DNA of 43,140 bases from NCBI GenBank assembly GCA_003584005.1, contig QXHL01000024.1, positions 1 to 43,140 on the forward strand. Direction: 5' to 3'. The notes under the pieces are model-generated. The model did not search any database, was not told the DNA's origin, and saw nothing but the letters and a program-made list of their open reading frames with translations. A program made the position numbers and the translations under genes. Below, piece after piece: positions 1-43,140 of the stretch; the first letter of the stretch is position 1, and each line of letters starts with the position of its first letter. The stretch is from Alicyclobacillaceae bacterium I2511 (lineage in GTDB: Bacteria > Bacillota > Bacilli > Alicyclobacillales > Alicyclobacillaceae).

Positions 1-127
1 TGTCCATAGCAGCTTACGGTGGTTTGAAACCTCCACCTGTATGGCGGTTTCGAGGGGCCCTCCCTCATCTTCGGCAAAGCATAGCTCAAGTCACCTTCTC
101 AGCCGACCTGAAACTTTCGTGGCGCAC
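1..127 (-). other. Putative 5' end of a second (inner) group II intron, running off the window
   Basis: On the minus strand the reverse transcriptase reading frame of the neighbouring intron stops matching its family right after the YADD codons, and the next bases are GTGCGCCACGAAAG, which fits the GUGYG start of group II introns. The remaining bases to the window edge are non-coding in the frame of the reverse transcriptase. The simplest reading is a nested intron inserted in the YADD region of the host intron ORF. The rest of the inner intron, including domain V and any ORF, would lie left of this window, so the call rests on the 5' motif and the sharp loss of homology only. A deletion junction is the alternative. 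Confidence 0.5.
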
Positions 128-884
128 AATCATCGGCATAGCGAATCATGTACGCTTTTCCTAAACATTGCGTACGTACGGCCTTCTCAAACCACAAATC
201 CAGGACATGGTGTAGATACAGATTTCCCAATATTGGCGACACTAGACCGCCTTGCGGTGTACCGGAGCCAGATTCTCGCCACGTTCCATCCTCCATGATG
301 CCTGCTTTCAGGAATCGATGGATAAGTCGTAGGAGCGACTTGTCAGCTATACGGTGTGCTAGGAATTTCATGAGCCACGGGTGGTCCATGTGATCAAAGA
401 AGCCCATGATGTCAGCATCAACAACATAGTTTATCTTCTTCGTGATGAACAAGTGATTCAGCGTCTTGAGCGCATCATGTGCTCCACGTTGTGGCCTGAA
501 ACCATAAGACACATCCAAAAAGTCAGCTTCGAAGATTGCGGTAAGAATCTTGCTCACCGCTGACTGAACCAGCTTATCTTCGTACGCAGGTATTCCGAGC
601 GGGCGCCGTTTGTGCGAACCCGGTTTCGGGATGTACGTCCTTCGAACAGGTTGCGGTCTGTACGCTTGACTTCTCAGTCGTTCATGCAATCTGCCAAGGT
701 TGGTTTCAAGGTTCCCGTCGTATTCCGCCTTTGTGACTCCGTCCACGCCGGATGCCCTTTTGGCCTTCTGCTCCGTGTGACACTGCTTGAGCATCTCAAT
801 ATCCAACAAATGGGCGAGTGAGGTGAATCTGCTAGTTGGTTGTGTTCGCGCAATTTCCGCTATCCTTGCCAGTGCTGTTGACAA
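128..884 (-). pseudogene. ltrA: Group II intron reverse transcriptase/maturase, N-terminal part, interrupted at YADD
   Basis: The product begins at a TTG codon with MSTALARIAEIARTQP, the usual start of bacterial LtrA-type intron proteins. It shows the RT fingers and palm in order: YIPKPGSHKRRPLGIPAYEDK at about residues 85-105, SYGFRPQRGAHDAL near 126-140, VVDADIMGFFDHMDH (first catalytic Asp) near 155, GTPQGGLVSPILGNLYLHH near 209, and IRYADD (catalytic Asp pair) near 247. After YADD homology ends and a stop follows within about ten codons. The thumb, maturase and any endonuclease domains are missing, against about 420 residues or more for complete members. The protein would normally splice its own intron RNA and drive retrohoming. 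It could only be made whole if the inner element splices out of the transcript. Confidence 0.9.
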
Positions 885-1381
885 CCGAATTCCACCTCTG
901 TGTGTGGGGATTGTTTCCCTCGCAAGGGTGATTTCATGTTACGGCCTTCTCTCCATCAGCATTACCCGACTTCGCAGATACTACGCCGTAATCCGACTCC
1001 CCATCGTCGTTTGACCGCCTCACTTTGTATCGCTTGTTGGTCATACTCCTTCATGGAGAACGCATGGGGTCTCCCGAGTTCCCGTTGAATCGCAATGTGT
1101 AACGTGCCAAGGTCTCCGACCCCGGGGAGGCGACGATAATCTTGCCAATATCGATTTCGTCGTGTTGTCTTCTGCATGGGTCACAGCATCGACCCTCCCG
1201 TCTCATGACAAATTTCAGGGCTCAATTCCTTCAGCCTCTGGCTTTCGGCCCGTTACCTCACTGTCTACGCTTAAACCATATCAGTTGCCTGATAGGCTCC
1301 AAGACTCGCTTCAGGTGGCTGGCTATACCTTTCCTGACGGGCTTCCCACCCGTTCAATTCAACGACCTTGCTCGGCCGCAC
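885..1381 (-). ncRNA. Group II intron 5' ribozyme region (outer intron)
   Basis: This non-coding stretch upstream of the reverse transcriptase begins on the minus strand with GTGCGGCCGAGCAAGG at position 1381, a good match to the conserved intron 5' end. It is followed by paired-looking segments such as the AACGGGTGGGAAGCCCGT hairpin near 1355-1337, as expected for domain I. A 71-codon open frame inside it (962-1177) has no family match and is more likely ribozyme sequence. The 5' exon just outside is TTGACAAACGGGGC, which abuts the end of the IS3-family element, so the intron probably landed beside an IS end. No intron 3' end is visible because the window ends inside the nested insertion. 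Confidence 0.65.
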
Positions 1382-1414
1382 GCCCCGTTTGTCAAGACAC
1401 ATTTTTTCTAGTAG

Positions 1415-2314
1415 TTAAGCTATACTTACCGAGCCTATTTCTAATCTCCCGATCTCCATATTTTCAGGAGAAGGAGGAGGGAAGAGAGGAGATTCTGGAG
1501 CAATGCCATCCAGGTATACCTCCGCCGGTGTGTGATAATTCAGTGACTGATGTGGACGTCCACAGTTGTAGAATCCGATGTATTTCGTAATGGATTGGCG
1601 TGCCTCCTTTGGGCTACTGTACTCGTTCAGATACACTTCCTCGTTCTTGATCGTGCGCCACAGGCGCTCGGTGAAAATGTTGTCAAGTGCGCGATTTTTG
1701 CCATCCATACTGATTCGCACACTTGCCTCCTTGAGCAGATCTGTGTATTGTGTGCTCGTGAAATGGCTTCCCTGGTCACTGTTCCATATCTCTGGTTTCG
1801 CCTTCTGTAGCGCCATTTTGACCGCCCTGAGTACGAAGTCTATCTCAAGGGTCTGCTCCAGTTGCCAGCTCACAACGTACCGAGAATACCAGTCGATTAC
1901 TGCCACCAAATACATCCATCCATGCTTGAGCCTGACGTAGGTGATGTCAATTCCCCACACGTGATTCCGCCAGCTCGCTGTGATATTGCCTAACAGGTAC
2001 GGATAGATTTTGTGCGCCATGTTGCGCTTACTGAGATTCGGACCAGGACCAACCCCGGCAATTCCCATCTCACGCATGGCACGTTGAACCCGTTTGCGGT
2101 CGACATCCCATCCCTCCAGCTTCAACGTAACGGTTATCCTTCGAGAGCCGTAGTAGGGGCGCTTTGTATATATCTCATCAATCCGATGCTTGAGCGTGAC
2201 CTCCTCTGCGGAGGGCGGCACAGGCTTGTAATACAGGCTCGATCTGCTAATGCTTAGAATGTAGGCTTGGGTCGCCAGTGGAAGCTCGGGCTTGTCCCAT
2301 TCCAGCATCTCCAT
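1415..2314 (-). CDS. IS3-family transposase OrfB (DDE integrase core)
   Basis: The 299-residue protein has the N-terminal helix-turn-helix-like segment ending in SISRSSLYYKP, the HTH_21 region with KRPYYGSRRITVTL, and the rve integrase core. The DDE residues are seen in WGIDITYV (first Asp, about residue 123), WNSDQGSHFTS (second Asp, about 180) and the Glu in IFTERLWRTIKNEEVYL (about 216). It catalyses transposition together with OrfA, normally as an OrfAB fusion. The frame is open upstream of the ATG through the A9 run of orfA. That frame is offset by +1 relative to orfA rather than the usual -1. The protein itself looks intact. Confidence 0.93.
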   Translation of the reverse strand: MEMLEWDKPELPLATQAYILSISRSSLYYKPVPPSAEEVTLKHRIDEIYTKRPYYGSRRITVTLKLEGWDVDRKRVQRAMREMGIAGVGPGPNLSKRNMAHKIYPYLLGNITASWRNHVWGIDITYVRLKHGWMYLVAVIDWYSRYVVSWQLEQTLEIDFVLRAVKMALQKAKPEIWNSDQGSHFTSTQYTDLLKEASVRISMDGKNRALDNIFTERLWRTIKNEEVYLNEYSSPKEARQSITKYIGFYNCGRPHQSLNYHTPAEVYLDGIAPESPLFPPPSPENMEIGRLEIGSVSIA

Positions 2315-2324
2315 GCGCTCCGGT

Positions 2325-2627
2325 CTACTCAGGGTTGAGGCCAGATTTTTTTTTAATCCACGTCAGTTGCGTGGTAAGCCGGCCGATTTCTGAGTAGAGT
2401 GCCTCCAGCTCCTTTTCGTGTTCCTTGTTGATGACGGACACATTCTTCTTGGCCTCGTTTTGAAACAGGTCAGTCATGCTCTCGATTACAGTGTTTTTCC
2501 ATTTATGAAGCATAGTTGGATGAACCCCGAACTCCGCTGAAATCTGGGCGATGGTTCGATCCTCCTTGAGGATTTCCTGGACGACTTGGGCTTTGAACGC
2601 TGCTGTGTAATGTTTTCGCATACCCAT
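2325..2627 (-). CDS. IS3-family transposase OrfA (helix-turn-helix)
   Basis: The 100-residue protein starts MGMRKHYTAAFKAQVVQEI and has the HTH_Tnp_1 fold with IAQISAEFGVHPTMLHKWK as the recognition helices (about residues 27-45). A leucine/heptad region around residues 60-92 should mediate OrfA-OrfB contacts. It ends WIKKKSGLNPE just after a run of nine A residues on the coding strand, a typical slippage site. OrfA binds the IS ends and regulates transposition. The gene ends 10 bases before the orfB ATG. Confidence 0.9.
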   Translation of the reverse strand: MGMRKHYTAAFKAQVVQEILKEDRTIAQISAEFGVHPTMLHKWKNTVIESMTDLFQNEAKKNVSVINKEHEKELEALYSEIGRLTTQLTWIKKKSGLNPE

Positions 2628-2682
2628 AGTGTAGCTTACGCGAACCCCTTTCTGCTGTCCGAATCCATGGGTCCACTATACA

Positions 2683-2934
2683 TTGACGGCAACAGAATTG
2701 CGGCACAAATTTGGCGAAGTGGTTGAGGGGCTTAAAACAGAACCGGTATTGGTGAAGAAAAGTGGGCGGCCTGTGGCCGTTATCTTGTCGTATGAGGCTT
2801 ATGAACGGTTCCAGGAGCTAGAGGATGCCTGGTGGGGTGAACAGGCACGCAAAGCGGCGACTGAAGGGTTTATGAGTGCCGATGAAACGACATCTTGGAT
2901 TGCGGAGCGACTGAATGAAGCTCCTACTGAGTAA
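2683..2934 (+). CDS. Phd/YefM-family antitoxin, 5' end trimmed by the IS
   Basis: The frame reads TATELRHKFGEVVEGLKTEPVLVKKSGRPVAVILSYEAYERF, the classic Phd/YefM N-terminal DNA-binding fold, followed by an acidic toxin-binding tail (EDAWWGEQARKAATEGFMSADETTSWIAERLNEAPTE). Family members usually have several residues before TATELR. Here the IS end at 2682 comes directly before the TTG codon, so the native start, ribosome site and promoter are probably gone. The antitoxin would neutralise the RelE-like toxin encoded next door, whose start overlaps this gene by 20 bases, and repress the pair. Whether a weak TTG start or an IS promoter now drives it cannot be told. Confidence 0.85.
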   Translation: MTATELRHKFGEVVEGLKTEPVLVKKSGRPVAVILSYEAYERFQELEDAWWGEQARKAATEGFMSADETTSWIAERLNEAPTE

Positions 2935-3184
2935 GGTAGCGCGTGACTTCCTGGATACATTGTCGCCAAAACAATTTCGTCAGGTTGTCACTACTGTTTT
3001 TCGGCTCTTGTCTGAGCCTTATCCACATGACTCAAAACAGTTGAGGGGATATCTCTACCATCGTGTAGACATCGGAGAGTATAGGGTTGTCTATGAGGGG
3101 GAGGGGGACGACCTTCGAGTTGTGCTGATTGGCAAACGAAATGACGATGAGGTTTATCGAATACTCAAGCGGACAAAGGGTTAA
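2915..3184 (+). CDS. RelE/ParE-family toxin
   Basis: The 89-residue protein MKLLLSKVARDFLDTLSPKQFRQVV shows the RelE/ParE fold: helices in residues 5-40, then LRGYLYHRVDIGEYRVVYEGEGDDLRVVLIGKRNDDEVYRILKRTKG, where GEYRVVY and the final KRNDDEVYR strand/helix match RelE-type mRNA interferases. These toxins cleave mRNA on the ribosome or, in the ParE branch, poison gyrase; the sequence alone does not decide. It overlaps the antitoxin gene by 20 bases, the normal coupled arrangement. The toxin is intact while its partner lost its 5' context. Confidence 0.88.
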   Translation: MKLLLSKVARDFLDTLSPKQFRQVVTTVFRLLSEPYPHDSKQLRGYLYHRVDIGEYRVVYEGEGDDLRVVLIGKRNDDEVYRILKRTKG

Positions 3185-3284
3185 GCCCTTGGGAAGGGAT
3201 ACCAAATGGATTTCAGTGTGGAGGCTATGTAGGGCTATGTAGGGGTCCACCATAGTCCGCCTACGAACTAAACTACGAGTATGA

Positions 3285-3464
3285 AGCGGATCGGGATCTA
3301 TCGAAGAGATCGAGTTTATTGTTGCAGATGGTGCTAATTTGGAGGAACTTCGTGCGAACTTGACCCATCACTTGTTGGACTACATACACGACTACATGAA
3401 TGAGTATCAGCGTTATCCTGAATCCGTGACAGAAGTATTTAAAAAAGCTCAAAAAATAGCATGA
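3285..3464 (+). pseudogene. 3' remnant of an unidentified gene
   Basis: An open frame follows an in-frame TGA at 3282 and reads SIEEIEFIVADGANLEELRANLTHHLLDYIHDYMNEYQRYPESVTEVFKKAQKIA before a TGA. It has no start codon, but its composition (helical, acidic, ordered codons) is protein-like, and it is too regular to be noise. I do not recognise the family; it could be the tail of an antitoxin-like protein. The preceding 100 bases (3185-3284) contain a short direct repeat (GCTATGTAGG twice near 3227-3245) and a GGGTCCACCATA motif resembling the IS end at 2669-2680, suggesting an old IS scar cut the gene. Confidence 0.4.
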
Positions 3465-3528
3465 TAAAGTTAAATAGAGAGATCGGGAGATAATTCTAAT
3501 TCTCCACACTCACCAATAGGGTGATCTC

Positions 3529-3975
3529 TTGCGCTTCATCATCGAACAATCTGACGAGACCATTATGACACATTTCGGCCTATCACTTATTGGGCTGCTG
3601 TTAGATAAGACCCATCTGGGATCACGACTGAGCCAAACCGCTTTGCCCGGAATGGGAACCCCATACATCTCCAATCGTGATGTCGCTTATTCATACCTTG
3701 GCTTACCGTGCCAAGGCAAGAGTGACTTCGCCCACATTGAGCCGTTTCGTGATGACGAATTCTTTTTCGCTGCGTTGCAAATTGGCACAGTCCCCTCCAG
3801 TCCCACATTGCGTTAACGCCTCGATATTGCAGCTCCAGAATTCGATTGGAAATCTATCATTCTAGAGGAATCAGCGCGTCTGCTTCATGATTGCAACGTA
3901 ACCGTCTCTCCTGTGCCACTGGGTCAGGATAAGGCGCGTTTCTATGTTCCGCTCGATATTTGCATATTACGATGA
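3529..3975 (+). pseudogene. IS1380-family transposase, N-terminal fragment with in-frame stop
   Basis: From a TTG the frame reads MRFIIEQSDETIMTHFGLSLIGLLLDKT, the start of an IS1380-family (IS4 superfamily) DDE transposase, and continues through YISNRDVAYSYLGL, HIEPFRDDEFFFAAL and PSSPTLR to a TAA at 3814. Beyond the stop the same frame keeps homology (RLDIAAPEFDWKSIILEESARLLHDC ... ARFYVPLDI) to about 3960, then diverges and stops at 3973. Family members have Gln at the TAA position (TLRQRLD), so a CAA to TAA change is the likely cause. Complete transposases are about 450 residues; only the first third is here, without the catalytic core. Confidence 0.85.
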
Positions 3976-3980
3976 AAATT

Positions 3981-4306
3981 AGCTCTCTCGCAAATTAGTT
4001 GATGCCTCATCGGGTGGCAGTTTACCCTGGAATACTTAAACAGCACAGGTTGGTTCACGAAATTCCCCATTTCCAAGAGCTCGTGCAGGTTTTAAGCGAG
4101 GTCCCGTGACGAATTAGCCAGCAGAAGGCCTTGTCTGTCGATTAGAATTGAGTTCGCTATTTTTGGCCTGTACAGACCCGAATTAAAACAATAAGTAAAT
4201 TATTATAATTAAAGGATATTCTGAGATTATTTAAAAGAGTATTTGATCCATTTAATGGTTTTATTTTGTAGTGAGGGGGTTATCATCAACTAATTTGCGG
4301 GAGAGC
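3981..4306. repeat. Inverted repeat pair with IS21-type terminal motifs
   Basis: A 22-base arm CTCTCTCGCAAATTAGTTGATG at 3981-4002 recurs inverted at 4285-4306 with one mismatch. Both arms are followed inward or flanked by GGGTGGCA-type motifs (CGGGTGGCAGTTTACCCTGGAAT at 4014-4036, and GGAATGGGTGGCAACTTTCGGG on the minus strand at 4327-4306), which resemble the multiple terminal repeats of IS21-family elements. The 280 bases between the arms are AT-rich with no credible gene. It is either the two ends of rearranged IS21 copies or a small non-autonomous element. Confidence 0.5.
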
Positions 4307-4336
4307 CCGAAAGTTGCCACCCATTCCGAAGCAGAG

Positions 4337-4612
4337 TTACCCAAAGTCATCCAGAATGAGTACTTCCACTTTAACAAGTTTCGCCAGGAGCTTTGTGTAG
4401 GTCCCATCCCTTTTGGCCATGGAGAGTTCACTGAGCAGCCGGGTGAGACGATGATTCTCCCGACTGCTTCATTCAGCGTCGACCAAGAGAGCAAGGCGTC
4501 CTTCAAAAAACAAACTGGCTGAATCCGGTTGTTCCTGTTGCGTAAGGAGAGCTTGGACCATGCCATGAAGGCGCATTTGCTGCAGGTGTTCCAGGGTTTG
4601 TTCTGTCCACAT
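4337..4612 (-). pseudogene. istB: IS21-family IstB-like ATPase, internally deleted
   Basis: From an ATG the minus strand reads MWTEQTLEHLQQMRLHGMVQALLTQQ, LFFEGRLALLVDAE, a TGA at 4469-4471, then SSRENHRLTRLLSELSMAKRDGTYTKLLAKLVKVEVLILDDFG and a TAA. This matches the start of IstB (helper ATPase of IS21 transposition) and, after an apparent in-frame deletion that removed Walker A, its Walker B strand LILDDFG. Family members carry Trp at the TGA position (EW), so the stop is a TGG to TGA transition. The C-terminal half is absent. It is clearly non-functional. Confidence 0.75.
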
Positions 4613-5011
4613 CTGTGAAAACTCCTCTCGTCTAGCGATTTGGGTGTGAGCTGGATCAGCAAGACCTTGAGAGCCCCTGAACTTTCACCTCGGCCCCCAG
4701 AAGGTCTTTTGCGTGTGGGGTCGGTTACTCTTTCCCGGGGGTATGGTTGTCTTGAGCTTGCCAATAGACCCGTGCCCGCCAACTGGCCAGCACATCCGCA
4801 GCTTGGCACAACACATCAGTTTTCCGTGTAAAGGGCGTTTTAAGCTTCGCCCACGCACGCAAAGCATATCAATAGACAATTACGGAAGCGAATCACCGAG
4901 ATAAGGGACTTCTCTCTCTTTTTCAGCCTTACGGGGGGCATTGGTGTTAGGCTATAAGGGTGGACACAGCGAATCGAAAATGTAAGAATAAGGTGATTCG
5001 AGGGGAGCCAC
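4613..5011. other. Decayed region upstream of istB, no intact gene
   Basis: About 400 bases with no convincing gene. On the minus strand 4865-4735 reads AKLKTPFTRKTDVLCQAADVLASWRARVYWQ in one frame, which may be a trace of the IS21 istA tail or another transposase, but I cannot assign it. The right part (about 4955-5011) leads into the IS3-type orfA fragment and contains its AGGGGAG ribosome site at 5001-5006. Confidence 0.3.
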
Positions 5012-5101
5012 GTGACACAGAAATATGATCAACAGTTCAAACTCCATGCAGTGCAGTTGTCGAAGGACTTCATTTCATTCTTGGTGCTTTCAGACCTCTG
5101 A
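5012..5101 (+). pseudogene. IS3-family OrfA, N-terminal scrap
   Basis: A GTG five bases after AGGGGAG opens a frame VTQKYDQQFKLHAVQLSKD, matching the beginning of IS3-type OrfA proteins (xKKYDxEFKxxAVxL). Homology ends near 5068, exactly where the neighbouring toxin-like gene on the opposite strand terminates, and the frame stops at 5101. Only the first ~19 residues of the transposase survive. Confidence 0.55.
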
Positions 5102-5327
5102 CCGTCACTTTCTCATCAGCTTTGCAAACATAATAGACTCGGTAGCCGAGGACGATAACCCTTCTCGTATTTGCCCATGACCCGTGATAGTGTTCACGGA
5201 ATCCTTCTTCTGGCCCAACCTTCATCAAGTGGTTTTCAATTTCCAGAATCATCCGCATCTGAATCTGAAAATCGGCAATCTCTGCAAGGGAAAAGTGATC
5301 ACTTTGAATTCGGGATATCTGCTTCAA
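5070..5327 (-). CDS. Putative RelE/ParE-like toxin of a toxin-antitoxin pair
   Basis: An 85-residue frame from a TTG. It is open further upstream to an ATT at 5369 that nearly abuts the antitoxin stop, giving about 99 residues starting with RFDPPNYFSQSALKQISRIQ. It has helices (residues 10-40) followed by ANTRRVIVLGYRVYYVCKADEKVTVRGLKAPRMK, reminiscent of the RelE/ParE C-terminal strands (YRVIYxxxxxxVxVxxL). It directly follows the antitoxin-like gene on the same strand, which supports the pairing. The family call is an inference from fold pattern and context, and the exact start is unsettled. Confidence 0.5.
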   Translation of the reverse strand: MKQISRIQSDHFSLAEIADFQIQMRMILEIENHLMKVGPEEGFREHYHGSWANTRRVIVLGYRVYYVCKADEKVTVRGLKAPRMK

Positions 5328-5355
5328 AGCGGACTGAGAAAAATAATTTGGCGGG

Positions 5356-5628
5356 TCAAAGCGAATGTTCCTTTAGGATGAACTCAATTGCTTCCTGCGT
5401 TGTATAGGTGCGTCCTTCTTTAATGTCTTGTTCCGACGCCAACAAGACCTCGTGCAATTCCGGGTCAGACTCAATTTCGTTGGCAATCTCATCGAAGTCC
5501 GAATTGATTACGGTTAAGCGTACTTCCCTGCCCATCACATTCGCCACAATGTCATTTTGATCCTGGAGCAGTTGCCATAGGCTTTCCTGAACAGATGGGT
5601 CTAAAGAGACTTTCTTTACATTGCCCAT
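5356..5628 (-). CDS. Antitoxin-like protein (RelB/Phd-style C-terminal tail)
   Basis: The 90-residue protein starts at an ATG five bases after GAGGTGAG. Its second half, FDEIANEIESDPELHEVLLASEQDIKEGRTYTTQEAIEFILKEHSL, has the acidic helix with DPEL...EGR.YTT.EA/E pattern common in toxin-binding tails of RelB/Phd-type antitoxins. The same tail pattern occurs in the protein at 18655-18945 (IA.E...DP.L.E....S......G...TT.E...FL), so the two are distant homologues, each beside a tyrosine recombinase. No clear DNA-binding motif is seen in the N-terminal half. It probably neutralises the product of the next gene. Confidence 0.6.
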   Translation of the reverse strand: MGNVKKVSLDPSVQESLWQLLQDQNDIVANVMGREVRLTVINSDFDEIANEIESDPELHEVLLASEQDIKEGRTYTTQEAIEFILKEHSL

Positions 5629-5680
5629 CGTCGCTCACCTCGTGTTTCCATTATAACAGGAATACCATGCGAGGATATCA

Positions 5681-5882
5681 TTAATGGCGATTCGCTTTCT
5701 GAATGGCGGTTTTAATTTTCTCACGTATTTCAGGACAATCCATATAGATTTTGGCCTGCATGTGTGCCAGAAACTGAACACGATCAACGCTCTGATCTTA
5801 TCTGTTGCTCAGACCATTTTCGACGATTCTCCAAATTCTCCAGGTGAATCAGTAATGGATTAGAGCGGTTCCCTCTTCGCAC
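5681..5882 (-). pseudogene. Frameshifted copy of the recombinase-associated small ORF
   Basis: From GTG at 5882 the frame reads VRRGNRSNPLLIHLENLENRRKWSEQQIRSER and stops; one frame over it continues DRVQFLAHMQAKIYMDCPEIREKIKTAIQKANRH to 5681. Together these align with the intact 60-residue ORF at 25165-25347 (MRRRERPNPLLKHVEEYRKSSKRLFKLEREDLKRLAHMQAETF...). A single-base frameshift separates the halves. Both copies lie in the same place, downstream of a recombinase and a GC hairpin. Function is unknown. Confidence 0.7.
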
Positions 5883-5938
5883 TGTCAACGTCCATCCACC
5901 CTTTCATAAATCGAACGGTTTCAACCGTAGAGTTCGTG

Positions 5939-5964
5939 ATGGCCGGGTAAGGGTCCCCGGCCAT
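5939..5964 (-). other. Conserved GC hairpin between recombinase and small ORF
   Basis: A perfect 9-bp stem ATGGCCGGG/CCCGGCCAT with an 8-base loop, placed 12 bases after the recombinase stop. The same hairpin, with a G-U pair and a different loop, lies at 25390-25416 after the homologous recombinase. No U-tract follows on the minus strand, so it is not a standard intrinsic terminator; it may be an RNA stability or recombination structure. Confidence 0.6.
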
Positions 5965-5976
5965 CATCCATGTCGC

Positions 5977-6516
5977 TCAACTAAGTTGATGCTCAACGAA
6001 ACTGAATTGGCTGTGCTGCATATTTACGTCGTGCGAGAACATCTCGACGTAAATTCGCACCGTCTCCATACTGGAATGGTCAAGAATCCGTTGAAGACTA
6101 AAGATATCACCACCAGCCAAGATGTAAAGCTTTGCCATAGTGTGGCGAAACGTGTGTGGCGACACCCGGACATTCGTGATTTGCGCCTGTTCCCCATACT
6201 GTTTGATCAGTTTTTGTGTGGTTCCGATAGCGATGGATTCTTCGTCGATGGTCACGAACAATGCATCCGTCAGAGCATTCCCGCGCTCCCGAATGTATTT
6301 CTGCAATACTTGTCGCATTTTGCTTTGGATGGGCACTAGCCTTTGCTTTGACCCTTTCCCATGAACCAAGATGTTTCCGTCTCGGATGTGAGCATCTGAC
6401 AATTGAATGCCAACCAGTTCGCTGATTCAAATTCCGGTCTCCAACAGCAAGAGCATCCTCGTGAAACCCCGCAGGCCAGTGAACGTGAACTGATCCGGTT
6501 GACGAAGTAATATCGA
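5977..6516 (-). pseudogene. Tyrosine recombinase (XerC/D-like), N-terminal domain deleted, stop at catalytic Arg
   Basis: The frame carries the catalytic domain of a phage-integrase-family recombinase: RQPDQFTFTGLR, LLLLETGI-stop-ISELVG, GSKQRLVPI, SPHTFRHTMAKLYILAGG (His-x-x-Arg), LQRILDHSSMETVRIYVEMF (His and the nucleophile Tyr). The TGA at 6427-6429 replaces the Arg codon of TGIRISEL, the first catalytic arginine, and is one C to T change from CGA. The N-terminal core-binding domain seen in the copy at 25425-26388 is missing: about 430 bases are deleted with the junction near 6516. It would have catalysed site-specific integration at tRNA-Leu. An ATG at 6402 could still start a fragment, but this lacks Arg I. 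Confidence 0.85.
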
Positions 6517-6632
6517 CACGTCTCTTTTTCCGAGACGTGTGGGGGACTTGAACCCTTTTACTCCGCACTGCTGCGAACGTGTATGCCCACACGTATCCGC
6601 AAAATTTGAGGCAAAATCCCCCTATAAATGGA

Positions 6633-6670
6633 AACAGGGTTCTTGCGCCCAAAGGCCCAGAAACCCTGTT
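6633..6670 (-). terminator. Copy of the tRNA-Leu terminator hairpin
   Basis: AACAGGGTT and AACCCTGTT form a perfect 9-bp stem just downstream of the partial tRNA-Leu on the minus strand, followed by a T-rich stretch (TCCATTTATAGG). The intact tRNA-Leu at 26568 has the same hairpin, so the duplication at the island border extends beyond the tRNA itself. Confidence 0.6.
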
Positions 6671-6694
6671 ACACTGTGGCATTTTAGACTTTTT

Positions 6695-6747
6695 TGGTGC
6701 CGAGGACGGGACTTGAACCCGTACGAATTTCTCCACACGCCCCTCAA
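6695..6747 (-). other. tRNA-Leu 3' fragment, probable attachment-site copy (island left border)
   Basis: The minus strand carries TTGAGGGGCGTGTGG, a diverged variable arm, the T-arm ACGGGTTCAAGTCCCGT and CCTCGGCACCA, matching the 3' half of the intact tRNA-Leu(GAG) at 26568-26651 with about five differences outside the variable arm. Identity begins in the anticodon loop; the 5' half (acceptor 5' strand and D-arm) is absent. This is the classic product of tyrosine-recombinase integration into a tRNA gene. It lies in direct orientation with the intact gene, about 19.9 kb away. Confidence 0.8.
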
Positions 6748-7125
6748 TAGTGTGGGCATGGAAGAAAGTCTGTAACCCCTTGTGCAGCAACGGTTTTGAG
6801 CACTTTGGCGGCCCGCTTTTGTCGAAGTTCCCACACATTTCTGCATAATTTTGGTGATTCTAAGGAGAAGTATACACTCCCGACGACGTGTGAGCAAGAG
6901 AAAGTTAGACGTAATCTGCACAACCTTAATTTTAGGAACCGGGCGTCCGAGGCGAACTACTTTACACTTCTTTAGCCGAGATGCAAGGGACCTCCAGACA
7001 TTGTAGCGGCGGTTGGCATTTCTATTCAGGCTCTGTGTTGAACGTATGTAACACCGGACTAGAAAGCTATTTCAAAATATGTGTCGGGCTAACGGTAGCG
7101 TACTTGAGAGGATAGTGACGCCCCA
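6748..7125. other. Intergenic, nothing recognised
   Basis: About 380 bases inside the island border with no credible ORF, RNA gene or strong hairpin. The sequence upstream of the tRNA fragment does not match the tRNA 5' half. Confidence 0.4.
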
Positions 7126-7359
7126 TCAAACACCTATAATCCTCTCGTGCGCAGTCCTATAGAATTCATGGATCTCTCTAATTACTGAAATGATTTCTTC
7201 AACTTCCAAATCCGGACTGTCATCATAATCATCGGATTGATACCACTTCAGATTTTCCTTGGCTAAGTTTACAAGTTTGTCTAAAGAAGCCTTATCGTTT
7301 GCTTTTATATGCTTCAGATGGGATGAGTTGAAGAGGATCGAAATTTTGTCCCTTACCAA
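7126..7359 (-). CDS. Hypothetical protein, 77 aa
   Basis: Small, charged, mostly helical protein (KANDKASLDKLVNLAKENLKWYQSDDYDDSPDLEVEEIISVIREIHEFYRTAHERIIGV) with no recognised motif or signal peptide. Its start lies 9 bases after the stop of the 116-residue gene, so the two are probably translated from one message. AT-rich compared with the hsd operon and core genes. Possibly an immunity or partner protein, but there is no direct evidence. Confidence 0.6.
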   Translation of the reverse strand: MVRDKISILFNSSHLKHIKANDKASLDKLVNLAKENLKWYQSDDYDDSPDLEVEEIISVIREIHEFYRTAHERIIGV

Positions 7360-7368
7360 TTCCAGTCC

Positions 7369-7719
7369 TTAGATTACAATATTATACAAGTCTTCTGGAA
7401 AATCTAATTCTCCAGAATCATAGTGGTTCAGCATCTCTACAGCTTCTTCATCAAAAAAGTCTGATAGAATTCTGTTGATTTCTTGATTGAACTCGTATTG
7501 GCTTGCTTTTCTCTCTTTATTCTCTTTGATATTTAACCCAGCTACCCTTCCTTTAATTTCAAAATTATCTAGAAAATCTTCATGGTTTCCCTTAGATACA
7601 TAATACATTTCTCCGTAATATCCAGGTTTTTGAAATAAACGTAAATAAGGGCCTCTATTTATCTTCCGTACTGTGGTACTTGGTACAGTCAACAATGGTA
7701 GGTTATATTTTATCTCCAT
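7369..7719 (-). CDS. Hypothetical protein, 116 aa
   Basis: The product begins MEIKYNLPLLTVPSTTVRKINRGPYLRLFQ, has a mixed alpha/beta pattern with a lysine/glutamate-rich middle (NIKENKERKASQYEF) and an acidic end (YDSGELDFPEDLYNIVI). I do not recognise the family. It sits between the two-TM protein gene (62 bases upstream) and the 77-residue gene (9 bases downstream), all minus strand and AT-rich, suggesting a three-gene transferred cassette. Confidence 0.65.
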   Translation of the reverse strand: MEIKYNLPLLTVPSTTVRKINRGPYLRLFQKPGYYGEMYYVSKGNHEDFLDNFEIKGRVAGLNIKENKERKASQYEFNQEINRILSDFFDEEAVEMLNHYDSGELDFPEDLYNIVI

Positions 7720-7781
7720 ACTATGGGATGCGACTCATTTATATAGCCATCAGGCTCCTTATCCATCACTGTAGGCCACGG

Positions 7782-8726
7782 TTACAAGTAGTTATGCCTT
7801 AAAGACATTTGAACTTCCTTCAATTTTTCCATTATGTAATTCACCCGAACTAATGTATAACGAATGCCAACAAATAATTCTCCTCGCTCCTCACCTGACT
7901 CTGTAACTTTAGCCTGGAGCGTAGCAATTACAATTGCTCTATTCGTGGATTCTTCCAATAGTTTCTTTAATCCATTAAAAAGATCATCTAATGCCTCCCC
8001 GATATCCTGCAATGTGCGACTCTCCCTTTGAAAATACTTACCGAACTTATCTGCCGGAATTGTCGTTTTCTCTGTTGTGTTGGAATTAATCGCAAGTGCC
8101 GAATCATTAATCCCAACAAAAGGAAGACTGTTGTCAATATTACGTCTAATATTTTTCAGTTCATAATACCAATACAAGTTTTCCTCACCATCCGGTTCAT
8201 ACTTGGCTATTAGTTTTGCAAATTCATTTTGCTTTAGGTTATACAATATTTTAATTGACTTTAGTTCCTCCTCCCACTTATTGAGTTTCATATAAATTTC
8301 ATTCACTGTGGACAGATTCTCATTAACATATTGTAAAACCGTTGGTAAGTATAAGAGACGTACTGATTTAAATTCTTCCTCTTCCCTTTTCTTTGATTCA
8401 TTCGTAAGCTTCAATGCCAATTTAGCTATATTTACAGAATTCTGAGTGGCACGGTACATAAATAATGTTAGAACACTGGAAACAACTAAAGAAACTGGAG
8501 CGATAATAAGAGTTCCAAGATCATAAACGAAATTAATCGAATGGCCCTGGACATAAAGTGAATGAAGGCTGTGAATGTAGAGAGCCACAAGGATTGTCAC
8601 TACAATTATTGCTATTGATATAAGAATTAATTTACACAAATTTAACAGGACCTTATCCATCAATAACACCGCGGCCCCTTTAATAACAACGAGCCCCTTT
8701 TTCAATACCGATAGCACCCTAACCAA
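7782..8726 (-). CDS. Two-TM membrane protein with long cytoplasmic coiled-coil domain
   Basis: The 314-residue protein has two hydrophobic helices near the N-terminus (LCKLILISIAIIVVTILVAL, about 31-50, and LIIAPVSLVVSSVLTLFMY, about 72-90). A charged, probably coiled-coil segment follows (NESKKREEEEF, about 109-119; LSTVNEIYMKLNKWEEELKSIKILYNLKQNEFAKLIAKYE, about 138-177), then a soluble C-terminal region. Such short-TM plus helical sensor layouts occur in several membrane-acting defence effectors, but no diagnostic domain is visible, so function is unknown. The start could also be the ATG at residue 23. It heads an AT-rich minus-strand cassette. Confidence 0.7.
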   Translation of the reverse strand: MVRVLSVLKKGLVVIKGAAVLLMDKVLLNLCKLILISIAIIVVTILVALYIHSLHSLYVQGHSINFVYDLGTLIIAPVSLVVSSVLTLFMYRATQNSVNIAKLALKLTNESKKREEEEFKSVRLLYLPTVLQYVNENLSTVNEIYMKLNKWEEELKSIKILYNLKQNEFAKLIAKYEPDGEENLYWYYELKNIRRNIDNSLPFVGINDSALAINSNTTEKTTIPADKFGKYFQRESRTLQDIGEALDDLFNGLKKLLEESTNRAIVIATLQAKVTESGEERGELFVGIRYTLVRVNYIMEKLKEVQMSLRHNYL

Positions 8727-8948
8727 TCACTAGTACCTCCATTTTCACCATCTACCGTACATTCTGGGCTTTCCAATTGTCCTACAGCCATCAAGACGGC
8801 CCAAGTAATCCCCTTCACGAGAGAAGGGTGTAGAGAGTTCGAAAAGAATGTCCAAGTTACAGGTGTTAATCCGTAACATTCGTTACGCTGAAGTTCAGCA
8901 ATCGAGTCACTCCATGATCGTGGCGTCTACACGATACAAAAATACAGG

Positions 8949-11780
8949 CTAAGATACAGGGTATTTGATAACCGTGCATGCTTGGGGATCGATAGTGACG
9001 TACTTAGCTCTTTCCCGCATTGCAAATTTCACATTCAAACTTATAAATTCTTCTCGAATTTCATCCAGCCGTTCTGGATCTGGCGGCATCAGCAATCCAT
9101 TTTTACATGCTTTGTCAAAATCTTCAACAGTGGCAGACTCGACTTGCACCTCAAATCGATCATCCACATCCGTGCTGCTTACGGATACGCTAAGCCAGTC
9201 AGTCAGTCTGGCTACAAGCGCCTTGTTATTCGTCCATCCAATTCCCCGGCAAACGGAAATACCATATAACCTTCCAATCTGTGACCAAGCCTCGTTAATC
9301 TCTACTTCATAATCGGGCAATGACACAAGAAGTTTGATGAGTCTCCAGTCGGACGGAACTACTATTATACAAGATGTGGATGCACTTCTCAGTGGTGATG
9401 CTACTGACATGAGAGTATCTATGGCATCCTCTCTTGAAGAAACCATTTTTGCTTCGATTTTGTCGGCCTCCGAGAAAAAGAAGGCGTCCTCATTCACCCA
9501 CAAGGGCCGAATAACCAGAGGCATATCTTCATGGTCAGACGTGTTTATAAATGCTCTCCGTGGAAGGAAAGTGTCCGAGATGGAACGTGAGAATTCTGAT
9601 GTGAAAATGTGGTCATCTAAAAGTGCATCCATGTCAACAAACCTCCCAACGATTCGCAGTCCTCCGCCTACAACCGTCGTCTTGCACCGCTTGACGAATG
9701 ACTCAATTAAATTATCATCCAGGTCTGCCCCTGAAACCCTCTGAGCCAATAATTTCTGGGCCCTGTCTGAGCTATTCAAAAACATATCCTCAAGTAATTT
9801 GAGAAGTCCATCTAGCTGATTTGCTGGCACCTTTGTGAGAGGCTCCCACTCTTCCGGATCGGATTTTACTGTGACTATTGCTTGCCTAAAAATCTCTTTA
9901 AATTCTAAACTGGCATTGACATCTGGATGCAATTCTGACTGCGGGCTCGACCAAAGAAGGTTCAGAGCTTCTATGATAAAGAATAACTGGGCCCCTGCAT
10001 GAGGATCGCGGAAAAGGGGCATGTTCTCATATGTGGTGTTTTCTAATGTTTCCCACGTAAAATCGTCAAAAATGCTTACGGACCCAAATGTATCCCATAA
10101 CTCTTGAAGTGTGTTAAATTGTGATGTCAAATATTTAAACTGTTTTTCCACGGTCGGACGGTCGGATGTAGATTGATATCGATTTTTGATGAGCCAAGTT
10201 CCGTATAACATCCACAGGTGCTTCTTCTGAAGTGCTAATTGTTCACGCACGGACGTCCATGCGTCATCCGTCCGGTCTTGGGCGCTAATGCTTTGTCCGA
10301 TTTCGTCCACCCACTTCGTAATTGAATCGAACTGTTCGTTAGGAAGTGTGGTCAATAATTGAGGGGCCAAATGAGATATCTGAACTCCCATATGTGCCAA
10401 ACTATTTTTGGTGTCTAAGGAGTCTCTATCCGTAATGTAATAATCCAGGTCCAGTGTATAGGCTCTCATGAATGTCCAAAATACTGTGAAATCCTTAGCT
10501 CCTCTCGAAAACTGAACAATGAGGTTCATTATTTCGCGAATGCTATTATCAAAAGAAAACTCACGAGAAATCCTAAGTAAGTTGAAGATGAATCTCAACC
10601 AGCTTGAGCGAATGAACTCAGATTTCCTTCTTGCAACGACGGATCCAATATCACGAAGATAGGTTACCCAAGTTAAGGTAAAGAAAATGTCTTGACCTAT
10701 ATCGACATGACAGTGTTCTCTAAGCAAATGCGCGTCCTCAAGAACTTGTCGATAGAAATCCATCCATACGTCTAGAATTCGCTCAAAGTCCACTTGGTTT
10801 TCTGTCTCACTCGCGGACACAGCAGAGCCACGAATCGCTTTTAATTCCCCCTCCATAAGTGGTAAGTCCAATGACTTAATTTCATCTTTCCATTTAAATG
10901 ACCGGAAGAAATCTTCCTGAGTCTGACTAGACTGTTCTGAAACGACCGCAAGGGTCGTTCTCGGTCTCACCTGCTTGTCCAAGCCCAAATTTAAGAATGC
11001 CTTCATATCAGTTCTATCATTGACGGAAAATTTCACCTTCTTTATCCAATGATTCAGGGCATGCAAATTGATGTCTTGGAGAATACTTGAACAGTTAGCC
11101 CGAAATTGAAATTCTTGATCAAAATGATCTAAAAGGCTTGAAATAGCAACGGAATGGCTGTTAGACCAGTCGTTCAATATACGTTCAGATACTCGGAGTA
11201 CGCCTAACCTCCGCACAGTTAGTCTTGTATGATAAAGCAACCGTTTTCGGCTTAAGTCTATTATGTTTGTTTTAAGAAATAGGTTTGATGCTTGAAACAC
11301 AACGAGTCCAACTAGGAACACAAGACAGACAAATGCCAAGATTAGTCCAAAGAGCATTCTCCCCAACAAATCGAGATTAGATTCACGGGCTACACCTAAT
11401 ACATAGGTTATCAGTATGCCGGATGTTCCTATGTATACCAAGCCAGTCATTATCACTGCATCAAACCCGTGTTTCTTGAATTCTAGGAATATGCTTTTCC
11501 TGTCATCATCTTTCAACTGCAGTCCAGTCAACAAAGTTGCAACTGCAACAGGCAACGCAAACAGAGTAATGGAACCTCCCCATATCCCTAAAATCCAATT
11601 ATTATCGTAATTCACGCTATTGGGATGAAACACCCTAATCCAGGGCTGTATAGTTACCAATATTGGAAGTAAGGCGGATAATAGTCCCACTGACTTATAG
11701 ACCCAACCCGAGCGAGAGCGCATTTTTCCCAATGCGACCGTTATTTCCTTTGAAGCAGTTTTTCGCAATGATCTCAGCAA
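8949..11780 (-). CDS. Large membrane-anchored protein of unknown function, fourth gene of the hsd operon
   Basis: The 943-residue product starts at a TTG about 8 bases after GGGGG and 31 bases after the hsdR stop, on the same strand. Four hydrophobic helices are visible: about residues 31-52 (LLSALLPILVTIQPWIRVF), 61-90, 104-131 and 138-170 (MLFGLILAFVCLVFLVGLVVF). About 770 hydrophilic, largely helical residues follow, with no Walker, nuclease or protease motif I can point to. Position right behind a complete hsdMSR set suggests co-transcription and a linked defence role, but this is inference. Length and intact frame argue for selection. It could alternatively be an independent island gene. 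Confidence 0.75.
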   Translation of the reverse strand: MLRSLRKTASKEITVALGKMRSRSGWVYKSVGLLSALLPILVTIQPWIRVFHPNSVNYDNNWILGIWGGSITLFALPVAVATLLTGLQLKDDDRKSIFLEFKKHGFDAVIMTGLVYIGTSGILITYVLGVARESNLDLLGRMLFGLILAFVCLVFLVGLVVFQASNLFLKTNIIDLSRKRLLYHTRLTVRRLGVLRVSERILNDWSNSHSVAISSLLDHFDQEFQFRANCSSILQDINLHALNHWIKKVKFSVNDRTDMKAFLNLGLDKQVRPRTTLAVVSEQSSQTQEDFFRSFKWKDEIKSLDLPLMEGELKAIRGSAVSASETENQVDFERILDVWMDFYRQVLEDAHLLREHCHVDIGQDIFFTLTWVTYLRDIGSVVARRKSEFIRSSWLRFIFNLLRISREFSFDNSIREIMNLIVQFSRGAKDFTVFWTFMRAYTLDLDYYITDRDSLDTKNSLAHMGVQISHLAPQLLTTLPNEQFDSITKWVDEIGQSISAQDRTDDAWTSVREQLALQKKHLWMLYGTWLIKNRYQSTSDRPTVEKQFKYLTSQFNTLQELWDTFGSVSIFDDFTWETLENTTYENMPLFRDPHAGAQLFFIIEALNLLWSSPQSELHPDVNASLEFKEIFRQAIVTVKSDPEEWEPLTKVPANQLDGLLKLLEDMFLNSSDRAQKLLAQRVSGADLDDNLIESFVKRCKTTVVGGGLRIVGRFVDMDALLDDHIFTSEFSRSISDTFLPRRAFINTSDHEDMPLVIRPLWVNEDAFFFSEADKIEAKMVSSREDAIDTLMSVASPLRSASTSCIIVVPSDWRLIKLLVSLPDYEVEINEAWSQIGRLYGISVCRGIGWTNNKALVARLTDWLSVSVSSTDVDDRFEVQVESATVEDFDKACKNGLLMPPDPERLDEIREEFISLNVKFAMRERAKYVTIDPQACTVIKYPVS

Positions 11781-11811
11781 TGATTAACCCCCGAACAATG
11801 ACCCTATATAA

Positions 11812-14800
11812 CTATACATACACCGGCGACGGCACGATCGGATACGCCCAAAACACATGCCGAAATACCAAGTCTGTTTTCTCGTCCACATCCTCATCTG
11901 TGAAGCTATCGACCGGGAGACCCGTCGAATCGCTGTACAGGAAGTCGCGAATGACCACCCTCACGGCATCACGGGTCGACTCCTTATCCCGCCAGTGATC
12001 AATCTTCAACTTCTCGTCCTTCAAGATTCGGAGAAGTTCAACAGCCACTTGCTTGATTCGCTTCACGTCTTTTGCGGACAAATTCGGCTTCTTCAGCAGA
12101 TCGAATATGGCCAAGCTCTCCTCGTCCAAACCCTCGCGCATCGCCCGAGACTCTTCCTCATTCAGACCCTCGACAAACTTTAGCAGGGCTTCAAACGTCT
12201 TCTCTATCGTCAGTCTGTCTTTCTCGCGATTGTACTCGTCCACAATCTCTTCGTAATGTTGTTGGAAGTCCGTTCGCAATGGATTTTGCATCAGTAAGCG
12301 TCGCAGACGTTTTTCAATCACGTTTTTCAAATTCTGAACCGTCGTGTTCTTGGCTGAGCTTCGCTCAAATTCCTTTCGCAGTCGGTCAAAGTCAATCTTT
12401 GAAATGTCGTAGGGTGTAGTCGACTCTCCGATCCGCTGGTTACTGGTCGTGATTGCCTGGTCAACCACACCGTGCAGCTTCTGAATGATATCCGAGATGT
12501 CTGCCAAGTCCCGGTCTTCCTGTAGACTGCGATAGACAATATTGATGGCGTCATATTCATTACGATGCGCGTTGATGCCGGAGACGTTTAGGCACGCTTT
12601 GAATTTCTTGAAAACCTCACGGCACATGACTTCAAATCGCTTTCTGGTCTCGTCGTTCTGATTGGCGACTTCCTTGGCTGCTAGGATAGCAGCGTTGCGA
12701 GCGAATCCGGTTTGCTCAATGATGTCGTCCAGAGGTGCATGACCTTCGTGCAAGAATGCCCGAACAAAAGCGATAGACTCCACCAAATCGGCAAGCAGTT
12801 CTTCATCGGGCTTGGCCGGATCGCGCCCGTCCTCGCCATCTCCACCTCGGCCTTCATCCCCCCGCCCCGCATAGGTCGCCAAAGCAGCACGCAGGTTTTT
12901 GAGTATTCCACAATAGTCGACGATCAGGCCATTGTTCTTGCCCTCGTTCTTACGATTGGCACGAGCAATGGTCTGCATCAGGGTGTGAGCTTTCAACGGC
13001 TTGTCTAAATACAGGGTGGATAGGCTAGGCACGTCAAACCCTGTCAACCACATGGCACATACAATCGCCACTCGAAACGGATGTGATTCCTTTTTGAACG
13101 CCGACTCAATGTCCAACCGCTTTTGATCATCCGTCTCAAATCCGCTTTTGATGAGTTGGCGATGGGGCTTGATATCCAGTCCCCATTTGCGGAATTTCTC
13201 AATCTCGCCCTGCTCTTCGCTCACCACAATTGCCATTTGCGTTTCCTTCATCCAGTTGATCTGGCGCTGTTGGTAGACGAACTCTTGCATATCGTGAATT
13301 TTTGGAAAATTGGATTTCAATTCCGTGATTCGCTTTTGCCATTCATCCTGAATCAGGTTGTACATTCGAACCGTAGTCACCTTATCGATACACACGGACA
13401 TAGCCTTGCCTGTTTCCCACGCGTTGGAATAGTGGATCACAAAATCCTGTGCAATCTGCTTCAGCCGTTTCTCTGCTGTGATGATGTGATAGTCACGACG
13501 CAGCTCTCGCTCCAAACGCTCCTCAACGTTGATGTCGTCGGTTTCGAATTCCTCCAACTTCTCCGCGATCCGCTCGTTCAAATCATTCGTGGCTATGCCC
13601 AATTTGTCCCCACGTGCATCGTAATATAGAGGAACCGTGGCTTCGTCCTCAACAGCCCGTTGAAAATCATACGTGGAGATGTAATCCCCAAACATCTGCT
13701 TCGTCTTCTCATCGCCCTGGAATAGGGGCGTTCCTGTAAACCCAATGAAGCTGGCATTCGGCAAAGCATTGCGCATGTTGAGCGCGAGCAATCCGTATTG
13801 GGTACGATGCGCTTCATCCGAAATGACGATGACATCGTCACGAAGGGAGTATCCAGTATTCGGATCGACTGCTTGATTGAACTTTTGTATCAAGGTGAAG
13901 ATATAACTTTTGTGTTCACTCAGCAATTGGCGCAAATCATCGCCACTGGATGCGCGACAAGGATCTTTTTCGTGATTGGTCAGGCCACAGCCAGCGAAAG
14001 TTTTGTAGATCTGCGTGTCCAAATCATCGCGATCCGTAACGACTAGAAACGTGAAATTCCCGCCGATTTTTCGGTGTACCTTGCGAGTAAAAAACACCAT
14101 CGAATAGCTTTTTCCGGAGCCCTGCGTGTGCCAAAACACCCCGAGCTTGCCCAATCGCTCGTGCCTGTTTTTGACGGACTCAATGGCTCGATTCACACCG
14201 AGAAACTGATGATTTTGCGCTAGAATCTTCACCGTCTCTCCAGGGGAGTCGTCGAACAAGATGAAGTTCTCAAAGAGGTCCATGAAATTGCGCTTATCAC
14301 AGACACCTTTGAGGAGAGTTTCCATTTCGACAACGCCGGGATCGTTCTCATTCAAGCGCTTCCAATCATAAAAATGTTCATATTTGCTAGAGATGGTGCC
14401 AACCTTGGCGTCGATGCCGTTGCCGAGGACGATAATCCCGTTATGGTGGAAGATGTGCGGAATCGTGTCTTTATAGTCGGATAGATTATCTTCGTAGGCA
14501 TGGCGCAGGTCTTTGTGTACATTCTTCAGTTCCATGAAGAGAAGAGGAATACCGTTAACAAAACCAACGATGTCCGCGCGCCGATGATAGATGTCCCCGT
14601 AAATCCACAGTTCGCGAACACAAAGAAAATGGTTTTGAAGCGAATCGTCAAAGTCAAATACGCGCAACCGTTCCAGTTTCAATTCCCCTTGCACGTTACG
14701 ATAGGATACTTGGACGCCATCCTTCAGGAGTGCATATTTTCCGCGATTTGTCGCCAGTGTGGATTGGCTGGTGCTATATTCCACGATTTCGCGAGTGGCG

Positions 14801-15018
14801 TCTTCGTAGGCAGAGTTGGGCAGACCAGGATTCAGACGCTCTAAGCTCTTCCGGAGATAGCGAGTGAGAACCACCTCTTTTCGCGAAGTTCGTCCAAGCA
14901 GACTGTTCGGGCCAAAGTCCTCCGAATTGTATGCATAGACGGGCTCCCAACCGAGGGAATCCCGCATGTAGTCAGCCGTGGTTTGTTGCACGAGATTGTC
15001 TTCGGTCATCCGGCTCAT
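11812..15018 (-). CDS. hsdR: Type I restriction enzyme R subunit (HsdR)
   Basis: The 1068-residue motor and nuclease subunit of a type I restriction system. The N-terminal PD-(D/E)xK nuclease is seen in RRADIVGFVNGIPLLFMELKN (about 147-167). The SF2 translocase follows: Walker A in FWHTQGSGKSYSM (about 298-310), DEAH box in VISDEAHRTQYG (about 397-408), GFTGTPLF, and helicase motif VI-like IARANR. The C-terminal helical region contacts the methylase. It cleaves unmethylated DNA far from the recognition site after ATP-driven translocation. The ATG overlaps the hsdS stop (ATGA), so translation is coupled. The gene appears intact. Confidence 0.96.
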   Translation of the reverse strand: MSRMTEDNLVQQTTADYMRDSLGWEPVYAYNSEDFGPNSLLGRTSRKEVVLTRYLRKSLERLNPGLPNSAYEDATREIVEYSTSQSTLATNRGKYALLKDGVQVSYRNVQGELKLERLRVFDFDDSLQNHFLCVRELWIYGDIYHRRADIVGFVNGIPLLFMELKNVHKDLRHAYEDNLSDYKDTIPHIFHHNGIIVLGNGIDAKVGTISSKYEHFYDWKRLNENDPGVVEMETLLKGVCDKRNFMDLFENFILFDDSPGETVKILAQNHQFLGVNRAIESVKNRHERLGKLGVFWHTQGSGKSYSMVFFTRKVHRKIGGNFTFLVVTDRDDLDTQIYKTFAGCGLTNHEKDPCRASSGDDLRQLLSEHKSYIFTLIQKFNQAVDPNTGYSLRDDVIVISDEAHRTQYGLLALNMRNALPNASFIGFTGTPLFQGDEKTKQMFGDYISTYDFQRAVEDEATVPLYYDARGDKLGIATNDLNERIAEKLEEFETDDINVEERLERELRRDYHIITAEKRLKQIAQDFVIHYSNAWETGKAMSVCIDKVTTVRMYNLIQDEWQKRITELKSNFPKIHDMQEFVYQQRQINWMKETQMAIVVSEEQGEIEKFRKWGLDIKPHRQLIKSGFETDDQKRLDIESAFKKESHPFRVAIVCAMWLTGFDVPSLSTLYLDKPLKAHTLMQTIARANRKNEGKNNGLIVDYCGILKNLRAALATYAGRGDEGRGGDGEDGRDPAKPDEELLADLVESIAFVRAFLHEGHAPLDDIIEQTGFARNAAILAAKEVANQNDETRKRFEVMCREVFKKFKACLNVSGINAHRNEYDAINIVYRSLQEDRDLADISDIIQKLHGVVDQAITTSNQRIGESTTPYDISKIDFDRLRKEFERSSAKNTTVQNLKNVIEKRLRRLLMQNPLRTDFQQHYEEIVDEYNREKDRLTIEKTFEALLKFVEGLNEEESRAMREGLDEESLAIFDLLKKPNLSAKDVKRIKQVAVELLRILKDEKLKIDHWRDKESTRDAVRVVIRDFLYSDSTGLPVDSFTDEDVDEKTDLVFRHVFWAYPIVPSPVYV

Positions 15019-16223
15019 ATGGCAATCTCTCCGTTCATCAGACGAGGGAGTAGGAGGTCGCGGGCTACCTTAAGTTTTTGATTCTGTATTGTCAGGTTTT
15101 CTACCTGCTTAATCACTGGTTCTACTAATAAAGTGAATTGTTCAATAAGCGCGGAATTAGGAACAAAAAATGGAATTCGTTTAAATGTATCCCTGACTAT
15201 CGCATCAAAAACAGCCCCCGAAGCCTGGCTCTTGAATTTATGTACACCCTCAACTAAGGCGAAATATAGGTAGTATTGATTCACCGGTGCTCTTGCAACC
15301 AGGGCGTAACATGATTGATTCATCGCCATGGGCACTTGTGCGAGATTTACTTTCCCAACTGTCCCACGAGCAGTGATGAACACAGTATCTTTAGGGTATA
15401 GCTTGCTATTACAACTTTGAAGCCCCTTATCCGTAATGGTTTTTTCGGTCGCCATTACATATAAACTATCAGTAGAATCCTTTGGAGTAAAAAAAGCAAT
15501 TTCTCCACCCCAATAATCTGCTTGTGTCGTCTTTGGTGTACCTCCACTTAGAATATCCATCGCATCAACAGCAGAGCCATTTTCCCACCCCTCTGGCACG
15601 CCATCAACAATCTTCACATGTTCATGGCCAGGAAACCGCAAATGCACAAACCATTCTTTGTAGAGCAATCGTGCTGACTGTTCAAGCAGTTCGATCCGGC
15701 GACGGTTGTTTTCGATGAGGTTGTCATACGAAGCAAGTATAAGGCCAATCCTTTGTTGTACATCCAATGGCGGTAATGGCAGCTTTAAATTAAGACAATC
15801 CCCGACCCTGGCATGTTCTACTGTTACACCGAATCCTGTAGATTTTATCCTTGATTGAACCACTGGCGATTGAAGAGCGTAGGCGAGATAGTCTGAGTCT
15901 ACAGCGTCGGGCTTTGGACGATAATGCATTATGCGTTGTCCTAGAAAAATTTTTTCGTCTGTAGTAATTCTACCAACCTGTCCGAGAGGAGCCTCACGTG
16001 TTAGAACAACATCCCCCTTTTCAGGAACCAGTCTCCTCGTCCATCTTTCGTATGTTTCAGCAGTCACGTATTTGACATCTGTTGTATTGATAAATCCACC
16101 CTTTATGTTAGATGTGCGAATCATTTTATACGGTGTTTCATAATCAACTATGGGCGCAGTCCGATTAACACAGTCCACTGCTTCAAGACAAACTTCCTGG
16201 ATGGGGACTTCAGGCCAGTTCAT
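15015..16223 (-). CDS. hsdS: Type I restriction specificity subunit (HsdS)
   Basis: The 402-residue protein has two target-recognition domains. The first (about residues 1-165) ends in LNLKLPLPPLDVQQRIGLILASYD; the conserved central helix is NLIENNRRRIELLEQSARLLYKEWF (about 172-196). The second TRD starts VPEGWENGSAVDAMDILSGGTPKT and ends with a second helical repeat (LIEQFTLLVEPVIKQVENLTIQNQKLKVARDLLLPRLMNGEIAI). It sets the bipartite DNA sequence recognised by the complex. The start ATG overlaps the hsdM stop (ATGA), and its own stop overlaps hsdR. The recognition sequence cannot be read from the protein. Confidence 0.96.
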   Translation of the reverse strand: MNWPEVPIQEVCLEAVDCVNRTAPIVDYETPYKMIRTSNIKGGFINTTDVKYVTAETYERWTRRLVPEKGDVVLTREAPLGQVGRITTDEKIFLGQRIMHYRPKPDAVDSDYLAYALQSPVVQSRIKSTGFGVTVEHARVGDCLNLKLPLPPLDVQQRIGLILASYDNLIENNRRRIELLEQSARLLYKEWFVHLRFPGHEHVKIVDGVPEGWENGSAVDAMDILSGGTPKTTQADYWGGEIAFFTPKDSTDSLYVMATEKTITDKGLQSCNSKLYPKDTVFITARGTVGKVNLAQVPMAMNQSCYALVARAPVNQYYLYFALVEGVHKFKSQASGAVFDAIVRDTFKRIPFFVPNSALIEQFTLLVEPVIKQVENLTIQNQKLKVARDLLLPRLMNGEIAI

Positions 16224-18340
16224 ATTCCCATCACCTCAAAATTCGCATTAATTCTCCGCGCCAGCTCCGTTGCTTCCTCATTAAGCCCTTCCAACTCCGT
16301 ATGTATTTCCCGTAATACTTCCTCAAAATCAAAATCCTCATCCTGCTCCTCCGGTGCAACACCCACATAGCGTCCTGGCGTCAGACTCCAGTCGTTCGCC
16401 TTTATTTCCTCCCGGTCTACCAACTTAACCAATCCCGGCACATCGCGGTATTCTCCGTCCGGGAACCGCTCCAGCAGCCATTCGGCTTGTCGATAATAGT
16501 AGCGAACGAGTTTCAACTGTTCGACAGCTTCTTGCCGGGAGGACTCTACCGCTTTTTTCGCACGGTTTATGTCGCCGTTTACCCACAAACTACTGTCCTT
16601 CGCGCCAAGGTCCTTCTCGCACAGGTCGACCAGACGGTTCACCAACTTATTGACGTGATCCGCTTGCTTCACCAAATCTCGACTTTGCTGAGCCAGCTCA
16701 CCCATATGTTTCTCGGCTTTATTCAAAGACAGCAAATCAAACTTCTGATCGACCCAAAGTCGGTCCTTCTTCATCATCAGATTGAAGAATTGAGTCACAT
16801 CTTCAGAAAACGTTGCAAAGGCAGATTCGAACTCGCTTCGCGCATCTGCGAACCCTTGAGCGTTGTTGACAGAAACGGATGACACGAATGGATGTATCCT
16901 CTCGCGCAAATCTTGCAGTGCAGACACATAACCACGTAATAGATCGATCTCGTTATCGGCTTTGTCCCGAAGAAAATAGCAATGACTGGCTTCGACCAAC
17001 GTTCTGTGCAAATACCTGGTCAGTAGGTCCACAAATCGAGCGTTTTCTCCGCGATACAGCCATACGATGGCGAGCAGGTTTTGCAATTGCTCCGGGCTGA
17101 AATCGTAAATTTTGCGCGTCACTTTGCGGTAGATGTTGCGGGCATCCATCATCAGGACCTTATCCTGGTGCGCTTCTGGCTTGGCGCGATTCAGAAACCA
17201 GAGTTCACAAGGAACCGTCCGGGTATAAAAGAAGTTGGAGCGGATGGCGATCATGACATCGACATCCCCGGTTTCAACGAGCTTGCGCCGAACCTCCGCT
17301 TCATCGCGCCCCGCGCTCGATGCCTGAGAGGACATAACGAACCCGGCACAACCGTGATCGTTCAAATAACTATAGAAATAGCTGATCCACAAGTAGTTGC
17401 CATTGGACACCTTATCGTTTTTGTTGACGCCCGGAAGGCCGAAAGGCAGACGAGGGTCATTCTTGACCTTGTCCGCATCCACTTCGTCTACGTTGAAGGG
17501 GGGATTGGCCATGACAAAATCCGCTTTGCCACGCAAATTATGCGGGTCTTCGTAATAGGTGATGGCCTTCTGAATGTCTCCCTCCAGACCGTGCACAGCC
17601 AGGTTCATCTTGGCCAGGCGGATGGTGGTCGGATTTTTCTCCATGCCGTAAAAGGTCAAGCGTTCGGACGGATTCGCGTGCAACTGCTCAACGAAATGAG
17701 CACTTTGAACAAACATGCCACCGGAGCCACAGGCGGGATCGAGCACAGTCCCGTCTTTTGGCTCCAGCACATTGGCGATGAGGGAGACCAGCGAGACGGG
17801 CGTGAAGAATTCACCACCATCATGGGCCTTCTGGTCCGCAAACTGCGTCAGGAAATATTCGTAAATCCGCCCGAAGATATCGCCGGATGCACGTTTCAAG
17901 GCTTCGGGATTCAGCGTGCGAAGCAGTTGGCCGAGCACATCATTGTCCAACTCTTGATATTCCGATTTTGGCAGGACACCACGTAAAGACTCATAGTCCG
18001 CTTCGATGGATTCCATGGCGTCAATGATGGCACGGGCGCGATCATCGCTGTCTTTCAAAGCAACTAGATAATCAAATTGCGCAATTTCGCGCAGGAAGAT
18101 TGAACTTTTTTGCGAATAGTCCTCTTTGGTTAGCTCGCGGGTACGCCCACCACGGGTAGGTAGTGACGCAACGATGTCATCCTTTACGGCCAGAAACCGA
18201 CTGTAGGCATGACGAAGAAAAATCAGGCCCATGACAGGCATGAAATATTCGTTGCTGGCGTAGTTCGAGTTTGCCCGCATGGTGTCTGCTGCTCCCCACA
18301 GGCGTTTTTCGATGGCTTCTATGTTTTCAAGTTGGGACAA
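16220..18340 (-). CDS. hsdM: Type I restriction-modification methyltransferase (HsdM)
   Basis: The start was chosen at TTG 18340 because GGAGG lies 9 bases upstream and the family N-terminus begins here (SQLENIEAIEKRLWGAADTMRANSNYASNEYF); a longer frame to 18382 lacks a ribosome site. The product of about 706 residues has the HsdM N-terminal helical domain and N6-adenine methyltransferase motifs: SAM-binding DPACGSGGMFV (about 215-225) and catalytic NPPF in VMANPPFNVDEV (about 290-301). A long coiled-coil C-terminus, larger than in classical 500-residue HsdM, includes LVDREEIKANDWSLTPGRYVG. It methylates the host site and forms M2S1 with HsdS and the restriction complex with HsdR. Confidence 0.95.
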   Translation of the reverse strand: MSQLENIEAIEKRLWGAADTMRANSNYASNEYFMPVMGLIFLRHAYSRFLAVKDDIVASLPTRGGRTRELTKEDYSQKSSIFLREIAQFDYLVALKDSDDRARAIIDAMESIEADYESLRGVLPKSEYQELDNDVLGQLLRTLNPEALKRASGDIFGRIYEYFLTQFADQKAHDGGEFFTPVSLVSLIANVLEPKDGTVLDPACGSGGMFVQSAHFVEQLHANPSERLTFYGMEKNPTTIRLAKMNLAVHGLEGDIQKAITYYEDPHNLRGKADFVMANPPFNVDEVDADKVKNDPRLPFGLPGVNKNDKVSNGNYLWISYFYSYLNDHGCAGFVMSSQASSAGRDEAEVRRKLVETGDVDVMIAIRSNFFYTRTVPCELWFLNRAKPEAHQDKVLMMDARNIYRKVTRKIYDFSPEQLQNLLAIVWLYRGENARFVDLLTRYLHRTLVEASHCYFLRDKADNEIDLLRGYVSALQDLRERIHPFVSSVSVNNAQGFADARSEFESAFATFSEDVTQFFNLMMKKDRLWVDQKFDLLSLNKAEKHMGELAQQSRDLVKQADHVNKLVNRLVDLCEKDLGAKDSSLWVNGDINRAKKAVESSRQEAVEQLKLVRYYYRQAEWLLERFPDGEYRDVPGLVKLVDREEIKANDWSLTPGRYVGVAPEEQDEDFDFEEVLREIHTELEGLNEEATELARRINANFEVMGI

Positions 18341-18467
18341 GGGTATGTACCTCCGGAAGTAGCACTGAACTTGAAACGGCAATGGACTTGGCCAGAGATA
18401 ATCAAATGTGATCCCTGATACTGCGTTTCAGTACTGATTCTATTCGTTCTGCATGGTGCAATTTCCT

Positions 18468-18496
18468 GCTATAGGAGATCTATTGCCTCTTGTCAA
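18468..18496 (-). promoter_or_regulatory. Sigma-A type promoter of the hsd operon
   Basis: On the minus strand TTGACA (18491-18496) and TATAGC (18468-18473) are separated by 17 bases, a near-consensus vegetative promoter placed about 130 bases upstream of the hsdM start. No other strong candidate was seen between 18341 and 18654. Confidence 0.6.
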
Positions 18497-18654
18497 GCCG
18501 AGTTTTTCTTGCTGCCCTCTATTGCCAACGAAAATAGGAAGTACATGGATGATTCGAGAACGTAACAAACTTGTACAGCGGATCTTGGGTGGATTAGTTC
18601 GTATGTGGGGTTAGAGTCCCGTGAGGAGTTTCTTGACGAAGGAACGAATAATGT

Positions 18655-18945
18655 TCAATTAAACGACGTGAAAGAGGAAAAAAGCGAAGTAGACGAGGAT
18701 AAAAATGTAAGCAATTCTGACGTCGTCATGAAATCTCCTCGTTGGTATGCATTCCGACTACTCTGAATCAATTCACCAAGATGAGGGTCAGCCTGCACTT
18801 CGGAAGCGATGGTTTCCACATCATTGGCTTGAAATACAATCGTGACCTGACCCTTTCCCGGAATGAAAACTTGACACACAGAGTGCTCCTTGTCTAACTT
18901 TTCAATGCGTTCCATCAGTTCATGTGAGGTATGAACGATATCCAC
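18655..18945 (-). CDS. Orphan antitoxin-like protein
   Basis: A 96-residue protein from a GTG preceded by a strong AGGAGGTGA. The part VETIASEVQADPHLGELIQSSRNAYQRGDFMTTSELLTFL parallels the tail of the antitoxin-like protein at 5356-5628. The last residues (SSSTSLFSSFTSFN) are low complexity and may reflect a changed reading end. No toxin gene is adjacent; the next gene upstream is a decayed tyrosine recombinase, as in the 5.3-6.5 kb module. It could be a solitary antitoxin or a regulator of the recombinase unit. Confidence 0.55.
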   Translation of the reverse strand: MDIVHTSHELMERIEKLDKEHSVCQVFIPGKGQVTIVFQANDVETIASEVQADPHLGELIQSSRNAYQRGDFMTTSELLTFLSSSTSLFSSFTSFN

Positions 18946-19012
18946 GGTCCGCTGTCACCTCCTGAATTCCATGCATCCATTATACAGCGACGGGCCATCA
19001 CAGTATACGTTT

Positions 19013-19570
19013 TCAGATGGTGTTCGGATGTAAGACAACCTCACGTCCCCACAAGTGGATGTACCGATTGACCATGTCCATCGTCTTATGGCGCAGAATC
19101 CGTCTCAAGGTAAATGCATCGCCACCGTTTAGAATCCATATTCTGGCAAAGGTATGCCGGAATGTATGGGCGCTGACTCGAACATTGCAAATCCCGGCTC
19201 GCTTCACGTAATGTGCAATGGCGTGCTAGATGGTTGAGCGGTTCAGGCGCCTGCCGTCCAATGTCACGAAGAGGGCGGAAGATGAGGTTGGAAATCTACC
19301 TCTCTCTTTGATGTACGTTGCAAGAAGGTGGACGATGGGCTCGCTCAGTGGGAGGTCATCCGTAGTATTCGTTTTGCCATCTACATTTTTCAAAACTTTT
19401 CCTTACAAACCCACTTGGTCAACGTTCAAATCGACCAGTTCTCGCAACCGAATGCCGTTATCTAACATAAGAGCCATGATCGTTTTATCTCGAAGTCCAA
19501 CGAATGTCATCGTATTACACTGCGCCAAAATCTTCATGTACTGTTGTTCTTCAAACGAATGAATGCCCAT
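19013..19570 (-). pseudogene. Tyrosine recombinase, catalytic domain only, two in-frame stops
   Basis: From ATG 19570 the frame reads MGIHSFEEQQYMKILAQC, TFVGLRDKTIMALMLDNGIRLRELVDLN (catalytic Arg), TAA at 19403-19405, then PLSEPIVHLLATYIKERG, RRLNRSTI, TAG at 19226-19228, and HAIAHYVKRAG, VRVSAHTFRHTFARIWILNGGDAF (His-x-x-Arg), LRRILRHKTMDMVNRYIHL (His and Tyr). Both stops sit where relatives commonly have Gln and are one C to T change from CAA/CAG. The N-terminal DNA-binding domain is lacking. The sequence is distinct from the other two recombinases in the window, so it is a separate lineage. It directly follows the truncated OB/HD gene. Confidence 0.8.
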
Positions 19571-19582
19571 GTTCGTTTCAAT

Positions 19583-19604
19583 GTGTGCGTAAAATAACGC
19601 ACAC
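19583..19604. terminator. Hairpin between the OB/HD gene and the recombinase remnant
   Basis: An 8-bp perfect stem GTGTGCGT/ACGCACAC with a 6-base loop lies 14 bases past the 19618 gene stop. It has only a weak T-rich flank on either strand, so termination is plausible but not certain. Confidence 0.4.
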
Positions 19605-19617
19605 CTTTAACCAGGAT

Positions 19618-20388
19618 TCAATTCAGATAATCCACCGATCCGGGATATTTCTCGATGCGTCCACCGGCTATGAAATCGGTCAGACTCGGTTGAACACCAA
19701 GAATAATCGCCAGCATCGCGTGAACGGGGTTGAACGCTTTCTTGTACAAATACGTCAAGGCTTTGAGTACCCAACGCAGATGAGTCAGAATCCCCGCGCT
19801 GTATTTGTGTCGCTTACTTTCGGGGTCAACGGCACTGAGAAGTGAGTCCCAATGTAATTCAAGACCACCCAATGCCAGGTCCTTATAAGGTTCAGGCAGG
19901 GATTCGATCATGAGCATCGTCTGCATGACCGTATGGCTTAATCCCAAAACGTGAGAATCCGGAATGATCACGCGAATGCCCGCAAAATCAAGCGAGTTGA
20001 CGACCATTTGCAACTTGCCCGATGCTGATGGATACTCCTGAACGAAACCACTGGCAACCGCTTCCTTGCCCTTACCAATCTTTTCGACCAACGTGTTGAG
20101 GTACGATTCATCGGTCTCCCACATGACACCTTGCATATGATCAGTCTCGTCCTCCAGATCAAGCAGGAGAAAGGGCTGACCAAAGCGTGTTTTGGCCCGA
20201 CAAATCACTTTGACGGACGTACCCAAATATTCGACCTTATCACCAATTTGTAGATCCTCGATACTGATTGGACTTTCCGCCCTGCGTATTTCAGGAAGCG
20301 GGAAGCGAGCGGTAATCCGCTCGAAGTCTGTTTCCGTATAATCGCGATCCAGCCAAGGTGACAATACTTCGTTGATTGCGATAGCCAT
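19618..20388 (-). CDS. YhaM-like protein: OB-fold plus degenerate/truncated HD domain
   Basis: The 256-residue product has an OB-fold (about residues 45-135: IGDKVEYLGTSVKVICRAKTRFGQPFLLLDLEDETDHMQGVMW ... EAVASGFVQEYPSASGKLQMVV) as in the 3'-5' exoribonuclease YhaM. The beginning of an HD-like helical domain follows (ESKRHKYSAGILTHLRWVLKAL). In YhaM an HD(I/L)GK metal-binding motif follows AIIL; here the text runs MLAIILGVQPSLTD with no His-Asp dyad, and the protein ends soon after. It may therefore bind nucleic acid without cleaving it, or be truncated by the rearrangement that brought in the recombinase 47 bases away. Its start is 2 bases from the stop of the 81-residue gene, so they form an operon under the XRE-controlled promoter. 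Confidence 0.65.
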   Translation of the reverse strand: MAIAINEVLSPWLDRDYTETDFERITARFPLPEIRRAESPISIEDLQIGDKVEYLGTSVKVICRAKTRFGQPFLLLDLEDETDHMQGVMWETDESYLNTLVEKIGKGKEAVASGFVQEYPSASGKLQMVVNSLDFAGIRVIIPDSHVLGLSHTVMQTMLMIESLPEPYKDLALGGLELHWDSLLSAVDPESKRHKYSAGILTHLRWVLKALTYLYKKAFNPVHAMLAIILGVQPSLTDFIAGGRIEKYPGSVDYLN

Positions 20389-20390
20389 GC

Positions 20391-20636
20391 TTACCGATCT
20401 CCTTTGTCAGATGACTGAAGATGTTGCAACGCATCGGACCAACCTAACCTGTAAAATGCTTTGCTCGCTTCGCTGACCAGCTCGTTATAATCATCATCGA
20501 CTTCCGCGAAGCCGTCCCGGAACTCCTCCGGCAGTTCTTTCATAAGGTCCCTGAACTTGAACAGCGTGATCGTAAGAGCTACTGCGTACTCCAGCGAGAT
20601 ATCTTGTGGCGAACTGTTCGCCCATTGACGAAACAT
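20391..20636 (-). CDS. Hypothetical protein, 81 aa
   Basis: Starts at ATG after AGGAATTT and encodes a helical acidic protein (MFRQWANSSPQDISLEYAVALTITLFKFRDLMKELPEEFRDGFAEVDDDYNELVSEASKAFYRLGW). No family recognised. It immediately precedes the OB/HD-like gene (2 bases) and follows a short 15-codon ORF, all reading from the promoter at 20783-20811. Probably a partner of the OB-fold protein. Confidence 0.65.
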   Translation of the reverse strand: MFRQWANSSPQDISLEYAVALTITLFKFRDLMKELPEEFRDGFAEVDDDYNELVSEASKAFYRLGWSDALQHLQSSDKGDR

Positions 20637-20653
20637 AAATTCCTAATCTTCCA

Positions 20654-20701
20654 TCATCTTTTTTCTTCTTCCTTGAAGCCTTGCTGCTGTTCTTCTGACA
20701 T
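20654..20701 (-). CDS. Short leader ORF, 15 aa
   Basis: ATG six bases after a strong GGGAGG ribosome site opens MSEEQQQGFKEEEKR and stops at TGA. It is the first good translation start after the promoter, 17 bases upstream of the 81-residue gene. It may be a coupling or leader peptide, or the remains of a longer gene. Confidence 0.35.
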   Translation of the reverse strand: MSEEQQQGFKEEEKR

Positions 20702-20782
20702 AATGGTCCTCCCGTAATTGCGAAACCCACCGTCTTATGGTTATGATTAACGTGGGTACGCATATAATTAACTTCTGTAGTT

Positions 20783-20811
20783 ATACTATAACTTCAGAAG
20801 TTATAAGTCAA
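20783..20811 (-). promoter_or_regulatory. Promoter with palindromic operator in its spacer
   Basis: On the minus strand TTGACT (20806-20811) and TAGTAT (20783-20788) are 17 bases apart. The palindrome TATAACTTCAGAAGTTATA (20787-20805) fills the spacer exactly, and a diverged half-repeat (TTAACTTCTGTAGTTATA) lies beside it at 20768-20785. This is the geometry of a repressor operator. The divergent XRE gene at 20839 is the obvious candidate, so it likely controls both itself and the minus-strand operon. Confidence 0.7.
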
Positions 20812-20838
20812 TACTTTTTTCTTGTGAGGTGAGGAATA

Positions 20839-21060
20839 TTGATCAAAATGCACCTAAGCAAGCTGTTGGGTGAAAAGCGAATGACACAAACCCGATTGGC
20901 TCAACTGGCGGGCGTTCGCCCAAGCACAGTAAACGTCTTTTATCATGAGACCATCAAACGTATTGATGTGGAAATGCTCGATGCCATATGCCGGGTCTTA
21001 CAATGTCAGCCGGGCGATTTGCTAGAGTACGTTGAGGATGATTCGGGGACATTGGGGTAG
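20839..21060 (+). CDS. XRE/Cro-CI family transcriptional regulator
   Basis: The 73-residue protein is a single helix-turn-helix domain: LSKLLGEKRMTQTRLAQLAGVRPSTVNVFYHETIKRIDVEMLDAICRVLQCQPGDLLEYV, where TQTRLAQLAGVRPSTVNVFY is the HTH. The TTG start fits GAGGTGAGG just upstream and the family N-terminus (M-I-K/R-x-x-L-SxLLGEKR); the ATG at 20848 is the alternative. It is divergent from the 20636 operon, with a palindromic operator between them, so autoregulated repression is likely. Confidence 0.9.
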   Translation: MIKMHLSKLLGEKRMTQTRLAQLAGVRPSTVNVFYHETIKRIDVEMLDAICRVLQCQPGDLLEYVEDDSGTLG

Positions 21061-21591
21061 CTAATCCTTGACTTCGGCGATTAGTGCGTACAAAGACCAC
21101 TGATGAATCAACATGAAAATAAGCCTACTAAAATTCGACGCAGTAGGCTTATCGCATGATAAAATTAAGTTGTTGAACAAACGGGCTGAAGTGGTTAATA
21201 GTCACTTACTGCTTTTATATGGTAAAATTTTACCAAAGACGAATTGGTTGATTTAACGTTGGATGCCAATAATCGTTTCTAAAAACCGCCTGACTTCGAA
21301 TGTCGGGATAGTTGACTGTAGCGAGGGCGGAGCCAAGAACGACAGGTACAGCTGTCACCGATATCGACATTATCAAGACGACGCTGATTCTTTTTAAACT
21401 ATTGCGTTATAGATGCGTTAGCCGCGTTGACATGCCTAATGAGTATGGTGGTATTAGTGTGTAGAACGTAGACGAAGCGAGATATTGCACGTCAAGATGT
21501 TAAGTCGGATACGTCAAGACCTTGGTAAAAGGAGTTACTTATTCAGATCGAATCAGCAAGTGATTGCGCATGGTGACAATGGGGGAAGCAC
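21061..21591. other. 530-base intergenic region with two palindromes upstream of the SIR2 gene
   Basis: No protein gene is credible here. An 11-bp stem ATAAGCCTACT/AGTAGGCTTAT (21119-21152, 12-base loop) follows the XRE gene and may act as its terminator, although no T-run follows. A perfect 16-base palindrome TGGTAAAATTTTACCA lies at 21220-21235 and looks like a regulator site. A TTGACA at 21427 with TATTAG 19 bases on is a weak promoter candidate for the SIR2 gene. Confidence 0.45.
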
Positions 21592-24500
21592 ATGGCTAAT
21601 TGGAGAGAATATAAGGCGCATTTAGATTTAATTCGTAGCCATCTTGACAACCATAAGGCTATCCTCTTCGTAGGTGCTGGTTTATCACTCAATGCTGATC
21701 CAAGATCGGCTCAGACTACTGAACATTTCAAAACGTGGTCACAATTTATCGAGCAACTAGGGCAACGTTTGTGGAGTGACTTATACAATAATAACCGGCG
21801 GAAATTTGACCAGAAAGTATTAGGCAATTATCTTCATGTGGCTCAGTTATACCAAGAGGAATTCGGCACTGAGGCATTTTACGCTGAATTGCTTAAAGCA
21901 ATTCCTACGGACGACTACAAGCCCTCTGAAGCGCATCGCCTGCTACTGTCTGTGAACTGGAAGGACATTATTACGACGAATCAGGATAACCTGATTGAAC
22001 GGGCATTGAACGACCAATTCGAGTCGTTCGACGTAATCGTCGATGATTTGGACATACCGGCGAAAAATCGAGGCAAAAGGCTGTACAAAATGCATGGCAG
22101 TATTGAAAGTCCGTCGACAATCGTGTTTACTGAAGAACATTATCGTACATACGAGATGAATCATCCGCTTCTATTCGTCAAACTAAAATCATTGTTTTCC
22201 GAAAACACTGTGGTGTTCGTTGGCTACAGCTTATCCGATCCTGATTTTAAGATCATTCATGGATGGGTAAGTGATGTTTTAAGTCGAGACTTTCAGCGCA
22301 AGGCATATGCTTTCGTATTTGAGGACGACATTGACCCATACACAGCACAATATTGGCTGAAGCGCAATATTGTGCTGTTGCCTATCCAGACTAAAGGACA
22401 TTTGAATAGAAAACAGGCATTCATTGCAGAAATCAAGCCTTACATTGCTTATCTCAAGGGCGACGTCACGGACGTAGACCAAACAGAGTCAGTTGTAACC
22501 CAATTCCTTCGCAGGTATGCCAACTCACCGACAATTGATGCGAAATCCATGACAGATGATTTAATGAAGCTTCCTGATAGCGACGACAGGGCGGATTTTG
22601 TACGCTTACAAGGCCTATTCAGGTCGACTGCCAATCATGCAACTGACTTAACTGTCGAAGAACGATATCGTTTTTTTTCGGCGTGGTCACGATTTTTAAG
22701 CGCGTTTTGGTTGATTCCTGGTGATATAAAACTCGTTGATTATCTCATAATTTCTCTTGAGGAAAATCCAGAATGGGATCTAAAGTACAAATTGTACATC
22801 TACATGTGGGAAAAGATCAGCTATCTGATTGAAATTGGGAAATATGCCGAAGCCGCGGCGTTTGGTGAATCATTCGTTGAAAGACATCCAGATACACCCC
22901 TAAACTATAAAAACGAAATTACCTTCGTTCGCTTTATCGCCGCCAAGTTTGGCTTTGATTTAACAACGATATCGAGTTTAATGAGGCAAATTCATCTGGA
23001 ATCAGAGGACGCCACGTGGTTCAACCGATTAGGAAACGTGCATCTTTTACTCGGCGACGATGTAACGGCGAATGCATTTTTCCAACGTGCACTGAAAACA
23101 GCTATGGAAACACGAGACACTTGGAATGAATATGTCACTCTACGCTCGATGGTTTCTATGACTGACGCCCTTACTGCCGAGGGCCAAGATTTGCACAAGA
23201 AGGTCTACTCCGTTTCAAAGAAGCTCCGTGAATCTACCCCGCAAGATTCCCGTTTTAAGCAACTTCAAGAGTTGGAGAAGATAAAGGAACGTTGGAATGA
23301 ATATCAATTGTGGAAAAATGAACACGACGCTGAAGGAGGCTTGTCCTATAACAGTGAGACGACCAACATCCTTGCTGATTATTTCAAATTGGTTCTTTTT
23401 GTACAAACACACGGATTCCCCGATTCGTATCTAGAAGGGAAGGAATACAGTCGTGTGGCTGCCATGTATTTTGAACACGGACTCATTGCTGATGGTGTGC
23501 GATCAGCAATTTATTTCGGGCGAACCAGTGTAATTTCAAAGTTTATGGAGTTTCATAAAGTGGCGCAGCTTTCTCCAGAACAGAGACGGGAAATGGTTCA
23601 ACTCGCGCAAGACGTTAATACCAAGATACAGGCGTGGCTGAACCGTCCGGAACAAATGCGGTATTTTAATGTTATGTCCAAATGGTTGACAGTGCTGGCG
23701 GAATTTTGGTCGGTTTTAATGCCGATATTGGCTCCAGATGAAATGGAGCAAACAGAACAAAATGTGTTTTCACTATTTCGGAGAATCCAGGGTAACCGCG
23801 GATTGGACGCATTTGGACTGTGTAGGAAATCACTGGTTGATTCTATGGGACAAGTCCTCTTCTACACTAATGACGATAACGCCAGAAATTATATTATAGA
23901 AATGCTTAAGGATTCTGCTAATGATATGCGGATAGCGACAGCTTTTAGTAGTGTTCCGTGGGATCTGTTTGAAAAGCCATTGGATATCTCCAGTGAATTG
24001 GCAGGTCAACTGCTCATCAATAATTTTGGGGTTATGTATTCGATGCTTTCCAACGACCTCTTACCCGAACAGACACGGGAAGCGGTACGACAAGTGCTAT
24101 ACCCTAAAGATGAAACAGGCAATGCTCCTAGCATAGATGTGGGATTCCTATTTCTGCGATTTTTCACGGATTCTGTGGACGAGGAAATGGCACGCAGGAT
24201 GGTTGAACATCAGTTAAGTGCCCTCTTCGAAAGAGACAGTTCACGGGATGTAGATTACCTCATGGTCTCTCAGTATCTAGTTCAATATCTCAGTCATGGC
24301 GATGCAGAGCGCTTAATCAATGTATGTGACAGGAAAATTCAAAACACAGAGCGACCACATCCCCTATTTTTAAAACATCAGATAGTTACCGCATTTTTAC
24401 TTTTGTTGAACAGTCTGTTACAAGCGGATATTCTCAATGACCCCGATGTTCTCATTCGAGCGATACGTCAATATAATGAACACCTGGGGCAACAGGCCTT

Positions 24501-24975
24501 TCAGTTATTTGGAACACTACGTTCCTTACCAAATGACCTTAATGTACCGCGCATTTTGATGGATGGAATCCGAAGCACTGTGTTAAGACAGAGGAGAGAC
24601 TATATCTTCTTGTCGGGACAATGGTTAAAGGATACGGTGGATCTTGACTTAGACCACCAACTTCTACTGGATATGGTTCTTGCGGGTTGCCTGGACTCTA
24701 ACCCACAGATATCCAGCGAAAGCATTCGTGCCGTTGCATTTATCGTCAAAAGTAATCATTCGTGGATGGCAAGTTATATTGTCAGGATATTGAACGTCAC
24801 GGAAGGACTTACATTCAGGCACCATACAGGTTTTTTGACGAACTTGGCGTTTCTGTACAGGTCTCTTTCAAAGTGTACGGAAATTTCCGAGACAGAGCGA
24901 GAGCGCATTCAAGCTGTTTGTGTGAAACTGGAGGGTTTACCTTACGGTAATGTTCGGCGGGAATTATCCCTTTAA
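21592..24975 (+). CDS. SIR2-domain protein, defence-associated sirtuin type
   Basis: The 1127-residue protein has an N-terminal SIR2 domain (about residues 20-290): NAD-binding AILFVGAGLS (24-33), WKDIITTNQDNLIERAL with the catalytic Asn, LYKMHGSIESPS with the catalytic His (about 166-177), and VVFVGYSLSDPDFKIIHGW. The rest, over 800 residues, is helical (TPR/HEAT-like) without recognised enzymatic motifs. This size and layout match the defence-associated sirtuins (DSR1/DSR2-type), which deplete NAD+ on sensing phage. Sensor identity is not readable. It stands alone on the plus strand, with a GGGGGAAG ribosome site 6 bases before ATG, and is intact. Confidence 0.88.
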   Translation: MANWREYKAHLDLIRSHLDNHKAILFVGAGLSLNADPRSAQTTEHFKTWSQFIEQLGQRLWSDLYNNNRRKFDQKVLGNYLHVAQLYQEEFGTEAFYAELLKAIPTDDYKPSEAHRLLLSVNWKDIITTNQDNLIERALNDQFESFDVIVDDLDIPAKNRGKRLYKMHGSIESPSTIVFTEEHYRTYEMNHPLLFVKLKSLFSENTVVFVGYSLSDPDFKIIHGWVSDVLSRDFQRKAYAFVFEDDIDPYTAQYWLKRNIVLLPIQTKGHLNRKQAFIAEIKPYIAYLKGDVTDVDQTESVVTQFLRRYANSPTIDAKSMTDDLMKLPDSDDRADFVRLQGLFRSTANHATDLTVEERYRFFSAWSRFLSAFWLIPGDIKLVDYLIISLEENPEWDLKYKLYIYMWEKISYLIEIGKYAEAAAFGESFVERHPDTPLNYKNEITFVRFIAAKFGFDLTTISSLMRQIHLESEDATWFNRLGNVHLLLGDDVTANAFFQRALKTAMETRDTWNEYVTLRSMVSMTDALTAEGQDLHKKVYSVSKKLRESTPQDSRFKQLQELEKIKERWNEYQLWKNEHDAEGGLSYNSETTNILADYFKLVLFVQTHGFPDSYLEGKEYSRVAAMYFEHGLIADGVRSAIYFGRTSVISKFMEFHKVAQLSPEQRREMVQLAQDVNTKIQAWLNRPEQMRYFNVMSKWLTVLAEFWSVLMPILAPDEMEQTEQNVFSLFRRIQGNRGLDAFGLCRKSLVDSMGQVLFYTNDDNARNYIIEMLKDSANDMRIATAFSSVPWDLFEKPLDISSELAGQLLINNFGVMYSMLSNDLLPEQTREAVRQVLYPKDETGNAPSIDVGFLFLRFFTDSVDEEMARRMVEHQLSALFERDSSRDVDYLMVSQYLVQYLSHGDAERLINVCDRKIQNTERPHPLFLKHQIVTAFLLLLNSLLQADILNDPDVLIRAIRQYNEHLGQQAFQLFGTLRSLPNDLNVPRILMDGIRSTVLRQRRDYIFLSGQWLKDTVDLDLDHQLLLDMVLAGCLDSNPQISSESIRAVAFIVKSNHSWMASYIVRILNVTEGLTFRHHTGFLTNLAFLYRSLSKCTEISETERERIQAVCVKLEGLPYGNVRRELSL

Positions 24976-25164
24976 ATTTAAAAAAGAAATCATAAGAGGT
25001 CTAGGACGAACGTTCTGAAAGATGATGTGTCCCTACTACATCGACCCAAAATATTAGTTGCGTACAATTGAATGCTATCTATCGGGGGCGAATGTTCAAG
25101 AAGGCTGTGCTGGTGTACTGCTAAATCTAACGGTAAACCATTACACAAAGTTGACTCAAAAGCT

Positions 25165-25347
25165 CTATGTTCCAATAATTTCCTTGAATTTGATTTGCAT
25201 ATCTGGATGAGTCACAAAAGTTTCGGCTTGCATGTGAGCCAATCGCTTTAAGTCTTCGCGCTCCAGTTTAAACAACCGTTTCGACGACTTACGATATTCC
25301 TCCACATGCTTCAACAGCGGGTTTGGGCGTTCACGTCTTCGCATCAC
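25165..25347 (-). CDS. Recombinase-associated small ORF, 60 aa
   Basis: Encodes MMRRRERPNPLLKHVEEYRKSSKRLFKLEREDLKRLAHMQAETFVTHPDMQIKFKEIIGT, basic and helical, start GTG-ATG. A frameshifted homologue lies at 5681-5882. Both copies follow a tyrosine recombinase and a GC hairpin in the same order and strand, so it is part of the mobile unit; it might be a recombination directionality or accessory factor, but that is speculation. The frame here is intact although its recombinase is broken. Confidence 0.6.
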   Translation of the reverse strand: MMRRRERPNPLLKHVEEYRKSSKRLFKLEREDLKRLAHMQAETFVTHPDMQIKFKEIIGT

Positions 25348-25389
25348 AATCTGTCAGTCCTCCATAAGTTCATAATCATCGAGTCAGCG

Positions 25390-25416
25390 ATGGCCGGAAG
25401 CATCTCTCCCGGCCAT
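25390..25416 (-). other. Conserved GC hairpin (second copy)
   Basis: ATGGCCGGGA/TTCCGGCCAT on the minus strand, 8 bases after the recombinase stop. The stem is kept relative to 5939-5964 while the loop and one pair differ (G-U here), suggesting the structure matters. No U-tract follows. Confidence 0.6.
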
Positions 25417-25424
25417 CCCCATCG

Positions 25425-26388
25425 CTAACTCAGCCGATGCTCCACAAAGCTCAACTTACTGTGCTGCAAGCTCTCGTCATGCGAGAACATCTCAACTTAT
25501 ATGCGAACCGTTTCCATACTGCTATGGCCAATAATGCGCTGAAGAGAGAAAATGTATCTACACGCCAAGATGTAATATTTAGCCATTGTATGTCTAAAAA
25601 TATGAGGTGACACCCTCACATTTGCAATCCGCGCCTGCTCCCCATACTACTTGATGAGCTTTTGAATCGTCCCAATGGCAATCGGTTCATTATCGATGGT
25701 GACAAGCAGCGCGTCTGTGAGCGCGTTTCCGCGCTCCTTTATGTATTTCTGCAGGACTTGCCGCATCTTACTCTGAATGGGCACTAGACGCTGCTTAGAA
25801 CCTTTCCCATGCACGAGGACATTGCCGTCACGAAGATGAACATCCGACAATTGAATGCCAACCAGTTCCGAAATCCGAATCCCGGTCTCCAGCAGCAAGA
25901 GCATCATCGTGTAATCGCGTAGACCCGTGAATATGCTCTGATCCGGTTATCGTAGCAGCCGTGCAATCTCTTCCTCACTGAACGCCTGGATAATGACCTT
26001 CTCAGCCTTTAGAACGGGCAAATCCGCGCTATAATCGCGGGGCAGGTAACTTTCCCTATGCAGGAATTGAATCAGCCCCCGAACCGATCGAATCCGCCCA
26101 TTGATGGTGTTCACCTTCAGCCCGAGTTCCTCAAGCATCTAGAATACAAAATGCTCCTTCAGAAACGAAACCGTGAGTTTTCGGCAATCGTCTATCACCA
26201 TGCCTTGCATGCTCAAAACTTTTTCCAAGGCATTTAAGTTTTCGCGATGCCACCGTTGCGTCTGTTTCGCCAATCCTCGGATATCGCGCAAAAACTGCAC
26301 CTTCGCATCCGCCAATGAGATGACCCGCTCTTGCGGCACGGCCACCTCTTCCACAAAATCAACCGTATTTTTTTCTGCGTTTCGCCAT
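25425..26388 (-). pseudogene. Tyrosine recombinase (XerC/D-like), near full length, three stops and a frameshift
   Basis: ATG 26388 lies 7 bases after AAAAGGAG, but a 7-A run at 26368-26374 shifts the frame; with 6 A's it would read MAKRRKNTVDFVEEV. The frame then continues through the SAM-like N-terminal domain (LADAKVQFLRDIRGLAKQTQRWHRENL), TAG at 26139, NTINGRIRSVRGLIQFLHRE, TAA at 25947, the catalytic TGIRISELVG, KGSKQRLVPI, TAG at 25647, SPHIFRHTMAK and IIGHSSMETVRIYVEMF to 25425. The 6 kb copy has Gln at the 25947 and 25647 positions; the 26139 stop is also one C to T step from CAG. All active-site residues are otherwise present. It sits directly downstream of tRNA-Leu, its probable target. 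Confidence 0.88.
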
Positions 26389-26495
26389 ACCCACACTCCT
26401 TTTCCGAGACGTGTGGGGGACTCGGCCCCATTTGCCCGCACTTTTGCGGACGTGTATGCCCACACGTTCCCGCAAAATTTGAGGCAAAATCCCCC

Positions 26496-26541
26496 TATAA
26501 AATAGAAACAGGGTTCTTGCGCCCAAAGGCTCAAAACCCTG
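26496..26541 (-). terminator. Intrinsic terminator of tRNA-Leu
   Basis: CAGGGTT/AACCCTG stem (26535-26541 with 26509-26515) followed on the minus strand by TTCTATTTTATAG, about 27 bases after the CCA end. It also separates the tRNA from the recombinase gene. Confidence 0.65.
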
Positions 26542-26567
26542 CTATACTGCGGCATTCCAGAATTTTT

Positions 26568-26651
26568 TGGTGTCGAGGACGGGACTTGAACCCGTACGGT
26601 TATCCCACACGCCCCTCAAACGTGCGCGTCTGCCAGTTCCGCCACCCCGAC
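26568..26651 (-). tRNA. tRNA-Leu (anticodon GAG), island right border
   Basis: The 84-base minus-strand gene folds as a class II tRNA: acceptor GTCGGGG/CCTCGAC (one G-U), D-arm with AACTGGCAGAC, anticodon stem CACGT/GCGTG with loop TTGAGGG (anticodon GAG), a short variable arm GGGATAACC, T-arm ACGGG/CCCGT with TTCAAGT, and encoded CCA. It reads CUC/CUU Leu codons. The 3' half is duplicated at 6695-6747, so this gene is the likely integration site of the island. A consensus promoter lies upstream. Confidence 0.93.
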
Positions 26652-26701
26652 ACGAAAGAAAAACAAAACCTCAATGTAAAAAACGACGACTAACGCTTTT
26701 G

Positions 26702-26730
26702 ATTATACGAACCCTGTCGGCGACTGTCAA
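26702..26730 (-). promoter_or_regulatory. Consensus promoter of tRNA-Leu
   Basis: TTGACA (26725-26730) and TATAAT (26702-26707) on the minus strand with a 17-base spacer: a perfect sigma-A promoter about 50 bases upstream of the tRNA 5' end. Confidence 0.88.
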
Positions 26731-27541
26731 TACGTCGCAATTACTCAGGTAAAATCTTACTGAAGTGAGACTGGCCCACTCACATAGAAACCTTACCAAA
26801 GAGAATGACAAGCGTTTTACGTAATATCCTCAATATTACGCCAGAACCTCCTTACCGAACAGTTCATATCGGGAATACATGCCGAGATTAAGCGGATCAC
26901 AGATTGGATTTTTTTTGCGGGACTTCAGCTCTGCCCTGTCCTCGGGGGTGGAGTACAGGGGACACGGAAATAGTCACTACAATCGTACTTATTCGGCCTT
27001 TTCGTCCCGTTTTCAGTTACCATAAGACCTATTTTGAGACTGTCGATTCACTGGGATTCATAGGACATTCACATTCCCTATAGGGGTTTCTTCTGCAAAT
27101 TAACCCCCCCATCTAGAATTCTCTTAGGAACTGATTCACCGGTCTCAAATAAGGGACCGCAGGACGCTTATGGGCCTTTTCAAGCCACGTTTCGCATCAA
27201 TAGGCGTCCGCCAGGCCCTTATTTCAGTAAAATCGGTGCAAACACAGTGGGAAATCGTGCAATAGACGACTTTCACACCCTTATTTGCGTTTCCTCGCTC
27301 GATATTTGATGATTTAGCGACTGGGGGACCCTTATTTCCAGAACCGTAAAAATCGATCCCCTGCACACGAAGGAGGGCCACCCCAATCCTGCGGGCAGGA
27401 CCAGATGGGAGTCCTCCAGACTGGGACTGGTTTCCAAATTAAGGGATTCCCAACCCACTATGCGTTGAAGGACGAGGGAAAAAGCACAAATGTGTGCGCC
27501 CTTGCTCTGCGGTAAGATTTTTATGTGAGTGCCTACACGTG
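26731..27541. other. Gene-free 800-base tract outside the island
   Basis: No ORF on either strand has convincing coding character. The tract contains C/G runs and, from 27147 on, a cluster of CCCTTATTT motifs annotated separately. It separates the tRNA-Leu border from the acetyltransferase gene. Confidence 0.4.
27147..27445. repeat. Cluster of five CCCTTATTT motifs
   Basis: CCCTTATTT occurs exactly at 27216, 27278 and 27329 on the plus strand and at 27147-27155 on the minus strand, with a variant (CCCTTAATTT, minus) at 27436-27445. Spacings are about 50-107 bases. Flanking bases partly agree (GG-A/T-C before). I know of no named element with this pattern; it may be a set of regulator sites or a degenerate dispersed repeat. 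Confidence 0.4.
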
Positions 27542-27568
27542 CGTACGCCGTACGACGTACGGCGTACG
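27542..27568. repeat. 27-base perfect palindrome rich in CGTACG
   Basis: Two 13-base arms (CGTACGCCGTACG and its complement) flank a single central A at 27555. Each arm itself contains CGTACG twice, so the site can form a strong cruciform or hairpin. It lies about 120 bases upstream of the acetyltransferase start. It could be an operator or an element end. Confidence 0.7.
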
Positions 27569-27689
27569 TAATGCCTGCGCAGGAGCCTACCCACGTCAAA
27601 ACCCGTATAGATGTCCCACACCCGTCTGTGGCCCCTGTCCGGGTCAGCCAGTGCTACAGGTCATATACTGTGGTCGGGTGGTGAGGTGT

Positions 27690-28187
27690 ATGGGAATCCC
27701 AATTATTGTGGAACCGCATGCGGTATACGGTCCAGGGAAAATCACCTACGGTGAAAATGTATTTATTGCGGAACACTCCTGGTTCTCGTTGCCACGTCCT
27801 GAAGCTGAAATCATCATTGGCAGCAATACACAATTGGGTCGTTTCTTTGGCATGTCTTGCGCCTATCGAATTGAGATTGGCGACAGTTGCCTGATTGGCG
27901 AGCGGGTTTTCATTGCGGACGTAGGCCACGCCTATGAGAACCCAGACTGCTGTATTCTTGTTTCCGGTCTCACGGGCCCCAGCCACGTCACGATTGGCAA
28001 CGATGTGTTGATAGGTGTGGGTGCATTCGTCGGCCCGGGCGTAACCATTGGACAGCATGTGATGATTGGTGCCAACGCCGTGGTGACCCACGACGTGCCG
28101 AGCTATTCCGTGGCGGCAGGCAACCCCGCACGCGTCGTGAAGCGATTCGACTTTGCGAGCAGCACCTGGGTAAGTGTGCCGTCCTAA
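27690..28187 (+). CDS. Hexapeptide-repeat acyltransferase (LbH family)
   Basis: The start was set at ATG 27690, after GGTGAGG, because homology to left-handed beta-helix transferases begins at IPIIVEPHAVYGPGKITYGENVFIAEHSWF; the open frame extends upstream through the palindrome without family character. The 165-residue product has the repeated [LIV]-G-x-x-x-x signature: YGPGKI, IGSNTQLG, IEIGDSCLIGERVFI, VTIGNDVLIGVGAFVGPGVTIGQHVMIGANAVVTHDVPSYSVAAGNPARVVK. Such enzymes transfer acetyl or similar groups, often onto sugars or antibiotics, as trimers. The substrate is not evident and there is no operon partner. Confidence 0.85.
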   Translation: MGIPIIVEPHAVYGPGKITYGENVFIAEHSWFSLPRPEAEIIIGSNTQLGRFFGMSCAYRIEIGDSCLIGERVFIADVGHAYENPDCCILVSGLTGPSHVTIGNDVLIGVGAFVGPGVTIGQHVMIGANAVVTHDVPSYSVAAGNPARVVKRFDFASSTWVSVPS

Positions 28188-28275
28188 CCCGCCTGGGGTT
28201 GGGGACCCTTCAAATCTTTAACGCGGCTCGAAATCACGCTTCAAAATTACGCTTCGAAATCACTCTACTCCAGAA

Positions 28276-29412
28276 TTACTCTTCTAAGGTAAACCCCGGT
28301 CGGATGGTAAAGTCTGTGCTTGGATGACGGTTTGGATTCAGATGGGGCACGGCCGCATCTTCCGCAACAAGTCGCGCCGCTAACTCGCCAATGGCAGGCC
28401 CCCGCATAACGCCAAACCCTTCGTCTCCACAGGCGACGTATAGGCGATCCGTTACAGCACCCAGCAGGGGCCGTCTGTCCGGAGTTCCCCCACATAAACC
28501 CGCCCAGGATGAACGCAAGCCGGCCTGCTCCGCACGGGAGGAGAGCCCAATCACGCCTTGCGCAATCGACAATTTAAAAGCATCGTCCCCTGTGGTTTGG
28601 TAGTCGTCCGGATTGTGTTCCCAAAGTTGTGTCCCGTCCCCCGCTAAAAGATTGTGTTCTCCGTCCGGTACAATATACATGTCGCTCACTAATTCCCATA
28701 GAATGGGCAGATGATGCCCCACAGGAAAATTCAGCGATGCGAGCTGTACACGATAGGGTCGCAGCGGAATGTCCAATCCAGCTGTCTGCACCAATTTCCG
28801 TGTCCAAGTCCCTGCAGCTACCAACACTTTTGCTGCCACGAGGGTCTCTCCCGGACCTTCAATCAAGACTTTGCTATCTTCAACCTGAATAGACTTAACG
28901 CGGTAGGAGAGTTTCACCGAGAGGCCCTTCGCCACAGCAGCCGAAAGTGTTGCAGTGGCATAGGCTGTTGGGTTCACATACCAATCGTTAGGTGTCCAAA
29001 GCCCCCTCACCCCATCAGCCACCCTATCCAATTCGGGGTATGTTCGTACAATTTGATTTAAATCCCATAGCTCGGCAGGAATTCCTTTGTCTAAAAGTCC
29101 ATCTGCCCGACGTTGCACCAGTTCTGCTTGACTTTGCGAGAAGAGGGTCAGCATTCCATAGTGCCGAATCATTGAGTTGTCTTCACTCCACCGCTGTGCC
29201 GCTGCAAATAATTCACGGCTTCTGGTCACCCAGGAAAGATCCTCGGCATTCCATACGAGGTCAGTGACAATCCCCCCAGCTTTCGCGCTACTTTCTCCCG
29301 CCACATAAGGATTCGCCTCAAGTAAAAGTACAGACCCGTGTCTCGCTTCCACTGCGGCAAGTGCTGCCGCAGTGCCCCAAACACCGCCCCCGATGATGAC
29401 TAAATCGTACAA
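28276..29412 (-). CDS. FAD-dependent oxidoreductase of the DAO family
   Basis: The 378-residue protein begins with the dinucleotide-binding motif YDLVIIGGGVWGTAAALAA (GxGxxG, residues 7-12) and LLLEANPYVAGESSAKAGGIV, where the Ser/Ala/Gly-rich turn binds FAD. It continues with the DAO substrate domain and ends with the second FAD strand GAVTDRLYVACGDEGFGVMRGPAIGELAARLV. Members oxidise amines such as glycine, sarcosine or D-amino acids; the exact substrate cannot be told. It converges on the acetyltransferase gene and is divergent from the transporter gene. Confidence 0.88.
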   Translation of the reverse strand: MYDLVIIGGGVWGTAAALAAVEARHGSVLLLEANPYVAGESSAKAGGIVTDLVWNAEDLSWVTRSRELFAAAQRWSEDNSMIRHYGMLTLFSQSQAELVQRRADGLLDKGIPAELWDLNQIVRTYPELDRVADGVRGLWTPNDWYVNPTAYATATLSAAVAKGLSVKLSYRVKSIQVEDSKVLIEGPGETLVAAKVLVAAGTWTRKLVQTAGLDIPLRPYRVQLASLNFPVGHHLPILWELVSDMYIVPDGEHNLLAGDGTQLWEHNPDDYQTTGDDAFKLSIAQGVIGLSSRAEQAGLRSSWAGLCGGTPDRRPLLGAVTDRLYVACGDEGFGVMRGPAIGELAARLVAEDAAVPHLNPNRHPSTDFTIRPGFTLEE

Positions 29413-29699
29413 TTGAAGTCCCCCCAGAAACAGTCTTCCTGTACAAAGATGTGCATTGAATCAATGAAGAACGCCAATGAAATCATTTCGCCATCTATCT
29501 GTATTTTTCCTTTAAACATTTGGTTCAAATATTTATAAAAGCAAGCAATTCATAAGTTAATTTGTAAAACTTCGCGGAAAAGCCTTGCAACCGACTTTGC
29601 GTTCATGCAAAGATTAAATGTAATTGAGTCGCCTTAGGTCGAGGAACATGCGAATGTAGGCGCCGCCCATCGTGCTATTGGCGGCGCGGAGGCGCGGTT
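29413..29699. other. Divergent intergenic region, no defined site
   Basis: 287 bases between the oxidoreductase and transporter genes. AT-rich patches (29505-29580) could hold both promoters, but I see no strong hexamer pair or palindrome. Confidence 0.35.
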
Positions 29700-30566
29700 A
29701 TGTCCAACACTATCTTTCTTTTGCTCATGCTAGCAGCATTCGGTCATGCGATTTGGAACGGAATTGCGCGGCGTATTCCGGAGCGTGATACGTTTTTTAC
29801 GCTGATTCTTATGACAGCTGTGATTTTATATTTCCCATTGGCCCTCTGGCTTGCACAGACACACCCCATTCCGTCGCAAGCATGGCCATGGATAGGTGCA
29901 AGCACTTTGTTTGAGTTGTTTTACTTTGCTACCTTAGCCAAGGCATATCAATCGAGTTCATTTCTAACTGCATATCCGCTTGCAAGGGGCTCGGCACCTG
30001 TGTTCGCGACAGTACTCAGCCTTGCCTTGACAGGGGAATCTGTGAGCCTCACTGGCTTAGTCGGAATAGGCCTGGTTTCGCTAGGGATTTTATGGATTTC
30101 GCAACCGAGTTTTTCTCTGACAAATAGGTTTACCTCTCTGCGTAATCCAGGTACGCTCTGGGCACTGCTCACAGGTGCATGCACCGCTTCCTACAGTGTG
30201 GCAGACTCTGTGGGTGCAAAGTTGATGTCCCCCATCCTGTTTAAATACATCGTTTTCATCGGAATTGTGTTGGGAAAACTGCTTTATGATAAAGGGACCA
30301 GGGTGGCAGGTTCCTATTTTCAACTTGTCAAAGCATATCCCAAGTCAACTTTCACAGGGGGTATGCTGATTTTTGGTGTCAATGCTATCATTGTTTTTGC
30401 GCTACAAACCACTCCCGTCGCCTATGTCTCGGCCACTCGCGAAACGAGCATTGTGTTTGCCATGCTGATTGGCCGCATATGGCTCCATGAAAGCTTGGGG
30501 TGGGTGAAGGTGCTGGCCATTGCCAGCATCGTGGTTGGGATACTCACTATTAAAGTCTCCGCTTAA
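29700..30566 (+). CDS. EamA/DMT-family transporter
   Basis: The 288-residue hydrophobic protein shows about ten membrane helices in two EamA halves: MSNTIFLLLMLAAFGHAIWNGIARR at the start, LYFPLALWLA, LFELFYFATLAKAYQSSSFLTAYPLARGSAPVFATVLSLALTGESVS (typical DMT signature) and the second half from LWALLTGACTASYSVAD, ending TTPVAYVSATRETSIVFAMLIGRIWLHESLGWVKVLAIASIVVGILTI. It probably exports or imports a small metabolite; the substrate is unknown. It starts at ATG after GGAGGCGCGGTT. Confidence 0.88.
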   Translation: MSNTIFLLLMLAAFGHAIWNGIARRIPERDTFFTLILMTAVILYFPLALWLAQTHPIPSQAWPWIGASTLFELFYFATLAKAYQSSSFLTAYPLARGSAPVFATVLSLALTGESVSLTGLVGIGLVSLGILWISQPSFSLTNRFTSLRNPGTLWALLTGACTASYSVADSVGAKLMSPILFKYIVFIGIVLGKLLYDKGTRVAGSYFQLVKAYPKSTFTGGMLIFGVNAIIVFALQTTPVAYVSATRETSIVFAMLIGRIWLHESLGWVKVLAIASIVVGILTIKVSA

Positions 30567-30623
30567 AAATCTCAACTTCACGAATTCCAGGCTAAATGCG
30601 GGCACACTTCACTTCATCTATAT

Positions 30624-30701
30624 CCACTTTACGTGCACACCATCCACTTTACATGCACACCATCCGCTTTACGTGCACACCATCCGCTTTGCGTTCACAC
30701 C
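30624..30701 (+). repeat. 20-bp tandem repeat, four copies
   Basis: The unit CCACTTTACGTGCACACCAT is repeated at 30624, 30644, 30664 and 30684 with one to three changes per copy; the last is shorter and more diverged. It sits in the convergent gap between the transporter and lytic transglycosylase genes and is probably a variable-number repeat. Confidence 0.85.
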
Positions 30702-30739
30702 GGGCGCGGCGGGAAATCCACCCCCTCCACGTGCCATCC

Positions 30740-31375
30740 CTAAGTTTTTAAGCTATTGCCATAGATGCGCTGGTACAAGTCATAGTTATAAAATACCCGG
30801 TCTACGAAATGGCGCGTTTCCCCTACCGGTATCCTGTCGATGGAATTCAACTGTCCGTTCCAAGTGTCACTTTGCAGCCACTGTTGTACCCGTTTAGGCC
30901 CGGCATTATAGGCGGCAATGGCCGCCACGCGATTGCCGTCAAATTTTTCAATGAGATAACGCACGTACCAAGTCCCCAGTTGAATGTTGACGGTTGGAAC
31001 CGTTAATTGGCTGTTGTGGGCACCCTGTGGGAAACCGGCCACAAAAGCCCCCGACTCAGCCAAACGCAGGGCAATCCACTGGGCGGTGCCCGGCATCAGC
31101 TGCATCAGGCCGATGGCCCCAGCCTGTGAGACATCGTGCGTATCAAACTTGCTCTCTACGCGGATAACCGCAGCCACCAGCAGGGGATCTACCCCATTGG
31201 TTGTGGCAGCATTTTGGATGACGATTTGATATTGAATAGGGTACATCCATCGCCAAAATGTGTTGGACGTAACGAGTGCCACAACGGCAACCAGCAACAC
31301 AATCGAAGCAAGCATCCGCTTCGGAATGAGAATCAGGCGCCAGTGGGATGACCCAGTGTCCGTAGGGTCTGCCAC
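30740..31375 (-). CDS. Lytic transglycosylase, membrane-anchored (SLT fold)
   Basis: The 211-residue protein has an N-terminal signal anchor (MLASIVLLVAVVALVTSNTFW, about 21-41) and an SLT domain: LLVAAVIRVESKFDTHDVSQAGAIGLMQLMPGTA, where the Glu of VESKF is the catalytic acid, and AAIAAYNAGPKRVQQWL. It cleaves peptidoglycan outside the membrane. The GTG at 31375 overlaps the coaE end by 43 bases; the ATG at residue 21 is a possible shorter start. It closes the polA-mutM-coaE gene group. Confidence 0.88.
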   Translation of the reverse strand: MADPTDTGSSHWRLILIPKRMLASIVLLVAVVALVTSNTFWRWMYPIQYQIVIQNAATTNGVDPLLVAAVIRVESKFDTHDVSQAGAIGLMQLMPGTAQWIALRLAESGAFVAGFPQGAHNSQLTVPTVNIQLGTWYVRYLIEKFDGNRVAAIAAYNAGPKRVQQWLQSDTWNGQLNSIDRIPVGETRHFVDRVFYNYDLYQRIYGNSLKT

Positions 31376-31947
31376 AGTTCATTCACCTGCCTTCTCGTTT
31401 GTTCCAGTCCACCACTGTTGTCAATCACATAGTCTGCCAGTGCTCGCTTCTCTTCAATGGACATCTGTGCAGCAATACGGGCGTTCGCCGCAGCCTCTGT
31501 CAAGTGGTCCCTCGCCACGAGACGCTGACGCTGCACAGAAACCGGAACATAGACCAACAGGGTCACATCCACTAAAAGTCGTGTTTCCCCTTCAAACAAC
31601 AGGGGTACATCCCATACCACAGGCTCATTGGGTGTTTCCGCCAGAAAAGCGGTGGTCTCTTCCCACATTCCTTCTCTAACCCGAGGATGTGTGACTTGAT
31701 TGAGCTTTTTTCTGGCCGTTTCGTTTTGGAAAATAATATTTGCCAATAACGACCGGTTCAAACTACCATCCGCTCGCAAAACTCGAGTTCCAAAAAATTC
31801 TACAATCTCTAACAGTGCCGGTTGATCCGGTTCTACCACCCGCCGCGCCCACAAATCTGCGTCCACAACAAACGCGCCAAGTTCCCTGAGCATCCCTGTC
31901 ACTGTGCTTTTCCCTGTTGCAATACCCCCGGTCAACCCAATAATCAC
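31333..31947 (-). CDS. coaE: Dephospho-CoA kinase
   Basis: The GTG at 31947 was chosen since GGGGAGG lies 9 bases upstream and the protein then starts at the conserved VIIGLTGGIATGKSTV; an upstream frame overlapping mutM has no family match. The 204-residue P-loop kinase has GGIATGKS (Walker A), FVVDADLWARRVVEP, THPRVREGM and VWDVPLLFEG (substrate region). It adds the 3'-phosphate to dephospho-CoA, the last step of CoA synthesis. It is 17 bases after mutM, in the same operon. Confidence 0.95.
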   Translation of the reverse strand: MIIGLTGGIATGKSTVTGMLRELGAFVVDADLWARRVVEPDQPALLEIVEFFGTRVLRADGSLNRSLLANIIFQNETARKKLNQVTHPRVREGMWEETTAFLAETPNEPVVWDVPLLFEGETRLLVDVTLLVYVPVSVQRQRLVARDHLTEAAANARIAAQMSIEEKRALADYVIDNSGGLEQTRRQVNELWQTLRTLGHPTGA

Positions 31948-31964
31948 GCTGCCCGCCTCCCCTG

Positions 31965-32858
31965 CTACCAAAAGTCGATCGCTCTTTTCACTGCAACACC
32001 CGTCTGCAAAGCGATGGCCGGGCGGGTTTGACGACGACGCGGTTGGCACTGCGGACAAAAGTGGGTACCCCGACCTGCCACACGAATTTTTTCAATGGGT
32101 ACCCCACAAACCCGACAAGACTGGCCTTCCCTAGCATACACTTGCAACTGGATTTGAAACCCTCCATGTCTGCCATAGCCATCGACATAGGTCCTCACAG
32201 ACGATCCGCCCGCCGCAATAGCCCGTGTGAGTACCTCGCGAATGGCAGACAACAAAGCCTGCGCTTGGACTTTTGTCACTTGGTTGGCGGGCCGTTCTGG
32301 GTGAATGCCAGCGGCAAACAAGGACTCGTCCACATAAATATTTCCCAGACCCGCCAGGGTTGTCTGATCCAACAACACTGATTTTAGAGGTGCCCGACGC
32401 GAGTGGATGCGATGCCACAACCCCCCTTTTTCCAGCAGCGAATCAAATGGCTCAGGGCCTAGTTCCAGCAGTCCTCGCGGCCAAGGCATACCCCCGTAAA
32501 CCAGGTCCATGGTGCCAAACTGGCGCACATCCCGGTACCGCAGTTCCGTTTTATCGTTAAAATAAAACACAACATGGGTGTGGGAGGATTCTTCCTCGCC
32601 CGCTTTTGTCAGACGGTATTGGCCTTCCATCCGCAAGTGAGAAACCAGGGTAAGCGCGTCGGTATAAATCAGCAGGTACTTCCCCCGCCGCCCCACCCCT
32701 GTCACGGTGACCCCGGACAACATGGCGGCAAACACTTCTGGATTGGGGGGAGTTCTTACAATTCTCGGCAGTCGCACCTCTACCCGGACAACCGTCCTAC
32801 CGACAATTTGAGTTTCCAGATTGCGGCGCACGCTCTCCACCTCAGGCAATTCTGGCAC
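31965..32858 (-). CDS. mutM: Formamidopyrimidine-DNA glycosylase
   Basis: The 297-residue protein starts MPELPEVESVRRNL, exposing the catalytic Pro2 and Glu3 after Met removal. It has the conserved Lys in GRRGKYLLIY, the H2TH segment LAGLGNIYVDESLFAAGIHPERPA, and the C-terminal zinc finger CRVCGVPIEKIRVAGRGTHFCPQC with the conserved Arg. It excises 8-oxoguanine and other oxidised purines. It lies between polA and coaE, the usual Bacillales order. The C-terminal tail past the zinc finger is about 20 residues longer than in common members. Confidence 0.97.
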   Translation of the reverse strand: MPELPEVESVRRNLETQIVGRTVVRVEVRLPRIVRTPPNPEVFAAMLSGVTVTGVGRRGKYLLIYTDALTLVSHLRMEGQYRLTKAGEEESSHTHVVFYFNDKTELRYRDVRQFGTMDLVYGGMPWPRGLLELGPEPFDSLLEKGGLWHRIHSRRAPLKSVLLDQTTLAGLGNIYVDESLFAAGIHPERPANQVTKVQAQALLSAIREVLTRAIAAGGSSVRTYVDGYGRHGGFQIQLQVYAREGQSCRVCGVPIEKIRVAGRGTHFCPQCQPRRRQTRPAIALQTGVAVKRAIDFW

Positions 32859-32942
32859 TACCTCTTCCCCCTCTCTTCCCGAAATCTAATGCCAAAAAGT
32901 TACTGTCCACAAGCGGACATACCGTCAGTGTACCACCACTTG

Positions 32943-35744
32943 CTACTTCGCGTCGTACCAGGTTTTCCCGGAGTGAATGTCTACTTTTAGAGGAACGTTT
33001 AAGATCAACGCGTTTTCCATTGTTTCCTGTACTAATTCTGTTAATGTGGAAACCTGCCCTACTGGACATTCAAAAATCAGCTCATCGTGCACCTGTAGCA
33101 GCATTCTTGCTTGCAACGTAGATTCCATCAAAGACTTGTCTATGCGAACCATGGCAAGTTTGATGATATCTGCCGCAGTCCCCTGAATCGGTGTATTCAT
33201 GGCAGTACGTTCTGCGAAACTGCGTAGGTTATAATTCGAACTACGAATATCCTGCAGGTATCGGCGACGATTCAGTAGGGTGGTCACATACCCTTGACTG
33301 CGCGCCATCGCCACAATGTCCTCCATGTAGCGTGCAACCCCGGGAAACTTGGCAAAGTAGTCTGCAATAAACTGCGCAGCCGCTGCCCGCGGAATGTTTA
33401 AATTCTGGGACAAGCCATAGTCACTGATGCCATAAACAATCCCGAAGTTCACTGCCTTGGCCTGTCTTCTCATGAGCGGTGTCACCTCTTCCAAGGAAAC
33501 CCCAAACACCTTGGAAGCCGTACTGGTGTGAATATCCAAGCCCTGTCGAAAAGCGTCTATAAGAGCCTCATCCCTGGATATATGTGCTAGGATACGTAAC
33601 TCAATTTGGGAGTAATCCGCAGACAATATGACCCAATCCTCATAACTGGGTTCAAAAGCCCGACGAAGCTTCCGTCCTTCTTCAACGCGAATGGGGATAT
33701 TTTGCAGGTTTGGTTCACTGCTTGATAGTCTACCCGTTGCGGTGAGTGCCTGATGAAACCGCGTGTGCACCCGTCCAGTCTCCGGCCGAATGACCTTCAA
33801 CAGTCCTTCCACATAAGTAGATTGCAACTTGGCCAATTGCCGATAGTCAAGGATTTTTGCCACAACCTCATGATAGGGTGCTAGCTTTTCCAACACATCG
33901 GCGCTGGTAGAATACCCGGTCTTGGTCTTTTTCACGGCGGGCAGTCCAAGCTTGTCAAAAAGAACCGTCCCCATCTGCTTCGGTGAATTTAAATTAAACT
34001 CTGTGCCCGCGAGAGTGTAGATTTCCTGGGTCAACTGGCCAATTTGCATCTCCAATTCCCGACCATAGTCCTTCAGACGTTCCGGATTGACACGGAAGCC
34101 TAAAACCTCCATGCGTGCCAGCACAAACTCCAAAGGCAATTCAATTTGATAATACAAATCATCCAACCCTTGTGCTCGCAACCCCTCGGACATCCCTGTC
34201 TTCAGTTCGGGCAACAGGCTCGCCATGGCGGCCCACTGGCGAGCCCCGGCAAGTTCACTTCCAGTCAGTTCACTTCCAGTCAGTTCACTTCCAGTCAGTT
34301 CACTTCCAGTCAGTTCCTGCTCGGGCGACTTCATGGCAGAGTTTAAGGATGGGGACGTTACACCCACTGCCGTCGTTGGTCGAGAATTGGCTTTACCTAG
34401 GGTGGGAGGCGACGTTACGGATCGATGCAACTCTCGCTCCAAAATTACAGACAGTGTCAGTTCACCGTCCGAGGGATTCAACAAGTAGCTCGCAATCATT
34501 CCGTCGAACCACAAATCCCCAGGTTTCAAAGTTTCTCCTCGCCCATCTAGAACAACAGTCAGTGCTTTCAGGTCAAAAACCGCTCGTGCCTGCGCTGGCG
34601 ACCATAACTGCTGCAAGTCGGCCATCTCCAGTTCACCTTGCAGTGAAATGTAATACCCTACATCGCGACTCCCCAAAGCAAACCCCAATAAATTAGCCGT
34701 TTGGTAGTCTTCTGCATCCAAAACTGGGATAATTCCCACCCATTCCCCCAAGCGGGGCCAAACATGTGACAATTCCTCGCGAGACTGCACCACGGTAACC
34801 GGAACTTCAGCCAAATTATCCTGTTGTGACGACGTCTGGTTGGTCCGCGTCTGGTCCGCATACGGCTGGGAGAACAACTCACTTGATTCTAGGAGAGACT
34901 GGAACCCTAACTGCATAAAGACGCGCCTCACTGCGTCTTTAGAAAAACCGTGATAGCGCAAGTTTTCCAGTTCTAAAGGCAGGGGAACATCACGCCGAAT
35001 CGTAGCCAGTTGTTTGGACATTCGGGCATCCTGCTGGTGTTCCATCAAACGCTCACGCAACTTCACTCCAGAAATTTGGTCCATGTGGGCCAAGACCTCT
35101 TCCACCGTCGGATAGACTGTGAGCAGCTTGATGGCAGTCTTCTCCCCCACCCCCGGTACGCCCGGGATGTTGTCCGACGAATCCCCCATCAATCCCTTGA
35201 GATCCACAATTTGTGCTGGTGTGAGATGAAACCTCTCCATGACTGCCGCGGGATTATAACGGTCTATATCGGTGACACCGCGACGTGTCAAAAGCGCTTG
35301 GACATGTGGGGAAACCAATTGCAGCAGGTCCTTGTCCCCCGACACAATTACCGCATCCAACCCCACTTGCTCTGCAGACAGGGACAAGGTGCCAATAATA
35401 TCGTCTGCCTCAAAAGGTGTCTGTTCCACCATGACAATGCCAAAAGCGGTCAGAACCTCTCGTACCAGTGGAAACTGTTCTGACAGTTCATTAGGTGTCT
35501 TATCCCGCGTTCCTTTATATGCGGCATACAAATCGTGACGGAAAGTCTTCTTTGCGGCGTCAAACGCTACCACAACGTGTGTAGGTTGCTCGTCTCGCAA
35601 CACCTTGAGCAGCATCTGAATGAATCCGAAAACGGCGTTCGTCAACCTCCCTTCGGCGTTGGACAAGGGGGGTAACGCGAAAAAGGCTCGGTATGTAATG
35701 CTGTTTCCATCCACAAGCAACAGTTTTTCGTGGGGTTGGGACAT
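32943..35744 (-). CDS. polA: DNA polymerase I
   Basis: The ATG at 35744 has GAGGTG five bases upstream; an ATG 12 bases further upstream is the alternative. The product of about 933 residues has the 5'-3' exonuclease domain (LLLVDGNSITYRAFFAL; EADDIIGTLS; VSGDKDLLQLV; DLKGLMGDSSDNIPGVPGVGEKTA), a vestigial 3'-5' exonuclease domain without the D-x-E pair, as in Bacillus Pol I, and the family A polymerase: motif A DYSQIELRILAH, motif B RRQAKAVNFGIVYG, motif C LQVHDELIFE. An unusual ELTGS repeat lies in the linker near residue 480. It does repair and Okazaki processing and is followed by mutM. Confidence 0.97.
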   Translation of the reverse strand: MSQPHEKLLLVDGNSITYRAFFALPPLSNAEGRLTNAVFGFIQMLLKVLRDEQPTHVVVAFDAAKKTFRHDLYAAYKGTRDKTPNELSEQFPLVREVLTAFGIVMVEQTPFEADDIIGTLSLSAEQVGLDAVIVSGDKDLLQLVSPHVQALLTRRGVTDIDRYNPAAVMERFHLTPAQIVDLKGLMGDSSDNIPGVPGVGEKTAIKLLTVYPTVEEVLAHMDQISGVKLRERLMEHQQDARMSKQLATIRRDVPLPLELENLRYHGFSKDAVRRVFMQLGFQSLLESSELFSQPYADQTRTNQTSSQQDNLAEVPVTVVQSREELSHVWPRLGEWVGIIPVLDAEDYQTANLLGFALGSRDVGYYISLQGELEMADLQQLWSPAQARAVFDLKALTVVLDGRGETLKPGDLWFDGMIASYLLNPSDGELTLSVILERELHRSVTSPPTLGKANSRPTTAVGVTSPSLNSAMKSPEQELTGSELTGSELTGSELTGSELAGARQWAAMASLLPELKTGMSEGLRAQGLDDLYYQIELPLEFVLARMEVLGFRVNPERLKDYGRELEMQIGQLTQEIYTLAGTEFNLNSPKQMGTVLFDKLGLPAVKKTKTGYSTSADVLEKLAPYHEVVAKILDYRQLAKLQSTYVEGLLKVIRPETGRVHTRFHQALTATGRLSSSEPNLQNIPIRVEEGRKLRRAFEPSYEDWVILSADYSQIELRILAHISRDEALIDAFRQGLDIHTSTASKVFGVSLEEVTPLMRRQAKAVNFGIVYGISDYGLSQNLNIPRAAAAQFIADYFAKFPGVARYMEDIVAMARSQGYVTTLLNRRRYLQDIRSSNYNLRSFAERTAMNTPIQGTAADIIKLAMVRIDKSLMESTLQARMLLQVHDELIFECPVGQVSTLTELVQETMENALILNVPLKVDIHSGKTWYDAK
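34252..34311 (-). repeat. 15-bp tandem repeat inside polA (ELTGS x4)
   Basis: Four exact copies of AGTTCACTTCCAGTC on the plus strand encode a pentapeptide repeat ELTGS in DNA polymerase I, between the vestigial exonuclease and the polymerase domain. Being a multiple of three, length change keeps the frame. The copies are identical, pointing to recent expansion. Confidence 0.95.
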
Positions 35745-35759
35745 GACGCACCTCATTTT

Positions 35760-35798
35760 AGAAAAGTAGCCGCCCCGTCGCTAGATACCGGAGCGGCT
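35760..35798 (-). terminator. Intrinsic terminator after mdh
   Basis: AGCCGCTCCG/CGGGGCGGCT forms a 10-bp stem (one G-U) followed on the minus strand by ACTTTTCT. It lies about 75 bases past the mdh stop and before polA. Confidence 0.85.
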
Positions 35799-35873
35799 TG
35801 CTATAAAAGTTAAATTGAAGCAGTCGTTCATCGATAATTCCGCTGTGGCAAACTCGCCACAGACTCGCGTCGA

Positions 35874-36815
35874 CTAGCGACCCCCAGCTATCTTGACAAC
35901 TTTGCGGACAGACTCCGCAGATTTATCAAGGGCTTCTCTTTCTTCCGGTAACAGGTCCACCTCAAGAATTTTCTCAATCCCATTGCCACCCAGCACCGTT
36001 GGAACACCCAAGAACAAATCTTGATACCCATATTCGCCTTCCAAGTAAGCAATCGCAGGTAAAACGCGCCTTTTGTCTTTAATGATAGCTTCGGTCATCT
36101 CCAACAGTGAGGCACCCGGTGCATAGTAGGCACTCCCGCTTCCCAACAGGTTGACGATTTCGCCACCACCCTTGCGGGTCCGCTCCACAATGGCGTCAAT
36201 CCTGTCTTTCGGTAACAGCTTCTCTAAAGGCACGCCGCCGACATTGGAGTAACGAACAAAGGGAACCATGTCATCCCCGTGAACTCCCAGGACAAACCCG
36301 TGTACGTCTTCCACCGATACACTCAGTTCCTCTGCAACAAAGGTGCGGAAGCGAGCGGTGTCGAGCACGCCAGCCATCCCCACAACCCGATTTTTCGGAA
36401 AACCAGAGGTCTTAAAGGCCACGTAGGTCATAGCGTCCACAGGATTGCTCAAGATGACCAAGACGGCATTCGGAGAGAATTTCACGACCTGCTCGGTAAC
36501 GGCCTTGACAATGGCTGCATTGGTGCCTACTAAATCATCTCGGCTCATTCCGGGTTTACGAGCCATTCCTGCGGTGATGATGACGACATCCGAGTCAGCA
36601 GTGTCTTCATAGCTTGCCGTGCCATGAATAAATACATCCGCTCCAAGAATAGGCATGGCTTCCAACATATCCAGTGCCTTCCCCTTGGTTGGGTTCTCCA
36701 GTTGTGGAATGTCCACCAACACGATATCTCCCAATTCGCGCATAGCCAGCATCATCGTCGTAGTGGCCCCTGTGAAACCAGCGCCAATCACTGAAATCTT
36801 TTTCCGTTTCAACAT
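35874..36815 (-). CDS. mdh: Malate dehydrogenase
   Basis: Start at ATG 36815 with GGAGGAGGG six bases upstream; a longer frame to 36902 lacks a ribosome site. The 313-residue LDH/MDH-family protein has the NAD fold [78 protein letters not shown] (Arg substrate site) and [16 protein letters not shown] with the catalytic His. It reversibly oxidises malate in the TCA cycle. It follows icd (58 bases after a hairpin), as in the Bacillus citrate gene group. Confidence 0.96.
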
Positions 36816-36886
36816 GGTTATCCCTCCTCCACAATCCTGAGAATTCACGAGTGCAAAAGCTTTGTGGAAACCAAAGTAATAGCACA

Positions 36887-36914
36887 TCCCATCGCCCCAC
36901 ACAGGGCAATGGGA
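36887..36914 (-). terminator. Hairpin in the icd-mdh gap
   Basis: TCCCATTGCCC/GGGCGATGGGA forms an 11-bp stem on the minus strand, 16 bases after the icd stop. No clear U-tract follows, so it may be an RNA processing or stability element rather than a full terminator. Confidence 0.5.
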
Positions 36915-36929
36915 AAGACCATCCAGATT

Positions 36930-38225
36930 TTACAGATTGGCAATCATTGCGTCTGCAAAACCAGAGGTCTTGACCTCTTTAGCGCCCTCCATGAGGCGGG
37001 CAAAATCATACGTAACCGTCTTTTGCTGAATAGTTTTTTCCAAAGCTTCATTGATAACCTGTGCCGCTTCCATCCAGCCCATGTACTCAAACATCATGAC
37101 GCCAGACAAAATCAATGAGCCAGGATTCACCTTGTCCAACCCGGCGTACTTTGGCGCTGTGCCATGTGTGGCTTCAAACACCGCATGACCCGTAGTGTAG
37201 TTAATATTGGCCCCAGGAGCTATGCCAATACCACCGACTTGCGCGGCTAAAGCGTCAGAGATAAAGTCTCCGTTGAGATTCATGGTGGCAATGACTTCAT
37301 ATTCTGCAGGTCGGGTGAGGATTTGCTGTAAGAAGGCATCGGTAATCACGTCCTTGACCACCAATTTGCCTGCCTTCGTTGCGGCCTGCTGTGCTGCGTC
37401 TGCGGCGACCTGACCTTGCTCATCTTTGATGCGGTCATACTGGGCCCAGGTAAATACCTTGTCCCCATATTCTTGTTCGGCCACCTCATATCCCCAGTTC
37501 TTAAAGGCACCCTCAGTGAACTTCATGATGTTGCCCTTGTGTACCAGGGTCACGCTCTTGCGGCCATGCTGCAAAGCATACTCAATGGCTGAACGCATTA
37601 AACGCTGTGTCCCATCCTTGGAGACGGGCTTGATGCCAATGCCAGAAGTCTCAGGAAAACGAATTTTAGTGACGTCCAACACATCCTGCAAATAGGCAAC
37701 CAATTTTCGGGCTTCTTCTGTGCCTTCCTGCCACTCAATGCCTGCATAAATGTCTTCTGAGTTTTCCCGGAAAATAACCATATCCACCAATTCTGGATGT
37801 TTCACAGGTGAGGGAACACCCTGGAAGTAGCGCACCGGGCGCTGACATACGTAGAGGTCCAGTTCCTGGCGTAAAGCCACATTCAAAGATCTAAAGCCAC
37901 CACCAATGGGGGTAGTCAAAGGTCCCTTGATGCCCACTAAATACTCGCGTAACGCCGTCAAAGTGTCTTCCGGCAACCAACTGCCATACTGATTGAATGC
38001 CTTTTCTCCAGCGAAAACTTCATACCAGGCAATCTTACGCTCACCTGCGTACGCCTTATCTACCGCTGCGTCAAGTACTCTTACAGACGCCTGCCAAATG
38101 TCTGGACCCGTGCCATCCCCTTCTATGAATGGAATAATAGGATGGTTCGGTACGACCAACTTTCCGTCCTTGAGCGTGATGGATTCTCCCTCACGCGGAG
38201 GCTGAAACTGTTTTAACTGCACCAC
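36930..38225 (-). CDS. icd: NADP-dependent isocitrate dehydrogenase
   Basis: The GTG at 38225 lies 8 bases after GGGGAGG. The 431-residue protein matches bacterial Icd: [51 protein letters not shown] (substrate Ser of RSLNV and Arg residues), [29 protein letters not shown] and the adenine-binding [11 protein letters not shown]. It decarboxylates isocitrate to 2-oxoglutarate. It is upstream of mdh. citZ, which precedes icd in Bacillus, is not present; trpS is there instead. Confidence 0.97.
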
Positions 38226-38515
38226 GAAATACGCCTCCCCTATGTAACCAAGTATAAAAACCTCTGGTGACTTCTGCGCCTGGCGGCGCGGCCTCCGGCC
38301 ACAGCAGGGTCCAATTTAGGCGGTAGCAAAAGCGCCTAAACACGTAGACACGTGGGAGCAGTTGCAACTCCTCCGTATGCGCTAGGCCGGAACGCTCAGA
38401 CATAGCAAATTACCACCACATATGATACCACAATTGGATAGCGTGATAAACCCAAACTGACCCTTCGCCCTGACTCATTTGACAGAACCCAGTTACGCGC
38501 TTTGAATAGGGCCCA
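38226..38515. other. Upstream region of icd with hairpin
   Basis: 290 bases between trpS and icd. A perfect 8-bp stem TTTAGGCG/CGCCTAAA (38315-38340) and GC-rich short repeats (38277-38300) are present. Promoter hexamers for icd are not clear. The hairpin could act in trpS termination or icd control. Confidence 0.4.
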
Positions 38516-39565
38516 TTAGCGGATAAAGCCAAACTTATTCTTCACATCGGCAAGAGTGGCTTGACTGGCCGCTGTTGCCCGCTGGGCTCCGGTTTGCAGG
38601 AGGGCTAGGAGGGCTTGGGATTCAACCAGCTCATGGTAACGTGTCTGTATCGGTGCCAACATGTCCACAACAACTTCCGCCAAATCTTTTTTAAAGGGCC
38701 CATACCCTTTCCCCACATACATCGACTCCACATCTTCAATAGACTTGTCGGAACACAGCGCATAAATGGTCATCAAGTTGCTGATGGCTGGCTTGTTTTC
38801 CAAATCATAGTGCACCTCCCGACTGCTGTCAGTAACCGCCCGAGACACCTTTTTGCGAATTGCATCTGGTCCATCCAGCATAGAAATGTACGCTGCGGAG
38901 TTTTCATCGCTCTTACTCATTTTTTTCTCTGGGTCTTCCAAACTCATAATGCGCCCCCCCATTTTGGGAATATAGGGCTCTGGAATCGTAAAGGTTTGCC
39001 CATACTGGTGATTAAATCTGTCCGCAATGTCTCGGGTCAATTCGAGGTGTTGTTTTTGGTCCTCACCGACGGGTACCCATTGCGTTTGGTAGAGCAGAAT
39101 GTCCGCCGCCATCAGCGCCGGATATGTAAACAATCCTGCTGTAACCACATCTTTTTTCGCCGATTTGTCCTTAAACTGAATCATCCGCCCCAGTTCTCCA
39201 TAGTGTGTGACACACTGCAGCAACCACCCTAGTTCCGCATGTGCCGACACGTGTGATTGAACAAACAGCGTAGATTGTTCTGGGTTTATCCCGGCCGCCA
39301 AATACAGGGCAATCAGGTTCTTGGTATTGGTCCGCAAAGCTGCAGGGTCCTGGGGCACCGTAACCGCGTGCAGGTCCACAATACAAAAAAAACAGTTTGC
39401 TTCTTCCTGGAGTTTTATAAAGTTTTTCATGGCACCTAAATAATTTCCAAGCGTCAGGGTCCCACTCGGCTGGATTCCGGAAAAAACCACTGGTTTGCCG
39501 GAGCCATTGATTGGTTCGTCAAGTTGTGGCTGCCCTTGTGAAGTCTTCAAACTCTGTGTAATCAC
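38516..39565 (-). CDS. trpS: Tryptophanyl-tRNA synthetase
   Basis: The chosen GTG 39565 has AGAAGGGGTG about 8 bases upstream; the ATG at 39589 is an alternative that adds 8 residues. The 349-residue class I synthetase has the HIGH-equivalent PSGTLTLGNYLGAM, the TrpRS segment NCFFCIVDLHAVTVPQDP, GLFTYPALMAADILLYQT, VPVGEDQKQHLELTRDIA and the KMSKS loop EDPEKKMSKSDENSAAYI. It charges tRNA-Trp. An unusual N-terminal extension of about 30 residues precedes VVFSGIQPSG. A hairpin and short repeats lie upstream. Confidence 0.95.
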   Translation of the reverse strand: MITQSLKTSQGQPQLDEPINGSGKPVVFSGIQPSGTLTLGNYLGAMKNFIKLQEEANCFFCIVDLHAVTVPQDPAALRTNTKNLIALYLAAGINPEQSTLFVQSHVSAHAELGWLLQCVTHYGELGRMIQFKDKSAKKDVVTAGLFTYPALMAADILLYQTQWVPVGEDQKQHLELTRDIADRFNHQYGQTFTIPEPYIPKMGGRIMSLEDPEKKMSKSDENSAAYISMLDGPDAIRKKVSRAVTDSSREVHYDLENKPAISNLMTIYALCSDKSIEDVESMYVGKGYGPFKKDLAEVVVDMLAPIQTRYHELVESQALLALLQTGAQRATAASQATLADVKNKFGFIR

Positions 39566-39613
39566 TAAACAAAACACCCCTTCTGTCATGAAGATACGTG
39601 CAGAGACACCTTT

Positions 39614-39653
39614 AAAATGAGAGTCCACCGCCGTCCGCGTTGGCTCTCATTTT
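39614..39653 (-). terminator. Hairpin between pyk and trpS
   Basis: AAAATGAGAG/CTCTCATTTT forms a perfect 10-bp stem with a 20-base loop in the gap. It may terminate pyk transcription or act as a trpS leader structure. Just upstream a 17-base unit (TATTCTTCATTTCCGGG on the plus strand) is repeated at 39663 and 39683. I found no T-box motif here. Confidence 0.55.
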
Positions 39654-39754
39654 ATCACACCATATTCTTCATTTCCGGGCCGTATTCTTCATTTCCGGGT
39701 CCGTGGTTGTTAACTAAACAATAGGGTAGGGGGCGTGTCTACCAGGTGTAACCA

Positions 39755-41515
39755 CTACAGAACCATTGCTCTCCCCTTATAAACCAATCCCCGGTTGGCA
39801 TCAATGGTGACCCACTCGCCATCAGTAATCTGTGCCAGTGCACCCTTGGCCCCCACGATAACAGGCTTCCCCAAACTCAATCCCACCACCGCAGCATGGG
39901 AAGTCAGACCGCCCTCCTCAGTAATCAAGGCGACCGCCTTCTCGATAGCGGGAACCAGGTCCTTGTCGGTGGCTTTAGCCACTAGGACATCCCCAACCTG
40001 TACCCGGCCTAGCAAGTCTTCCCCTGGGCCACAAACCACCGCACGGCCACTCACAGATCCTGACCCGATACCAGTGCCCTGTACAATCACCTCACCGATG
40101 GTATGCACTTTTAGAAGGTTAGTGGTGCCTTGTTGGCCTACAGGCACCCCCGCAATAATTAAGACCAAGTCCCCATGTTGCACATATCCAGTTTCCAAAG
40201 CCTCGTGGACAGAAGTTTCTAAAACCTCATCCGTGGTTTGCACAGGGGGAATGATTACCGAATACACCCCAAAACTAACACTCAGTCGGCGAGCCACCTC
40301 TGCGCGTGGCGTCATGGCTATAATAGGAGCATTCGGTCTGTGCTTAGAAAGCATACGAGCCGTGTGCCCAGATGCTGTGGCCGCTAAAATAGCTTGAATC
40401 CCAAGTTCGTCCGTCATTGCCTGGGCGGCGTGACCGATGGCATCTGTGACCGTCTGGCCAGACACAACCACATGCCTGTCCACAACCTCATTTGCCTGCA
40501 ATCCTGCCTCAGATCGCAAAGCGATTTGCGCCATTGTGCGCACAGACTCCAGCGGATACCGCCCGGCAGCCGTCTCCCCACTGAGCATCACCGCGTCGGT
40601 TCCGTCAAAAATAGCGTTGGCCACATCTGTGGCCTCTGCTCGGGTGGGCCGGGGATTCCGCTGCATGGAATCGAGCATTTGGGTAGCCGTAATCACTGGT
40701 TTCCCAGCTCGATTGCACAGGGCAATCATCTTTTTCTGAGCCACAGGCACTTCCTCCGTAGGGACCTCAACCCCAAGGTCTCCGCGAGCTACCATAATAC
40801 CATCTGCCACTTCCACAATCTCTGGGAGACGGTCCAGCCCCTCCCGGGTTTCAATTTTGGCAAAAATGTCCGCATGATAGTGGTGTTCTTCTAAAATTCT
40901 GCGCACTTCCAAAACATCCGCCGCTTTACGCACAAAAGAGGCAGCAAATAAGTCCACACCCTGTTCTATCCCAAAACGCAAGTCTGCCGCATCCTTCTCC
41001 GTCACTCCAGGAATGCGGAGCGTTACACCGGGGACATTGATGCCCTTGTTGTCTTTTAGGGTGCCCCCATTGGTCACCGTGCAGTGAATGTCATGTCCAT
41101 CCACCCGGTTCACCACCATGCCAATGAGACCATCGTCTATGCGAATGGGGGCACCCGGATACACGTCCTCCACCAGTCCCTCGTAAGAAATCCAAACTCG
41201 TTTTGCGGTCCCGTACTCCAGTGGGTCGATGGTTAACACTAGTTCTTCCCCATCCTGCAGTTCTACCTGCCCCCCCTGAATCTTACCGGTGCGGATTTTT
41301 GGGCCTTTAATGTCCAGCATAATCCCGACATGCTTTCCAAGCTTTGCGGCTGCCTCGCGGATGCGCCGAATTCGTGCCCCGTGTTCCTCATAGGACCCAT
41401 GGGAAAAGTTCAACCTTGCCACGTCCAGACCCGCCTCAATCAAGGATGCCAACATTTCTGGAGACTCACTGGCCGGGCCAATTGTGCACACAATTTTAGT
41501 TCGTCTTCTTTGCAA
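39755..41515 (-). CDS. pyk: Pyruvate kinase with C-terminal PEP-utiliser domain
   Basis: The 586-residue protein starts MQRRRTKIVCTIGPASESPEML and has the ARLNFSHG motif (active-site Arg/Asn), IMLDIKGPKIRTG, DIFAKIETREGLD with the catalytic Lys, VARGDLGVEVP, and RAEATDVANAIFDGTDAVMLSGETAAGRYP. The extra C-terminal domain (about residues 475-586) with EDLLGRVQVGDVLVA and EEGGLTSHAAVVGLSLGKPVIVGA is the phosphohistidine-like domain of Bacillus-type pyruvate kinases. It makes ATP and pyruvate at the end of glycolysis. It is downstream of pfkA by about 57 bases, probably co-transcribed. Confidence 0.97.
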   Translation of the reverse strand: MQRRRTKIVCTIGPASESPEMLASLIEAGLDVARLNFSHGSYEEHGARIRRIREAAAKLGKHVGIMLDIKGPKIRTGKIQGGQVELQDGEELVLTIDPLEYGTAKRVWISYEGLVEDVYPGAPIRIDDGLIGMVVNRVDGHDIHCTVTNGGTLKDNKGINVPGVTLRIPGVTEKDAADLRFGIEQGVDLFAASFVRKAADVLEVRRILEEHHYHADIFAKIETREGLDRLPEIVEVADGIMVARGDLGVEVPTEEVPVAQKKMIALCNRAGKPVITATQMLDSMQRNPRPTRAEATDVANAIFDGTDAVMLSGETAAGRYPLESVRTMAQIALRSEAGLQANEVVDRHVVVSGQTVTDAIGHAAQAMTDELGIQAILAATASGHTARMLSKHRPNAPIIAMTPRAEVARRLSVSFGVYSVIIPPVQTTDEVLETSVHEALETGYVQHGDLVLIIAGVPVGQQGTTNLLKVHTIGEVIVQGTGIGSGSVSGRAVVCGPGEDLLGRVQVGDVLVAKATDKDLVPAIEKAVALITEEGGLTSHAAVVGLSLGKPVIVGAKGALAQITDGEWVTIDANRGLVYKGRAMVL

Positions 41516-41572
41516 TGAACCACACCGCCTCTGATAAATAGATATCTAAATAGCATAAAATGCATCAGTAGA

Positions 41573-42634
<1,062 letters not shown>

Positions 42635-42804
42635 TCACTCGTTACACGTATTTTGTCCCTGGGGGACGTAACAAGTCCCTATTGATGCTCGCAAATTCCC
42701 AGTTCCCTAATTTTACAAAACGGATGAACCGTAAATCTAATCATTATGTTCAAAGTTCACCCGCTTTGACACACCCAAGCCACTGCGACTGGGCGTCTGT
42801 ACCC

Positions 42805-43140
42805 TCAAGTAGAAATTTTATCTGCCACTTGTTCAAAGTATACTCCCATATTCCTATACTTATCGTACCTTGTCTGCAATAGTTCAGCAATAGAAAGCTG
42901 CTGGAGATCAGACAGTGCGTGCTGCACTTGGCGTTTCACACTTTGAATGGCCTGCACAGGGTTCTTTTGTGCACCCCCTTCAGGTTCTCGAATGATGCCG
43001 TCTGCCACCCCGAGTTCCAACAGGTCTTGTGCGCTGATGTGCATGGTTTCTGCGGCCCGAGCGGCCTGACTGGAGTCTTTCCACATGATGGCCGCTGCAG
43101 ACTCGGGTGCGATTACCGAGTACCAGGCATACTCCAGTAC
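42805..43140 (-). CDS. accA: Acetyl-CoA carboxylase carboxyltransferase alpha subunit, C-terminal part
   Basis: The frame runs into the window from the right edge: EYAWYSVIAPESAAAIMWKDSSQAARAAETMHISAQDLLELGVADGIIREPEGGAQKNP, the conserved C-terminal region of AccA (xYSVISPEGAAAILWKD), then a helical tail ending VADKIST. It transfers carboxyl from biotin to acetyl-CoA in the first step of fatty-acid synthesis. About two thirds of the gene lies outside. It is upstream of pfkA by about 270 bases. Confidence 0.93.
   Translation of the reverse strand, partial: VLEYAWYSVIAPESAAAIMWKDSSQAARAAETMHISAQDLLELGVADGIIREPEGGAQKNPVQAIQSVKRQVQHALSDLQQLSIAELLQTRYDKYRNMGVYFEQVADKIST

Follow-up and report, generated by a model that had tools for sequence, protein, structure and literature searches.

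The window, the 43,140-nucleotide stretch from Alicyclobacillaceae bacterium I2511 that was analysed and that makes up the whole of contig C149, very probably carries the 5′ part of a twintron, in which one group II intron has homed into the RT gene of another, one base after the codons of the catalytic YADD motif. Nested group II introns inserted at the YADD codons had been proposed in an initial annotation made from the letters alone, and this arrangement is borne out by the window, by contigs C203 and C201 of the same genome and by a complete locus found within the family (L025). At the level of DNA sequence, the nesting, its exact site, the presence of the same inner intron in different RTs, the complementarity of the guide (with altered guides in introns at other sites) and the continuity of the frames can all be demonstrated. 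Reverse splicing as the route of insertion, splicing in vivo and the effect on the outer element are inferred in the absence of RNA data.

The two introns in the window and their 3′ halves

The part of the outer intron preceding the inner one occupies positions 128 to 1381 on the reverse strand. Its 5′ end is GTGCG with G1 at 1381, exactly where it had first been placed, and its RNA core matches group-II-D1D4-6 (RF02005) at 1346 to 1110 on the same strand over the entire model (positions 1-225 of 225; 147.4 bits, E 2.4e-42). The N-terminal part of the RT gene follows on this strand, running from a TTG at 884 to the end of the YADD codons at 129. It is normal up to RYADD, as first described: the frame is open to the motif, and positions 1-156 of the 205 in the PF00078 profile are matched (E 2.1e-27). 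A match to TIGR04416 (E 9.4e-80) reaches 268 bits, which is under the cut-off of 300; only the N-terminal part of the protein is present. The RT catalytic motif itself is written TAT GCC GAT GAT (129 to 140, reverse strand) and is the target of the inner intron, which splits the next codon after its first base, a T at 128 on the reverse strand. Directly upstream of the outer intron, an IS3-like element with frames of 299 and 100 amino acids was recognized by eye at 1415-2627, and a small gene pair at 2683-3184 resembles, also by eye, a toxin-antitoxin module of the RelB/Phd plus RelE type.

A second GTGCG-type start had been noticed right after the catalytic Asp codons, and the inner intron indeed begins there, with G1 at 127, one base into the next codon (5′ exon ...CGCTATGCCGATGATT^GTGCGCCACG). 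Only its first 127 nucleotides (1 to 127, reverse strand) are present, and they are ended by the contig end at window position 1, with no sequence leftward. They match RF01999 (D1-D4-2) at 66 to 1 on the reverse strand (54.5 bits, E 2.2e-8), the 3′ part of the match being missing at the contig end. The outer and inner introns belong to different Rfam types (RF02005 and RF01999), both over the gathering score. The same 127 nucleotides recur with 100% identity at the end of contig C203 (12448-12574), the sole other match in the genome, at the same codon junction in an outer intron that differs from the one in the window (68% DNA identity over the matched part, 60% RT identity). Over 76 nucleotides, the window's inner part is also 92% identical to the complete inner intron of L025. 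A simple deletion junction at 127, which would have refuted the nesting, is excluded, since at one and the same codon two different RTs run into an identical sequence. Simple truncation of the outer RT was likewise considered and is ruled out by the 127 nucleotides common to C149 and C203. When this genome was searched for the middle of the inner intron, only these two known contig ends matched; the EBS and the IEP start of both copies are absent from the assembly, and the 127 nucleotides in the window contain neither.

The inner D5/D6 and the continuation of the outer RT, which the initial annotation had expected beyond the inner intron, lie not in the window; they were found on contig C201. 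There, the inner D5/D6 matches RF00029 with 49.8 bits, over the 40-bit cut-off, and the inner intron ends in CTACTCACC. Two further bases finish the split codon, and the outer RT resumes in frame as VCCFQYKKDAE...FDFLGF..., staying open for about 180 codons that include a GIIM domain. An outer D5/D6-like match on C201, at 35.8 bits, is below the cut-off of 40. Contig C195 is another 3′ side, giving two 5′ halves (C149 and C203) and two 3′ halves (C201 and C195) with inner-intron sequence, whose pairing is unresolved. On C148 lies one more C-terminus of an outer RT, and no inner intron adjoins it. The RT on C221 is part of a separate group II intron (RF02012 and RF00029).

Two side observations come from other contigs of this genome. 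On C148, around 40000-41500 (L011/L018), a repeated unit with unique spacers looks CRISPR-like by eye; it lies near an outer intron fragment that, again by eye, is apparently cut by an insertion sequence. Elsewhere, a sub-threshold D5/D6 match of 37.2 bits (L020, C225:3736-3806) is found between repeated genes that appear surface-protein-like by eye, an arrangement reminiscent of the alternatively spliced S-layer intron of Clostridium tetani.

Complete twintrons and the distribution of the junction

The inner IEP was detected at E <= 1e-60 in five of 41 genomes of the family Alicyclobacillaceae, this genome included. At L025, all parts of the twintron follow one another in the order outer D1-D4 (RF01998), outer RT to YADD, inner D1-D4 (RF01999), inner IEP, inner D5/D6, resumption of the RT and outer D5/D6. 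The inner IEP of this locus has 412 amino acids and matches PF00078 and PF08388 only, that is, RT and maturase without an endonuclease domain. The outer intron, RF01998, is of another Rfam type than the RF02005 intron of the window. The same YADD site is occupied in other outer RTs at L026 and L027, the IEP frame of the latter being broken. With the inner intron left out, the outer frame is continuous in L025-L027 as well as in C201. Restoration of the outer RT by splicing of the inner intron fits these frames, while the splicing itself is untested. A rearranged locus (L028, G006:C1, about 1380-1560) runs from an outer RT up to PQGG through a short insert into an inner IEP from SPVLANLF onward; it is an apparent chimera, as if two nested RT genes had recombined.

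Beyond the family, the junction was searched for with the pattern TAYGCNGAYGAYNGTGYGYCACGA, which stands for YADD, one base and the intron start. Of 398 genomes of the phylum, 6 contain it, including this one, and none contains a reversed control pattern. It was also found in at least 119 stretches of a genome contig collection and in two viral contigs. Among the genome-contig matches listed, there are 120 junctions (one stretch has two) from at least 14 named phyla, with 7 archaeal and 2 without a phylum. The 132 junctions analysed comprise these 120 together with 2 from this genome, 3 from the family, 5 from the phylum-genome search and the 2 viral ones; at least four loci were reached twice.

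Most of the interrupted genes are recognizable as RTs. Among the matches listed, the upstream frame is recognised (E < 1e-3) by an RT model derived from plasmid IEPs in 111 of 132 junctions, and by eye the other 21 consist of 13 short, shifted or edge-cut RTs and 8 frames that are non-RT or unclear, one of which (L155) is a pattern match without an intron behind it. At L060 (1291-1302), another of these 8, the intron sits in the gene of a Peptidase_S15 family hydrolase that spells RYADD, a natural off-target suggesting that DNA sequence rather than gene family is read. On the other side of the junction, and again among the matches listed, a class-D-like IEP is present in 73 of the 83 cases with at least 1000 nucleotides beyond, and the IEP is full-length by score at 60 of 132 junctions, many others being cut off. 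In the same listed matches, the 3′ end motif is present at 50 of the 73 junctions with an IEP match of at least 150 bits and is not recognisable at the remaining 23; an RT C-terminus follows in the predicted frame (E < 0.01) on 35 of these 50 3′ sides, and by eye 11 of the remaining 15 look like RT. The 35 include a spurious case, L137, which matches its own IEP, as well as repeats (L026/L066; L048/L087/L133). The split codon encodes Phe in 21 of these 35 in-frame cases among the matches listed, L137 counted.

The two viral contigs, of phage type, carry an RT gene that is split at YADD and that does not look intron-borne (L166:3359-4228 and L167:5266-8367). Against Pfam, its 5′ part matches RVT_1 (E 2e-14) and its 3′ part has no match; against the PADLOC RT models, the 5′ part reaches 5e-33 and weaker, and the 3′ part 1e-16. 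Judging by their names, the matching models are presumably retron types. A search of viral sequences for the IEP gave one locus.

The proposed RNA guide and the intron family

The guide region of the inner intron is missing from this assembly, and the guide for this genome is therefore inferred from relatives. The first 560 nucleotides of 70 introns were aligned, of which 56 are YADD introns with a full exon, one is a YADD intron without it and 13 lie at other sites, and each alignment column was scored for its match to the exon of the intron concerned. A single column is conspicuous: EBS1 reads AGTCGTT (AGUCGUU as RNA) in 46 of the 56 and TGTCGTT in five, mostly about 250-270 nucleotides into the intron. 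EBS2 reads GCGTA (GCGUA as RNA) in 52 of the 56 and precedes EBS1 by a short distance (29 nucleotides in L025). EBS1 complements GAYGAYT and EBS2 complements TAYGC, together TAYGC-N-GAYGAYT. Opposite the three synonymous pyrimidines, a G is found in 53, 55 and 54 of the 56 introns, with G-T pairs in 34, 34 and 20. The other positions from -13 to -3 form Watson-Crick pairs in 55 or 56 of 56, with two exceptions: a G-T pair occurs throughout at -7, and -8, where the fourfold base of the Ala codon lies, is covered by neither guide. The first nucleotide of EBS1 pairs with exon position -1 in 51 of 56, a value matched by 1 of 10000 shuffles.

Of these 56 introns, 46 were found by the pattern, which fixes the exon letters and not the guide letters, and some are near-copies. 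Among the ten not found by the pattern, GCGTA is present in all, with AGTCGTT in eight, TGTCGTT in one and AGTCATT in one. When the EBS1 column of the 13 introns at other sites is compared with their own exons, eight score 6 to 7 of 7; within this set, the column fails the own exon for L168, L170, L172 and L183 (-5, -5, -5 and -3), and for L173 it matches only weakly (2.5). When 18 YADD introns are folded to a consensus, EBS1 falls in the loop of a hairpin and EBS2 in an internal loop, with two-sided change in 89 of 132 pairs.

We propose that the lariat RNP pairs EBS2 (GCGUA) with TAYGC and EBS1 (AGUCGUU) with GAYGAYT. In this process, a G in the guide would accept C as well as T wherever the third base of a codon can vary between the two, and the fourfold site of Ala would be left unpaired between the guides. 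The intron might then reverse-splice into the target DNA and be copied. RT genes spelling Y-A-D-D would constitute targets that can hardly mutate away without losing catalysis, and other genes could be struck where the same spelling occurs by chance. If the inner intron splices out, the split codon would be made whole and the outer RT restored; left unspliced, the intron would leave the outer RT cut at its active site. It is possible that the guide of this cosmopolitan, RT-directed lineage in effect reads YADD in any RT, whether carried by an intron or not (as in the retron-like RT of L166/L167), making the intron a general RT parasite, and that the wider class may be specialised for catalytic Asp codons in mobile-element enzymes, a proposition for which we see an even balance of belief and doubt. 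The YADD codons of the inner IEPs themselves were readable in 47 cases and are followed by G in 46 of these, by A in one and never by T; among the matches listed, the targets have T, the base that EBS1 prefers, in 100 of 132. The non-T base after the intron's own YADD may spare its own gene, or may only mirror the residue usual in the family.

A sample of plasmid IEPs not selected by the pattern was also taken, with 25 loci chosen from 487 matching records. Eight of them are at YADD, namely seven of the first eight, a group that ranks among the nearest to the L025 IEP, and one of the other 17. A tree was built from 58 IEPs, of which 42 are YADD, most of them found by the pattern, and 16 are other; on it, six site changes were counted against 14.2 in shuffles, none of 500 being as low, which indicates that YADD targeting is clustered without forming one clade. 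One clade of 23 IEPs, mostly from Bacillota, is entirely YADD. Based on the plasmid sample and the tree, YADD targeting belongs to part of the intron family, not all of it. A single origin of this targeting is not shown, since the YADD introns are not one clade. In the tree they are intermixed with Sinorhizobium meliloti plasmid introns, whose IEPs are 58-64% identical to that of L025 (their membership in RmInt1/RmInt2 is unverified), and no curated class reference was included. We take the inner introns to be class D / IIB3 (RmInt1-like), a name given by similarity.

The non-YADD plasmid loci include a set of seven (L168, L170, L172, L181, L183, L176 and L177), in five of which the intron lies right after W-x-x-D or W-x-x-D-I in an IS3-like orfB gene. 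These five carry HTH_21 in three cases and HTH_32 in two, the match in L181 being below its cut-off. In the two other loci, which we assume to be IS630-like, the intron follows VFIDE and there is no Pfam match. The Asp of both motifs is presumably the first catalytic Asp of DDE transposases; together these are 7 of the 17 non-YADD plasmid loci.

Movement of the inner intron and relation to known systems

The suggestion that the inner intron spreads among related introns is borne out by this genome, where the same inner end is found in two outers with 60% RT identity, and by five further genomes in which near-identical inner ends lie in outers of 28-45% RT identity. The latter are Desulfogranum (30%), Clostridium CS001 (45%), Bacillus OV166 (42-43%), a planctomycete (28-39%) and Parashewanella (39%), with inner ends matching at 117-120 of 120 or 107 of 107 positions. 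In addition, 75 pieces of outer RT form 34 clusters when grouped at 60% identity. All of this argues against the view that the twintrons are old and were inherited or moved whole, with no repeated moves of the inner intron into YADD. Such whole transfer might account for Singulisphaera, in which both the inner ends and the outer RTs of four copies are identical, for a pair in ANME-1 GoMg1 (inner ends 31/31 bases, outers 87% over 69 amino acids) and for one Bacillus OV166 pair with like inner ends and outers at 98%, but as a general explanation we consider it very unlikely. In Desulfosporosinus metallidurans (L159), two YADD junctions carry different introns and one of them lies in an inner-type IEP; three-level nesting is possible at this locus.

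Alternatively, the inner intron might be a plain disrupter that homes into YADD and here no longer splices, leaving the outer RT permanently dead. The copy on C195 speaks for such a reading: its inner IEP has PF00078 only, with no GIIM domain found, and is 39 residues short relative to L025, and its D5 leads into the outer RT with neither a normal D6 nor the stretch that follows YADD. At least this one local copy looks degenerate and seems dead. However, C201 retains an inner D5/D6 above the cut-off and an outer RT frame that is open in the right phase, and relatives retain, as counted above, full-length IEPs and frames open on both sides; we regard permanent disruption as doubtful, although still possible. 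Hardly credible, by comparison, is a contig-end or assembly artefact that joined an ordinary truncated intron to unrelated sequence. The window junction does lie 127 nucleotides from the contig end, 127 being a usual assembler k-mer, and among the matches listed 30 of 132 junctions are 60-300 nucleotides from a true contig end (this genome's two included, with one locus counted twice), but contig ends near the junction are the expected assembler outcome of a repeated inner intron. Moreover, the whole twintron lies within one contig in L025 and L026, and the L186 junction is inside a contig of 5.75 million bases, so that for the family the artefact is already refuted.

The nested arrangement in itself has a precedent. 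Dai and Zimmerly reportedly described, in 2003 (RNA 9:14), nested group II introns of Methanosarcina acetivorans that home into other intron ORFs. That case and ours have in common that an intron lies in the RT ORF belonging to another group II intron; here, however, the junction is found in at least 14 phyla and in a non-intron RT gene. The same junction is present in 3 of 30 Methanosarcina-genus genomes searched, and in one of these, which we take to be M. acetivorans, EBS1-like and EBS2-like words lie about 260 and 231 nucleotides into the intron. Because the junction occurs in that genome along with the two guide words, the system described in 2003 may well be the same one. Repeated homing of archaeal introns into other introns is in print, the Methanosarcina case included (PMC4424553).

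Bacterial twintrons have been reported from Thermosynechococcus elongatus, where identical inner introns lie in diverged outers and the authors infer independent insertions; unlike the introns described here, those inner introns have no ORFs, and instead of lying at YADD they separate the first start codon of the outer ORF from the second (PMC2882425). RmInt1 and RmInt2 of Sinorhizobium meliloti (IIB3/class D) share with our introns an En-less RT-maturase and retrohoming via EBS-IBS pairing, but their targets are the insertion sequences ISRm2011-2 and ISRm17, whereas the inner introns here target RT genes (PMC5894124). Group II introns are also found in phage genes, and the accessible text on these names no twintron and no RT as a split gene (PMC12350094), in contrast to the retron-like RT split in L166/L167. 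A passage of PMC8919778 on introns that nest within further kinds of mobile element, including group II introns, cites Waldern et al. 2020. The homing of introns into other intron ORFs is thus already known (Methanosarcina, 2003). In the literature searched, which left most subscription papers outside, no mention was found of a wide YADD-directed specialisation or of a guide that reads codons through wobble.

If true, the proposed mechanism would account for the enduring target supply of a mobile element, which aims at the least changeable stretch of its rivals. The wobble-G guide is a simple design, open to testing, by which one protein motif can be reached in many genomes, and it could be useful for programmable group II introns. 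Our results also suggest that, among annotated 'truncated' group II RTs with YADD as their last residues, some are perhaps interrupted and not broken. They further suggest, as a sign of such interruption, contigs that end about 100-130 nucleotides past YADD, as is the case for 19 of the 132 junctions among the matches listed.
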